From Candidatus Bathyanammoxibius amoris (GTDB lineage Bacteria; Planctomycetota; Brocadiia; Brocadiales; Bathyanammoxibiaceae), in the NCBI GenBank assembly GCA_024451685.1, contig JAMXCW010000014.1:4357-56212 (forward strand): a stretch of 51,856 nt of DNA, in the 5' to 3' direction. The translations under genes and the position numbers were made by a program. Of this stretch, positions 1-51,856 are shown piece after piece. The notes below the pieces were generated by a model. It was not told the DNA's origin. It did no database searches and was given only the letters and a program-made list of their open reading frames with translations. The first letter of the stretch is position 1. Each line of letters starts with the position of its first letter.

Positions 1-179
1 TTCAGGAAGAGGTCCCTCGGTCTCTTTAGCTTCCCGCAGGGTCTCCTCCCCCGGCCCTTCTCCCTTTTCAGTGGTTTCGGGTTTCTCCTTGCCTGAAAGG
101 TCTTCAGGAAGAGGTCCCTCGGTCTCTTTAGCTTCCCGCAGGGTCTCCTCCCCCGGCCCTTCTCCCTTTTCAGTGGTTT
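1..179. repeat. 102-bp tandem repeat in the rpsA tail
   Basis: Bases 1-77 are identical to 103-179, so the period is 102 bp (34 codons) and the reading frame is kept. The repeat encodes an acidic Glu/Pro/Gly-rich tail segment containing TTEKGEGPGEETLREAKE. The first copy touches the window edge, so the copy number is unknown. Confidence 0.95.
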
Positions 180-1818
180 TAGAGACCTGTTTAATACTCA
201 GACCCAGTTTTCTTGCAGGAGCGTCAAGCCGTATTACCTTTACTTCTACTTCGTCGCCTATGGATATTAGCTCACTGGGGTCGCTCACTTTTTTATCAGA
301 CATTTCTGAGACGTGAAGCAGCCCTTCAATTCCCTTTTCCAGTTCGACGAAGGCGCCAAAGTTGGTGAGCTTTGTGACCTTGCCACTTACTATACTCCCA
401 ACCTGATATTTATTCGGAATGTCACTCTCCCACGGGTCCTCTTCCAACTGCTTCACCCCGAGGGCTACACGCTTCTTTCCTTTATCTACCGACAAAACCA
501 CCGTCTCTATACTGTCACCCTTCTTGAGTACCTCCGCGGGATGGGCCACCTTTTTGGACCATGAAATGTCTGATACATGAAGGAGCCCGTCTATACCTTC
601 TTCTATCTCTATAAAGGCGCCGTAGTTGGCCAGGTTTCTGACTGTACCCAAGATCCTCTTTCCAGGTGGAAATTTTTCTTCGATATGGTCCCAGGGATTT
701 TCCTCGGTCTGCTTCATACTGAGGGATATCTCCTGTTTTTCCTTATTGATCTTCAGGACCAACACCTCCACCGTATCGTCTATCCCCACCATCTCGGAGG
801 GATGGTTTATACGTCTCGTCCAGGACATTTCCGAGACATGTACCAGGCCTTCTATGCCGTCCTCCAGCTTGACGAAGGCCCCGTACGGCATTATGTTGAC
901 CACCTGTCCGTCAACCTTGGTCCCGACGGGGTATTGCTCCTCCACCTTCATCCAGGGGCTGTCCGTCTTTTGTTTGAGGCCCAGGGCGATCTTTTCTTTC
1001 TCCTTATCTACGTTAAGTATCCTCACCTCTATCTCCTGGCCTATAGAGACTATCTCTGAGGGATGATTTATGCGGCCCCAGCTCATGTCGGTAATGTGAA
1101 GAAGACCGTCCAAACCACCCAGGTCGACAAAGGCGCCGAAGTCGGCTATGTTCTTTACCATACCCTTACGAATGTCGCCTTCGCTTATCTCCGCCAGGAG
1201 CTGCTGTTTTTGCTCCTCCCGCTCCTCCTCCAGAAGCCTCCGGCGCGAAACGACTATGTTTTGTCTGGCCTCGTCTATCTTGAGTATCTTACAGGTCACT
1301 TCCTTCCCTATATACGCGGCTATGTCTCCGGGCGGCTTTATATCTATCTGAGAGGCGGGCAGGAAGACAGGTATGCCAAGGTCGACCAGGAGTCCACCTT
1401 TTATCTTTCTGGTAACTGTGCCGGTCACCACGTCGCCCTCGTTATATTTTGTGATAATCTTTTCCCAGCCTCTTATGCGGTCGGCCTTCCGCTTTGAGAG
1501 CTTTATCAACCCCGAGTCGTCTTCTACGGCCTCAAGGAGCACCTCTATCTCGTCTCCAACCTGCATTTCAGAGAGGTTGTCAAACTCGTCATTGGAGACA
1601 ACACCCTCTGATTTGTACCCACAATCAACAATCACATCCGACGGGACAAAAGCAAGGACCTTTCCCTTAAGGATGGAACCTACCTCAAAATGCTTTATGG
1701 AATCGGCGTAGACCTTTTCCATGTCCTCTGACGGGTCGGTACCAATCGCCTCTTCAACCTCTCTATCAACCTCCGCCATGTCAATGTCATATTCCACCAC
1801 TATGTCAAGTCTCTGCAT
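1..1818 (-). CDS. rpsA: 30S ribosomal protein S1 (partial, C-terminus beyond window)
   Basis: Encodes ribosomal protein S1, which binds mRNA on the 30S subunit during translation initiation. Translation from ATG at 1818, with AAGGG just upstream, gives at least 606 residues. Six S1/OB RNA-binding repeats are visible at about residues 48-110, 128-193, 216-283, 301-370, 388-457 and 475-544. Repeats 3-6 carry the typical GAFV/GAFI and GLLHV/GLVHV signatures, and the first two are divergent, as usual in this family. After residue 545 the protein is an acidic, low-complexity tail made of a 34-residue repeat that runs off the left edge. It follows cmk and plsC on the same strand, a common bacterial order. 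Family assignment is certain; only the end is missing. Confidence 0.97.
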   Translation of the reverse strand, partial: MQRLDIVVEYDIDMAEVDREVEEAIGTDPSEDMEKVYADSIKHFEVGSILKGKVLAFVPSDVIVDCGYKSEGVVSNDEFDNLSEMQVGDEIEVLLEAVEDDSGLIKLSKRKADRIRGWEKIITKYNEGDVVTGTVTRKIKGGLLVDLGIPVFLPASQIDIKPPGDIAAYIGKEVTCKILKIDEARQNIVVSRRRLLEEEREEQKQQLLAEISEGDIRKGMVKNIADFGAFVDLGGLDGLLHITDMSWGRINHPSEIVSIGQEIEVRILNVDKEKEKIALGLKQKTDSPWMKVEEQYPVGTKVDGQVVNIMPYGAFVKLEDGIEGLVHVSEMSWTRRINHPSEMVGIDDTVEVLVLKINKEKQEISLSMKQTEENPWDHIEEKFPPGKRILGTVRNLANYGAFIEIEEGIDGLLHVSDISWSKKVAHPAEVLKKGDSIETVVLSVDKGKKRVALGVKQLEEDPWESDIPNKYQVGSIVSGKVTKLTNFGAFVELEKGIEGLLHVSEMSDKKVSDPSELISIGDEVEVKVIRLDAPARKLGLSIKQVSKTTEKGEGPGEETLREAKETEGPLPEDLSGKEKPETTEKGEGPGEETLREAKETEGPLPE

Positions 1819-1844
1819 TTATTCCCTTCTCTCAAGAAACAGAA

Positions 1845-2465
1845 TTAACTTTTACTCTTCAGAAAACCCTGAAGCCTTAACATCCTTGATGATACTTCCT
1901 CCGCAAACTCTTCCGCAGAACCATCGCAATAAAGGACGGGGCCAAACGCCACCTTTACCGCGGGGCCAAACCTGAAAAGCTTCCTCGCCCTGGGCCAGAC
2001 CTCAAAGGCGCCGTCAATTACCGCCGGCACCACCGGTGAGCCCGACCTCCTGGCTATTGACGCTATACCGGGATGAATCTCACCTATACTTCCGTCACTG
2101 GTCCGCGTCCCCTCCGGGAACAACAATACGATATTGCCCCTTTTTAAACGCCTTATCGCCTCCTTCATGGCTCCGACGTCAACCCCGCTGTCATTCAGGG
2201 GAAAGGCGTTAAGGGACAATATCAACCAACGGAACAAAATAAACTTATGGAAGAGCGAACGCCTCGCCATTATATGAATCTGACGATTCAGCCCAACACC
2301 TATAAGCAGGGGGTCTACGTAACTCTGGTGATTACACACTATTAAAACCCCGCCGCTGCAAGGCACGTTCTCCCTGCCGAAAGACCTGTACCGCCAGAAG
2401 GCAGAAAAAACAAGCTGGGACAATATGCGCAAGAAACCATACCATATAGCCCTTATGACTTCCAC
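1845..2465 (-). CDS. plsC: 1-acyl-sn-glycerol-3-phosphate acyltransferase
   Basis: Transfers an acyl chain to lysophosphatidic acid to form phosphatidic acid at the inner membrane. The 206-residue protein has the acyltransferase block I NHQSYVDP (NHx4D) near residue 45 and block III FPEGTRTSDG near residue 116, with a hydrophobic N-terminal stretch for membrane association. Length is normal for the short bacterial PlsC form. The start is GTG at 2465 and no strong ribosome binding site is visible. It lies 25 bp after cmk and 26 bp before rpsA, so the three are probably one transcript. Exact acyl specificity cannot be read from sequence. Confidence 0.93.
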   Translation of the reverse strand: MEVIRAIWYGFLRILSQLVFSAFWRYRSFGRENVPCSGGVLIVCNHQSYVDPLLIGVGLNRQIHIMARRSLFHKFILFRWLILSLNAFPLNDSGVDVGAMKEAIRRLKRGNIVLLFPEGTRTSDGSIGEIHPGIASIARRSGSPVVPAVIDGAFEVWPRARKLFRFGPAVKVAFGPVLYCDGSAEEFAEEVSSRMLRLQGFLKSKS

Positions 2466-2490
2466 GTATAATCTGTATTCTACTTGAGGG

Positions 2491-3138
2491 CTAAATTTTT
2501 TTCAACAACCGTTCCACAACTTCTTCCACACTCAGCCCCGTGGTGTCGAGGCTGATAAAGTCCGGCCCGCTGCGCAAGGGTGATGCCTCGCGGGTACTGT
2601 CCCGCCGGTCTCTTTGTTTTATGTCCTCCAGTATCCCTTCGTAGCTAAGCCCTGTATTGTCGGGGCCCAGCTCTACGTAACGCCGCCTGGCCCTCTCTTC
2701 CGGCCGGGCATCGAGATAAAACTTGCGGTCGGCGTCGGGGAATACGACGGTGCCTGTGTCCCTGCCCTCAGCCACCGCATCCACACCCGCCGCCGCAGCT
2801 CTCTGTAATCCTACAAGGGGCTCCCTTACCTTCGCAAGGCTTGCTATGAAATGGACTTCTCCCGTTACCTCAGGGCTCCTTATCTCTCTGGTTACGTCTT
2901 CACCGTCTACAAGGACGCGGAGGCCCTCCCGGCCATCTTCTATCCTTATATCCGTCTTTTTTACCAGTTCGCAGAGTCTCTTCTCATCCCTGAGGTCAGC
3001 ACCGGCCTTGATGGCCTTCCAGGTAAAGGCCCTGTAGAAGGCACCTGTATCTATATATCGGTAGTTCAGCCGCTTTGCCAGGGCCCTGGCGACGGTACTC
3101 TTGCCAGAACCCGCAGGGCCGTCCATAGTAATAATCAA
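2491..3138 (-). CDS. cmk: Cytidylate kinase
   Basis: Phosphorylates CMP and dCMP with ATP, feeding CTP synthesis. The P-loop DGPAGSGKST is at the N-terminus, followed by YRYIDTGAFYRAFTWKA and the AEGRDTGTVVFPDA segment typical of the CMP kinase family. I chose TTG at 3138 because AGGTGG lies just upstream and the protein then begins directly before the P-loop (215 residues, normal length). The frame is open to another TTG at 3189, which would add 17 residues with no family counterpart. It heads a cmk-plsC-rpsA group on the minus strand. Confidence 0.93.
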   Translation of the reverse strand: MIITMDGPAGSGKSTVARALAKRLNYRYIDTGAFYRAFTWKAIKAGADLRDEKRLCELVKKTDIRIEDGREGLRVLVDGEDVTREIRSPEVTGEVHFIASLAKVREPLVGLQRAAAAGVDAVAEGRDTGTVVFPDADRKFYLDARPEERARRRYVELGPDNTGLSYEGILEDIKQRDRRDSTREASPLRSGPDFISLDTTGLSVEEVVERLLKKI

Positions 3139-3262
3139 CCGTCCACCTACCCGTTGTAAAGGTTCCAGGCGGGCCGCACAATCTAGCAAAAGGTCATGAC
3201 CATTTCAATGGTTTTTTAGGGCTACGGGGTGCGCACCGTACCACCGCCCGCCCCATGACCAC

Positions 3263-5596
3263 TTAGCGTCTGGCCCTCTTTCTCGTCCACCACTCTGTCG
3301 TCAGGGCGCCGATGACTATCATAAAAAAGACCCAGTTGTCCCACAGAGTGTACGTCCTGCGCCCCAGAAGTCTCATCACTTCCGGATTCTCCAGTCGTAA
3401 AGACTTATGGACGTCAGACACGGGGAGTCTGAAAAACTTCCCGCCCGATGCCTCGGCTATCTTTTCCAGAACGGCCTCGTCCGCCTGCAGCTCACGGAAC
3501 TCTTCCATCCTGGAGATGACGCCGAAAAGGGCCGACGCCTCACCTAATAATTCATCAGCGCCGGCTTTTGCCCTTACGGCCTTTACCTGTACCCTGTAGA
3601 ACCCTGCGGGAAGGTCCTTGCAGGAAAAACAGCCCAGGCCACGAGAATCCGAGTCCAGGGTCTTTTCAAGGACCTTTTCCCCGGTCTCAGCGTTTATAAT
3701 CTCCAGGTCTATCCGAGCGCCGGCAACGGGCTTATAGTCCCTTCCAAGTACCTCGGCCTTCAGGTGTACCTCTTCCCCCGGCAGGTACTCTTCCTTCTGT
3801 GGGGCGATACGAACCAGATTAAGCTCCGGGTCCCTGACAAGCCACCTGACTGCGTTATTCCAGAATTTCATGTAATGCCTGTTGCTGCCCCCTCTGGCAA
3901 TGGACAAGAAATTCCACCTCCAGGAGCCGTCGGCCAACATGGCCATGGTCCTCCCCTTGCCGACGTCCCTGACGGCCAGGACCGGTCTTTTATGCCCCGG
4001 ATGCACGCCTAGAGTGACGGCCCCCTGCTTCTCACCGCCAATAACGTTACACCCGTCAAGTTCGGGAAATTCCTCCCACACACTCCTGTTCCTTGCCTCA
4101 TCGTACTCAAGGGTTGTTATCGGATGGGTCATCCCCTGGGCGGTGAGAACGGGTCTAAAATCCTCAGCGTCTATGCGGTCTACGCCTTCATCCAGTTCCA
4201 CAGGCAGGATGTCTTCAATAGGTGTGTGGTCGTACCCCCCGTGCGAAAAGGCAAGGTCGCCGCCCACCATTAGAAAACTCCCTCCGGTCTCCACAACGAA
4301 CCTTTGAATATTGTCCATATAATATGAAAACCGCAGGTAAGCGGAATCATAAGGACGGTAATCAAAGTTCTGGAAGATCACCAGGTCAAAGCTGTCCAGG
4401 GCCTGAGTGAAGAGTTCATCCACGGGGAAAGGGATAAGGCTCAGTTCCCGGCTCGGTGCCGCCACAAGGTCGGTCGGGGTCCGCAGGATAAAGAAGGAGA
4501 TAAGGTCTATGCTCGGATCTTTTTTGAGGACGCGCCTCAGAAAAAGCTCGTCCCAGGAGGGCCTGCCACAGAGGTGAAGCACCCTTATCTTGTCACGTAT
4601 GACGTGCAGCAACACGCTGGCGGTATTGTTCTCAGAGACAAGCTCGTCGGCCAGCGGCGGCACGGCGACGGTGTAGAGGGTGTTGCCGGTAGAATACGGC
4701 ATGGCCTTCATTGTAACAACGTACTCCTCCTTGCCGGGCACTACCTTTATCGGCCTGGATAGTATAATCTTGCCTCCCTCCTTCAGGGTTAGAGGCAGGG
4801 TAACGTTGTCATATCCTTTTACCCGAACGGTAACCTGTACGTTCCAAGGGTTCCGTATGAAGGCGAAGCTGTCTGCGACTACCTTTTTAATCGCTATGTC
4901 CTTATACTCTTCGGGGGGCGGCCCGAAGGTAAATACGGGTGCCGGTAATTGCTTCGCGAGTTTCTCCAGCTCCTCAAGTTTTTCTCCCGCTGGGACATCG
5001 CTTGAGTCTCGTCCGTCTGAAAACAGCAGTACGCCGCTCAGATGCCCGCCGCGATAGCGTTTTATAAGCCCCCTCAGAAGCGCGGCAATGTCCGTAGACC
5101 GGCCATCCAGGTTGATACCGCCTTCCACGTCGCTTCTCCTTATTTCCTCTAAAATCTTCTTATCGGGACCGGGGAAGCTAAGGCAGTCCACGTCAAAATC
5201 CCTCTCCAGGAGTTCAAAAAATTTCCTGTTGCTCCGGAGGAATTCCCTGACACTTTGAAACCTCTCACGCTGCCCGGCCTTTACGGCCATGCTCTTTGAA
5301 TCGTCAAAAACGAGCGCCACTTTATTCTTTATCCGTGCCGTCTCCAGCTCCCAGACCTGGGGCTCAAGTATCATAGTTATGAGCGCGGCAGTCGCAACAC
5401 ACCTGAGGAAGATGACAAAAAGCTTAGTGCGGGCGGAGGGAATCCTGCGCAGGCCCATCCATGACATGACGATTATGGCCAGGCCCAGTATCAACACTAC
5501 GGCCCTGAGCCACGGGTCCGTAACGCCGGCAAAGGTCAACGACCACTCATCCCCATGACCGGGGCCGGTAAGGAACGTTTTCAATAAATCAAGCAC
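3263..5596 (-). CDS. VWA / glutamine amidotransferase-like membrane protein
   Basis: A 777-residue protein anchored in the membrane by two N-terminal hydrophobic helices (about residues 30-50 and 60-80) and a C-terminal helix ending in a basic tail. A von Willebrand A-like domain follows the first pair: it has the metal-site signature DDSKS near residue 97 and LLFSDGRDSSD near 190. The middle resembles a class I amidotransferase-like fold (LVIFQNFDYRP then GGSFLMVGGDLAF), with no catalytic Cys recognised, and is followed by an Ig-like segment. The start is GTG at 5596, one base after the stop of the DUF4159 gene, so the two are translationally coupled. Such pairs occur in MoxR/DUF58-type clusters, common in Planctomycetota. 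The molecular role is unknown; cell-envelope function is inferred. Confidence 0.8.
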   Translation of the reverse strand: MLDLLKTFLTGPGHGDEWSLTFAGVTDPWLRAVVLILGLAIIVMSWMGLRRIPSARTKLFVIFLRCVATAALITMILEPQVWELETARIKNKVALVFDDSKSMAVKAGQRERFQSVREFLRSNRKFFELLERDFDVDCLSFPGPDKKILEEIRRSDVEGGINLDGRSTDIAALLRGLIKRYRGGHLSGVLLFSDGRDSSDVPAGEKLEELEKLAKQLPAPVFTFGPPPEEYKDIAIKKVVADSFAFIRNPWNVQVTVRVKGYDNVTLPLTLKEGGKIILSRPIKVVPGKEEYVVTMKAMPYSTGNTLYTVAVPPLADELVSENNTASVLLHVIRDKIRVLHLCGRPSWDELFLRRVLKKDPSIDLISFFILRTPTDLVAAPSRELSLIPFPVDELFTQALDSFDLVIFQNFDYRPYDSAYLRFSYYMDNIQRFVVETGGSFLMVGGDLAFSHGGYDHTPIEDILPVELDEGVDRIDAEDFRPVLTAQGMTHPITTLEYDEARNRSVWEEFPELDGCNVIGGEKQGAVTLGVHPGHKRPVLAVRDVGKGRTMAMLADGSWRWNFLSIARGGSNRHYMKFWNNAVRWLVRDPELNLVRIAPQKEEYLPGEEVHLKAEVLGRDYKPVAGARIDLEIINAETGEKVLEKTLDSDSRGLGCFSCKDLPAGFYRVQVKAVRAKAGADELLGEASALFGVISRMEEFRELQADEAVLEKIAEASGGKFFRLPVSDVHKSLRLENPEVMRLLGRRTYTLWDNWVFFMIVIGALTTEWWTRKRARR

Positions 5597-5597
5597 C

Positions 5598-6404
5598 CTA
5601 CATCTGCCTCCTCAGGATGAACGGGAGGTGGACCTGGTCCTGTTTGTAGTCGCCGGTAAGTGCGTATAATATGATGTTGATCCCCAGCCGGAAGGCCATG
5701 GTACGCTGGCGCTCACCCCCGGGGAAGACCTCGTACTCCCAGTTCCCAAGGCCGTCTCTGGCCCAGGCGCCGCCGAGGTCGTTCTGCGAATATATCACGG
5801 CCGCGCGGCCTTCGAGGTTAAGCTCTTCGAGGTATGGGTTTACCATAAGCCTTCCACCCTGCCTGTTCACAAGATAGAAGGCCCTGTAGATGGTGTGTTC
5901 ATCGGGTATTTTGGCAAGTTTTTTGCCGGGAAATATGGCGGCGAGTTCACGTCTCAGGGCCTTGTCGAAGCCGTAACCCGGCTTACCCGCATTGTCATCC
6001 ACAAGCAGCATTCCGCCAAACTCCAGGTACCTCTTGAGGTTCTCCTTCTCCCTGGCGTTAAACGGCTCAAAGTCCTGGTCCCCGGCCATATATATAAACG
6101 GATAATTAAAGATGGCCCGGTCGTGGGGTTTAACGCCGTTAACGCTCAAGCTTGCCTCTACACTGGTCCTCTTTACCAGTTCCCAGACCAGCGCCCTTCC
6201 CGCCCTGGGCCGCGGGTTCCAGTTGCCGCCCCTGTACTCAAGCTGGGCGAAGACGAACCTGGACTTCCCGCCCATCGCAAATACACCGGGGGTAAATGCG
6301 TTGGAGGAAAGGTATAAGACACACAGACCCGACAAGAAAAATGTCGGACCGAGAAACCCCCTGTGCCTTATCGTTCCTACGACAGATTTTAACGTGCAAA
6401 TCAT
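5598..6404 (-). CDS. DUF4159 domain exported protein
   Basis: A 268-residue protein with an N-terminal hydrophobic segment (about 18-38) that could act as a signal peptide or anchor. The rest is the DUF4159 domain: FAQLEYRGGNW at the start, YPFIYMAGDQDFEPF, then YLEFGGMLLVDDNAG and a C-terminal FRLGINIILYALTGDYK. The glycine-rich GGMLLVDD part resembles the inactive amidotransferase-like fold. It is immediately upstream of, and coupled to, the large VWA protein. Function is not known; DUF4159 genes usually travel with VWA and MoxR-type genes, so a shared membrane-associated complex is a reasonable inference. Confidence 0.85.
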   Translation of the reverse strand: MICTLKSVVGTIRHRGFLGPTFFLSGLCVLYLSSNAFTPGVFAMGGKSRFVFAQLEYRGGNWNPRPRAGRALVWELVKRTSVEASLSVNGVKPHDRAIFNYPFIYMAGDQDFEPFNAREKENLKRYLEFGGMLLVDDNAGKPGYGFDKALRRELAAIFPGKKLAKIPDEHTIYRAFYLVNRQGGRLMVNPYLEELNLEGRAAVIYSQNDLGGAWARDGLGNWEYEVFPGGERQRTMAFRLGINIILYALTGDYKQDQVHLPFILRRQM

Positions 6405-6439
6405 TTACGGTCGGCTTCTGACTCCAGTCACTAAAATCA

Positions 6440-7663
6440 TTAATTACCCCTTACCCGTACAAAGAACTCGTTAACATCATCGTAGCTGTCCTTGACAATA
6501 TTAACAATCTTGCCGTCCAGGGCCCCTCCTGTTACTTGTTTATCAAGAATGTCTATCACCTTATCTTTTTTCAGGTGTTTCCGATATGGCCTATCCTCAG
6601 ACAATGCCGTAAATACATCGCTGACGGCCATCACCCTGGACCCGACAGACATGTCGCTACCGGGGATGCGAAATGGATAACCCGTGCCGTCAAGTCTCTC
6701 ATGATGATAGGCCGCCCACTTGCTCATCTCATCAAAACCCTTTATATTATTCAATATGTGAAAGGTATAAAAGGTATGCTGCTTGATGATGTCAAATTCT
6801 TGTTCCGTTAATTTTCCGGGTTTTTCGAGGATCTCGTCTGGTATCGAAAGCTTACCTACATCATGCAGCAACCCGGCAAGCGACATCATCAAGACCTCCG
6901 TCTCGGAGAATCCAAACATCCTGGCAGTTTTTGTGGCCACACTGGACACCCCGCGGGAATGTATCTGTGTAAATTTGCTTTTGTCATCGATAATCGTGGC
7001 AAACACCTCACCCAGGTTCATAAGCGTCTCAACGTCCACAACAACTTTGTCCTGTTCGGCTACGATTCTGTCCAGAAAATTATGGGCATTTGCCGGCGCA
7101 AGGTCCAGCCAGAAGGACTCTGCCAACGCCAATTTGTTAAAACAGTCCACCAAGTCCGGCCTAAAATACATTCCCCTGTAATTGTTAACACTTTCACAGA
7201 CCCCCTTCTTTTGTTCAAGTACATACACGTCTTTCTCAAGCAATACATCAATACGGTCCGCCAGAAAGACCATACCGCTTAACAATGGTATCTCATGCTT
7301 GGACAAACCGGATGGATTCCCGCCCTCCCATTTGTCATGGTGAAATCTTACCACATGAGCTATCTCTTCCAGCGGGGGATAACTCATCAGCAGCCTGTAT
7401 CCTCTCTCGGCGTGATCCGACCCTTCAACAACATCAAACTCTTCAAGTTTGCCCTTCTCTCCAAATGACGATATACCAGCGTCGTGGAGCAGACAAGCGT
7501 ACAAGAGCACGGTTTTATCGCGTTTGCTTAAACCAAGCTCATCGGCAAGCTTTTGTGCAATTACCGCAACACGTGAATGGTGTTCCCCTATGCCTGAGAC
7601 TGTAAACTCAAGCGCCCTCGAAAGCGCCAATATTACGGCGTTCTGGTCGATTGAAAACTTCAT
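6440..7663 (-). CDS. Tandem HD-GYP domain phosphodiesterase-like protein
   Basis: 407 residues built of two HD-type metal phosphohydrolase domains. The C-terminal domain (about 230-395) has H267-D268, then HHERLDGTGYP at 320-330, and is a canonical HD-GYP, the type that hydrolyses cyclic di-GMP. The N-terminal domain (about 20-145) also has HD at 60-61 and a related HHDKWEGGNPSGL segment in which GYP is replaced by GNP, so it looks like a diverged HD-GYP copy. No sensor or receiver domain is present. It likely acts in cytoplasmic second-messenger turnover, but the substrate is inferred from family membership only. Confidence 0.88.
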   Translation of the reverse strand: MKFSIDQNAVILALSRALEFTVSGIGEHHSRVAVIAQKLADELGLSKRDKTVLLYACLLHDAGISSFGEKGKLEEFDVVEGSDHAERGYRLLMSYPPLEEIAHVVRFHHDKWEGGNPSGLSKHEIPLLSGMVFLADRIDVLLEKDVYVLEQKKGVCESVNNYRGMYFRPDLVDCFNKLALAESFWLDLAPANAHNFLDRIVAEQDKVVVDVETLMNLGEVFATIIDDKSKFTQIHSRGVSSVATKTARMFGFSETEVLMMSLAGLLHDVGKLSIPDEILEKPGKLTEQEFDIIKQHTFYTFHILNNIKGFDEMSKWAAYHHERLDGTGYPFRIPGSDMSVGSRVMAVSDVFTALSEDRPYRKHLKKDKVIDILDKQVTGGALDGKIVNIVKDSYDDVNEFFVRVRGN

Positions 7664-7716
7664 TTTTCAGCCCCCCTGCCTGTGGCATTAAATGAAATAC
7701 GGCTGCAAGCAAACGG

Positions 7717-8274
7717 TCAAGGATTGTCCTCTTGTTTCTCCTTCACCGGTATATTTTCCACGGCCTTTCTCATAGCCTTTGCCACTTCCTTCGACTTTAT
7801 AAGCACTGACGCCTCATTATTGGTCCTAAGGCCGCCGAAGGTCCAGTTGTGACTGCCGATGATGGTTATCTCGTCGTCGATTACCAGTAGCTTGTTATGG
7901 GTGGTGATATTATCCGTATCATAAACGACGTTTACACCGGCACTCTTAAGGAAATTGTAGGCATACTTGTTGTTCGCGTCGGGGTTGTCCTCCAGTATAA
8001 CGCGTACGTCAACGCCCCTGTTCTTGGCGGCGATTAAGTCCCTCAACAAAAGGCTCTCTCCCCCGAACGGGTGGTTCACGCTGAGTTGCGACATGTACAT
8101 CACGCAGAGGATTTTTTCCTTTGCGCCCGTTATGGCCTTGCGGACGACCTGAAAATAGTCCCTGTTAACAAGGGGTATAACGTCGTCCGCCGCCGCGGCA
8201 CGGGAAGGGGGGAAAAGAAAGAGACTCGGGAGAAGCGACACCATCATAATGAGTAAAAACCTGCGTGAAATCAT
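7717..8274 (-). CDS. Exported PLD-like nuclease/phosphodiesterase
   Basis: 185 residues with a clear signal peptide (basic MISRR, a hydrophobic core, cleavage probably after SRAAA). The mature part is a single phospholipase D domain with the HKD motif HNKLLVIDDEITIIGSHN and the downstream NNEAS block. Single-HKD proteins of this size, such as the Nuc type, act as dimers to cut DNA or other phosphodiesters, here outside the cytoplasm. The ATG start overlaps the mtaB stop as ATGA, so translation is coupled to mtaB, and GGAGG lies 11 bases upstream. The actual substrate is unknown. Confidence 0.87.
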   Translation of the reverse strand: MISRRFLLIMMVSLLPSLFLFPPSRAAAADDVIPLVNRDYFQVVRKAITGAKEKILCVMYMSQLSVNHPFGGESLLLRDLIAAKNRGVDVRVILEDNPDANNKYAYNFLKSAGVNVVYDTDNITTHNKLLVIDDEITIIGSHNWTFGGLRTNNEASVLIKSKEVAKAMRKAVENIPVKEKQEDNP

Positions 8275-9563
8275 CGTCTAAGAGCCTCCTCTCCTCTCCT
8301 ATGCGCCCTTACGTAACCCGGAAAAATCTCTGTCACCTCGACCGGTACAATCTCACCTGTAAGTTCTCGTGGTCCGGGAAACAGGGCCTTTATGTAACGC
8401 TCAGAATAGCCCGAGAGCATACCGTCGGAACGCTCTTCCTCCACAAGGACATCTATCGTCTTTCCCAGGAATCTTCTTTTATAGTCCAGCGCCAGTTCAC
8501 TCTCTAACCCCTCGATTACGGCCTTTCTGGCCCTTATTACCTCAGCGGGGCCGGGACGGTCCTGCATACGTGCGGCCGGCGTGCCTTTTCTGGGGCTGAA
8601 GGGAAAGATGTGCATCCTGCTGAAACCTGCCTGACGGCAGACATTGAGGGTGTTTTCAAACTGTTCCGGCCCCTCGCCGGGGAAGCCCACCATAACGTCC
8701 GTAGAGAATGAGGGGTTGGTCAGCCTTGACCTGACTTTTTCTATGACGTCGAGATATTGCCCCGCGGTGTACCGCCGGTTCATCGTTTTTAGAATTTTGT
8801 CGTCACCGCTCTGAAGTGAGAGATGGAGGTGAGGGCATACCTTGCTCCCTTCACCGGCCATAAGGTCGATTAGCTCATCGGTCACCTCCGACGCCTCCAG
8901 GGAACTCAGTCTTATCCTGCGGATACCGTCAATCTCCCTCAATCCCCTCAGGACGTCAGTGACTGTGACGCCGTCCAGGTCACGGCCGTACGCGCCGAGG
9001 TGTATGCCCGTGAGAACAACCTCCCTGTAGCCGTTCCCGGCCAGCCTCCTCGCCTCTGACAGGACATCCTCCGGGGGTTTACTCCTGATAACGCTGCCTC
9101 TCAGCGCTGGAATGATACAGTAGGAGCAGTGCGCGTCGCAGCCGTCTTCTATCTTCAAAAATGCCCTGCTGTGGCCCTCGAACCTGCTGATACCCAGATC
9201 GGCGGGTGAATAGTCCTCGCCCATCTCCTCAAGCAGCGATTCCGTGAGGTCCTCTCTACAAATTACATCGTCCACGCCTTCTATACCCCTAAGAATCTCA
9301 GGGTCGGCCTTGGCATAACAACCCGTCACGATAACCTCGGCATCGTGTCCCAGGCGCACGGCCTTTCTTATCTCCCGTCTGGACTTCCCCTCGCTGGTCG
9401 ACGTTACGGCGCAGGTATTGACCACGTAGAGGTCGGCGGGACTGTCCGAAGGCACCTCCCGGTAGCCCTTCCTGCCCAAAAAAACCTCACGCAGTACCTG
9501 GGTGTCATACTGGTTCGCCTTGCAGCCAAGCGTGATGAACGCACAGGTCTTCGGCAATTTCAA
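8271..9563 (-). CDS. mtaB: tRNA t6A37 methylthiotransferase MtaB
   Basis: A radical SAM enzyme that converts t6A37 to ms2t6A37 in tRNAs reading ANN codons. The 430 residues have the usual three parts: an N-terminal MTTase domain starting TLGCKANQYDTQ with conserved cysteines, the radical SAM cluster motif CDAHCSYC (Cx3Cx2C), and a C-terminal TRAM-like region. The TLGCKxNxxD start and overall length fit MtaB better than MiaB or RimO. It overlaps the PLD-like gene by four bases. Confidence 0.92.
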   Translation of the reverse strand: MKLPKTCAFITLGCKANQYDTQVLREVFLGRKGYREVPSDSPADLYVVNTCAVTSTSEGKSRREIRKAVRLGHDAEVIVTGCYAKADPEILRGIEGVDDVICREDLTESLLEEMGEDYSPADLGISRFEGHSRAFLKIEDGCDAHCSYCIIPALRGSVIRSKPPEDVLSEARRLAGNGYREVVLTGIHLGAYGRDLDGVTVTDVLRGLREIDGIRRIRLSSLEASEVTDELIDLMAGEGSKVCPHLHLSLQSGDDKILKTMNRRYTAGQYLDVIEKVRSRLTNPSFSTDVMVGFPGEGPEQFENTLNVCRQAGFSRMHIFPFSPRKGTPAARMQDRPGPAEVIRARKAVIEGLESELALDYKRRFLGKTIDVLVEEERSDGMLSGYSERYIKALFPGPRELTGEIVPVEVTEIFPGYVRAHRRGEEALRR

Positions 9564-9655
9564 AAAACCTCCAGAAAAACAGAAAAATCACATTTTAACT
9601 GTATCAGAACGCTTGTATAAGCGTCAAGCTGGTAATATTAGGATAAACACACGCG

Positions 9656-11350
9656 CTAGTACTTGTAGCGGTTCGCTATGGGCATCCTGCGGTCCCTTCC
9701 AAGCGCCTTCGGGGTTATCTTTATTCCGGGGGCGGCCTGGCGGCGTTTGTACTCGTTCTTGTCAACCATGGCGATAACCCTCTTCACAACCTTTCTGTTA
9801 TAACCCTTTGCTACGATCGCCTCGAAGCTCTTGTCATCCTCGACGTACGCCTTCAGTATGGGGTCCAGGACGTCAAACGGGGGCAGGGTGTCTGAGTCCT
9901 TCTGCCCCGGCCTCAACTCCGCCGACGGTTCTTTCTCAAGAACCCTTTTGGGGATTATTTCTTTATCCGAGTTCCGGAACCTCGCAAGTCTATAGACAAG
10001 GGTCTTGGGGACGTCCTTGAGCACGCCGAACCCCCCAACCATATCACCGTAAATAGTGCAGTACCCGCAGGAGACCTCGCTCTTGTTCCCCGTATTGAGC
10101 ACGAGCGAGCCAAACTTGTTCGACAGGGCCATGAGAACGTTCCCCCTTATCCGCGCCTGTATGTTCTCCTCCGTCTTGTCCTCCCCGTAGCCCCTGAAGT
10201 GTCCCGTAAGGTTCCACAGATACTCATTGAACAATTTGTGTATTGGTATTGTCTTCAACATGATACCCAGGTTTCTCACCAGTTCCCCGACGTCCTCTCC
10301 GCTTTCCATCGAGGTATAGACCGACGGCATGAAAACGCCGCAGACGGCATCCCTGCCCAGCGCGTCTACCGCAATCGCGGCCGTCAATGAGGAGTCTATC
10401 CCGCCGCTTACACCGATGACCACCCTCTTAAGACCGTTCTTGACCAGATAATCCCTCAACCCCAGAACCAGGGCCCGGTACACCTCATCGAGGGGTTTCA
10501 GGTGGTCCCGGCTAATCTCAGGCAGAGGCGGTTTCCCCCGGCCGCTTATCACCTTCGATATGGCAACCGCTCCGCGTGTGGTGCTGGCCCCAACGGGCAT
10601 CTTCAAATCAGCGGCCAGCAGCTCCTCCTCAAAGGCCCCGGCCAGGGCAACGCGTTTACCGTCACCGTCCATGATAAAACTCTGCCCGTCAAAGACCAGC
10701 TCGTCCTGCCCGCCGACCATATTCGCATAAGAGATAAACACCTTGCTGTCGAGGGACTGCTTGCGTATAACCTTTTCCCGTAATTTTATCTTGCCCGCAT
10801 GATAGGGCGAGGAGTTTATGTTTACGATAAGCCCCGCGCCCTCACGGGCGAGCTTGGCGGTAGGGCCGTCCTCCTGCCAGACGTCCTCACAGATGTTGAC
10901 CCCGAAGGCGACGCCGTCCATCACAAATACAGGCGTCTCCCTGCCCGGAGCAAAATACCGTTTCTCGTCAAAGACCCCGTAATTGGGCAGGAGTATCTTG
11001 TGGTAGACCTTTATGATTTTCTTGCCATATATTACCGCCGCGGCGTTATAGACATGATCACCGGCCCTATCCGCAAAACCTACAACCGCGACTATATCCT
11101 TCACCTTCTTAGCGAGGCCGGAGAGGGTTTTCTTGTTGTCCTGGACGAAACTGCGATTCAGCAGGAGGTCTTCGGGCGGGTATCCGCATACCGCCAGTTC
11201 GGGAAACGAGACGATATCCGCCCCGATGCGCCTCGCCTTCTCGACATATTCGAGTATTTTGCGCGAGTTTTCATCCAGATCACCGACGGTCACATTTATC
11301 TGCGCAATCGCGACCCTCAGTTCTTTCAGTTGCTTGTCTTTGCCTTTCAT
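9656..11350 (-). CDS. nadE: Glutamine-dependent NAD+ synthetase
   Basis: Catalyses the last step of NAD+ biosynthesis: amidation of deamido-NAD+ with glutamine-derived ammonia and ATP. The 564 residues hold an N-terminal nitrilase-type glutaminase domain (FPELAVCGYP with catalytic Glu, KILLPNYGVFDEKRYF with Lys, GVNICEDVW with Cys) and a C-terminal synthetase domain with the ATP-binding loop GVSGGIDSS and the segment NTGNKSE. The order and length match the two-domain glutamine-dependent form. The start codon is ATG at 11350. Confidence 0.96.
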   Translation of the reverse strand: MKGKDKQLKELRVAIAQINVTVGDLDENSRKILEYVEKARRIGADIVSFPELAVCGYPPEDLLLNRSFVQDNKKTLSGLAKKVKDIVAVVGFADRAGDHVYNAAAVIYGKKIIKVYHKILLPNYGVFDEKRYFAPGRETPVFVMDGVAFGVNICEDVWQEDGPTAKLAREGAGLIVNINSSPYHAGKIKLREKVIRKQSLDSKVFISYANMVGGQDELVFDGQSFIMDGDGKRVALAGAFEEELLAADLKMPVGASTTRGAVAISKVISGRGKPPLPEISRDHLKPLDEVYRALVLGLRDYLVKNGLKRVVIGVSGGIDSSLTAAIAVDALGRDAVCGVFMPSVYTSMESGEDVGELVRNLGIMLKTIPIHKLFNEYLWNLTGHFRGYGEDKTEENIQARIRGNVLMALSNKFGSLVLNTGNKSEVSCGYCTIYGDMVGGFGVLKDVPKTLVYRLARFRNSDKEIIPKRVLEKEPSAELRPGQKDSDTLPPFDVLDPILKAYVEDDKSFEAIVAKGYNRKVVKRVIAMVDKNEYKRRQAAPGIKITPKALGRDRRMPIANRYKY

Positions 11351-11649
11351 CGCCCCGTATTTTACCCACTCGGACGGTTAAAGGCCACTCCAAAGAATTG
11401 AGAAGCGGACGGTGTACATCCGCCTGAGAGGAGGGAGGGGATAAATGATGCATGACGCCGGGTGCGGAGACCTGTCGCTGGAAGGGCTGGTCAAATCAAC
11501 GACCGTGAAAGTCTCAAATATCGCAGGGCTAAAGCCCTGCGGTACCCGCAGCACACCTAAATATGCTTAACATTAACCTACAACACGGGATTGCTTCGTC
11601 CACCTCAGGTGGACTCGCAATGACAGTTCGCTGCCACTGGGGGCTGCAC
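11351..11649. repeat. Intergenic region with two REP-like palindromes
   Basis: No gene is visible between nadE and the EF-G gene. The region carries a perfect hairpin at 11522-11541 (CGCAGGGCT, two-base loop, AGCCCTGCG) and a compound one at 11590-11621 (outer ATTGC/GCAAT, inner GTCCACCT/AGGTGGAC). Neither is followed by a T run on either strand, so they look like dispersed REP-type elements and not simple terminators. Confidence 0.7.
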
Positions 11650-13698
11650 CTACGACTCTTCTTCCTCTTCTTTCTTGCCCTGGGAGATGATGTTCTTGAC
11701 CATGTGGGAGGGGACCACGTCGTAGTGGGATAATTCCATTGTGTACGAGCCCTGGCCGCCAGTCATGGACTTGAGCTCTGTCTCGTACCTGCTGACTTCC
11801 GCCATGGGTATGGTGGCCTTTATGACCTGCATCTGGCCGAGCGAGTCCATACCGACTATATGTCCCCTGCGTCCGCTGAGGTTGCCCGATATCTCGCCCA
11901 TGAATTCGGCCGGTATGGTGACCTCTATGTTCACGACGGGTTCGAGGAGCACGGGCTTCGCCTCGCTGAACCCCTGACGGAAGGCCTTTGAGGCCGCCAT
12001 CTTGAATGCCGCCTCGGACGAGTCTACGCTGTGGAAGGAACCGTCGTACAGCGTCACCCTTACGTCTACTACGGTATAACCGGCAAGGATGCCCTTCATC
12101 AGGGTCTCTTTTATGCCCTTTTCCACCGCGGGTATGTACTGAGTGGGTATCCTGCCGCCCACGACCTTGTTTACAAAGTCAAAGCCCTCGCTCCTGGGCA
12201 GCGGCTCGAGCTTTATCATGACCTCGCCGTACTGGCCGTGGCCGCCGGTCTGTTTCTTGTGTTTGTACTTGGCGTCGGCCGAGGCGGTGATTGTCTCTTT
12301 ATACGGTATCTTGGGCTCGTGCGTGTTTACCTCGACCTCGAAGCGCCTCTTGAGGCGGTGGAGCATGGTGTCGAGATGGAGGGCGCTTGTGCCGGTTACG
12401 ACCATCTCATGGGTCTGCGCGTCCCTGGTTATCTTGAAGGTATGGTCTTCTTCGGCGAGTTTTGTCAGTACGCCCAGGAGTTTCTGCTCGGCGCCCTTGC
12501 TCTTCGGCTCGATGGCAAGTGAGACCATGGGGGCGGGGAATTCTATCGGGGCACAGCAGAGCTGCCTGCCGGGGCTGCACAGTGTATCCGATATACCGAT
12601 ATCCTCTACCTTGGACATGGCGACTATGTCGCCGGCTATCGCCTTATCAACGGGCTGCTGCTCCTTACCCAGGACCTTAAATATGTTGCCGGCCTTTTCG
12701 TTCTTTTCGGTGCACGAGTTGAAAAAGCTCTGGCCGCCCTCCAACACCCCGGAGTACACCCTGAAGAAGGCGAGCTTCCCGACGAACGGGTCTGTAATAC
12801 ACTTAAATACCTGGGCGCAGAACGGGGCCTTTTCATCGGCCTCTATGGCGACCTTTTCGTCCTTCCCCGGCACCGTCGCCTGTCTTGCGGCGCCGCACTG
12901 CGGGCTGGGCGCGAAGTCCACAATGGTATTTAACAACTCTTCAACGCCTATCTCGTTCCGGGGGGCGGTGCAGAGCACCGGCACCAGATGTCCCACCGCA
13001 ACGGCCTTTGCCATGCATTTCTTCAGTTCTTCGGCGCCCACGTCCTGCCCTTCGAGGTATTTATTCATTACGTCGTCATCGGTCTCGACTATCTTCTCTA
13101 TCAGCGATTCACGGCCCGCCCGGGCATCACACAACACCCCGGAGGGGACCTCCCCGGGCAAGTCAAACAGGTTGACAACCCCCTTGAAATCATCTCCGCA
13201 GCCTACGGGCAGATTGACGGGCATACACTCCTGACCAAAATTCTCTTTAATCGAGTCAAGTAAGGCGGGAAAATCGATGTTCTCACCGTCGAGTTTCGAT
13301 ATAACGACGATACGGGCCAGGCCCCTGCCGGCAGCAAGCGACCAGCATTTTCGCGCATTTACCTGTATACCTGCGGTGGCGGGGATGACGATTACGGCCG
13401 TCTCAACGGCGCTCAGGGCGCCGATGGTCTGCGCGATAAAGTCGGGGTAACCGGGCGTATCAAGTATGTTTATGAGCGTGTCCCGCCACCCGCACGGCAG
13501 CAGCGACGCGTCTATGGTGTGTTTCTTTTCTTTTTCGTCGGGTTCGTAGTCCGCTATGGAACTGCCGTCGTCTACGCTCCCCATCCTGTTAGTAACCCCC
13601 GAACGGAAAAGCATGGCCTCGGCAAGCGTAGTCTTGCCGGAGGCGCCATGACCGGCCAGGGCAATATTTCTTATGTCTCTGGTTTGATAGGCGGCCAT
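11650..13698 (-). CDS. Elongation factor G-like GTPase (EF-G paralogue)
   Basis: 682 residues with the five-domain EF-G layout: GTPase domain, domain II, and the C-terminal ribosome-interacting domains (YKETITASADAKYKHKKQTGGHGQYGEV is the domain IV entry). The P-loop is GHGASGKTT (16-24) and not the classical GHVDAGKTT, the G3 motif is DTPGYPD, and the G4 motif is SKLD and not NKxD. These changes and the acidic C-terminal tail place it in the EF-G-like paralogue group and not the main translocase. Such paralogues may act in ribosome recycling or have unknown roles; the precise role here is not determined. Confidence 0.87.
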   Translation of the reverse strand: MAAYQTRDIRNIALAGHGASGKTTLAEAMLFRSGVTNRMGSVDDGSSIADYEPDEKEKKHTIDASLLPCGWRDTLINILDTPGYPDFIAQTIGALSAVETAVIVIPATAGIQVNARKCWSLAAGRGLARIVVISKLDGENIDFPALLDSIKENFGQECMPVNLPVGCGDDFKGVVNLFDLPGEVPSGVLCDARAGRESLIEKIVETDDDVMNKYLEGQDVGAEELKKCMAKAVAVGHLVPVLCTAPRNEIGVEELLNTIVDFAPSPQCGAARQATVPGKDEKVAIEADEKAPFCAQVFKCITDPFVGKLAFFRVYSGVLEGGQSFFNSCTEKNEKAGNIFKVLGKEQQPVDKAIAGDIVAMSKVEDIGISDTLCSPGRQLCCAPIEFPAPMVSLAIEPKSKGAEQKLLGVLTKLAEEDHTFKITRDAQTHEMVVTGTSALHLDTMLHRLKRRFEVEVNTHEPKIPYKETITASADAKYKHKKQTGGHGQYGEVMIKLEPLPRSEGFDFVNKVVGGRIPTQYIPAVEKGIKETLMKGILAGYTVVDVRVTLYDGSFHSVDSSEAAFKMAASKAFRQGFSEAKPVLLEPVVNIEVTIPAEFMGEISGNLSGRRGHIVGMDSLGQMQVIKATIPMAEVSRYETELKSMTGGQGSYTMELSHYDVVPSHMVKNIISQGKKEEEEES

Positions 13699-13796
13699 CT
13701 CACCCTCCTCAAAGTGAAAATGCCAGGCGAAGGACGTAATCTAGCAGACCTGAAAAAAAATATCAAGGGGTAAGGAATCAGGATATATTTCCGGCG

Positions 13797-14519
13797 TTAC
13801 GGGAGGGTCTTGGACGCCGCGATGGCCTCGGGGAGGTTTACCGCGCCGGAGTACAGGGCCTTGCCGATTATGGCGCCTTCGACGGGCAGCTTGCTGAGGG
13901 CCTTAACGTCGTCAAGGGTACTGACGCCCCCGGAGGCGATGACCGGCACCTTTACGGCCCCAAGCAGTTCCTTCAGCAGTTCTATGTTCGGGCCCTGCAG
14001 CGTCCCGTCCCTCGATATGTCTGTAAAGATAAGTGCGCGTGGGCTAAATATCTCTACCTGCTTCGCCGCATCCAAAAATGAAAGCTCGGAGGATTCTACC
14101 CACCCTTTAACCGCTACCTTCCCTTCCCTCTGGTCAAGTCCCACGGCGATGCGGCCGGGAAATTCGACACAGAGCGTCTTTATCAGCTCCGGCGCGTCAA
14201 CGACCTGAGTGCCCAGTATCACCCTGTCAACACCCATATCCAGTATCTGCCGCGCCGTCTCAAGAGTCCTTATGCCACCGCCGAACTGGATGGGTATATC
14301 CACGGCCTTGATGATGCGTGCAAGCTCCTTTAGATTTTTAGGCTCGCCCTCGAGGGCCCCGTCCAGGTCTACTACGTGGAGATATTCCGCTCCCCCTTGC
14401 TGCCACTTGAGGGCCGGTTCGACGGGATCGGCAAAGTAGACGGTCTCTTCCTCAAAACTTCCGCGGGTCAGCCTGACACATCTGCCGCCCCTTATGTCAA
14501 CTGCGGGGATTATAAGCAT
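13797..14519 (-). CDS. hisA: ProFAR isomerase (histidine biosynthesis)
   Basis: Isomerises the N'-phosphoribosylformimino intermediate in step four of histidine synthesis. The 240 residues form a TIM barrel: IPAVDIRGGRCVRL at the start with the first catalytic Asp, FGGGIRT, VDLDGA, TDISRDGT with the second catalytic Asp, and VIASGGVSTLDD for phosphate binding. Length is standard. hisH lies upstream on the same strand with one small exported protein gene in between, so this is a partial his operon. Confidence 0.96.
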   Translation of the reverse strand: MLIIPAVDIRGGRCVRLTRGSFEEETVYFADPVEPALKWQQGGAEYLHVVDLDGALEGEPKNLKELARIIKAVDIPIQFGGGIRTLETARQILDMGVDRVILGTQVVDAPELIKTLCVEFPGRIAVGLDQREGKVAVKGWVESSELSFLDAAKQVEIFSPRALIFTDISRDGTLQGPNIELLKELLGAVKVPVIASGGVSTLDDVKALSKLPVEGAIIGKALYSGAVNLPEAIAASKTLP

Positions 14520-14667
14520 GTTAATTTATCTCGACACCCCGGTAAGAATCTGTGTATCCACTTACCGGATTTAAGCCGTTGGGGTATGGTTTTTATGGTT
14601 TTTGTTTATTGTACAGCGAGATAGCTCCGGCACTCAATCATCTGCCGAAAACTAACGTCGTCACCCA

Positions 14668-15084
14668 TTACCTCTCGTCTCTCTCTATAACGCTCAGCTG
14701 ATAATACTTAATCTCGGACAGGACTTCGGCACTGCCCAGGAACTCCATAGACACCTGGTCCGCGTCACCGGGCTGAAGAAGGGAAGGCGAAAAAGAGACG
14801 GCGGTCAGGAGAAATCTCTTAGAATCAAATAAAGCGATACTTATTGCCGCCCGCGCTTCCTCCCTGCCGATATTCTTTATCTTCAATTCTACCTTTACGT
14901 CCCCTGTACGAAAAAATCTTAGACTGTCCACCGCAAAAGTACCGCCATAGCTACCTTCCTGGGCCGTTAAACCAAAATCCCTCCAACCCGTGGACATATC
15001 GGCACAGGCCGTCTCTGTAACGGGGGACATGACAAGAAACAAAAAGAACACCGTGAGCCGCGCTATTACTAAATGTGTGTTCAT
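14668..15084 (-). CDS. Small exported protein, FxLYD-like
   Basis: 138 residues with a signal peptide (basic start, hydrophobic core, cleavage around AYC-like TACA-D near residue 28). The mature part looks like one beta-sandwich: KVELKIKNIGREEARAAISIALFDSKRFLL resembles FxLYD-type domains that describe additive interactions of secreted or periplasmic proteins. No catalytic residues are recognised. It lies between hisH and hisA on the same strand although it has no obvious link to histidine synthesis. Family assignment is tentative and the function is unknown. Confidence 0.65.
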   Translation of the reverse strand: MNTHLVIARLTVFFLFLVMSPVTETACADMSTGWRDFGLTAQEGSYGGTFAVDSLRFFRTGDVKVELKIKNIGREEARAAISIALFDSKRFLLTAVSFSPSLLQPGDADQVSMEFLGSAEVLSEIKYYQLSVIERDER

Positions 15085-15105
15085 AGTCTTTCCCTTTGCC
15101 CGGCC

Positions 15106-15708
15106 TCATCCGGCAGCAAAGTTTCTTATAAGGGTCAATCCGTTGGTCTGGCTCTTCTCGGGATGAAACTGTGTCGCAAAGACGTTGTCCTTCTGTATGG
15201 CGGAAGCAAACTCCCCGCCGTATTCAGTAACGGCGGCTACCACGTCCGGGTCATCCGGACAGACATAGTAGGAGTGCACAAAGTACATGTAGGAGTCCCG
15301 GGGAATTCCCCGGGTCAACGGGGAGTCTGTCTTGAATGAAACCTGGTTCCATCCCATATGGGGTATCTTGAGATGGTCTTCGCGAAACCTGACCACCCTG
15401 CCGGGAATCACGCCCAGTCCCTCGCAAGGGCCGTCTTCCTCACTCTCAGTAAAGAGGATTTGAAGGCCCATACATATCCCAAGATAGGGCCTTCCCTCCC
15501 TGATATGCCTCAAGACAGGGTCAATCAGGCCCCTGTCTCTCAGCCCTTGCATGGTGTCCTTAAACGCCCCCACCCCGGGGAGCACCACCTTGTCAACCCC
15601 TTCCAGCTCCTCAGGTTTTTCCACCAGTACCGAATCAAAACCGACCTTCTCAACCGCCTTCTGTACACTCCTGAGGTTGCCCATGCCATAATCAATGATG
15701 GCTATCAT
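15106..15708 (-). CDS. hisH: Imidazole glycerol phosphate synthase, glutaminase subunit
   Basis: Supplies ammonia from glutamine to HisF in histidine synthesis. The 200 residues are a class I glutamine amidotransferase: IDYGMGNLRSV at the start, the nucleophile Cys in YLGICMGLQ, and the His/Glu pair in TQFHPEKSQ near the C-terminus. Length is typical. It starts ten bases after the stop of the OmpA-like lipoprotein gene. hisF is not in the window. Confidence 0.96.
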   Translation of the reverse strand: MIAIIDYGMGNLRSVQKAVEKVGFDSVLVEKPEELEGVDKVVLPGVGAFKDTMQGLRDRGLIDPVLRHIREGRPYLGICMGLQILFTESEEDGPCEGLGVIPGRVVRFREDHLKIPHMGWNQVSFKTDSPLTRGIPRDSYMYFVHSYYVCPDDPDVVAAVTEYGGEFASAIQKDNVFATQFHPEKSQTNGLTLIRNFAAG

Positions 15709-15717
15709 ACGGCATCC

Positions 15718-16377
15718 TCAGCGTCCCCCGGCCAACACAACAATACCTACCCTTCTGTTCTTCTTCCTGCCGGCGGCTGTTTTGTTGCTGGCAACGGGGT
15801 GATATTGTCCGAAGCCCGCAAGGTAAACGTTCTCCGGGTTTATATGGCCCTTGCTTATGAGGTATCGGAGTACGGATGCGGCACGGGCTGCTGAGAGTTC
15901 CCAGTTAGAGTTAAACTTCTTCTTTAATTTCTTTATTGGCTGGTTGTCCGTATAGCCTTCCACTCTCACCATTGCGTTGGGAAAGTTGCTTCTGATTACC
16001 TTCGTTATCTTGGAGAGGTGTTTTTTCGCCCCCTTCTTGAGCTCGTACCGACCCGGACCGAAAAGCATGACCGAGGGCAGTGAGACAATGAGATTCGTGC
16101 CCTCCGTCGTGACGCCGGCTCCCGTACCCTGCAACGCCGCCGCCAGCACATCTCTCGAGTTCTGCAACGCTGTTATTTCCGACTCGAGAACCGTATCCTT
16201 CTCTTGCATCTGCACCAGCAAATCATCGTTCTGCGTCTGAAGTTCCAGAATGGTCTGGTCACGCTGTGCCAGCCCCTGCTCAAGGCCCTTATTGCTGGCG
16301 CAGCCGCTGAAGGGCATGCCTGCAAGCACAACAATACAAGCGGTCAATAAAGCGGGCGATAAAAATTTAGTACGCAT
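15718..16377 (-). CDS. OmpA/MotB-like peptidoglycan-binding lipoprotein
   Basis: 219 residues. A lipoprotein signal ends in the lipobox FSGC, so the mature protein is probably lipid-anchored. A coiled coil rich in Gln/Asp/Glu follows (about 30-75), then an OmpA-C domain with VEGYTDNQP and NWELSAARAASVLRYL, which binds meso-diaminopimelate in peptidoglycan. I prefer ATG at 16377 because AGAAGGAGA sits just upstream; the open frame extends 33 bases further. It appears to head a group with hisH and hisA. A role in tethering the outer layer to peptidoglycan is inferred. Confidence 0.88.
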   Translation of the reverse strand: MRTKFLSPALLTACIVVLAGMPFSGCASNKGLEQGLAQRDQTILELQTQNDDLLVQMQEKDTVLESEITALQNSRDVLAAALQGTGAGVTTEGTNLIVSLPSVMLFGPGRYELKKGAKKHLSKITKVIRSNFPNAMVRVEGYTDNQPIKKLKKKFNSNWELSAARAASVLRYLISKGHINPENVYLAGFGQYHPVASNKTAAGRKKNRRVGIVVLAGGR

Positions 16378-16439
16378 TCGTTTCTCCTTCTTACGGCCAT
16401 CTAAGGCCATCTTCTAAAGGAAAGAACCAAAAGCACCCC

Positions 16440-17315
16440 TCACGACCATAAAAGAGAAAATATCTGTATACGAGAGTCCAGAAACCGCACAAACGGTTCC
16501 TGAAACCGAATAGACACCAGGGCGGCAAGAGACAAGAACGGCGCATAAGGTATCTTGTGGTCCCTTTTCAGGCCCCCACTTAAAAGGAGTGGGATATTCA
16601 CCAGAAGGGCGAAAAACGGGGCAAGAAAGAACGTTATCACGGCCAGTTTCCAACCCAGTACGCCCCCTACCATAGCCATCAACTTGACGTCGCCCATGCC
16701 CATGGCCTCTTTCCTGAAAACTATTTCCCCAAACACAAGGAAAAACAGGATAAGCCCGCCCCCTGCCAGCATACCATACAACGACGACAGCAGCGCATCA
16801 AGCCTCTGGCCCTCCAGAACGTCAACACCCCTGTAATAACCGTGCTGCTGGTGCAGGACGGGGAAGAGAAGACTGTAAACCGGGCCGAAGATTATGCCGG
16901 AGTAGGTAATCTCGTTCGGGATTATGTACGACTCCAGGTCGACAAAACTCGATACCAGAAGGGCGCTGCCCAGCACGCAGTAGGCTATATAGACAGGAAG
17001 CGGTTGGCCGGCCAAACAGACCGACGTATAGAAGAACACCCCAAACATCAGCCCTGTCAGGGCCTCTATCGCCGGATAACGCAGGCTTATATCACCCCCG
17101 CAGGACCGGCATTTGCCCTTTAACAACAAAAAGTAGCTGACGAGCGGGATATTATCGTACCACTCTATGGGGCTGCCACAAAGGGTACAGTGAGAACCCG
17201 GTGAGATAACAGATTCGTTCCTCGGCAGGCGGAAGATGCAGACGTTCAAAAAACTCCCGACGATTAATCCGAGGATTACGGCAGCTAGTATGAGGCCTAA
17301 GGTACCAGTCTCCAA
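16440..17315 (-). CDS. pilD: Prepilin peptidase (type IV leader peptidase)
   Basis: An aspartic protease of family A24 that cleaves and N-methylates type IV pilin-like leader peptides in the inner membrane. The 291 residues show several hydrophobic helices, a cytoplasmic zinc loop with two CxxC pairs (CTLCG and CRSCGG), and the two catalytic aspartates in VDLESYIIPNEI and GMGDVKLMAM. The size is that of the bifunctional form. No pilin or secretion genes are adjacent, so its substrates lie elsewhere. Confidence 0.94.
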   Translation of the reverse strand: METGTLGLILAAVILGLIVGSFLNVCIFRLPRNESVISPGSHCTLCGSPIEWYDNIPLVSYFLLLKGKCRSCGGDISLRYPAIEALTGLMFGVFFYTSVCLAGQPLPVYIAYCVLGSALLVSSFVDLESYIIPNEITYSGIIFGPVYSLLFPVLHQQHGYYRGVDVLEGQRLDALLSSLYGMLAGGGLILFFLVFGEIVFRKEAMGMGDVKLMAMVGGVLGWKLAVITFFLAPFFALLVNIPLLLSGGLKRDHKIPYAPFLSLAALVSIRFQEPFVRFLDSRIQIFSLLWS

Positions 17316-17736
17316 ACCCAGTCAGTTCCTCTGAACCACGGGAAATACCAGTGGTTTATAAAAGCCGCTTCGCGTTAGCATAAGCGACGCACGAGAAAAA
17401 GCTTACACCCCTCAGCACCTAGGCGCCACATATACTAACAAAAGAGTTCTGTGATTTCAAGATGTTACTTAAACAAATCCGTCTTAGAGGAAGAATCGGG
17501 ACCAACCAGGGATTATGGCATGTTTTTGGGGAAGCATTCAAAACAGGGGGGGCGGGGCAGTTCTTGAACCGTACGCCTTCAGCAAACCTCTCCGCCCTAT
17601 GCTTTTGATCCAGGCAGCTCAGGTGTGGTCTGGAGTTTAGTCCCACATGGCGCCACAGCTTAGTATTGACAAAGCAAAACGGCTCACCTAAAATGCCTTC
17701 ACCGATAAGGCACCGTCATTCTGTACGTTAACAAAC
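17316..17736. other. Intergenic region between divergent genes
   Basis: No convincing gene is seen in this 421-bp divergent region between the prepilin peptidase and the RCK-DHH gene. It holds the rightward promoter described separately. The rest shows no recognisable RNA or repeat. Confidence 0.6.
17666..17694 (+). promoter_or_regulatory. Sigma70-type promoter for the RCK-DHH gene
   Basis: TTGACA at 17666-17671 and TAAAAT at 17689-17694 are separated by 17 bp. The predicted start point lies about 35 bases before the ATG at 17737. Confidence 0.75.
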
Positions 17737-19206
17737 ATGATAAAAGACACACACGTAATCCTGGGTTGTGGGCCAGCCGGTATAGACATTGCCCGGAAGC
17801 TCTGTGAAGATGGCAATAAGGTCGTGGTGTACGAAAACGACCCGGATATTCTGGATCGGCTAAGAAAGCTAAATCTGGGCATAGAAACAGTCCCGGCAAC
17901 CCCCACACAGTCACTGTCGTCCAACCACCTTGAACATGCTACGGCCATCGCCATCCTGGGAAAAAACCATGATAAAAACCTCAAGACCCTCAAAAAAGTG
18001 AAAGACAAGTACCCGGATAAGGACGTGCTAACGGTAGCGAGCGACCCGGACGAGACCAGTATAATGGCACGGAATGGCGCAAACCATGTGGTCGAGGGGG
18101 GAGTGGCCCTGACAAAAATGGTATTGAGAGAACTCAGTATTGCCACGCAAAGACGGGCAACGACGTCACTGACCAGCATCATAAAGGGCGCAGCCGACAG
18201 GGGGCTCGCCATATTTTTACAAGATAACCCCGACCCCGACGCAATAGCATCGGGGGTCGCCCTGAAACGCATAGCCGAAAGCTATGAAATAGACAGTACT
18301 ATATACTATGGAGGAAACATCGGCCATCAACAAAACAAGGCCCTCGTAAACCTGACGGACACGGAGCTGACCCAGGTCTTATCGCCCGAAGAGGCGAAGG
18401 AAATAATGTCCAAACATGAGAAAGTAGCCCTGATCGAGGCCTCCACCCCGTCCAAGAACAACATCCTGCCGGAAGGCACGATCCCGGATATCATAATAGA
18501 CCACCATCAAACAGACCTAGACGCGGTCAAGGGCAATTTTGTAGACATCGAGACCAAGCTCGGCGCCAACTCCACCATAATGACCCGATACATCAAACTC
18601 TTCAACATAAAGCCGGACCCGCGGCTCGCCACCGTCCTGTTGTACGGGATAAAGGCCGATACCAACGGCTTCACGCGCAACACCACGTCCGAAGACATGG
18701 AGGCCGTTGCGTTCCTCTCGCCACTCATTGACCACAACCTCTTAAAAGAGATCGAAAGCCCTCCAATGAGTTCTGAGACCCTGGACATAATAGGCCGGGC
18801 CATTCGCAATAGAGAGATTCGAGGCTCTTACCTGGCCTCTTTTGTCGAATTTATAACCGACAGAGACGCTTTGCCCCAGGCCGCCGAGGTGATGCTGCAA
18901 CTCGAAGGTGTGAACACGGTGCTGGTCGCCGGCATATGTGACGACAGGGTGCACATATCTTCACGAAGCCGCGACCCGAGGGTAAACCTGGGACTTCTAA
19001 TGCAAAAGGCCTTTGGGAAAAACGCCGGCGGGCACTCGACTATGGCTGCGGGCAGTATCGAACTGGGCATCTTCGGCATGACGAGCGACAAAAAGGCCCT
19101 GCTTAAGGTAACCTCCGACGCCATAAAAAAGAGATTCTTCTCCGTGGTGGGCGCAGAATTTGAACGGGAAGAATTGGGAGAAGAAAGGGATTACGGCTAC
19201 AGCTGA
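17737..19206 (+). CDS. RCK (TrkA-N) - DHH/DHHA1 phosphoesterase
   Basis: A 489-residue fusion. The N-terminus is a Rossmann RCK domain with the nucleotide loop GCGPAG (10-15) and an acidic end of strand two (VYENDPD). From about residue 155 it is a DHH phosphoesterase: DNPDPDAIASG near 162, IDHHQTD near 254, and the DHHA1 substrate motif GGHSTMAAGS near 430. DHH/DHHA1 proteins of the NrnA type hydrolyse short RNA or cyclic dinucleotide products. The RCK part suggests control by a bound nucleotide. Substrate and ligand are not determined. Confidence 0.88.
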   Translation: MIKDTHVILGCGPAGIDIARKLCEDGNKVVVYENDPDILDRLRKLNLGIETVPATPTQSLSSNHLEHATAIAILGKNHDKNLKTLKKVKDKYPDKDVLTVASDPDETSIMARNGANHVVEGGVALTKMVLRELSIATQRRATTSLTSIIKGAADRGLAIFLQDNPDPDAIASGVALKRIAESYEIDSTIYYGGNIGHQQNKALVNLTDTELTQVLSPEEAKEIMSKHEKVALIEASTPSKNNILPEGTIPDIIIDHHQTDLDAVKGNFVDIETKLGANSTIMTRYIKLFNIKPDPRLATVLLYGIKADTNGFTRNTTSEDMEAVAFLSPLIDHNLLKEIESPPMSSETLDIIGRAIRNREIRGSYLASFVEFITDRDALPQAAEVMLQLEGVNTVLVAGICDDRVHISSRSRDPRVNLGLLMQKAFGKNAGGHSTMAAGSIELGIFGMTSDKKALLKVTSDAIKKRFFSVVGAEFEREELGEERDYGYS

Positions 19207-19294
19207 TAAACGGCTCTCCCATCCCGCCCTATAGACTGAACTGCATGTTACTGCAATATCTTCCGTTACAAAGACAGTCTCGGGGAAACCACCT

Positions 19295-20224
19295 GTGAAC
19301 AAAACCGCGGACAACGTTGCCAACCACATTAACAACAAAGAAGAGCTGTTCGTTGTGTTCAGTCTTGACGTTGACCCCGACTATAACAGGGCTGTCAGGG
19401 GTAGAATCGACGCACTCTCCTACCCTCCGGAAAAGGGCCTGGTCAAGATAGATGCCGCACACAGGGGATTGGTCGAGACCCTCCAACTGCTTGAATACCT
19501 GGGCGACATACCCGCAAGCCTCTTCTTTGAGGCCAGAACGGCCCGACTGCTCGCGGAAAAAGGGCCCGAAGACCTAAAGTCACTTACCGCCTGTCACGAG
19601 ATTGGATGCCACTCTCTCAGGCACGAGGACTTCCTGGGGATCACCTCCGGCATCCCCATATCCAGGTCCCAGGCCCAAGAAATAATCTCCGAGTCAATGG
19701 ACATACTTAACGGCATCTTTCAGAGAAAGATAACCGGTTTCAGGGCACCTTACCTGAGGATAAACCGTGAACTCCTCTCCTTACTCGGCGAGATGGGGTT
19801 CAGGTACGACTCCTCTCTCATCAATGACTGTATCAGACCATTCTATATGAAACCGGTCTCCCTGTGGGAGTTAACCGTGGCCTCGCTGAGGGCGGACTCA
19901 GGCAGAAGAATAACCTCATACCTCCACCCTGTCTTTACGGGCAAGGTGGACACTGAGGAATATATCTGGGCCGTGGGCACACTGGCCCGGAGGGTAAAGG
20001 GCGGACTGTTTATACTCGCATTTCATCCGTGGGAATTGTTTGCCGGCCACTCAGGTGAAGCGCTTAGCGCTGAGGATTCGAGACAGAGGATAAACAGGCT
20101 CTCAGACGTGCTGAAGGGGCTTAAGGCCAGGCCGGGGCTAAGATTCGTACATCCGGGACAGTACCTCGACATGCATGGTGAACACTTCTCAGGGTATCCA
20201 AAGATACATGAAGTCCGGGCTTAG
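19295..20224 (+). CDS. Polysaccharide deacetylase (NodB homology)
   Basis: 309 residues, GTG start at 19295. NodB-type metal motifs are visible: SLDVDPDYN near residue 25 (Asp pair), CHSLRHEDF near 109 (HSxxH) and GFRAPYLRIN near 149. The Pro-Trp containing AFHPWELF near the end supplies the terminal catalytic His region. Members deacetylate N-acetylated sugars in peptidoglycan, capsule or other glycans. No signal peptide is obvious, so it may act in the cytoplasm on a precursor. Its 3' end overlaps sppA by 36 bp in a tail-to-tail arrangement. Confidence 0.88.
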   Translation: MNKTADNVANHINNKEELFVVFSLDVDPDYNRAVRGRIDALSYPPEKGLVKIDAAHRGLVETLQLLEYLGDIPASLFFEARTARLLAEKGPEDLKSLTACHEIGCHSLRHEDFLGITSGIPISRSQAQEIISESMDILNGIFQRKITGFRAPYLRINRELLSLLGEMGFRYDSSLINDCIRPFYMKPVSLWELTVASLRADSGRRITSYLHPVFTGKVDTEEYIWAVGTLARRVKGGLFILAFHPWELFAGHSGEALSAEDSRQRINRLSDVLKGLKARPGLRFVHPGQYLDMHGEHFSGYPKIHEVRA

Positions 20225-21157
20225 AGCCCTGCCAAAACCGGCCAGCTGCAAGCCGATAAAACCTGTCGCCTCAGGGGCCCCTTCACCCAACGAATAGATA
20301 TTGTTTTTGTAAGTACCGGGCCTCTTGTACACGATGACCCTGGCCTCCTCAATCCCCGCCTCCTTCTTGGCCAGTTCTATCGCGTCTTCAAGATAACCTA
20401 TCTCGTCAACAAGCCCGAGGTCAAGGGCCTGCTGCGCGTCAAAAACCCTGCCGTCGGTCAGGTCTTTGTGGCCCTTCAAATCCGCTTCAGGTCTGGATTC
20501 TTCTACCACGGTGACAAAGCGCTGGTACAGACTGTCTATAATGCCCTGAAGCAGCTTTTTCTCCTCCGGGCTAAGGGGGTGGAAGGGTAGTGTCGAGTCC
20601 TTCTTGTCACCAGACATTATCACCTCGTCCTGTACCCCTATTTTCTCCATTAAACCTTCCAGATTGACCTTCAAAAGTATAACGCCTATACTGCCCGTGA
20701 TGCCGGTGGGCAGTATCACTATCTTGTCTGCTGCAGTCGCCGCGTAGTATCCGCCTGACGTGCCCAGGCCCATAATGCACGCCACGACCTTTACCCCCTT
20801 TTTCTCCCTGAACTGCTTTACCTCATGATATATAATGTCGCTTGCGGTAACGGTGCCGCCGGGGCTGTTAATTTTCAAGACCAACGCCTTTACCTTATCG
20901 TCTTCCTTGGCCTTCTCAAGTTCCTCTTTTATGCGGGCGACCATACTGGGCCTGTCACTGAGCCTCAGGGGCCCCTGCTTCTTCTTGTCGGAGATGAGAC
21001 CGCTGATGTCCACCACCAGGACCTTGTCCTCCCCTTTTCCTGATATTACCTTTTCCTCCAGCGGCTTCACACGGCCGATTACCGGGACGTTTACCGCGCA
21101 ACCGCAAAGGATACTTGCTGCAACTGTGAATAGAATAAACCTGCTGGCCTTTAACAT
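20189..21157 (-). CDS. sppA: Signal peptide peptidase, S49 family (SppA-like lipoprotein)
   Basis: A serine protease thought to degrade cleaved signal peptides. The 322 residues start with a lipoprotein-type signal (lipobox ILCGC). The S49 core follows with LKINSPGGTVTASDIIYHEV, then the nucleophile Ser in GLGTSGGYYAATAADKI and TGSIGVI. The catalytic lysine side lies in the following half. The size matches the short SppA form. I chose ATG at 21157: the ATG at 21169 directly abuts the GGAGG and is too close. The 3' end is shared with the convergent deacetylase gene. Confidence 0.92.
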   Translation of the reverse strand: MLKASRFILFTVAASILCGCAVNVPVIGRVKPLEEKVISGKGEDKVLVVDISGLISDKKKQGPLRLSDRPSMVARIKEELEKAKEDDKVKALVLKINSPGGTVTASDIIYHEVKQFREKKGVKVVACIMGLGTSGGYYAATAADKIVILPTGITGSIGVILLKVNLEGLMEKIGVQDEVIMSGDKKDSTLPFHPLSPEEKKLLQGIIDSLYQRFVTVVEESRPEADLKGHKDLTDGRVFDAQQALDLGLVDEIGYLEDAIELAKKEAGIEEARVIVYKRPGTYKNNIYSLGEGAPEATGFIGLQLAGFGRALSPDFMYLWIP

Positions 21158-21513
21158 AATACCGCGCATCCTCCAGAAATAATAGCTCTACGGGGCCAAA
21201 CCCCACGAGGCTCAAGCACCCGCGCCCCGAATTTATCCATGTGCCTTAAAACAGGGGGCCTCTAAGGCGTCTATTTTTATATCCCCACCAGGGAATAAAT
21301 TCAATCCCTATTTCAGCTGCACCAGCACTAAAGATTTATGCATTCCGGCAATAATCAGGCCTCTACACCGGGAAGTGATGACGGGCTTTGCCCTTGACAG
21401 CTAAAGTAATGCTCTGCTAATATGCGCATAATATCCACATCCATGCGAACGGGGCTGTACGCACTTTAACGGTCTCATTTACGCCTCTTGTGTTATCTTA
21501 AGGATTAAGACAC
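21158..21513. other. Divergent intergenic region upstream of the TCA module
   Basis: About 350 bp between the start of sppA and the candidate citrate synthase. It contains the strong rightward promoter described separately and sequence for the sppA leader. I see no RNA gene or repeat in it. Confidence 0.6.
21394..21423 (+). promoter_or_regulatory. Sigma70-type promoter of the TCA-module operon
   Basis: TTGACA at 21394-21399 and TAATAT at 21418-21423, 18 bp apart. The predicted start is about 80 bases upstream of the ATG at 21514. It is the only strong promoter I see before a long run of closely packed plus-strand genes. Confidence 0.75.
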
Positions 21514-22881
21514 ATGCTTAGATTCGACGAACGTATGCAGTGCCTGGTGGAGGACGACTACGCCTTCGAGCTCCAGGACGTAAGTGGGCCAAATCTCTAT
21601 AGAGAGATGTTCTCCTACGGACACGTCCCAAAGATACCCTTCAACTACCGGCTAAACCCCATGGAGCCGCCGGAAGAGATATGGATAACGGATACTACCT
21701 TCCGCGACGGCCAGCAGTCACGCCCCCCCTTCACGGTAAAACAGATAGTGGACCTCTACGACATGCTGCACCAGCTGGGAGGGGACGGGGGTCTGATAAG
21801 GCAATGCGAGTTCTTCCTCTACACCGATAAGGACAAAGAAGCGGTAACAAAATGCCTTGAGAAGGGTTACAGATACCCGGAGGTCACCGGCTGGATAAGG
21901 GCAAACAAACAAGACTTTAAGTTGGTAAAAGATATGGGTCTGAAGGAGACGGGCATACTGACCTCCGCCTCGGACTATCATATATTCTTGAAGCTGGGCA
22001 AGAGCCGGAGGCAGGCCCTGGATGATTACCTGGACATTGTTCGTGCCGCCGTAGAGGAAGGCATAATCCCCCGCTGCCACTTCGAGGACATCACAAGGGC
22101 CGATTTCTACGGCTTTGTAGCGCCATTTGCAAAGGAGCTTATGAAGCTCTCCGTGGAGAGTAATATCCCCATCAAGATCAGGGCCTGCGACACTATGGGT
22201 TACGGGGTAGGCCACCCTGGGGCAATGCTCCCAAGGAGCGTGCCCGGTATTATATATGGTTTAAACCACTTTGCGAAGGTGCCCTCCGGGCGCCTGGAGT
22301 GGCACGGCCACAACGACTTCCATCGTGCGGTATCCAACGCCACCGACGCCTGGCTGTACGGATGCAGCAGCGCCAACGGCACACTCCTGGGAATCGGGGA
22401 ACGCACAGGCAACACGCCGATTGAGGCATTGGTGATTGAATACATGATGCTAAGAGGCAATGATGCCATTGACACCACCATAATCACCGACATAGCAGAC
22501 TATTTCCGCAAGGAATTAGGGCATGTGATACCGCCCAACCAGCCCCTTATAGGCGATAACTTTAACGTGACCCTGGCAGGGATACACGCCGACGGGCTCC
22601 TGAAAAACGAAGAGATATATAACATCTTTGACACACGAAAACTCCTCAAGAGACCACCCGGTGTGGCTGTCAACGACAAGTCTGGTACAGCCGGCGTCTT
22701 GCACTGGATAAAGACAAACCTCAAACCCGAAAACAGTAAATTGACGAAGACCCATCCCGGAATAATAAAAATACACGAATGGATAACGGCGCAATACGTC
22801 AAGGGACGGGTTACGACATTGTCTAACCAAGAAATGCTTGACCAGGCAAAAAAGCACCTGCCGGAACTCTTCCAAAAATAA
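21514..22881 (+). CDS. Isopropylmalate/homocitrate synthase-family enzyme, candidate Re-citrate synthase
   Basis: A 455-residue HMGL-like condensing enzyme that joins acetyl-CoA to a 2-oxo acid. The barrel begins at TDTTFRDGQQ (59-68; LeuA/NifV proteins have TTLRDGEQ), with CDTMGYG (225-231), the metal-binding HGHND (264-268) and GERTGN (295-300). About 50 extra residues precede the barrel. It is not in a leucine or nif cluster: sucC follows after 17 bp, then sucD and kor genes. Re-face citrate synthases of several anaerobes belong to this family, so citrate formation from oxaloacetate is the best inference. Homocitrate or isopropylmalate synthase activity is not excluded. Confidence 0.75.
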   Translation: MLRFDERMQCLVEDDYAFELQDVSGPNLYREMFSYGHVPKIPFNYRLNPMEPPEEIWITDTTFRDGQQSRPPFTVKQIVDLYDMLHQLGGDGGLIRQCEFFLYTDKDKEAVTKCLEKGYRYPEVTGWIRANKQDFKLVKDMGLKETGILTSASDYHIFLKLGKSRRQALDDYLDIVRAAVEEGIIPRCHFEDITRADFYGFVAPFAKELMKLSVESNIPIKIRACDTMGYGVGHPGAMLPRSVPGIIYGLNHFAKVPSGRLEWHGHNDFHRAVSNATDAWLYGCSSANGTLLGIGERTGNTPIEALVIEYMMLRGNDAIDTTIITDIADYFRKELGHVIPPNQPLIGDNFNVTLAGIHADGLLKNEEIYNIFDTRKLLKRPPGVAVNDKSGTAGVLHWIKTNLKPENSKLTKTHPGIIKIHEWITAQYVKGRVTTLSNQEMLDQAKKHLPELFQK

Positions 22882-22898
22882 GCAAAAGCAGGCCAGCC

Positions 22899-24068
22899 TT
22901 GAAGCTGCATGAATACCAGGCAAAAGACCTACTGAGGAACTATGTAACCAATGTGTCCACGGGAAAAGTAGCTTTCTCTGCCGAGGAGGCGGAAAAGGCC
23001 TTTCGCGAGCTGAAATCCACCCGGGCCGTACTAAAGGCACAAATCCTGGCAGGCGGCAGAGGCAGGGCAGGCGGCATCAAAAAGGTAAACACTCCGGAGG
23101 AAGCCCGAACCTCCGCAGAGAAACTCCTTGGCTCCAGACTTGTTACCGCCCAGACCACACCTGAAGGGGAAAAGGTACAGGCCGTATTAGTACAGGAAGT
23201 CCTCGATATAAAGAAGGAGTTGTACGTCTCGTTATTACTGGACAGGCGCCGGGCCACCCTAATCCTGATGGGGTGTTCAGAGGGGGGCGTGGAAATAGAA
23301 GACGTGGCCAGGCGTTCCCCGGAGAAAATCTTCCGCGAATCCTTTGACATATTGTTCGGCCTGCACCCGTTTCAGGCCCGAAGGATGGCGTCCGCCCTCG
23401 GGTTATCCGGCCAGTTGACAGGGGAGGCTGCCAGCCTGTTCAAGAATCTCTCACGCGCCTTTATAGAAAAAGACTTATCCCTCCTGGAGATTAACCCTCT
23501 TGCCGTCTGCAGCGATGGGTCACTTTCCATTATTGACGCCAAGGCAGACCTGGACGATAACGCCGGCTTTCGTCATCCGGAACTCTTCAAAGACAAACCG
23601 TCCGGTGAGGAATCCCTGGAGGCCAGGGCGTCTGCCTATGGCTTGAGTTATGTAGGGTTGGAAGGTGACATAGGCTGCCTGGTCAACGGTGCGGGTCTTG
23701 CAATGGCGACCATGGACATAATAAGACACTACGGGGGCCGGCCTGCCAACTTCCTCGATATCGGTGGTGACGCCGCGGCGGAGAAGGTAACTCAGGCCTT
23801 TCGGATACTCTTTGAGGACGCCAGGCTGAAGGCCATCCTGGTAAATATATTTGGTGGCATCGTAAAATGTGATATGATAGCGGAGTCTATCATATCTGCG
23901 CTAAAAGACGTGAAGCCGGGGGTCCCCCTGGTGGTAAGGCTCGAGGGCACCAACGCCCACATCGCAAGGAAGATGCTGGCGGAGTCGGGGCTCGAGATGC
24001 TGTTCACGGAAAGTATGGAAGAGGCTGCCAAAAGGGTCTTGGAAGCTACAGAGCGAAATACCAGTTGA
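22899..24068 (+). CDS. sucC: Succinyl-CoA synthetase, beta subunit
   Basis: Forms or cleaves succinyl-CoA with ADP/ATP as the SucCD complex. The 389 residues start KLHEYQAKDLL like all SucC, have the ATP-grasp region with GGRGRAGGIKKV and SEGGVEIEDVA, LLEINPLAV, and the nucleotide/CoA-side motif NIFGGIVKCDMIAE. TTG at 22899 is the start that keeps the family N-terminus. The partner sucD is separated from it by two heme-protein genes. Confidence 0.95.
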   Translation: MKLHEYQAKDLLRNYVTNVSTGKVAFSAEEAEKAFRELKSTRAVLKAQILAGGRGRAGGIKKVNTPEEARTSAEKLLGSRLVTAQTTPEGEKVQAVLVQEVLDIKKELYVSLLLDRRRATLILMGCSEGGVEIEDVARRSPEKIFRESFDILFGLHPFQARRMASALGLSGQLTGEAASLFKNLSRAFIEKDLSLLEINPLAVCSDGSLSIIDAKADLDDNAGFRHPELFKDKPSGEESLEARASAYGLSYVGLEGDIGCLVNGAGLAMATMDIIRHYGGRPANFLDIGGDAAAEKVTQAFRILFEDARLKAILVNIFGGIVKCDMIAESIISALKDVKPGVPLVVRLEGTNAHIARKMLAESGLEMLFTESMEEAAKRVLEATERNTS

Positions 24069-24088
24069 AGCGTGTGGAGGATACATCC

Positions 24089-24727
24089 ATGAGAAAATAC
24101 GTACTGAACAAGATAGGTGTTATATCAGTCTTTACTGCACTGAGCCTGTTTCTTGTCGAAGACTGCAGGGCTGAAATATATGACTACGAGAGGATGTCGA
24201 GCGCCATCGTAAACATGTTGAACGCGGCCACTGACTTTATTGCAGACAACTTCGAGGTAATAAACACCCACAATGCGCATGTCGGGATGCCGACACCCAG
24301 AGGCGAACTAGAAAGCTACAAGGGGATCAACCCCGAGGGTTTTGCCACTATGGTGGGGAAAATATTCACGAAGCAGACTGGAATAACCATAAAATTCACC
24401 TCGTTTGGAAAAGACAAAAGCGGCCCGCGGAACCCCGCCAATAAACCGGACAAGTGGGAGAAAAAACAGCTCAAGAAATTTGTCAAGATAAGATACCCGA
24501 AAGGGGTAGGCTATGGCGAGGTGGAGCAGGTCGGAGACAAAGAATTATATAAGATGGTCTACCGCTACATTTACCCCCAATACGTAGAAGCACGATGCCT
24601 CAAGTGTCACGGCAATCCCAGAAGAAGCCCCACGGGCGACGGCAAGGACGCGACGGGCTTCCCGATGGAGAACTACAAAGAAGGAGAGCTGATCGGCGCC
24701 ATAAGCCTTACATTCCCCATCAAATAA
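24089..24727 (+). CDS. Tll0287-like (DUF3365) heme-binding protein, copy 1
   Basis: 212 residues from ATG at 24089, preceded by GGAGG at a good distance; the frame opens at 24065 but that start overlaps sucC. An N-terminal hydrophobic signal segment ends near ARA/RAEIY. The mature domain is the Tll0287/DUF3365 fold, with GPRNPANKPDKWE, YRYIYPQYVEARCLKCHGNPR containing one c-type heme motif CLKCH, and a C-terminal GAISLTFPI. These domains bind a heme and may sense or transfer electrons. It is exported to the periplasm. The 3' neighbour is a paralogue with the same layout, and both interrupt sucC-sucD. Confidence 0.88.
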   Translation: MRKYVLNKIGVISVFTALSLFLVEDCRAEIYDYERMSSAIVNMLNAATDFIADNFEVINTHNAHVGMPTPRGELESYKGINPEGFATMVGKIFTKQTGITIKFTSFGKDKSGPRNPANKPDKWEKKQLKKFVKIRYPKGVGYGEVEQVGDKELYKMVYRYIYPQYVEARCLKCHGNPRRSPTGDGKDATGFPMENYKEGELIGAISLTFPIK

Positions 24728-24762
24728 TCACGGTAGACTTCTCAAGTGAAGGGAGAACCTGA

Positions 24763-25392
24763 ATGAGACCCTTGCAGAAAACTGCAATTCTGATACTGAT
24801 ATGCGGCCTGACAATCTTCCCCGCCGGAGTCGGCTTCTCACAGATTTACGACTTCGAGAAGATGTCCAGAAACATTATCCAGTTGATGGCCATCGCGGGC
24901 TTTTTCATCGCGGACAACCTTGACGTCATCAACATGCATGACGCAAAGCTCGGCCAGCCTTTACCCGAAGGCAAGCCTTACAGCCATAAAGGTATTGACC
25001 CGGTCACCTTCGCCAAAACCATTACCAGGGACTTCACCACAAGGACGGGGATTGAGGTCCGGTTCGTCTCGGAAGGAAAAGGCGAATACGGCCCCAGGAA
25101 CCCGGCAGACCTGCCGGACCAGTGGGAACTGGCCCAGATAAACAGGTTCCAGGAGCTTGACCTGCCCCAGGGTGCAGGTTTTGGAGAATTCCTCAAGGTG
25201 GGAGAGAGACCGAAAAGGGTCATTTATCGCTACTTCTATCCCCTCTATATAACCGAACGCTGTCTCAAGTGCCACGGCGACCCGGCAAACAGCCCCACAA
25301 AAGACGGAAAAGACATAACTAATTACTACATGGAAAACTATAAACCCGGGGAGTTAAGAGGCGGCATAAGCCTAATCTTCCCCGTCCAGTAA
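24763..25392 (+). CDS. Tll0287-like (DUF3365) heme-binding protein, copy 2
   Basis: 209 residues with a signal peptide (hydrophobic core [13 protein letters not shown], cleavage near GFSQ). It parallels copy 1 along its length: [51 protein letters not shown] (c-type heme motif CLKCH) and [10 protein letters not shown]. It was probably produced by tandem duplication followed by divergence. It sits 35 bp after copy 1 and 11 bp before sucD. The distinct roles of the two copies are unknown. Confidence 0.88.
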
Positions 25393-25403
25393 AACCCCGT
25401 ACC

Positions 25404-26300
25404 GTGATATTAGCAAGCCATGAAACAAAGGTGTTGTGTCAGGGGATGACCGGTGCGGCGGGGACCTTTCATACCCGGCTCATACTTGAGTACGGCACCA
25501 GGCTGGTTGCGGGTTGCAGCCCCGGTAAGGGAGGGACCTCACACCTCGGACTGCCGGTATATGACTACGTCCTTGACGCCGTCAGAGATACGGGCGCGGA
25601 GGCCTCTATAATCTTCGTACCGGCGCCTTTTGCCCCTGATGCCATCATAGAGGCGGCGGACGCGGGGATAAAACTCATCGTCTGCATCACAGAGGGTATA
25701 CCCGTACTCGATATGATAAAGGTAAAAAAATATCTGGCACAAACGGGCAGCCGGCTCATAGGGCCAAATTGCCCGGGCGTCATCGTCCCCGGCGAAATGA
25801 AGATAGGCATCATGCCCGGCTACATACATAAACCGGGTAATGTCGGCGTTATCTCCAGGAGCGGCACACTCACCTATGAGGCCGTCTGGCAACTTACGAA
25901 ACTTGGCATCGGGCAGTCAACCTGTGTAGGCATAGGCGGAGACCCCATACCGGGCAGCAGCTTTGTTGACATCCTGCGTCTGTTCCTGGACGACGACGAC
26001 ACCTGTGCCGTAGTACTCATTGGAGAAATAGGCGGCGGGGCCGAAGAGGACGCGGCCGAATTCATAAAAAACTCCTTCAATAAACCAGTCGTCAGCTACA
26101 TCGCGGGACAAAACGTACCGAAGGGCAAGCGCATGGGACACGCAGGCGCCATAATAGACCACGGCTCGGGCACGTGCGAAACAAAAACCCGGGCGCTGAA
26201 ACAGGCCGGTGTCACGGTAGTCGAAAACCCCGCCGAGATTGGGGCTAAAGTAGATATGGTCCTGAAAGAAGCCGGACTGATAAAGACGCAAACAAACTGA
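25404..26300 (+). CDS. sucD: Succinyl-CoA synthetase, alpha subunit
   Basis: Carries the CoA-binding site and the phosphohistidine of the SucCD reaction. 298 residues with a GTG start at 25404. [12 protein letters not shown] is the CoA-binding Rossmann loop, [20 protein letters not shown] is the CoA region, and the active His is in [28 protein letters not shown] is the usual partner segment. The length is standard. Confidence 0.95.
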
Positions 26301-26330
26301 TATAATAAAAACCTCTGTAAAATATAAAAA

Positions 26331-26549
26331 ATGCCGCGGAAAAAGGGCCAGGTCGCTATAAATCACAAGTACTGTAAGCGGTGTAATATCTGTCCGCAGT
26401 TCTGTCCAACCAGTAACCTGGAGATAGTAAAGGACAAGCTTACCTCCTACGACAGGTGTATCGCCTGCTTTAACTGTGAGAGATACTGTCCTGATTTAGC
26501 CATTGAGGTGGTAAAGATATACAATGTCAAAACTCCTTCTACAAGGTAA
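26331..26549 (+). CDS. korD: 2-oxoacid:ferredoxin oxidoreductase, ferredoxin-like delta subunit
   Basis: 72 residues with two [4Fe-4S] motifs: CKRCNICPQFCP and CIACFNCERYCP (CxxCxxCxxxC type). It would carry electrons between the thiamine-diphosphate subunits and external ferredoxin. Its 3' end overlaps korA by 26 bp, so translation is coupled. The gene lies 30 bp after sucD, linking the complex to succinyl-CoA. Confidence 0.93.
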   Translation: MPRKKGQVAINHKYCKRCNICPQFCPTSNLEIVKDKLTSYDRCIACFNCERYCPDLAIEVVKIYNVKTPSTR

Positions 26550-27570
26550 CCAGGCCATCGTCGCCGCCGCCGAGAGGGCCGGGCTGGGGTTCTTTGCGGG
26601 ATACCCCATCACTCCCGCCTCAGAAATCCTGCTTGACCTTGTCGGCAGAAAGCACATAAAGGTCCTCCAGATGGAGGATGAGATAGCCTCGATAAACGCG
26701 ATAATAGGCGCCTCGCTGGCCGGACTGAAGGTAATGACTGCTACCAGCGGCCCCGGCTTCTCACTCATGCAGGAAAGCATCGGACTCGCGCACATGATGG
26801 AGGTGCCCCTGGTAATCGTCAACGTGCAGAGGGTGGGGCCCAGCACGGGCATGCCAACCTTCCCCGCCCAGGGAGACATCATGCAATCAAGGTTCGGCAG
26901 CCACGGAGATTACTGCCCGATAGTCTTTTATCCCAACTCCGTAGAAGAACTCTACCGCCATACGTTCAGCGCATTCAACGCCGCGGAAAAGTCCTCAAGC
27001 CCTGTAATACTCCTCAGCGACAGCTTCATAAGCCACCTCTACGAGACTGTAGAGTTAAAAAAACATCCTACTGTCAAAAGGTCAAAACTGCCCCTCGGTC
27101 TGGGAAAACGCCACTTTACCGGCCTCACGCATAGAGACACCGCAAGGCCCGTAACCTCCGACCCCGAGGTACACCGGGCACTGCTCCAACGTTTTACAAA
27201 AAAATGCAACAGCGTGGCGGAGGGGTACAACTTCTACGAATACATCGAAAACGACACCGCCGACACCCTGTTGGTATCATACGGCGCGCTCTCCAGGGCC
27301 GCATACAGATTCAGGGACAGATACGCCCTGTTCCGCCCGATTAGAATGTTTCCACTGATTAAAGACCTCGCGGCAATAGCCGACCGGTACGAAAAAATAA
27401 TCATACTGGAAATGAACCTCGGCCAGTACCGCAACCAGATAGAAAGCGTCATACACCGGCACGTAGAACTCGTCTCCATAACCGGCGGGAGGATAGATAT
27501 GGAAGAGATACAGGCCAAACTCGACGCTCTAAAGAGAAAGAGGAGGAAACCTCTTTCAGCAACAGGCTAA
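26524..27570 (+). CDS. korA: 2-oxoglutarate:ferredoxin oxidoreductase, alpha subunit
   Basis: 348 residues of the pyrimidine-binding alpha subunit. LLQGNQAIVAAAERAGLGFFAGYPITPASEI is the family start, then LQMEDEIASINAIIGASLAGLKVMTATSGPGFSLM. It reads with the ThDP-binding beta subunit korB. The neighbouring sucC/sucD genes make 2-oxoglutarate the most likely substrate, but pyruvate or branched-chain acids cannot be excluded from sequence. It starts inside korD. Confidence 0.93.
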   Translation: MSKLLLQGNQAIVAAAERAGLGFFAGYPITPASEILLDLVGRKHIKVLQMEDEIASINAIIGASLAGLKVMTATSGPGFSLMQESIGLAHMMEVPLVIVNVQRVGPSTGMPTFPAQGDIMQSRFGSHGDYCPIVFYPNSVEELYRHTFSAFNAAEKSSSPVILLSDSFISHLYETVELKKHPTVKRSKLPLGLGKRHFTGLTHRDTARPVTSDPEVHRALLQRFTKKCNSVAEGYNFYEYIENDTADTLLVSYGALSRAAYRFRDRYALFRPIRMFPLIKDLAAIADRYEKIIILEMNLGQYRNQIESVIHRHVELVSITGGRIDMEEIQAKLDALKRKRRKPLSATG

Positions 27571-27583
27571 AAGGACAGCGTTT

Positions 27584-28321
27584 ATGAAAGACACAACGCA
27601 TTTTCAGCGATTTTTGAAAGACAAGAACCTCCCCACACCGTGGTGCCCCGGCTGCGGCAACGGCCTGATCCTTAAATCCACGTGTGATGCTTTCGACGAG
27701 CTTAATTTTGACATGAAGAAAACGGTTGTGGTCTCAGGTATAGGCTGTGCGGGGAGGAGCGCAGGGTTCTTTAACCTCGACACCGTCCATACCGCGCACG
27801 GCAGGGCCATACCCATGGCCGAAGGCATAAAAACAGCTGACGAAAAACTCAACGTGGTAGTGCTAAGCGGTGACGGAGACCTCCTTGGCATAGGCGGCAA
27901 CCACCTGATTCACGCCTCCAGAAGGAACACGCCGATAACTATAATCTGCTTCTCCAACGAAATATACGGAATGACCGGGGGACAGGTCTCCCCCACTTCA
28001 AAACTCGGCGCCAAGACGATAACAACTCCCGACGGCTCACGCGACACACCCATCAACATCCAGGCAATCATCAAGGCACACAACTGCTTTTACGCCCGGA
28101 CCAGCACGTTCCACTTAAAACACCTCAAGAAGAGCATCGTCGCGGCCCTCAGGCACCCGGGGTTCACCTTCGTAGACGTTATCTGCCAGTGCATCGTCAA
28201 CAACGGCCGGCGCATCGGCTTCAAAGACGGCTACGAAATGCTCATGTACTATAAAGACGCATACAAGATAAAAGATAACACCCGATTTCTGGAAGAAAAC
28301 GAAATAGGCATTACAAAATGA
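27584..28321 (+). CDS. korB: 2-oxoglutarate:ferredoxin oxidoreductase, beta subunit
   Basis: 245 residues, ThDP-binding. WCPGCGNGLILKS has the cluster/ThDP-site cysteines, VSGIGCAGRSAGFF follows, and GDGDLLGIGGNHLIHASRRN is the ThDP/Mg motif (GDGx~NN-like). The stop overlaps the start of the next gene as ATGA, showing coupled translation with the fused gamma subunit. Confidence 0.93.
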   Translation: MKDTTHFQRFLKDKNLPTPWCPGCGNGLILKSTCDAFDELNFDMKKTVVVSGIGCAGRSAGFFNLDTVHTAHGRAIPMAEGIKTADEKLNVVVLSGDGDLLGIGGNHLIHASRRNTPITIICFSNEIYGMTGGQVSPTSKLGAKTITTPDGSRDTPINIQAIIKAHNCFYARTSTFHLKHLKKSIVAALRHPGFTFVDVICQCIVNNGRRIGFKDGYEMLMYYKDAYKIKDNTRFLEENEIGITK

Positions 28322-29313
28322 CTTTCCGCATAAAAACCATGACGGTCCCGGACATACCGGAGGTGCAAAAGCTCTTCAATGAGACGATAACGAAGCTGTG
28401 CGCGAACCGCCCCCCGGAGGAAAGGCGGCACCTCAAAGAAGACAACAGTCCGAAACGGATAAAAGAAAGGTTAAAGGACAAAAACAGCGTGTATCTCGTG
28501 GCCAGGAAGGACAAAAAGGCGATAGGCTACGTATTCGGCTGGAACCTGGACGGTGTGGGCCACATCCACTGGTTCTACGTTACCAAGGGCACAAAGGGGA
28601 TGGGTTATGAACGTAAACTCCAGGAAAAGGCACTCTCAGAATTCAAGAAAATGCGGTGCTACGAAAGCAGGGTTTTCGTATACCCTGAAGACCGTGAAAC
28701 GTGCGACCTCCTGGAGAGTCTGGGCTTTCTAGAAAAGGCAAGCCTGGAAGAAGAATTCCTTGGTGTAGGTCTGGTACTTTTCGTTAAACAACTGGCCAAA
28801 CTGCCAAAGGCCGTCCAAAAAAAGCTCATACTTGCCGGGGAAGCGGGCCAGGGCATAAAACTGATGGCCCACGCCCTGGCCAACATACTTGCAAAGCTCG
28901 GCAAAGAGGTCTCCGTAAACCTAGTCTACGACGCCGCCGTCAGGGGTGGAGACATTACCGCCGAACTCGTTTTTTCAGACGAACGAATAGACGTCCCGTT
29001 CTTCAACAAGGCGGACATATGCCTGCGGCTCTCCAAACCGGTACGCAGAAAATTTAACGCTGATAAGCAAATCATAGACATGTCTATCGCTGAAGACCTG
29101 GAATACGTGGGCGCAAAAGACGTGCGCCCGTTCAAGCAGGATGCAATCGAAAAATTCGGCAGCCCTATATTTATCAACATGATTGCCCTGGGCAGGGTTC
29201 TGAACTACATCGGCATACCTATAGACCAGGTAGACTTCCGCACAAGCCTGCCGGCCCGCTTCCTGGAAGAAAACGTACGCGCCATAAAATACGGCTACAC
29301 ATATCAGGACTAG
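28318..29313 (+). CDS. korC: GNAT acetyltransferase - KorC (gamma subunit) fusion
   Basis: 331 residues with two domains in one frame. Residues 1 to about 150 look like a GNAT acetyltransferase (IGYVFGWNLD beta bulge, VTKGTKGMGYERKLQEKAL acetyl-CoA loop, and a C-terminal SLGF segment). Residues about 165 to 331 are the gamma subunit of 2-oxoacid oxidoreductases (LILAGEAGQGIKLMAHALANIL, DAAVRGGDITAELVFSD). No stop or break lies between them. The KorC part completes the four-subunit enzyme korDABC. The GNAT part may acetylate something or serve as a structural add-on; its activity is unproven. Confidence 0.88.
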   Translation: MTFRIKTMTVPDIPEVQKLFNETITKLCANRPPEERRHLKEDNSPKRIKERLKDKNSVYLVARKDKKAIGYVFGWNLDGVGHIHWFYVTKGTKGMGYERKLQEKALSEFKKMRCYESRVFVYPEDRETCDLLESLGFLEKASLEEEFLGVGLVLFVKQLAKLPKAVQKKLILAGEAGQGIKLMAHALANILAKLGKEVSVNLVYDAAVRGGDITAELVFSDERIDVPFFNKADICLRLSKPVRRKFNADKQIIDMSIAEDLEYVGAKDVRPFKQDAIEKFGSPIFINMIALGRVLNYIGIPIDQVDFRTSLPARFLEENVRAIKYGYTYQD

Positions 29314-29315
29314 CC

Positions 29316-30158
29316 ATGCGCCAGATAGACTCAAGAACCATTACCCGGGCCATAGAAAAAGGCTTTATGGAGATTACACATCTGCCGGGGGATGACCTCA
29401 TCGCCGCCCTTGAAAGGGCCTGCCGGGAAGAAGAATCCCCAACGGGCAAAGAGGTCCTGGCGGAACTGCTTGAGAACGCGAAGATAGGCAGAGAAGAACA
29501 TACACCCATATGCCAGGACACCGGCAACAGCGTCGTCTTTGTGGAGGTAGGGCAGGACGTGCACATAACGGGAGAAACGCCCTTTGAAGCCGTTAAACGC
29601 GGCGTAAGTGAAGGATACACAAAAGGATACCTCCGGGCATCCATAGTCGCCGACCCCATAGGGCGCAAGAACACCGGGGATAACACACCGCCTTTCGTTC
29701 ACACGGAGATTGTGCCCGGAGACAGGATAAAAATCACCATGATGGCCAAGGGTTCGGGGTGCGAGAACATGAGCCGCTTCAAGATGTTGACCCCTGCCGG
29801 GGGCAGGCAGGGGGTGGTGGACTTTGTGGTCGAAACGGTGCTAAGGGGTGGCGGTAAACCCTGCCCGCCGCTCATCGTGGGAGTCGGCATAGGCGGCACC
29901 TTCGACCTGACCACCAGTATCGCAAAAAAATCCCTCTTCCGCCCCCTGGGCGAACACCACCCGGAGCCTCACATAAGAGAGCTGGAAGAAGAACTTTTGG
30001 ACAAAATAAATAGTCTGGGCCTCGGCCCCCAGGGCTGGGGAGGGCGCGCAACCGCCCTCGCGGTGCACGTTGAGACACACCCCTGCCACATCGCAAGCCT
30101 CCCCGTGGCAGTGAATATCGAGTGCCACTCGCACAGGGTCAGGACCGTGACATTGTAA
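29316..30158 (+). CDS. Class I fumarate hydratase, alpha (N-terminal) subunit
   Basis: Interconverts fumarate and malate with an oxygen-sensitive [4Fe-4S] cluster, together with the beta subunit. 280 residues with the family segments PICQDTGNSVVFVEVG (first cluster Cys), KGSGCENMSRFKML (second) and CHIASLPVAVNIECHSHR near the end. It starts two bases after the KorC stop. The beta gene is not next: it lies about 1.2 kb further on, after a transaldolase-family gene. Confidence 0.93.
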   Translation: MRQIDSRTITRAIEKGFMEITHLPGDDLIAALERACREEESPTGKEVLAELLENAKIGREEHTPICQDTGNSVVFVEVGQDVHITGETPFEAVKRGVSEGYTKGYLRASIVADPIGRKNTGDNTPPFVHTEIVPGDRIKITMMAKGSGCENMSRFKMLTPAGGRQGVVDFVVETVLRGGGKPCPPLIVGVGIGGTFDLTTSIAKKSLFRPLGEHHPEPHIRELEEELLDKINSLGLGPQGWGGRATALAVHVETHPCHIASLPVAVNIECHSHRVRTVTL

Positions 30159-30166
30159 ATGAAAAG

Positions 30167-30213
30167 CCGGCACATTTATGAAAAAAGACAAATATGCCGG
30201 GACAGGGCCTGTC
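30167..30213. promoter_or_regulatory. Inverted repeats between fumarase alpha and transaldolase genes
   Basis: CCGGCA at 30167-30172 pairs with TGCCGG at 30195-30200, followed at once by the 13-bp palindrome GACAGGGCCTGTC (30201-30213). There is no adjacent T run for a classical terminator. It may be an operator or attenuator. Function is unproven. Confidence 0.4.
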
Positions 30214-30268
30214 TCACACCAGAGGCAGACCAATTATTTTTTGGGTATTTTTACAGGGGTCTCTATCT

Positions 30269-31138
30269 ATGAAACGACCAAAAAATCTTAAGACCAAAAT
30301 ATCTTTAGACAGCGGAAACCCGGAGGAGACGAAGCAGGTTATCTCGCTCCTCGGATTTCTCGACGGACAGACCACCAACCCCACGCTCGTCTCAGAAAAC
30401 CCTCAGGTAAAGGCACGGCTTGAACGTGGCGAAAAATTTGCCAGAGAAGAATTACTTGGCTTTTACCACAAGATTATTAAAGAAATCTCCGCACTAATTC
30501 CACCGGACGGTCATCTATCCATAGAGGTCTACGCAGACCATTCCACAACCGCCGACGAGATGCTCCGGCAGGGTAGAGAGATGCACTCCTGGAACCTCAA
30601 CGCGCATGTCAAATACCCCGCGACTAAAGAGGGGCTTGTCGCGGCTCAGCAGTCGGTAAAGGAAGGTATTCGCGCCAACCTCACAATCTGCTTCTCTCAG
30701 GAGCAGGCAGCCGCGGCGTACGCGGCAACACCAGGCGCAGCAAAAGGACAGGTGGTCGTCTCCCCGTACGTAGGCCGCCTTGAGGACCATGGTCAGAACG
30801 GAATGGACCTGATCAAAAATATTATTGATATGTATAAAAGCAGCGACGGGCATGTCGGGGTTCTTGTCGCAAGCGTAAGACACGTTGCCCACATGCTTTA
30901 CGCCATGCAACTTGGGGCTGACATCATTACGGCGCACCCAAAGGTGTTAAAAGAGTGGGGTGAAAAGGGCATGCCCACGCCCGACAATAACTACCGCTAT
31001 GATTCCGGAGATTTGGAGGCCATTCCATATAAAGACCTTGACCTTTCAAAAGACTGGGAAGAATTTGACATCACACACGAACTAACAGATGAGGGCGTAA
31101 AGAAATTCTCACAGGACTGGAACCACCTTATTAAATAG
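30269..31138 (+). CDS. Transaldolase-family protein
   Basis: 289 residues from ATG at 30269, preceded by AGGGG; the open frame extends upstream but without a family counterpart. It looks like a TIM-barrel transaldolase: LKTKISLDSGNPEE and GFLDGQTTNPTLVSEN at the start, the Schiff-base lysine in NAHVKYPATKEG, SVRHVAHMLYAMQLGADIITAHP near the end. The C-terminus is longer than in short TalC-type enzymes. It probably belongs to the pentose phosphate or a related aldol pathway. It separates the two fumarase subunit genes. Confidence 0.8.
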   Translation: MKRPKNLKTKISLDSGNPEETKQVISLLGFLDGQTTNPTLVSENPQVKARLERGEKFAREELLGFYHKIIKEISALIPPDGHLSIEVYADHSTTADEMLRQGREMHSWNLNAHVKYPATKEGLVAAQQSVKEGIRANLTICFSQEQAAAAYAATPGAAKGQVVVSPYVGRLEDHGQNGMDLIKNIIDMYKSSDGHVGVLVASVRHVAHMLYAMQLGADIITAHPKVLKEWGEKGMPTPDNNYRYDSGDLEAIPYKDLDLSKDWEEFDITHELTDEGVKKFSQDWNHLIK

Positions 31139-31230
31139 ACCATCCCTTAAATTTTACGTACAGAAAAAGCTTTTTAAGACCGTATTTATTAATATAATAA
31201 GGGTTCTGCAAAAGTCCACAAATACTGTAT

Positions 31231-31325
31231 GTCATTCTGAGCCCTGGCGCAGGGTCGTGCCATAGGCAGATTCGCCTACGGCGTGACTTGTTGTCCTGCG
31301 CCGGGACAGGTCGAGAAGACCTGCC
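31231..31325. repeat. Complex hairpin, REP-like element
   Basis: This stretch is built of nested inverted repeats: GGCGCAGG pairs with CCTGCGCC, and inside it an arm starting GTCGTGCC pairs with an imperfect partner ending GCGTGAC. A second small hairpin CAGGTC/GACCTG follows. It starts with TGTCATTCTGAG, the same opening as the element at 34755, so it belongs to a dispersed intergenic repeat family. Confidence 0.65.
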
Positions 31326-31356
31326 CTACCCACCTTGATACTGGATTGAGGTAAAG

Positions 31357-31914
31357 ATGGCTAACGAAGTTATACAGATAAAAACGCCGCTGGACGAGGC
31401 AACGGTTCTCGGTCTGAAGGCCGGTCGGAGGGTACTCATCACCGGGACGCTCTACACCGCCCGGGACGCGGCCCACGAACGCATAACGGAACTCATTAGA
31501 GAAAGCAAACCCCTGCCCTTCGACCTCAAGGGACAGATAATTTACTACGTCGGCCCCTCCCCCGCCAAACCGGGACAGGTCGTAGGCTCCGCCGGCCCCA
31601 CCACAAGTTCCAGGATGGACACTTACATGGAAACGCTTTACAAACTGGGCCTCAAGGGCACTATCGGCAAGGGGAACAGGTCACAGGAAGTGATAGACTT
31701 GATCAAGAGATATAAGGCCGTCCATTTCTCAAATATCGGCGGCGCGGGCGCGCTCATCGCAAAAACCATAAAAAAGTGTGAGACCATAGCTTTTGAGGAC
31801 CTTGGTACGGAGGCCATCCACCGCATGGAGGTAGAAGACTTTTCCTGCATCGTGGCCTACGATTCAGAGGGAAACGACGTATATAAAGAAGCAGTCAAGA
31901 AATACGGAAGATAA
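31357..31914 (+). CDS. Class I fumarate hydratase, beta (C-terminal) subunit
   Basis: 185 residues corresponding to the C-terminal half of class I fumarases. YYVGPSPAKPGQVVGSAGPTTSSRMD is the substrate-side signature, followed by GKGNRS and FSNIGGAGALIAK. It would pair with the alpha subunit encoded at 29316-30158, although the two genes are separated. Length and motifs are those of a normal beta subunit, with a proper ATG start. Confidence 0.93.
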   Translation: MANEVIQIKTPLDEATVLGLKAGRRVLITGTLYTARDAAHERITELIRESKPLPFDLKGQIIYYVGPSPAKPGQVVGSAGPTTSSRMDTYMETLYKLGLKGTIGKGNRSQEVIDLIKRYKAVHFSNIGGAGALIAKTIKKCETIAFEDLGTEAIHRMEVEDFSCIVAYDSEGNDVYKEAVKKYGR

Positions 31915-31920
31915 GATCCT

Positions 31921-33231
31921 ATGGTGAAAAACGACAAGAGAAAACTCCTGTACATAGTACTTGACGGTATGCCCGACGGCCCTCACACCGTGAAGGAACT
32001 GGGTAATAAGACCCCCCTCGAGGCAGCCGACACGCCGAATCTGGACCTGCTCGCCCAAAAGGGGCAAACGGGGTTGATGCACCCGGTAAGGAAGGGCCTC
32101 GCCCCTGAGTCCGACGTGGCGGTGATAAGCATCCTGGGTTATAACCCCTTCCTCTACTACACGGGCAGGGGGCCTCTGGAAGCATTTGCGGCGGGGCTGA
32201 AAATCAAACCCGGCCAACTCGCCCTCAGGGTCAACTTTGCCACAAAAGGCTCTGGAAGGGATATACTGGACCGCCGGGTGGGCAGAAACCTCTCTACCGA
32301 GGAGGCTACCGCACTGTGCGGGGAAATAAATTCCAGGCTTAAACTCGAATCCGTACCGGCCACGTTCCAGCTAAGAAACACCATCGGCCACAGGGCCGCG
32401 CTGGTCATACGGTCAAAGGGACATGAACTCTCGGGTGAGATAACCAACACAGACCCCGCCTACGGCAGGGAGGGCATTTTAGGTGTCGCGCTGGAGGAGG
32501 GCTCTTACCGCAATGTGGTCCAGCTGGCCAGGCCGTTGAACAAATGTAAAGACATTAAGGCCGCCGCCCTCGCGGCCCTGCTCGTAAACGAGTTTACCGT
32601 CAAGAGCAGTGAGATACTGAGAGCGTCTCCAGTCAATAAAAAACGTAACCGCCGCAGGCGTCATCCGGCCAACCTGCTCCTCCTCAGAGACGCGGGCAAC
32701 CGTCTACCTGTGCTGCCGAGTATAAAAAAGGTCTTCGGCAAGAACTTCGCGTGTCTCGCGGACATGCCTATAGAGAGTGGCATAGCGCTCTTAACCGGGA
32801 TGAGCGTGGTAAAACTTCCACCGCCGACCTCCAATCCGAAAAAGGACTATTCGCTGCGGGTGAAAGAAAGCCTTGCGGCGCTGCGTAAATACGACGGTGT
32901 CTACGTACACATAAAAGGGCCCGATATACCGGGCCATGACGGCCACTGTAAAAAGAAGAAGGACGCTATCGAGGCCATAGACAGGTACTATCTCGGGCCC
33001 ATACTGAAAGGCATAGACCTTGAAAACACCGTGGTCGCCGTAACCTCAGACCACTCAACACCCTGCCGGACCAAGTCGCACTCACACGACGCCGTGCCCC
33101 TGGTAATCTGCGGCGGTCCCGTCAAACCCGACCGTACCACGGTTTTCTCCGAAAAGTCCTGCGCCAGGGGACAGATGGGGGAGATTAACGGGACCCAACT
33201 CATGCCCATATTAATAGGCTACTGTCACTAG
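31921..33231 (+). CDS. apgM: 2,3-bisphosphoglycerate-independent phosphoglycerate mutase (archaeal type)
   Basis: Interconverts 3- and 2-phosphoglycerate in glycolysis/gluconeogenesis. The 436 residues show LYIVLDGMPDGP (metal-binding Asp near the start), ADTPNLDLLAQKG, the phospho-acceptor Ser in PESDVAVISILGYNP, and metal-site VTSDHSTPCRTKSHSHDAVP at the C-terminus. It is in the alkaline-phosphatase superfamily; the archaeal type is frequent in anaerobes and Planctomycetota. It starts six bases after fumarase beta. Confidence 0.92.
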   Translation: MVKNDKRKLLYIVLDGMPDGPHTVKELGNKTPLEAADTPNLDLLAQKGQTGLMHPVRKGLAPESDVAVISILGYNPFLYYTGRGPLEAFAAGLKIKPGQLALRVNFATKGSGRDILDRRVGRNLSTEEATALCGEINSRLKLESVPATFQLRNTIGHRAALVIRSKGHELSGEITNTDPAYGREGILGVALEEGSYRNVVQLARPLNKCKDIKAAALAALLVNEFTVKSSEILRASPVNKKRNRRRRHPANLLLLRDAGNRLPVLPSIKKVFGKNFACLADMPIESGIALLTGMSVVKLPPPTSNPKKDYSLRVKESLAALRKYDGVYVHIKGPDIPGHDGHCKKKKDAIEAIDRYYLGPILKGIDLENTVVAVTSDHSTPCRTKSHSHDAVPLVICGGPVKPDRTTVFSEKSCARGQMGEINGTQLMPILIGYCH

Positions 33232-33298
33232 CCCTTTGAATGAGCACACGGTTTTTCCCCTTGTACAGGCAGGCCGTCCCTGATACCATATCTCCCGT

Positions 33299-34225
33299 AT
33301 GGTTAGCTTCGCGGGTAGAGATATCATCTCCTTCAGGGATTTCACCAAGGAGGAGATACTCTTTATCTTAAGTCTTTCCAAAGAGATGGAGACAGAAGCC
33401 CGCCCCGACCTGCTCAAGGGCAAGGTGCTGGCCACGCTGTTTTTTGAACCTTCCACACGCACCCGGATGAGCTTCGAGTCGGCCATGAAGCTTTTGGGCG
33501 GAGAGGTCATCAGTTTTGCGGAGCCGGGGGCCACATCGGTCGTCAAGGGTGAATCCTTAAGGGACACGGTCAAGATTGTCGCAGGGTACGCGAGCGCAAT
33601 CGTCATAAGACACTTCCTGGACGGTGCGGCAAGGGTGGTGGCGGACACGGTGGACATACCCGTCATTAACGCGGGGGACGGCGCAAACCAGCATCCCACA
33701 CAAACGTTCCTCGACCTCTACACCATACACAAGACCACGGGCGCGCTGGACGGCCTTACCATAGGATTCATAGGCGACCTGAAGTACGGCCGTACCGTGC
33801 ACTCACTCGCATATGCGCTGGCCCACTTTAATTCATCCATGTACTTCATATCGCCGCCAAGCCTGCGAATGCCCCCGGACATGCTGAAGGAACTGGACAA
33901 CAGAGGTGTCCGGTTTTGGGAGGTCACCTCTCTTGAGGAGGCAAGCAGCAAACTCGACGCCCTTTACTGCACACGCATACAGAAGGAACGCTTCGCCGAC
34001 CCCATTGAGTTCGGGAAGGTCAAGGACACCTACCACCTGAGCAAGGCCTCGCTGGACAGGTTAAACATAAAGGAGTCTCTGAAGATCCTGCACCCCCTTC
34101 CCCGCGTGGAGGAGATGGACGAGAGCCTTGACGACACCCCGTACGCCGTGTACTTCCAGCAGGCGCACAGCGGAGTACCCGTCAGGGAGGCGATACTCGC
34201 CTCGGTACTGGGGGCAAAGGAGTAG
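33299..34225 (+). CDS. pyrB: Aspartate carbamoyltransferase, catalytic subunit
   Basis: First committed step of pyrimidine synthesis: carbamoyl phosphate plus aspartate. 308 residues with the carbamoyl-phosphate loop FFEPSTRTRMSFESA and the HPTQTFLDLYTI and HPLPRVEEMD segments. Together with the adjacent PyrI it should form an allosteric dodecamer-type enzyme. Start ATG at 33299. Confidence 0.96.
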   Translation: MVSFAGRDIISFRDFTKEEILFILSLSKEMETEARPDLLKGKVLATLFFEPSTRTRMSFESAMKLLGGEVISFAEPGATSVVKGESLRDTVKIVAGYASAIVIRHFLDGAARVVADTVDIPVINAGDGANQHPTQTFLDLYTIHKTTGALDGLTIGFIGDLKYGRTVHSLAYALAHFNSSMYFISPPSLRMPPDMLKELDNRGVRFWEVTSLEEASSKLDALYCTRIQKERFADPIEFGKVKDTYHLSKASLDRLNIKESLKILHPLPRVEEMDESLDDTPYAVYFQQAHSGVPVREAILASVLGAKE

Positions 34226-34229
34226 CCAT

Positions 34230-34685
34230 ATGACAGTCAAACAGCTCCAGGTCTCGGCCATAAAAAACGGGACGGTCATAGACCACATAGAAAGCAAAAA
34301 CACCTTTAAGGTCGCAAACATACTTAACATTGAAAACGAGACACAGGTCGTCCTCATAGGGATGAACCTCAGCAGCCACAACCTGGGCAGAAAGGGCATA
34401 GTAAAAATCGAAGGGAAAAACCTCACCCAGGAAGAGGCCAACAAGATAGCCCTCATTGCCCCGGACGCCACGCTGAACATCATAAAAAACTACGAGGCCG
34501 TAGATAAGAAGAAGGTCAGCCTGGAGGACGAGCTCCGGGGTATAGTAAAATGTTTCAACCCCAACTGCGTGAGCAACCACGAACGGATTCAGACCCATTT
34601 CCACGTAGAGAGAAAAGACCCGCCCTGCCTCCGCTGCCACCACTGCGAACGCACAATGGAGGGGAAGGACATAGAACTGCTGTAA
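34230..34685 (+). CDS. pyrI: Aspartate carbamoyltransferase, regulatory subunit
   Basis: 151 residues from ATG at 34230, four bases after pyrB. The N-terminal allosteric domain (KNGTVIDHIE) binds nucleotides. The C-terminal zinc domain has CFNPNC and CLRCHHC, the four-cysteine set that joins regulatory to catalytic subunits. A longer frame upstream lies inside pyrB and is not the start. Its presence predicts feedback control by CTP/ATP. Confidence 0.95.
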   Translation: MTVKQLQVSAIKNGTVIDHIESKNTFKVANILNIENETQVVLIGMNLSSHNLGRKGIVKIEGKNLTQEEANKIALIAPDATLNIIKNYEAVDKKKVSLEDELRGIVKCFNPNCVSNHERIQTHFHVERKDPPCLRCHHCERTMEGKDIELL

Positions 34686-34997
34686 ACTACTGCGGGAACC
34701 GCTGCTTGTTTAAAACGGCGCATCAAGTCATACCCTGCAAAGACTAAGCCCTTCTGTCATTCTGAGCGTAAGCGAAGAATCTAGTACCTTTAAGATTCTT
34801 CGGTCGCTTTACTCCCTCAGAATGACAATTTTGTGAAACTTTTCACTAGCCTCCTGACGCACCCCGCTGCAAAATATTTTTGTCTTTCCCAAAGATGGAA
34901 TAGGTTATAAAATGATGTTTTTCTTCAGGCACTAATATATCTCGCCGAAGACACGAACTGATGTCCCCTTTTTTATTCAAGATAGCAGGAGGTTTTA
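34686..34997. other. Intergenic region with REP-like element before the PHP gene
   Basis: 312 bp without a gene. The main content is the long palindrome at 34755-34827. A possible ATG-proximal AT-rich tract near 34906-34915 could hold a promoter but no clear -35/-10 pair is convincing. Confidence 0.5.
34755..34827. repeat. Long imperfect palindrome (REP-like)
   Basis: TGTCATTCTGAG at 34755-34766 pairs perfectly with CTCAGAATGACA at 34816-34827. An inner stem AGCGAAGAATCT pairs with AGATTCTTCG plus a short bulge. The whole 73-bp unit folds into one long hairpin on either strand, in line with a mobile or REP-type repeat. It shares its opening motif with the element at 31231. Confidence 0.85.
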
Positions 34998-35810
34998 TTG
35001 CACTCCATATTTACCGTGGACTGTCACGTGCATACGCACCGGTCGGCATGTGCCGACCCTGTTGACATAGAAGACTACCTGGGCCGGGCACGCGGGCTCG
35101 GCGTCGAGTGTTTCGCCATCACGGACCACAGCAACGACATATACTTCGACGGTGAGGACCGGCAGTGTCTCAAGTGGAAGCTGGAACCCCCTGAGTTCCA
35201 CGATGTGATAAAAAAACGCTCCGGCCGGATGGACGAATACATATCGCACGTCGGGCAATACAGGGACATGGGCGTGCGTGTCGGCATAGAGCTGGAACAG
35301 ATGCCGCTGAGTGGGGACTTCATATTCGACTGGGGGTACAGGAAGGAGTTCGACGTGGTAATAGGCTCCGTGCACAGCGTGCCCTCCGTAAGCCGGGACG
35401 GCGCAATGGATGCAGACGCCGTAAGGGAGGAATTCCTTTCGCTCACTATGAAGGCCCTGGAGCAGGACATTGACATACTGGCGCATCCCACAAGGAGCCT
35501 CCATAACGCCGGTATCGCCGTGCCGGGGAGCTACTACGAGGCCATCATAGACAAGGCCGTCTCCAGGGGAATCCCACTGGAGATAAATTCCCATTCGCTG
35601 AACCCGGAACCGGAGTTTGTAAAAAAATGCGTCGAGAAGGGCGCAAGACTCGCCTTTTGCACGGACAGCCACTCGCTCAGTGAATTCGGGGATTTCTCCT
35701 TTCATAAAAAACTCCTGAAAGAGGCGGGCATAAACGATGAAACCGCCAGGAAACACTGCTTTACGCCGCTTCAGGATTTTCTCAGGAGAGAAGAAAGGGT
35801 AACAAGATAG
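34998..35810 (+). CDS. PHP-domain phosphoesterase
   Basis: 270 residues. PHP metal motifs: DCHVHTHRS at the start, FAITDHS near 41, EINSH and FCTDSHS near the C-terminus, and the HPTRSLHN segment. The TTG start at 34998 follows AGGAGG at the right distance. The size and motif order resemble histidinol-phosphatase (HisJ/HisK type) or related phosphoesterases; the his genes at 14-16 kb make histidinol phosphatase possible, but the substrate is not determined. The next gene begins four bases later. Confidence 0.85.
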   Translation: MHSIFTVDCHVHTHRSACADPVDIEDYLGRARGLGVECFAITDHSNDIYFDGEDRQCLKWKLEPPEFHDVIKKRSGRMDEYISHVGQYRDMGVRVGIELEQMPLSGDFIFDWGYRKEFDVVIGSVHSVPSVSRDGAMDADAVREEFLSLTMKALEQDIDILAHPTRSLHNAGIAVPGSYYEAIIDKAVSRGIPLEINSHSLNPEPEFVKKCVEKGARLAFCTDSHSLSEFGDFSFHKKLLKEAGINDETARKHCFTPLQDFLRREERVTR

Positions 35811-35814
35811 TATC

Positions 35815-36756
35815 GTGGAAATAAATAGGAGACCACCCGCCCTGTATCGAAAGACGATCATTCCCATCCTATTATTGTTCTGTGTGTTGACAGGTTGTAC
35901 GTTTGAGGCCAGAAACCACTTAATCCTCGGCACGAACTACCTCAAGCTGGGCAAAATCGACCACTCGATAAGAGAGTTTAAAAAGGCCCTGGTGGCAGAC
36001 CCCAAGAACGTCACGGCGCTCATACGTCTGGGGAACGCCTACGAAAAGAAGGGTCTGACGGACGAGGCCATCGCCGAGTACGAAAAGGCGCTTAAGTACA
36101 GCCCGAACTCGGCAAACGCCCACGCCTCCCTCGGTCTAGCCTATGCCAGGAAGGGTATGTTCGACGAAGCCATCGCTGAATATAATAAAGTGATAGACAT
36201 CTACCCGGGCCTCGCCGAGCCCTATTTCATGATGGGGCTGGCCTACGGAGAAAGTGGAACGCTCGACAAGGCAATCATCTGTTTTAAAAAAGCTACCAAG
36301 ATTGACCCGAAGTACACCGAGGCGTATCTGTATCTGGGACTGGCCTACGACACAAAGGGCGACACCGAAGGCGCTATCCGTGAGTTTGAAAAGGTCCTGG
36401 AACTCAGACCCCACGACGCCGTCGCCAGCGTCAGCCTCGCAGAGACGTACATGAACAAGGGCGTTAAGTATGAACAGGAAGGACGACTTGACGAGGCTAT
36501 ATTTAATCTCCAGGAGGCCTTAGCAATAAACCAGGGGCTGGTTGAGGCACACATGCTCCTCGGCAGGATATACCAGGAAAAGGGCATGATGCAGGAGGCC
36601 ATCTCTGAATATCAACAGATAATAAGCCTCAACCCGGAATACGCCGACGCCCACAAAGAATTTGCAGAGGCCCTGAAAACGGTAGGACTGTACAGTATGG
36701 CAGAGAGGGAAACAGAGATATACAAGAACCTGACGAGAAGCAGGAACGTGAAGTGA
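35815..36756 (+). CDS. TPR-repeat lipoprotein
   Basis: 313 residues, GTG start. A hydrophobic signal ends with the lipobox VLTGC, so the protein is exported and lipid-anchored. The rest is about seven tetratricopeptide repeats (34-residue units ending in patterns such as A...Y.KALKYSPN), a scaffold for protein-protein contacts. It lies five bases after the PHP gene. Partner unknown. Confidence 0.9.
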   Translation: MEINRRPPALYRKTIIPILLLFCVLTGCTFEARNHLILGTNYLKLGKIDHSIREFKKALVADPKNVTALIRLGNAYEKKGLTDEAIAEYEKALKYSPNSANAHASLGLAYARKGMFDEAIAEYNKVIDIYPGLAEPYFMMGLAYGESGTLDKAIICFKKATKIDPKYTEAYLYLGLAYDTKGDTEGAIREFEKVLELRPHDAVASVSLAETYMNKGVKYEQEGRLDEAIFNLQEALAINQGLVEAHMLLGRIYQEKGMMQEAISEYQQIISLNPEYADAHKEFAEALKTVGLYSMAERETEIYKNLTRSRNVK

Positions 36757-36777
36757 TTTCCCGACGACATTCAACCA

Positions 36778-37215
36778 TTAATCTTCTTCCCCGGGTTTTC
36801 TCCTGTCTTTCCGGCCGAGATAGTCCTGCAGAATGAGTTGTGCCGAGATTTTATCGACTTTCCCCGCCCTCTTCTTCCTTGTAAGTCCGCCTTCCTTCAT
36901 AGCCCTGTGCGCCCTCACCGTGCTCAGGCGTTCGTCCATCATATGCACAGGAAGCGCAAAACGTTTCCTAAGTTCCCCGGCAAACGCAAGCGCTTCCCGC
37001 GCGATCTCACCGCGGGTTCCGTCCATGTTCAGGGGAAGACCCACAACTATCTCGTCGACCTCCCGCTCCCGGATAACCCCGGCCAGCACGTCCATATCAT
37101 GCCCTGACAAATCCCCGCGCTCAAGGGTAGGCAGCCCCTGGGCCGTGATACACAACGGGTCGCTTACCGCCAGGCCAATCCTCTTTCTACCGTAATCTAT
37201 ACCAAGTATTCGCAT
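36778..37215 (-). CDS. ruvX: YqgF/RuvX family Holliday junction resolvase-like
   Basis: 145 residues of the RNase H-fold YqgF family. ILGIDYGRKRIGLAVSD is the first acidic motif, VVGLPLNMDGTRG the middle, and DERLSTVRAHRAM the third. Such proteins are thought to process pre-16S rRNA and/or Holliday junctions. The C-terminus is short and acidic. It follows the HAD-kinase gene by six bases. Confidence 0.93.
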   Translation of the reverse strand: MRILGIDYGRKRIGLAVSDPLCITAQGLPTLERGDLSGHDMDVLAGVIREREVDEIVVGLPLNMDGTRGEIAREALAFAGELRKRFALPVHMMDERLSTVRAHRAMKEGGLTRKKRAGKVDKISAQLILQDYLGRKDRRKPGEED

Positions 37216-37221
37216 GTGCCG

Positions 37222-38454
37222 TCAGACCATCGCAGTCAATATAATACCCGTTCCCACGGGCACAGTGACATTATCATCCCTTATTGGAAGTGATTCTATT
37301 AATGAGGACGCAAGAGCGGCAACTACCGCCGCGGTCAGAGGAAGGTAAGGCGCAGAGCACAGGAACGCCACAACCATGGCCGCTATCAACCCCTGGACGC
37401 TCTTAGACCTGTTATACGGTATGCGCCACGTGCCCCAGGCCCTTCCTACCAGCGCTGCGGCACTGTCGGCAAACGCAATAATCAGTATAACGGCCATAGC
37501 CACCTCACGTGGAAAGATTATCAGAGAAGACACCACACCCAGAGTAAGCGTAATGGGCGCCAGAACAAAATACCGTTTCTCCCTCTTTCGGAGACATAAA
37601 AAGCTTATATCCCCCACGAGTGGAAAGACCCTCCCGCTAAGCCTTGTCCATTCTGAAATGGTGTAGATGACCGCCATAACACACAGAGAGACCACGGTAA
37701 GCACGGGCGCAAGCCCGGCCACAAAGGGCACCGCCGCCGCAAAGACGTGCAACAGCTTTCGTCTGGCCTCCTGCAGCCAGCCTTCCCAGATATCTACCAC
37801 CGTGTCGCCCGTCTCAAGAAAACCGACAACCTCCCTCAGGTCACCGCTGTCCGCCAGATAGGCAGCACACTTCCTTACCGGATAGCAGGCATTAACCCCT
37901 ATGCTTATCCCCGCCTTCTTCATAATGTTGAGATTATTCCGGTCATCAGCCACGACAATTACATCTTCCCATCCGAGGCCCCTGTCCCGGAGAAGCCCCT
38001 CTACTATTTCACTCTTACCACCCTGGTGGGCAAGAACACCCCCTATCTCACCCGAAAGGGTACCCCCCGAAACGGAGACTTCAGGGCCGAAGCCGAGGTC
38101 TATCCCAAGCCTTCCAGCAACGTCCCTTACAACAAAATCCGGCACACCGCTGCTGACGATTGCCGGTTCATAGCCCCCGGACTTAAGGTCCTTCATTGCC
38201 TCCCGCGCGCCATTAATAATTGGCATCTCGTCGTACACCTCCCGCAGCGTGGAAAGCGGTGTCCCTTTGAATCCAAGGTATACATCTCTAAGGAGTACGT
38301 CCATCGAAAGCATGCCCATCTCATAAAGCAAACATCTATATATATTGAGGAACCAACCGGGAAGACTTACGCGGCGGGACAACCTGAGCAGATACTGACC
38401 CCTGAATATGACGCCGTCCAGGTCAAAGATAATTAGTTTTGGGTGTGCCTTCAT
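37222..38454 (-). CDS. HAD phosphatase - phytol/dolichol kinase fusion
   Basis: 410 residues from ATG at 38454 (the open frame extends to GTG at 38481). The first ~200 residues are a HAD phosphatase related to SerB-type: FDLDGVIF, SSGVPDF and DDRNNLNIMKKAG. From about residue 220 to the end it is a membrane-bound CTP-dependent polyprenol kinase of the SEC59/VTE5 family: RRKLLHVFAAAVPF, FADSAAALVGRAWG, SKSVQGLIAA and DNVTVPVGTG. Such kinases phosphorylate phytol, dolichol or related prenols. The combination hints at a prenol phosphate cycle; the substrate is unknown. Confidence 0.9.
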   Translation of the reverse strand: MKAHPKLIIFDLDGVIFRGQYLLRLSRRVSLPGWFLNIYRCLLYEMGMLSMDVLLRDVYLGFKGTPLSTLREVYDEMPIINGAREAMKDLKSGGYEPAIVSSGVPDFVVRDVAGRLGIDLGFGPEVSVSGGTLSGEIGGVLAHQGGKSEIVEGLLRDRGLGWEDVIVVADDRNNLNIMKKAGISIGVNACYPVRKCAAYLADSGDLREVVGFLETGDTVVDIWEGWLQEARRKLLHVFAAAVPFVAGLAPVLTVVSLCVMAVIYTISEWTRLSGRVFPLVGDISFLCLRKREKRYFVLAPITLTLGVVSSLIIFPREVAMAVILIIAFADSAAALVGRAWGTWRIPYNRSKSVQGLIAAMVVAFLCSAPYLPLTAAVVAALASSLIESLPIRDDNVTVPVGTGIILTAMV

Positions 38455-38538
38455 ACCAATAACCCGTTCTTTACGGCGCACATATCACTCAGAATAATTA
38501 GGAACTTCGAAGTAGTTCATTGTGGAGGCCCAAAACAA

Positions 38539-39492
38539 TTATTCCATCCCGACTCCGGGGTATTTTTCCTTTATCGGTTTACTGTCCCGGTTCACGTCAG
38601 TCTGCCGTTCAAGGGCCTTTCTCAGATACTTTGGCAGGCTGAAGACGGCCTGGTGTGTTACACCGTCATAAAATTCCAGTTCGCCCTCTACCCGCTCCAA
38701 AATCCTTCGGTCAACTTCTTCCTTTGTAAGCACGACCGGGTCAGGCCCGCTGGTTCCCAGGCAGAAGCCCCAGAGCATGGCGTACGAAGGGACGTATGCG
38801 GCATAAGGAAATACCCCGGGAAAGATTTCCTGAAGTGTTCGTGCTATTGCCGTGTACGTGTAGCTTGCAACAGGAGAGGTGTTGTCCGCCTGTACCGCCA
38901 GGATACCCTGCGGCGCAAGCTTGTCTTTTACTATAGAGTAAAACTCCCGGGTAAACAGCATATACGAGGGCCCGCCTTCCAGCGGGCAGGTAAGGTCTAT
39001 TATTATTACGTCAAAGAGGTCTTTTGAGTCTTCTATAAATTTCCTGCCGTCCTCGAAGCGGAGTTCCGTGCGCGGGTCAGTAAAGGCTCCTTTGTGGAAG
39101 GTGGGCAGAAACTCGCGGGCGCAGTCAACAACCTTCCGGTCTATATCTATCATTACCGCCTTCCCGACGGACTTATGACGCAAGACCTCTCTAAGTGCGG
39201 CCCCCTCTCCACCGCCTATCAGGGCCACCCTCTCCGGCCCCGGGTGCAGGATCATGGCCGGATGCACAAGCGCCTCGTGGTATATAAACTCATCGAACTC
39301 CGCGGACTGGAATTCGTTATCCAAGACAAGACACCTGCCGAAATTCAAGCTCTCTGCTATCACAATCTCCTGTATGCCCGTGTGACCGTGGTAGAGAGTC
39401 CCTTCGATTGCGTGTTTGTGGACCTCAAAGGGGTTAAAATAGTCGTACAACCACTTGTTCGGCAATTCTTTCTTTGACGAGAACTCCGTCAT
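38539..39492 (-). CDS. speE: Aminopropyltransferase (spermidine/thermospermine synthase-like)
   Basis: 317 residues. Rossmann-fold aminopropyltransferase with VALIGGGEGAALREVLRH (SAM-type site), MIDIDRKVVD, and IIDLTCPLEGGPSYMLFTREFY. The EGGPSYMLFT form differs from the usual DPxGPA of short spermidine synthases and resembles the thermospermine-synthase-like type. It acts with the adjacent speD: decarboxylated S-adenosylmethionine donates the aminopropyl group. Product is uncertain (spermidine or a thermospermine-type polyamine). Confidence 0.88.
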   Translation of the reverse strand: MTEFSSKKELPNKWLYDYFNPFEVHKHAIEGTLYHGHTGIQEIVIAESLNFGRCLVLDNEFQSAEFDEFIYHEALVHPAMILHPGPERVALIGGGEGAALREVLRHKSVGKAVMIDIDRKVVDCAREFLPTFHKGAFTDPRTELRFEDGRKFIEDSKDLFDVIIIDLTCPLEGGPSYMLFTREFYSIVKDKLAPQGILAVQADNTSPVASYTYTAIARTLQEIFPGVFPYAAYVPSYAMLWGFCLGTSGPDPVVLTKEEVDRRILERVEGELEFYDGVTHQAVFSLPKYLRKALERQTDVNRDSKPIKEKYPGVGME

Positions 39493-39494
39493 GC

Positions 39495-39875
39495 TTATAC
39501 CGTCTGGTGTTGTGCGGCCTTAGCGAGTGAGGGGTCGCCTCTAGCCAGCAATACGATCTTGGAACCCTTCGGCTTGAACGCCTTTTTCAGGTATTCCGCC
39601 GCTTTCCGTGGGTCTGCGGTATGTCCACAGGTGAAGATGTCAGCGGCAACATAGCCTTCTACAGGCCACGTGTGCACAGAGAGATGTGATTCCGCCAGTA
39701 TGGCCAGGCACGTAACGCCGGAGGGGTTGAACCGGTGACACACGGTACCCATCACGGTGGCCTTGGCCGCCAGGGCCGCGTTTCTGACTATTCCCTCTAT
39801 CGTTTGTTCGTCGTTCAGGATTTCTCTGTCGCAATCCCACATCTCAAGTATAAGATGGCGACCGAATGCTTCCAA
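39495..39875 (-). CDS. speD: S-adenosylmethionine decarboxylase proenzyme
   Basis: 126 residues. It self-cleaves at Glu62-Ser63 in AESHLSVHTW to create the pyruvoyl group used to decarboxylate SAM, supplying the aminopropyl donor. The downstream FTCGHTADPRKAAEYLKKAF is family-typical. TTG at 39875 is the start, with GGGGGT upstream and no other starting codon. It precedes speE by two bases on the same strand. Confidence 0.94.
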   Translation of the reverse strand: MEAFGRHLILEMWDCDREILNDEQTIEGIVRNAALAAKATVMGTVCHRFNPSGVTCLAILAESHLSVHTWPVEGYVAADIFTCGHTADPRKAAEYLKKAFKPKGSKIVLLARGDPSLAKAAQHQTV

Positions 39876-39933
39876 TTCTCAACCCCCTTTCTACGGTAAA
39901 TGGACTGGAAAGATAACACGATTGATAACTATA

Positions 39934-40833
39934 CTAAAATCTGACCATCGATGCAAATTGTCTCCGCCGTGATTCCACGTCGGCAAGGTTTATCTGCTGA
40001 AGACGCTCGATGCTGAAACCTTCCACGTTAAAAGACGCCAGTATAGTCCCGTAAACGATAGCCTGTCTCAGGTTTTCCACGTTCACGTCACCCATTTTCG
40101 CCAGGTACCCCATCGTCCCGCCCGCAAAGCTGTCTCCCGCTCCGGTAGGGTCTTTAACGTGCTCCGTGGGATAACCGGGCACGAGACAGAAACCCTCCTC
40201 AGTGACCAGCAGTGAGCCGTGTTCACCCTTTTTTATTATCACGTAGCTCAGCCCGAGCTTCCGCAGCGCCCTGGCGGCCTTTATCAGGTTGTGCTCTCCC
40301 GTAAGTTGTCTGGCCTCTGCATCGTTCAGTATAAGGGCGTCTATGCGCTTGAGCACCTCCAGGAGTTCCGGCTTACTCTCGGCTATCCAATGGTTCATGG
40401 TGTCCGCGGCGACAAAGGCAGGCCCGTGCATCTGGTCGAGTACCTGCATCTGCAGCGACGGAAGACCGTTCGCAAGAAACACAAAGCGGCTGTCTCTGAA
40501 AGGTTCCGGAACCTCTGGGACGTACTGACCAAATACGTTAAGGTCTAGGGATAGTGTCTCGGCGACGTGCATCGTATCTTTATACTGGCCCGACCAGCGA
40601 AAGGTCTTCCCCTCCATTACCTTGAGCCCGGTCATGTCGATATTCTTTGTGGCCAAGGCATCACGGTAATCCTGAGGGAAATCACTCCCAACCACGCTGA
40701 CCAGCCTCACGGGCGTAAAGAAAGTGGCCGCCCACGAAAAATATACCGCGGAGCCGCCCAGCACCTCCTCCGCCCTGCCGTGAGGCGTTTCCACCGTATC
40801 TATACCTACCGAACCGACCACTAACAAAGGCAT
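39934..40833 (-). CDS. PfkB-family sugar kinase
   Basis: 299 residues. Ribokinase-like fold with EVLGGSAVYFSWAATFF in the substrate half, LSYVIIKKGEHGSLL, and the catalytic DPTGAGDSFAGGTMGYLA (Asp base near the C-terminus). It phosphorylates a sugar or nucleoside with ATP; the substrate is not readable. It lies 21 bases after gltX. Confidence 0.9.
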   Translation of the reverse strand: MPLLVVGSVGIDTVETPHGRAEEVLGGSAVYFSWAATFFTPVRLVSVVGSDFPQDYRDALATKNIDMTGLKVMEGKTFRWSGQYKDTMHVAETLSLDLNVFGQYVPEVPEPFRDSRFVFLANGLPSLQMQVLDQMHGPAFVAADTMNHWIAESKPELLEVLKRIDALILNDAEARQLTGEHNLIKAARALRKLGLSYVIIKKGEHGSLLVTEEGFCLVPGYPTEHVKDPTGAGDSFAGGTMGYLAKMGDVNVENLRQAIVYGTILASFNVEGFSIERLQQINLADVESRRRQFASMVRF

Positions 40834-40854
40834 TGTTTATTTCCCCTTGCTACT

Positions 40855-42183
40855 TTAAACGCTTCCAGCCTTACAAAACGTGTTAAGGCATCGGGATATC
40901 CTTTGGAGGGTTTTTTCACGGCCCAGGAGTTCCAGGGTCTCAAAGAGCCCCGCGCTCACCGTCTTTCCCGTCACAGCAACCCTCAGGGGTTGCGCCAGCT
41001 TTCCGAAGCCTATGCCGCGTCTCTCTACCAGGCCGCGAAGACACTTCTCCAGTGACTCCGTGTCAAAAACCGCCACCTCCGAGAGTACAGAATGGGTCTC
41101 CTGAAGCAACTCCGGCACGATGTCCTTCTTAAGGTGTTTCTCCACCGCCGCCGTGTCGTAGTCAACCTCCTCAGTGAACAAAAAAGACGTCTGGACATAA
41201 AAGTCGGCCAGGGTCTTGAACCGTTCTATGTGCAACTCCACCGCCTTCTGCAGCCAGCCCTCCGGCAGCTTATCCGGCTCTACACCGGCCTTCTGCAAAA
41301 ACGGCGTCAGCCTCCGGAGCAGGTCGTCTACAGGTAACTGCCTTATATACAGACTGTTCATCCAGTCAAGTTTCGTGTTGTTAAACCTGGCGCTCGTCTT
41401 TCCCACACGCTCAAGCGTAAAAGACTCTATCATCTCAGCCCGTGATACCATCTCCCTGTCGTCGCCCGGCGCCCACCCGAGGAGCGCTATAAAATTCGTC
41501 AGGGCCTCGGGAAGGTATCCGAGTTCTCTGTACTCCTTCACGGACGTTGCGCCGTGGCGCTTGCTGAGGCGCGCGCCGTCCTCGCCGAGAATCATCGGCA
41601 GATGGGCGAAGCGCGGTAGCTCCGCCCCGAGGGCCATGCAGATAGCTATCTGCTTCGGTGTATTGGTTATGTGGTCGTCACCACGGACGACGTGTGTGAT
41701 ACCCATCTCCAGATCATCTATGATGCAGGCAAAGTTGTACGTGGGGAATCCGTCGGCCTTGCGTATGACAAAGTCCTCTATCAGAGTGCAGTCAAATTTT
41801 ATGGGGCCCCGTATGACGTCATTGAACTCTATCTCTTCGCCGGGCATCTTGAAGCGTACTGCACGTCCCTTTTCTTCGTCACTCCAGTACGCCTTACCCT
41901 CCTGAACGAGCCTCTCCGTGTATTCCTCGTATACCGCGAGCCGGCGGCTCTGGTACAGCGGGCCGGAATCCCAGTCCAGCCCCAGCCACTTGAGACCTTC
42001 TTTAATGTCTTCTACGAACCGGTCTTCCGAGCGCGTCCGGTCGGTATCCTCTATACGCAAACTGAACGTGCCGCCCTCGTGCCTGGCAAAGAGCCAGTTG
42101 TACAGCGCCGTCCTCGCGCCTCCGATGTGCAGGTGCCCGGTGGGGCTGGGTGAAAATCTTACGTGTACCTTTTTTTCCGTCAT
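40855..42183 (-). CDS. gltX: Glutamyl-tRNA synthetase
   Basis: 442 residues, class I aminoacyl-tRNA synthetase. The HIGH-type motif HLHIG is at 17-21 within FSPSPTGHLHIGGARTALYNWLF, followed by DTDRTRS and the KMSKS-type ARLSKRHGATSV. The C-terminal helical part binds the anticodon side. It is slightly shorter than the common 470 residues but not truncated, and the start is ATG at 42183. Charging of Glu or both Glu and Gln tRNAs cannot be separated here. Confidence 0.96.
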   Translation of the reverse strand: MTEKKVHVRFSPSPTGHLHIGGARTALYNWLFARHEGGTFSLRIEDTDRTRSEDRFVEDIKEGLKWLGLDWDSGPLYQSRRLAVYEEYTERLVQEGKAYWSDEEKGRAVRFKMPGEEIEFNDVIRGPIKFDCTLIEDFVIRKADGFPTYNFACIIDDLEMGITHVVRGDDHITNTPKQIAICMALGAELPRFAHLPMILGEDGARLSKRHGATSVKEYRELGYLPEALTNFIALLGWAPGDDREMVSRAEMIESFTLERVGKTSARFNNTKLDWMNSLYIRQLPVDDLLRRLTPFLQKAGVEPDKLPEGWLQKAVELHIERFKTLADFYVQTSFLFTEEVDYDTAAVEKHLKKDIVPELLQETHSVLSEVAVFDTESLEKCLRGLVERRGIGFGKLAQPLRVAVTGKTVSAGLFETLELLGREKTLQRISRCLNTFCKAGSV

Positions 42184-42384
42184 GCCGGTTAAAGTGTTTA
42201 ATCCGTCCGGGAAGTTTGGGTCTCTAATTATAGGCTAAGAAGGAGCTAAGGAACATCTTTAAGGGGTTGTCCTAAGCTTAATCAATTTAACGGGTAATGC
42301 TACAGAATTGATTTTCACGTGTCAAGGACTTTGATGGTTTGTTTGTCATACGTTCGACGAGAACAGGTGGCATTTGACAATAAA

Positions 42385-43788
42385 CTAACCGCCGACAATT
42401 GTACTCAGGGCGTAGACCGTAAAGAATATGTACACCAGTGACGCAACCACAAGAAAGACGGTGGAGACGGCGTCCGGTCTGACACCCTCGGGGAGGAAGC
42501 GGTAGTTGATTACCAGCGTCAGCGGACAGTAAACGGCCATGGCCAGGCCGCCGAAACAGGCGTTTATTATCAGGAGCACGAGCGGCGATATCTGCGTTAC
42601 CGCAAGGAGACAGCCCACCACTATCCACGCCCCGGCAAAGAACATATACCAGAAGGAAAGCGACCTGTTCTGCGCGCGGGGAAAGTTCACGTAGATTATG
42701 TCGGAGATGGTCCTCGCCATGCCGTCGACTATGGCCACCTGCGTACTGAAGAGGACGACAAAGGAGACCAGCAGGAATATATAATACCCCGTGCGCCCCG
42801 CAATGACCTCAAGCATCTTCGACTGAGTGACCGCCACCTCGAAGCCCTCCGGCACCAGGCCCGCGGGGTACAGCGTTGCGGCTGCCGCTACGAAGAACAG
42901 CATAATGGTAAACGAGGTGACAAACCAGAAGAGGACTGCCTGCTCCAGCCTGAAGTCGCGAAACCACTCCCGCCACCGTTCCAGGTTCTCTACGGTGGGC
43001 TTAAATATAAATCCGGTGGACGGTACCGATTCTGCCTCACCCCTGAAGGGGTTTATTATCCTGCCCATCCTGGCGCCCATACCCATGCTCTTGTCGCGCA
43101 GGTAATAGTTAAGAAAGATATTGCCCGTCCCGCCCACACCGGCAAAGACGAGAGCGGCAAAGAACTGGAACCTGTTAATATGCGGGTCAATGAACCCGAA
43201 ATTGAGCACGCCCCGCCCCACGTCCTTCCATGTGTTCGTGTCACCGCATACCGCCACAGTGGCCATAAGCCCGGCCACGATAACAACGCACATGACCAGC
43301 ATGATGGCCTCTATCACGCTGTAGATATATTTGGCCAGAAACAGGGTGGCCGCAATACCCAGGAATGTAACCCAGACCCAGACATAGGTCTCGCCCGGCC
43401 CGTCCACGCCGACAACAAGGGCCTTTAACACCCCGCCCGACGCAACGGCCCAGGCCGGGGCCAGATGCTGTGCCGTACTTATAAAAAGAAAGAAATATAC
43501 AAAGTAGCCGGAGAGGCGGGCAAAACCCGTGTACACACTCTCCCCCGTGGCAAGGACGTAGCGGCCCAGCTCCTGATTCACCCAGTACTGTAGAAACACC
43601 CCCACCAGAGGGGCCCAGGCCATCGTAGGACCGTACTCGGCCACTATCGTGGGCCACAGTATAAGCTCCCCACTGCCGATGGACAGTCCGACAAGAACGG
43701 CCCCCGGACCTATCATCTGCGCAACGCCCATACTCTTGGCCGGCAGGTCCGCGGGTGTCAGGGGGGCCAGATTATGTCCTGTCTTCAT
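42385..43788 (-). CDS. Nramp-like membrane transporter with altered metal-site motifs
   Basis: 467 residues with about 11-12 hydrophobic helices in the Nramp fold. The position of the classical TM1 metal motif DPGN is occupied by GSGE (38-41), and the TM6 MPH motif by GTG (220-222). These changes remove the usual divalent-metal ligands, so it is not a standard Mn/Fe Nramp. It may transport another substrate, as known for divergent NRMT-like members. The sequence VGLSIGSGELILWP in TM1 and VFAGVGGTGNIFL in TM6 are family-recognisable. Confidence 0.82.
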   Translation of the reverse strand: MKTGHNLAPLTPADLPAKSMGVAQMIGPGAVLVGLSIGSGELILWPTIVAEYGPTMAWAPLVGVFLQYWVNQELGRYVLATGESVYTGFARLSGYFVYFFLFISTAQHLAPAWAVASGGVLKALVVGVDGPGETYVWVWVTFLGIAATLFLAKYIYSVIEAIMLVMCVVIVAGLMATVAVCGDTNTWKDVGRGVLNFGFIDPHINRFQFFAALVFAGVGGTGNIFLNYYLRDKSMGMGARMGRIINPFRGEAESVPSTGFIFKPTVENLERWREWFRDFRLEQAVLFWFVTSFTIMLFFVAAAATLYPAGLVPEGFEVAVTQSKMLEVIAGRTGYYIFLLVSFVVLFSTQVAIVDGMARTISDIIYVNFPRAQNRSLSFWYMFFAGAWIVVGCLLAVTQISPLVLLIINACFGGLAMAVYCPLTLVINYRFLPEGVRPDAVSTVFLVVASLVYIFFTVYALSTIVGG

Positions 43789-43891
43789 CTAGAGACTCCA
43801 TCCTGCCGCTGAGTCATCATCTATACCATGGGACGGTGTTATTCTAACCGATGGGAATAGCGTGCATTAGGCGAAATCTACCAGATGCGCA

Positions 43892-43920
43892 TGGAAATCG
43901 CAAACGATAGAGTATATAAT
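43892..43920 (+). promoter_or_regulatory. Possible sigma70 promoter for the Big-domain lipoprotein
   Basis: TGGAAA at 43892-43897 and TATAAT at 43915-43920 are 17 bp apart, about 75 bases before the ATG at 43997. The -10 is consensus; the -35 matches at four of six. Confidence 0.5.
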
Positions 43921-43996
43921 TTCGCGGCAGACTGCGGCTTTATTTCTCTGAAATTCGTCTGAGAAATCGGACTAACTATACAAAGGCGCCACTCTT

Positions 43997-44425
43997 ATGA
44001 AACAAACGCTCTTAATAATCCTGACGGTACTATTCGTGTGCTCATGCAGCACTCTCGAACAACCGGCCCAGACGTTCCCCCCGAATTACACCGGGCCTGC
44101 TATCATAAAGGTGACACCCTGGGAAACGACCCTGGTCAGCGGTTCAACCGGCCACATCTATGTATCGATACTGGATGAAAACCGGAACCCGCTGCCTGGC
44201 CTTACCGTGACTGCCACGATGGACTCCGGTGCCAAGTCGGTGGCCTACTTCGACACGCTGATCACCAATCCCGTAACAAACGAAAAAGGTCAGGCCGTGT
44301 TCGTTGCCGTGGGGACAGGTTTTCCCGATAACGGCAACATCAAATTCAGTTGCGGCCCGGTCTCTAAGAGTGTCTATATCTGGACCCAGGGCAACAGCCC
44401 GTTCGAACCCCCCGGACCCGATTAA
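43997..44425 (+). CDS. Ig-like (Big_1-type) lipoprotein
   Basis: 142 residues. A lipoprotein signal ends in the lipobox VCSC. The mature protein is one Ig-like domain of the Big_1 type: STGHIYVSILDENRNPLPGLTVTATMDSG, followed by NEKGQAVFVAVGTG. Such domains occur in surface adhesins and exported carbohydrate-binding proteins. No enzymatic motif. Function is unknown. Confidence 0.85.
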   Translation: MKQTLLIILTVLFVCSCSTLEQPAQTFPPNYTGPAIIKVTPWETTLVSGSTGHIYVSILDENRNPLPGLTVTATMDSGAKSVAYFDTLITNPVTNEKGQAVFVAVGTGFPDNGNIKFSCGPVSKSVYIWTQGNSPFEPPGPD

Positions 44426-44430
44426 TACAA

Positions 44431-44484
44431 AACCCGCTTCCCGTCCAAAAAAGGGGCGTGGGTTCGCACCATAAGCGTGGTGCG
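44431..44484. terminator. Possible hairpins between convergent genes
   Basis: AACCCGC (44431-44437) faces GCGTGGGTT (44456-44464), and CGCACCA/TGGTGCG at 44465-44471 and 44478-44484 form a second 7-bp stem. They lie between convergent genes and may end transcription, but no T run follows, so the call is weak. Confidence 0.35.
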
Positions 44485-44550
44485 GCAAGGTCCTGCAAAC
44501 AAACCACGGGCTGGAAAGACAGCATAACGGGAACTTACCGAACTTTCAAT

Positions 44551-44973
44551 CTAACCCTGGGCTGGGTGGTTAGAGATCTTAAAATCGTTCGATACACGGT
44601 AGCAAAGAAAATAGGACAAAGGATGGACAGAATTGGTAAATTGATCGCATAAGAGATGGCTTAAAAGTCCCACGCTAATACCTATCCATAACTGCGAGAG
44701 CTGGAAAAAAAACCACGAGGCCAACAACAGCAGTACCAGTTCATAACTGTGCAACCAGATGAAATGCCGCCCTGTCTCGGTAAAGTAACGTCCCAAGAGA
44801 AAGTCTTCCACGCTGAGCCTAAAGCCTTTGTGCCTGAAATAATCGTACAAATGGTCAACATCGATTGCCGTACCGGCAAGAAAACAGGCGATACCCGAAG
44901 ACGCGGAGTGGGTAGCGTAAAATAGCGCTCCTCCAAGGGCTGCGGACACTAATACGTGTCTTTTCGGTGACAT
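44551..44973 (-). CDS. Small membrane protein, YdjM/DUF457-like putative metal hydrolase
   Basis: 140 residues with three or four hydrophobic helices. The conserved His/Asp pattern DVDHLYDY, HSYELV, SHLLCDQFTN and HPLSYFLCYR is the arrangement seen in YdjM-type membrane proteins annotated as metal-dependent hydrolases. No signal peptide; the N-terminus is a short helical start. Activity and role are not known. Confidence 0.65.
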   Translation of the reverse strand: MSPKRHVLVSAALGGALFYATHSASSGIACFLAGTAIDVDHLYDYFRHKGFRLSVEDFLLGRYFTETGRHFIWLHSYELVLLLLASWFFFQLSQLWIGISVGLLSHLLCDQFTNSVHPLSYFLCYRVSNDFKISNHPAQG

Positions 44974-45194
44974 TATGCCGATTGATCCCTAACAAATATT
45001 GTTACAAAAAGTTGACGTTAAAACTGCTTTTTGGTAAAACACTCCGCCGGTTAGGTTGGATACAAGGATTTCTTAAATGCCGAAAATAGTATATACGAAA
45101 AGAGGGATATCTCTTACTCTGGGGGTCAATAATTTATCCCTTGCTTTGGTGAACTGTAGTACATACTTTTTGGACTGGAGCTGCGGTACGCGAA

Positions 45195-46496
45195 CTAACC
45201 CCTTCCGACACCCTGGTAATTGAAGCCCTTCTGCCGCATCTCATCGGGGTCGTAGACATTCCGCGCGTCAACTACGTTGGGCATCTTCAAGAGCCTCTTT
45301 ATCTTTTCCTTATCCAACTCCCGGAACTCGTTCCACTCCGTCATGATGATCAGGGCATGACAGCCCGTCAGCACCCTGTAGGGGTCACTGAAATACTTTA
45401 CGCCCTTTAAAACCTTTTTTGCCTGGTGTTCGGCCTCGGGGTCGAAGGCCCGTATCTTTGCGCCCAGTCCCTGGAGTTCCTGTATCACGGTTATGGCGGG
45501 GGCCTCTCTCACGTCGTCGGTCTTCGGTTTAAACGCGAGCCCCCATATCGCAATGTTCTTCCCTTTGACGACGGGCAGCAATTTCTTCAGCTTCCTAACT
45601 ATCACCTTCCTCTGCCTAACGTTTACGTCGTCTACAGCGTCAATAATACTGGAGCGGAGCCTATGTTGTTTCATGATCTGGGCCAGAGCCTTCACGTCTT
45701 TAGGAAAACACGACCCGCCATAGCCGGCACCCGCCTGGAGAAACCTGGGGCCAATCCTCTCATCCAACCCCATCCCCACGGCTACCGCCTTTACGTCCGC
45801 CCCTACCTTCTCGCACAACGCCGCCAGCTCGTTCATGAAGGATATCCTGGTGGCCAACATGGCATTGCAGGCATATTTTATCATCTCTGCCGTTCGCACA
45901 CTAGTAAACAGAACGGGCTTGTGTGTCCGGGCAATGCCCCTGTATATGGACTCCATGATTTTCCGCGGCCGAGGGTTGTCTACACCAACTATTATCCTGT
46001 CAGGGTTCGTAAAATCCTGGACGGCCTCTCCCTCCCTGAGGAATTCCGGATTTGACACCACGTCAAATTCTATTGGCTGGTCCTGGTTTTTCTTTATGGT
46101 CTTAATTACTTCGGTAGCAGTACCAACAGGTACGGTGCTCTTGGTCACTATGACCTTGTAGTCGTTCATGTGCCTGCCAATCTCACGCGCGACCTTCTTA
46201 ACAGAAGTGAGGTCTGCCTCGTGGTTCTGCCCGGGAGGTGTCCCCACAGCTATAAAGATAACCTGCGAGGCCCTTACCGCCCTTCTCATGTCCGTACTGA
46301 AGGACAATCTCTTTTCCTTTACGTTTCTATGGAGCATGTCATGCAGGCCGGGTTCATATATAGGTATTACGCCCCTTCTCAGCTTGTTTATCTTCTTGCC
46401 GTCTATATCAAGACATATAACCTCGTTGCCAAGGTCGGCCAGGCATGTCCCAACTACAAGTCCAACGTATCCACAACCTATGCAGGAAATGTTCAT
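45195..46496 (-). CDS. ugd: UDP-glucose 6-dehydrogenase
   Basis: Oxidises UDP-glucose to UDP-glucuronate with NAD+, for capsule or exopolysaccharide and related glycans. 433 residues with the NAD-binding GCGYVGLVVG at the start, the middle GYGGSCFPKDVKAL with the catalytic Cys, and the C-terminal UDP-binding domain (IWGLAFKPKTDDVREAPA). Standard length. No other sugar-nucleotide gene is adjacent except the broken epimerase-like fragment to the right. Confidence 0.95.
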   Translation of the reverse strand: MNISCIGCGYVGLVVGTCLADLGNEVICLDIDGKKINKLRRGVIPIYEPGLHDMLHRNVKEKRLSFSTDMRRAVRASQVIFIAVGTPPGQNHEADLTSVKKVAREIGRHMNDYKVIVTKSTVPVGTATEVIKTIKKNQDQPIEFDVVSNPEFLREGEAVQDFTNPDRIIVGVDNPRPRKIMESIYRGIARTHKPVLFTSVRTAEMIKYACNAMLATRISFMNELAALCEKVGADVKAVAVGMGLDERIGPRFLQAGAGYGGSCFPKDVKALAQIMKQHRLRSSIIDAVDDVNVRQRKVIVRKLKKLLPVVKGKNIAIWGLAFKPKTDDVREAPAITVIQELQGLGAKIRAFDPEAEHQAKKVLKGVKYFSDPYRVLTGCHALIIMTEWNEFRELDKEKIKRLLKMPNVVDARNVYDPDEMRQKGFNYQGVGRG

Positions 46497-46956
46497 TTTC
46501 CGGGTCTCAACACCTTACAGGATTATTAGGTATACGAATCAGGGCCTTCGACTCAAGTTCCAGTCCGGCCCCACATAACCGCTAACGGGAATGAAACGAT
46601 ATGCCCCGCCGCCCTTCCCTCACCAGGCTTTTTGGGAATAACACACGCACTCCCTTAGAAAGAAATAACAGAAGGGATTTTAAAAATCAAACGGAAATTT
46701 AGTGCCTGTAAAAAACGGCTGGACCGGCTGGATTAAAAGTGCATGAATGTCGTTGTATTTTCCGGCCTTGAGATTATAAAAATAGACGTTATCATGGATA
46801 CATCCGCTGTTCTTTCCTCTTTTACCTTGACTCTAGTTTTCCGTATTACTACAATGTGCCGGAAGTCCCTCCAAAGGCGCCGCTGTGCGCATAAGGGTCT
46901 ATTTTGTATAGACTTATACTTTTCTGCCGGCAGGTAAGTTTCTGGGGGACATCTCT
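46497..46956. other. Intergenic region between ugd and the truncated epimerase
   Basis: 460 bp without a convincing gene; small open frames here have no family support. It contains the rightward promoter at 46827-46855. The rest shows no RNA gene or repeat I can recognise. Confidence 0.55.
46827..46855 (+). promoter_or_regulatory. Sigma70-type promoter before the epimerase remnant
   Basis: TTGACT at 46827-46832 and TACAAT at 46850-46855, 17 bp apart, about 100 bases upstream of the GTG start at 46957. Confidence 0.6.
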
Positions 46957-47292
46957 GTGGCAAGTTACTTGGTTACGGGCGGTGCCGGGGTTGTCGGCTC
47001 ACATATAGTTGAGACACTCTTGCAGAAAGGAGAGGATGTAAGGGTTGTTGACAGTTTTTCCACGGGGAATAGAGGGAATCTTGAGCCTTTTAACCACAAG
47101 TTCGAGCTTATCGAAGCAGATATCAAGGACGCGGCTTCCGTAAAAACGGCTGTCAGCGACATAGATTACGTCATACACGTGGCGGCCCAGGGTCGACTTG
47201 GAAAGCAATATTACCGGGATGTTCGCCGCTTTATCAGGTCCAATTTCTTTTCAAGGCAAAACACATCCCGCTTGCCCTCTATGATGATTTAA
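46957..47292 (+). pseudogene. Truncated NAD-dependent epimerase/dehydratase
   Basis: GTG at 46957 (GGGGGAC upstream) starts a normal short-chain epimerase N-terminus: YLVTGGAGVVGSHIVETLL (GGxGxxG NAD site), VRVVDSFSTGNR, and DIDYVIHVAAQ at the expected position near residue 67. After about residue 75 the homology stops, the frame ends at 111 residues and the substrate half (Tyr-x-x-x-Lys) is missing. It is a broken gene of the GalE/SDR type at the edge of the foreign region. An alternative is a local sequencing error, but no epimerase residues appear in the other frames. Confidence 0.8.
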
Positions 47293-47419
47293 ATTATACT
47301 GGCAAAATCTTTGGCGGTCCCTGTAAAATTCTAACGTTTCAAACCGCGCACCGTCCGCCTGAAGACACGGCGGTGTGAAAGTATGTTAAGCGTCATAAAA
47401 TAATATACGTTTCCTCAAT

Positions 47420-47470
47420 GCCCACGTGGCTCAACGGCAGAGCACGGCATTCGTAATGCTAACCGAAGGG
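47420..47470 (+). tRNA. 5' fragment of tRNA-Thr (CGT), incomplete
   Basis: The sequence matches the 5' two-thirds of a tRNA: acceptor strand GCCCACG at 47420-47426, D-arm GCTC/GAGC around loop AACGGCA (47429-47443), and anticodon arm CGGCA-TTCGTAA-TGCTA with anticodon CGT at 47452-47454 (Thr). One pair of that stem is mismatched. No T arm (GGTTCGAATCC-like) and no 3' acceptor strand follow, so the gene is truncated and not functional. It is a typical trace of an attachment site or of a rearrangement at the boundary with the phage-like region. Confidence 0.75.
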
Positions 47471-47761
47471 TATACGTAAGTGTGGGGTATACAGTGTATT
47501 CCGTTAAGTGTAAGGGTTTTAGGGTTGAATTAAGCAGTCTGTATTTCTTCAGCTTTTGAATGGTTTTGACGGTATTGTGGTAACAATTTGGGCACAATTT
47601 TTTGTCGTAAGTATAGAGGACAGTCTTGAGCAAATACCGGGCTGCTACAAGCACTTTTGCCTCGAATAAGGTGTCAAATATCTCTACGGTCAAGTGCCAA
47701 CAGGAAAGATAACCTTAACCCCTTAATTGTCTGAAGGATAACTAAATATACAAAATGTGGT

Positions 47762-47789
47762 TTGACATCTGGGTTTTTTGTGGTAAACT
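47762..47789 (+). promoter_or_regulatory. Sigma70-type promoter for the MerR-like gene
   Basis: TTGACA at 47762-47767 and TAAACT at 47784-47789, 16 bp apart. The palindromic motif at 47837-47850 lies about 40 bases downstream of the predicted start, before the ATG at 47938. Confidence 0.55.
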
Positions 47790-47836
47790 TCGTTAAATGT
47801 TTGGGTGGTGTCCGTTTGCATAATCATGAAAATGTG

Positions 47837-47850
47837 ACAAACGTTTGCGC
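47837..47850. promoter_or_regulatory. Palindromic operator-like motif, copy 1
   Basis: A 14-bp sequence ACAAACGTTTGCGC with the perfect core palindrome CAAACGTTTG at 47838-47847. Its exact reverse complement occurs at 51045-51058 in front of the excisionase-like gene. It lies between promoter and start of the MerR-like gene. A repressor or activator site is inferred. Confidence 0.65.
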
Positions 47851-47937
47851 GATTGGAACTCTGTTTGTTTAGCCAAATGTGACTTGGCTTTATTTTTTGC
47901 TAGTATTGTATTCGTACGAATATATCTCATAAGTCTA

Positions 47938-48597
47938 ATGGACACAACTACCAAGAAGCTAATTGCCAAGATGGAGGCGAAGGGTTACCGGCTTACAGAG
48001 GCGATGCTCAGCCAGTGGGCACGCAGAAAACTCCTCCCGCCTGCTACAAGGGTGGGTAAAGGGCGCGGGAAACCACCTCGTGCAGTATACCAGCCTCACA
48101 TCGTTGAGCGTATTGAAACGATCTGCCGGATGCGGAAAGAGGATAAGGGGCTTGTTGAAATCGAGAAGTACTTAATAAAAGAGCACTTAGGCAGGCTTCT
48201 ACTCTTCCTTGAGGAACACAGTTTACAAGACACAGAGACGTATAAACGCTTAAGAAAGTGGCAAGGGCTGCGTTGGGAGGCGTTGGGGCGCATCGCGGGC
48301 TTTGACAGCCGCCAGTCTCCAGATCGGACCGAGGCGGAAGATTATCATTTTATTTCAAAGACCTACAACGAAACTCCGGCACAAATCGGGAAAAGGGTTG
48401 TATTACTGGAATACGATACTGTTATGCGGGAGATGAACAATAATTTTATACGCAAGAACACTCTAAAGACGATTTTAGACGAGGTGCAACAACAGGATTT
48501 AACTAGAGAAGCCGTAGAGAAAGCCCGTAGGACATTAGAAAGAAAACATTCCGAACTAGAACAGAGATTAAGCGGAGTCCTGGCAAAGCTACATTAA
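47938..48597 (+). CDS. MerR-like helix-turn-helix protein, phage-type
   Basis: 219 residues from ATG at 47938; an upstream TTG at 47845 in the same frame overlaps the palindromic operator and is less likely. The N-terminus looks like a MerR/HTH-type DNA-binding domain: MEAKGYRLTEAMLSQWARRKLLPPATR, then a basic, proline-containing wing (RGKPPRAVYQPHIVERI). The C-terminal third is a predicted coiled coil (DEVQQQDLTREAVEKARRTLERKHSELEQRL). It is the first gene right of the junction, 20 bp before the zinc-motif gene. Probably a regulator; family assignment tentative. Confidence 0.7.
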   Translation: MDTTTKKLIAKMEAKGYRLTEAMLSQWARRKLLPPATRVGKGRGKPPRAVYQPHIVERIETICRMRKEDKGLVEIEKYLIKEHLGRLLLFLEEHSLQDTETYKRLRKWQGLRWEALGRIAGFDSRQSPDRTEAEDYHFISKTYNETPAQIGKRVVLLEYDTVMREMNNNFIRKNTLKTILDEVQQQDLTREAVEKARRTLERKHSELEQRLSGVLAKLH

Positions 48598-48616
48598 GAA
48601 CGGTGGGTGGTAGGAG

Positions 48617-50755
48617 TTGGGAAGTAAGAAGCGAAAGAAAAAACAGAGTACAGAAGAACTAATAGAAAGGCTGGTTGGCCATATCTTAGAGTTTTTTGTG
48701 GCAGTCGCGAAAGACCCACACCTAGGATTACCCGGCCTCGCCCCGTTCACAGCAACACGGCTTGTCAATAACTACATCGACGTGCCCCCGTCCGAAATGG
48801 CACAAGCCCTTGACCGACACGGGGGGCTTAACACCACCAAAGGCAAACCCCCGTCTATAAAGCCACACAAAACAGAATCCCTGGACAGGTTTCTTGTTTC
48901 CATGCTCAAGGCCATACTGTCATGGGAATACGCAAGGCAAAGCCCGGCCCTATTTGAAGACTATTACCTGCTTGTTCATACATACCAGTACAACACTAAA
49001 TCCCCGTCCAGTGAACAGTACAGGTTTCTTCGGTCCGTGTATACCAACGAAAACGTTCTGAGACTGTGGCACCTCCGAACTTTTGGGGGTGCATACATTC
49101 AAACCTTGTCACGCCTCAACAAGAGACACCACCACATTCTTGAAGAAAACGAAAGACTATTTAAAGATTTGGGGAGACGGATTGACCTTGCAATACATGA
49201 ATTAGAACAGGGGAAGCTTAAGGGCTACAAGTGGGACGGCACAGAAGAACTTATAACAGACGCTCTTAAAAACACACCGGAAAGCCGCGACTTCATGCTC
49301 AAATACGGTGTGTACCCCACCCCCCCCGATTTTAAGATGCCATTGGGTAGTTTGTTCCCCGTGTTTCAGGTAGAGAACGTAAACATTGAGGTAATGATGC
49401 GCACCTTGGATGTGTACGTTTTATGGAAAAAACGGGGCTTATTCCCCGAAGAGATAGCCCAGAAAATCTACCCCGACATACCCCAAAAAAACAGGCTCAA
49501 CCGTGTGCGTGAAGACCTTTGGCGCGGCATTAAGGAGGTTGAGCGCCGCGACATATCCAAGGCCGAACTTAAAGACATCCTCGAAGAGCCACCTTGTTTG
49601 CCATGCGACAACTGTGAAGAAATTGGCGGTTGTGAGATATATGCAGCCTCCCCCGGATGTATCGGTGTGGGCAAGCCTTTGCGTAGTACGGTAAGGAGGA
49701 CAACTTGCCGGATACATGAAAAGAGAATGGAATACTATTACCCTAAGAATGCTTGGGTTAAAGACAAAGGGTGGTATAGGTTTGGGAAAAAGTTTTGCGG
49801 GGTGCATCACGGACTATGGAAGAAACTCTCGGTAGGTAAAGAGGGCACCGACAAGGCGGGGGAACGATACCTTAAATGGGGGAGACTATCTTCCAGTGAC
49901 AGACATAGAGATCCACTGTCCATATTGTATGTAGGGCGTTATGGGTTTTACGATAAAGAAGGTTTAAAGGGGCGGGACGAAAGGTTGTATCAATTCTTTT
50001 TTGGTAAGCCTGAATTTTCAAGCAAGAAGGCAGCGTTGAAGTTTCTTAAGGTTGACAGCATTGACCCCAAGATTGCAGAGCAGAAAGTATACCTTTGGTG
50101 GCGGCGTATTAAGGGGGAACGTAAAACGCCTCGTAATACAGGCAAGAGGTATTGTGGCATCTGCATAACGCGCGAAGCACGAGAAGACGAATTAGTTTGT
50201 TCGCGTTGTTCTGAATATAAATGTTCTGGGTGTGGGGGCAAAGGTGCAGGGCGTTGTGGTTATAATACAATTTATACTTGTGACGGGTTATTGTCTCCTG
50301 TCTTCCCACAACAAGAGAAGCCAGAGCGGCTACTTAACCATGACATAGCCTGGCAAACGCTCCGGGCTTATCTTATCCTGGCAGAGCCGGAGGAGAAACA
50401 CACACCGCCGAAGCGAGGGTTGCGAGAGGTCTGCGAAATGTGCGTATCTCTCGTGTCAGAAACGTTTGTACGGCTAGAGCCTAAAACGTTATTTGTATGT
50501 AAGCTTTGTGTGTTTGGCGTCTTTAAGACCGACGACCTTTTTGAAGAACCCCGAGTAGCTAAGGCGTCCGAAGGGAAATTTAGGAAGCTTCCCAGCCGGA
50601 AAGATTGTGTTATGTGCGGCAAGCCAGTGAGAGGTGGGTATCGCCCCACCTGTTCAGCGACACACTGGAGAAAATATAAGGCGTGGGTGTGGGAACGGGA
50701 AAATATCAGGTGGTTTTATACGACGGTTTACGACGAAACGAACAAGGGGCGTTGA
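48617..50755 (+). CDS. Large multi-zinc-motif protein of unknown function
   Basis: 712 residues, TTG start with GGTGG and AGGAG upstream. The first ~320 residues are mostly helical with no motif I recognise; near 275-320 the segment VLWKKRGLFPEEIAQKI may be a helix-turn-helix. The rest is rich in Cys/His pairs: CLPCDNC plus CEIYAASPGC at about 327-347, CGICITREAREDELVC and CSRC, CSGC at 513-540, CEMC and CKLC at 606-635, and CVMC near 664. This suggests four zinc-ribbon-like modules. No nuclease, polymerase or helicase motif is seen. It lies between the MerR-like and the excisionase-like genes of the phage-like region. Function unknown; nucleic-acid binding is inferred. Confidence 0.72.
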   Translation: MGSKKRKKKQSTEELIERLVGHILEFFVAVAKDPHLGLPGLAPFTATRLVNNYIDVPPSEMAQALDRHGGLNTTKGKPPSIKPHKTESLDRFLVSMLKAILSWEYARQSPALFEDYYLLVHTYQYNTKSPSSEQYRFLRSVYTNENVLRLWHLRTFGGAYIQTLSRLNKRHHHILEENERLFKDLGRRIDLAIHELEQGKLKGYKWDGTEELITDALKNTPESRDFMLKYGVYPTPPDFKMPLGSLFPVFQVENVNIEVMMRTLDVYVLWKKRGLFPEEIAQKIYPDIPQKNRLNRVREDLWRGIKEVERRDISKAELKDILEEPPCLPCDNCEEIGGCEIYAASPGCIGVGKPLRSTVRRTTCRIHEKRMEYYYPKNAWVKDKGWYRFGKKFCGVHHGLWKKLSVGKEGTDKAGERYLKWGRLSSSDRHRDPLSILYVGRYGFYDKEGLKGRDERLYQFFFGKPEFSSKKAALKFLKVDSIDPKIAEQKVYLWWRRIKGERKTPRNTGKRYCGICITREAREDELVCSRCSEYKCSGCGGKGAGRCGYNTIYTCDGLLSPVFPQQEKPERLLNHDIAWQTLRAYLILAEPEEKHTPPKRGLREVCEMCVSLVSETFVRLEPKTLFVCKLCVFGVFKTDDLFEEPRVAKASEGKFRKLPSRKDCVMCGKPVRGGYRPTCSATHWRKYKAWVWERENIRWFYTTVYDETNKGR

Positions 50756-50840
50756 GAACTTTAAAAAAATTCTCTAGATAAGCCCTTTTGGTGATTGTCC
50801 TCCTGTCACACCAACCCGTTATACTTCCCCAGCTTATAAT

Positions 50841-50890
50841 AAATATCAGAGTTTTCAGACTACCCCTTAGTAGGGGAGGAGGTTTTTTCT
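50841..50890 (+). repeat. Duplicated hairpin element, copy 1
   Basis: This 50-bp unit begins AAATATCAG, continues with TTTCAGACTACCCC, forms the stem CCCC/GGGG around TTAGTA and ends in a T run (TTTTTT). The same arrangement recurs at 50993. It could end transcription of the zinc-protein gene. Confidence 0.7.
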
Positions 50891-50960
50891 TCCTTCCCAT
50901 CAGAGAAGTTTTTTTGAAAAACCCCCAGACACCCGCTTTTTACTTTGGCCGTGTTTACCC

Positions 50961-50991
50961 CCGTAACATTTAGCCAACATAGTTGTTACGG
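50961..50991. repeat. Perfect 8-bp inverted repeat
   Basis: CCGTAACA at 50961-50968 pairs with TGTTACGG at 50984-50991 around a 15-base loop. It directly precedes hairpin element copy 2. Operator or RNA-level role is unproven. Confidence 0.65.
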
Positions 50992-50992
50992 T

Positions 50993-51043
50993 AAATATCA
51001 GCCATTTCAGACTACCCCTGTATGTGGGAGGGGTGTGTTTTTC
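50993..51043 (+). repeat. Duplicated hairpin element, copy 2
   Basis: Like copy 1: AAATATCAG, TTTCAGACTACCCC, a stem ACCCCT/AGGGGT with a larger loop, then GTGTTTTTC. Sequence differs in the loop while the stem is kept, which argues for an RNA structure. It ends just before the palindromic motif. Confidence 0.7.
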
Positions 51044-51044
51044 T

Positions 51045-51058
51045 GCGCAAACGTTTGT
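51045..51058. promoter_or_regulatory. Palindromic operator-like motif, copy 2
   Basis: GCGCAAACGTTTGT, the exact reverse complement of the 47837-47850 copy, with core palindrome CAAACGTTTG at 51048-51057. It lies about 45 bases before the start of the HTH gene and probably overlaps its promoter. Confidence 0.65.
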
Positions 51059-51102
51059 TTATAAGGTTTTACTTCTATATCGTTTTATTACGGAGATACT
51101 CG

Positions 51103-51324
51103 ATGGAAGACACAACCGCGGCCCAAGAGCCGATTTTAACCATCGGTGAGGTTGCTAAAATGCTACATACAGACCCTTATCGTATTCGTTATCTACTTGT
51201 GCGTGGCCACTGTCCGGACGTCCAGCAACTCGCAAACAGGCGGGTCTTCAGTGCCAAAGATGTTTACCGTGTAAAGAAGGCGCTGGAAGACACAAACGGG
51301 ACGCGGCACGGGGAGGGGCGTTAG
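51103..51324 (+). CDS. Excisionase-like helix-turn-helix protein
   Basis: 73 residues from ATG at 51103, with GGAGA upstream; the frame is open further up but without support. TIGEVAKMLHTDPYRIRYLLVRGHCP is a MerR/excisionase-type winged HTH, followed by the wing RRVFSAKDVYRVKKAL. Proteins of this size act as excisionases or phage regulators. It is preceded by the palindromic motif and followed after three bases by the replication gene. Probably a regulator of the module; role inferred. Confidence 0.75.
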   Translation: MEDTTAAQEPILTIGEVAKMLHTDPYRIRYLLVRGHCPDVQQLANRRVFSAKDVYRVKKALEDTNGTRHGEGR

Positions 51325-51327
51325 TGG

Positions 51328-51856
51328 ATGGTGAAGAAAAAAGAACCGGGCGCGAACCCGCAGACGGAGAACGGATTTTTGCGGGTTGCGAATGAGTTGG
51401 CCGAAGCATTTTGTTTCGTGAATTTATACCCATACGAATCGCGGGTGTTGTGGTATGTCTTGCGGAAGACTTTTGGATGGAGCAAAAAAACTGACCGGAT
51501 TCCACTCTCGCAGTTCTCGAAAGGCGCTGGACTAGACAGGCGGTTAGTGCATCGGGCCTTAAAACAATTACGAGAGAAGGGGCTCATTGTCATCACTAAA
51601 GATGACAAGAACCACATAAGCTATGGGTTAGAAAAGGACTACACAAAATGGCGAGTGTCGTCTGCAAAGATGACTGTCATCGGTAAAGATGATGGGGTGT
51701 CATCTAAGAAGATGACGGACCTGTCATCTCCAAAGACACCCTCAATAGACAATATATCAAAAGACACTGTATCAAAAGACATATTGTCCGGCAAGCCAGA
51801 CAGCGTGTCCCTCGAGATAATTGACTACCTAAACAAAAAGTTAGACACCCACTATC
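51328..51856 (+). CDS. Phage replication protein O (partial, right edge)
   Basis: At least 176 residues, cut by the window end; ATG at 51328. The N-terminus is a phage replication O domain (winged helix): GFLRVANELAEAFCFVNLY, TFGWSKKTDRIPLSQFSKG, RRLVHRALKQLREKGLI. Then a Lys/Asp/Ser-rich linker, then the start of a second domain (SLEIIDYLNKKLDTHY) that resembles the conserved phage C-terminal domain of such proteins. The linker DNA carries the iterons and AT-rich tract reported separately. It should recruit a host or phage helicase to the origin, by analogy with lambda O. A loader or helicase gene would be expected to follow. Confidence 0.88.
   Translation, partial: MVKKKEPGANPQTENGFLRVANELAEAFCFVNLYPYESRVLWYVLRKTFGWSKKTDRIPLSQFSKGAGLDRRLVHRALKQLREKGLIVITKDDKNHISYGLEKDYTKWRVSSAKMTVIGKDDGVSSKKMTDLSSPKTPSIDNISKDTVSKDILSGKPDSVSLEIIDYLNKKLDTHY
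51588..51740. repeat. Five 18-bp iterons (putative lambda-type origin)
   Basis: An interrupted palindrome GTCATC-N6-GATGAC recurs at 51589-51606 (perfect), 51657-51674 (GTCGTC...GATGAC), 51676-51693 (GTCATC...GATGAT), 51699-51716 (perfect) and 51723-51740 (right half diverged). The centre usually ends in AAA. The last four are spaced 19-24 bp, close to two helical turns. They lie inside the O gene and followed by AT-rich DNA, as in lambda. Confidence 0.85.
51741..51786. other. AT-rich tract with direct repeat (possible unwinding element)
   Basis: Directly right of the iterons the DNA is AT-rich and contains two copies of TATCAAAAGACA at 51755-51766 and 51770-51781, 15 bp apart. This is the position of the AT-rich unwinding region in lambda-type origins. 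The repeat also encodes SKDTVSKDI, so it could partly reflect protein sequence. Confidence 0.65.

Follow-up and report, generated by a model that had tools for sequence, protein, structure and literature searches.

What is the role of a 712-residue protein that resembles no recognised family, and on what kind of DNA is it carried? This question is raised by a gene of Candidatus Bathyanammoxibius amoris at positions 48617-50755 (+) of a stretch of 51,856 nucleotides, hereafter called the window. The original prediction read the product as a possible new phage protein that acts on nucleic acids or in host takeover.

Cysteine modules of the 712-residue protein

As predicted, the gene is a single open frame of 712 codons; it has a TTG start. 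All 22 cysteines of the protein are confined to residues 327-679, where they form eight CxxC pairs. Shuffled proteins of the same composition contained on average 0.65 such pairs, and none of 5000 shuffles reached eight. When the C-terminal part was shuffled on its own, the mean rose to 1.17 pairs, and again no shuffle contained eight. Four to five cysteine clusters can be distinguished: a region of mixed Cys/His from C327 to C398, C513-C531 (CxxC-x11-CxxC), C536-C555, C606-C631 (CxxC-x18-CxxC) and C664-H683 (CxxC-x11-CxxxH). Given these clusters, the earlier description of about four zinc-ribbon-like modules, with many CxxC pairs over the C-terminal half, is a fair one. The ligand pattern suggests that the modules bind zinc.

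A single-sequence structure prediction of the whole protein had a pLDDT of 34.5 and was discarded. The N-terminal half (residues 1-325) is predicted to be helical, according to the secondary structure of a poor model. A model of the C-terminal segment reached a pLDDT of 54, and its best fold match in the PDB had an E-value of only 0.09, which is not significant. Residues 61-90 of this segment were modelled with a pLDDT of 72-84 and a helix after C81; a treble-clef arrangement is plausible here, although no fold match was significant. A second copy of the treble clef was looked for inside the protein but not found. Both structure models were too weak to identify a DNA-binding fold.

The protein was compared with Pfam, PHROGs, NCBIfam, PADLOC and the sequences of the PDB, and no score was meaningful (Pfam 0.29, PHROGs 0.3, none in the others), which agrees with the earlier statement that it has no recognised family. 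Segment-by-segment scans gave no significant match either. Furthermore, GenBank phages and plasmids (tblastn) and the contigs of IMG/VR and GTDB (scanned with the single sequence) yielded no match, and no full-length homologue was detected in several hundred genomes of the same order, class and phylum. In Pfam, PHROGs and NCBIfam, the protein matched no transposase family (catalytic DDE, Y1, serine or tyrosine), none of the primase domains Zn_ribbon_DnaG, Toprim, Prim-Pol and PriCT, and no helicase motif. Transposase and primase identities were rejected because of this lack of domain matches.

Insertion into a tRNA gene

The DNA around the gene has a sharp left boundary. A tRNA-Thr(CGT) gene starts at 47420 and breaks off in its anticodon arm at 47459, after 40 nt; unrelated DNA follows from there on. 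This tRNA half and the chromosomal flank before it (47383-47459, +) are an exact 77-base match to the end of another contig (C17; G000, L022), which carries the complete tRNA-Thr. Exact overlaps such as these 77 bases arise in assembly at a fork, so the tRNA-Thr site was assembled in both its occupied and its empty state. This fits a source in which cells with and without the element were mixed, and suggests that the element is active or has recently moved. Less likely, the overlap stems from a second copy of the tRNA with an identical flank. A boundary at tRNA-Thr is near certain, and in view of this junction all DNA from 47460 to the contig end belongs to the element. A specific attachment site, here the anticodon arm of tRNA-Thr, is one of the features by which PICIs are recognised; in the literature, it is described as a site that prophages never use.

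Base composition and codon use also differ in this part of the window. The GC content is about 0.48-0.57 across most of the window and falls to 0.45-0.48 in its last 6 kb, while the match to host codon use is 0.52-0.59 for the element genes versus 0.62-0.77 for host genes. The window ends where the contig ends, and the assembly lacks the element's right half; for this reason no integrase or right end is visible. We searched the contigs of the genome for the last 77 bases of this contig (C14) and of contig C4, and no other contig carried them. An Rfam scan of the element gave sub-threshold matches only. Just left of the tRNA, at 46957-47292, lies a truncated sugar-epimerase-like frame, apparently a decayed gene.

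Genes and DNA signals of the element

The first gene of the element (47938-48597, +; ATG start) encodes a MerR-type DNA-binding protein of about 219 residues (Pfam MerR_1, E 7.5e-5; the score exceeds the gathering threshold). It stops 19 bases upstream of the 712-residue protein gene, as expected from the operon-like pair described earlier. In front of it lies a sigma-70-like promoter, TTGACA-16-TAAACT (47762-47789, +), which agrees with the consensus at 10 of 12 positions, although matches of this quality are no commoner than in shuffled sequence.

An operator-like sequence, ACAAACGTTTGCGC, with the palindromic core CAAACGTTTG, is located between this promoter and the first gene (47837-47850, +). 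A second copy, a perfect 14-base inverted match, precedes a small MerR-like gene further downstream (51045-51058, -). The window contains just these two copies at up to two mismatches, both perfect, where 0.24 would be expected. Since a copy stands before each of the two transcription units, a common regulator of both is suggested. The gap of 347 bases between the 712-residue protein gene and the small MerR-like gene (50756-51102) holds this second copy as well as two 49-nt direct repeats (50840-50888 and 50992-51040, +) that are 76% identical. The exact core of these repeats has no other copy in the window or the genome.

The small MerR/AlpA-like protein itself (51103-51324, +; about 73 residues; Pfam MerR_1, 2.4e-6) had been missed earlier. 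It is followed by a lambda-O-type replication initiator (51328-51856, +), which confirms that a phage replication gene lies close by. The initiator matched Phage_rep_O (5.9e-19), phrog_678 (8e-21) and TIGR01610 (1.2e-13, with a score exceeding the family cut-off), and is incomplete because the contig ends at 51856. Four or five palindromic iterons, TGTCATCnnnnAAGATGA, are clustered inside this gene (51588-51739, +); the window has 14 matches to the iteron versus 3.0 expected. In lambda-type phages the origin is located inside the O gene, and the iterons probably mark the replication origin of this element, too.

Relatives of the C-terminal modules

Only the last ~100 residues of the 712-residue protein have relatives. 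This part, encoded at 50426-50692 (+), consists of the ribbon CxxC-x18-CxxC (residues 606-631) and a treble-clef-like module, RKxCxxC..P....CSxxHxxKYxxW (residues 662-692). The original prediction named absence of homologues outside one contig as a refutation; at full length this is nearly the case, whereas the C-terminal end has such homologues. The genome encodes one other protein with both modules, at the end of contig C4 (L005:6107-7501); it is 32% identical over ~130 residues (E 7e-13) and keeps the zinc ligands. The C4 protein is partial, since the contig cuts off its N-terminal part, and it extends ~300 residues past the shared part. As in the window, its gene precedes those of a small MerR-like protein and a replication protein. 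The gene neighbourhood singled out earlier as a check is thus found again, with a replication gene of the DUF3631 type in place of the O type.

The treble clef alone occurs in small proteins of 78-89 residues, encoded in prophage-like late regions of two other genomes (G006 and G007) and of contig C15 of the same genome (L007:8616-8864, L018:8778-9014, L019:9265-9534). Profile scans with the C-terminal modules found no matches beyond these. The ligand pattern of the treble clef is kept in five proteins. The small treble-clef proteins are conserved in such late regions of this bacterial family and are encoded close to holin-like small genes. DUF2116, zf-FCS and YhfH treble-clef fingers resemble the C-terminal module in their CxxC ... 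CxxxC/H ligands, the helix that follows and the location at the C-terminus, but these matches are sub-threshold (E 0.06-0.08) and name no function.

Elements that share this gene order

Six further elements have the order large protein, small MerR/AlpA-like protein and replication gene. One belongs to the same genome (C4) and five to the same bacterial order (L049, L050, L051, L053, L054); these five were reached through the family of the small MerR-like protein, whose members precede replication genes in C4 and L049-L054. Wider searches added little: in IMG/VR, no hit was confirmed when the O-like, MerR-like or C4 proteins served as queries, and the small MerR alignment, scanned against GTDB, gave a single weak locus in Micromonosporaceae (L037).

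The C4 element encodes, in order, the zinc protein, the small MerR protein, a DUF3631 replication protein, a protein of 119 residues, an HTH_17 excisionase-like protein and a tyrosine integrase. The 3' half of a probable tRNA-His(GTG) (L005:2101-2150) adjoins the integrase, which indicates that this element, too, is inserted in a tRNA anticodon arm. In the elements of the order, the replication genes are of the Prim-Pol (L050, L054), CHC2/DUF3987 (L049), Toprim (L051) and O-like plus DnaB-like (L053) types. The recombinase lies at the opposite end from the slot gene, as we call the gene of the large protein; it is a tyrosine integrase in L049, L050, L053 and L054, and looks like a serine type in L051, judged by eye. 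In L053 the O-like gene, 35% identical to that of the window, carries iterons of its own, and the small MerR gene comes after two direct repeats.

The L054 element (2201-11224, G021) is complete: it spans 9.0 kb at a tmRNA gene, between two copies of a 28-bp direct repeat (at 2201 and 11197). L053 measures ~9.5 kb between 16-bp repeats, and L050 ~6.3 kb. From slot gene to integrase, ORF listing and family scans of some of the genes recognised no capsid or tail genes in C4, L053 and L054. L054 has a terminase-like gene that matches cyanophage terminase loci (E 1e-5). It also encodes an apparent HicAB-type pair.

The slot proteins of L049, L050, L051, L053 and L054 are 359-401 residues long and mosaic. 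X49 and X53 have a C-terminal domain in common (1e-11), X54 shares other parts with X49 and with X50, and X51 ends in a Trans_reg_C winged helix (5e-8). The 712-residue zinc protein showed no sequence likeness to any of these five. Hence, the position of the slot is constant and its content variable; in C14 and C4 it is occupied by zinc-module proteins.

Satellite or prophage

We infer that the small mobile element to which the gene belongs is most likely a phage satellite of the PICI/P4-like kind. A satellite-like class is fairly well supported, and a satellite is probably a better description than a prophage. Of the PICI gene plan, the regulator and the replication gene are present here; the integrase is present in C4, L050, L053 and L054, while the contig of the window ends before it. 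Another mark of PICIs is induction and packaging by a helper phage. The visible 4.4 kb of the element contains no phage structural or lytic genes. The earlier view of a phage protein holds for the mobile-element context, but an integrated satellite-like element fits better than a full phage genome, as no capsid or tail genes were recognised in the relatives. Nothing was found that points to host takeover specifically.

An ordinary lambdoid-like prophage with structural genes past the contig end, of which the 712-residue protein would be an orphan early protein, is rather unlikely. The nearest named relatives of the O-like gene are indeed those of lambdoid phages, and contigs C6 and C10 of the same genome hold lysogeny modules of prophage type, and C15 a tail-like region. 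Yet the first 4.4 kb of the element contain no CI-type repressor, and the relatives with this gene order, including the O-bearing L053, are ~6-10 kb in size without recognisable structural genes.

Two loci of the genome (L044:2977-5982 and L045:8238-11703) each encode an S24-type repressor and an integrase beside tRNA 3' halves. These lysogeny modules are possible helper prophages.

Proposed function and its alternatives

The slot that the 712-residue protein fills is taken, in the other elements of the order, by large proteins of variable, mosaic make-up, and the small MerR/AlpA-like activator and the replication gene follow directly; the function of the protein is deduced from this position. 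The helical N-terminal half may serve protein contacts, while the gap before the MerR/O operon, with its repeats and operator, may be where the cysteine modules bind DNA. Bound there, the protein would set the timing of excision and replication of the element. A regulatory role fits because the modules are of a presumed nucleic-acid-binding type, the gap holds repeats and an operator, and the MerR/replication operon lies downstream. The winged helix of X51 is a further point in its favour. In contrast, the gene and the replication operon are on the same strand, whereas classical repressors are usually divergent from the operon that they control; the protein also shares no sequence with other slot proteins, and lacks an identified DNA-binding fold. 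On balance, the protein most likely takes part, as a control or accessory factor, in regulating or copying the element, and we regard the chances of a DNA-binding control role as about even. The combined reading, a zinc-dependent DNA-binding regulator of excision and replication in a PICI/P4-like satellite, is put forward tentatively, at somewhat less than an even chance.

The variable slot could instead carry cargo, such as an anti-phage defence or helper-interference protein. Its variability and its location at the non-integrase end are in line with this, as are the frequent interference genes of phage satellites (PMC6092414) and the treble-clef module common to small proteins in resident prophage-like regions. 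However, the 712-residue protein had no PADLOC match, only one of the five other slot proteins matched PADLOC, and weakly (X53, E 0.002), and no nuclease or other effector motif was recognised. Cargo is a less likely interpretation than control, but a serious rival.

A role in replication itself, as a zinc-dependent origin-binding or primase-like accessory beside the O-like initiator, is likewise less likely than control, but also a serious rival. A replication gene adjoins in both C14 and C4, and zinc ribbons are frequent in primases and initiators, but the protein has no primase, Toprim, PriCT or helicase motif, and related elements with replication genes of several kinds do without it.

It is doubtful indeed that the protein is the first example of a class of master regulators or helper sensors of phage satellites built from several zinc modules. 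Because the terminal zinc module is common to small proteins of resident prophages, satellite and helper might recognise each other or compete through it. It is hardly credible that the frame is non-functional and its cysteine modules a product of decay or chance: the protein is an orphan at full length with a weak start signal (TTG), but its 712 codons are open where the other five frames have 19-53 stops, its CxxC count is far over chance, and the C4 protein keeps the zinc ligands.

Implications and comparison with known systems

The orphan protein, at first no more than the product of an unknown phage gene, can now be assigned to a satellite-like element integrated at a tRNA. Moreover, a recurring plan emerges in this bacterial order, with a variable slot protein, a MerR/AlpA-like protein, an interchangeable replication gene and an integrase. 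In our literature search, no paper mentioned phage satellites together with Planctomycetes. According to PMC6092414, it is unclear how Gram-negative PICIs are silenced; the slot proteins offer testable candidates for keeping Gram-negative-PICI-like elements silent.

The O-like gene has both features that define the Lambda O family, namely the N-terminal O domain and palindromic iterons within the gene. It differs from Lambda O in its sequence (~30% identity) and in that of its iterons, and no P-type loader is encoded before the contig ends.

Gram-negative PICIs such as EcCICFT073 are likewise small and integrated, and AlpA or MerR-type activators adjoin their replication module (PMC6092414). 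The likeness extends to the complete relatives L053 and L054, in which structural genes were unrecognised, and to the terminase-like gene of L054. PICIs measure about 12-15 kb (PMC6092414), whereas the relatives described here measure ~6-10 kb. The element in the window differs further in its O-like initiator, and its visible part contains no integrase.
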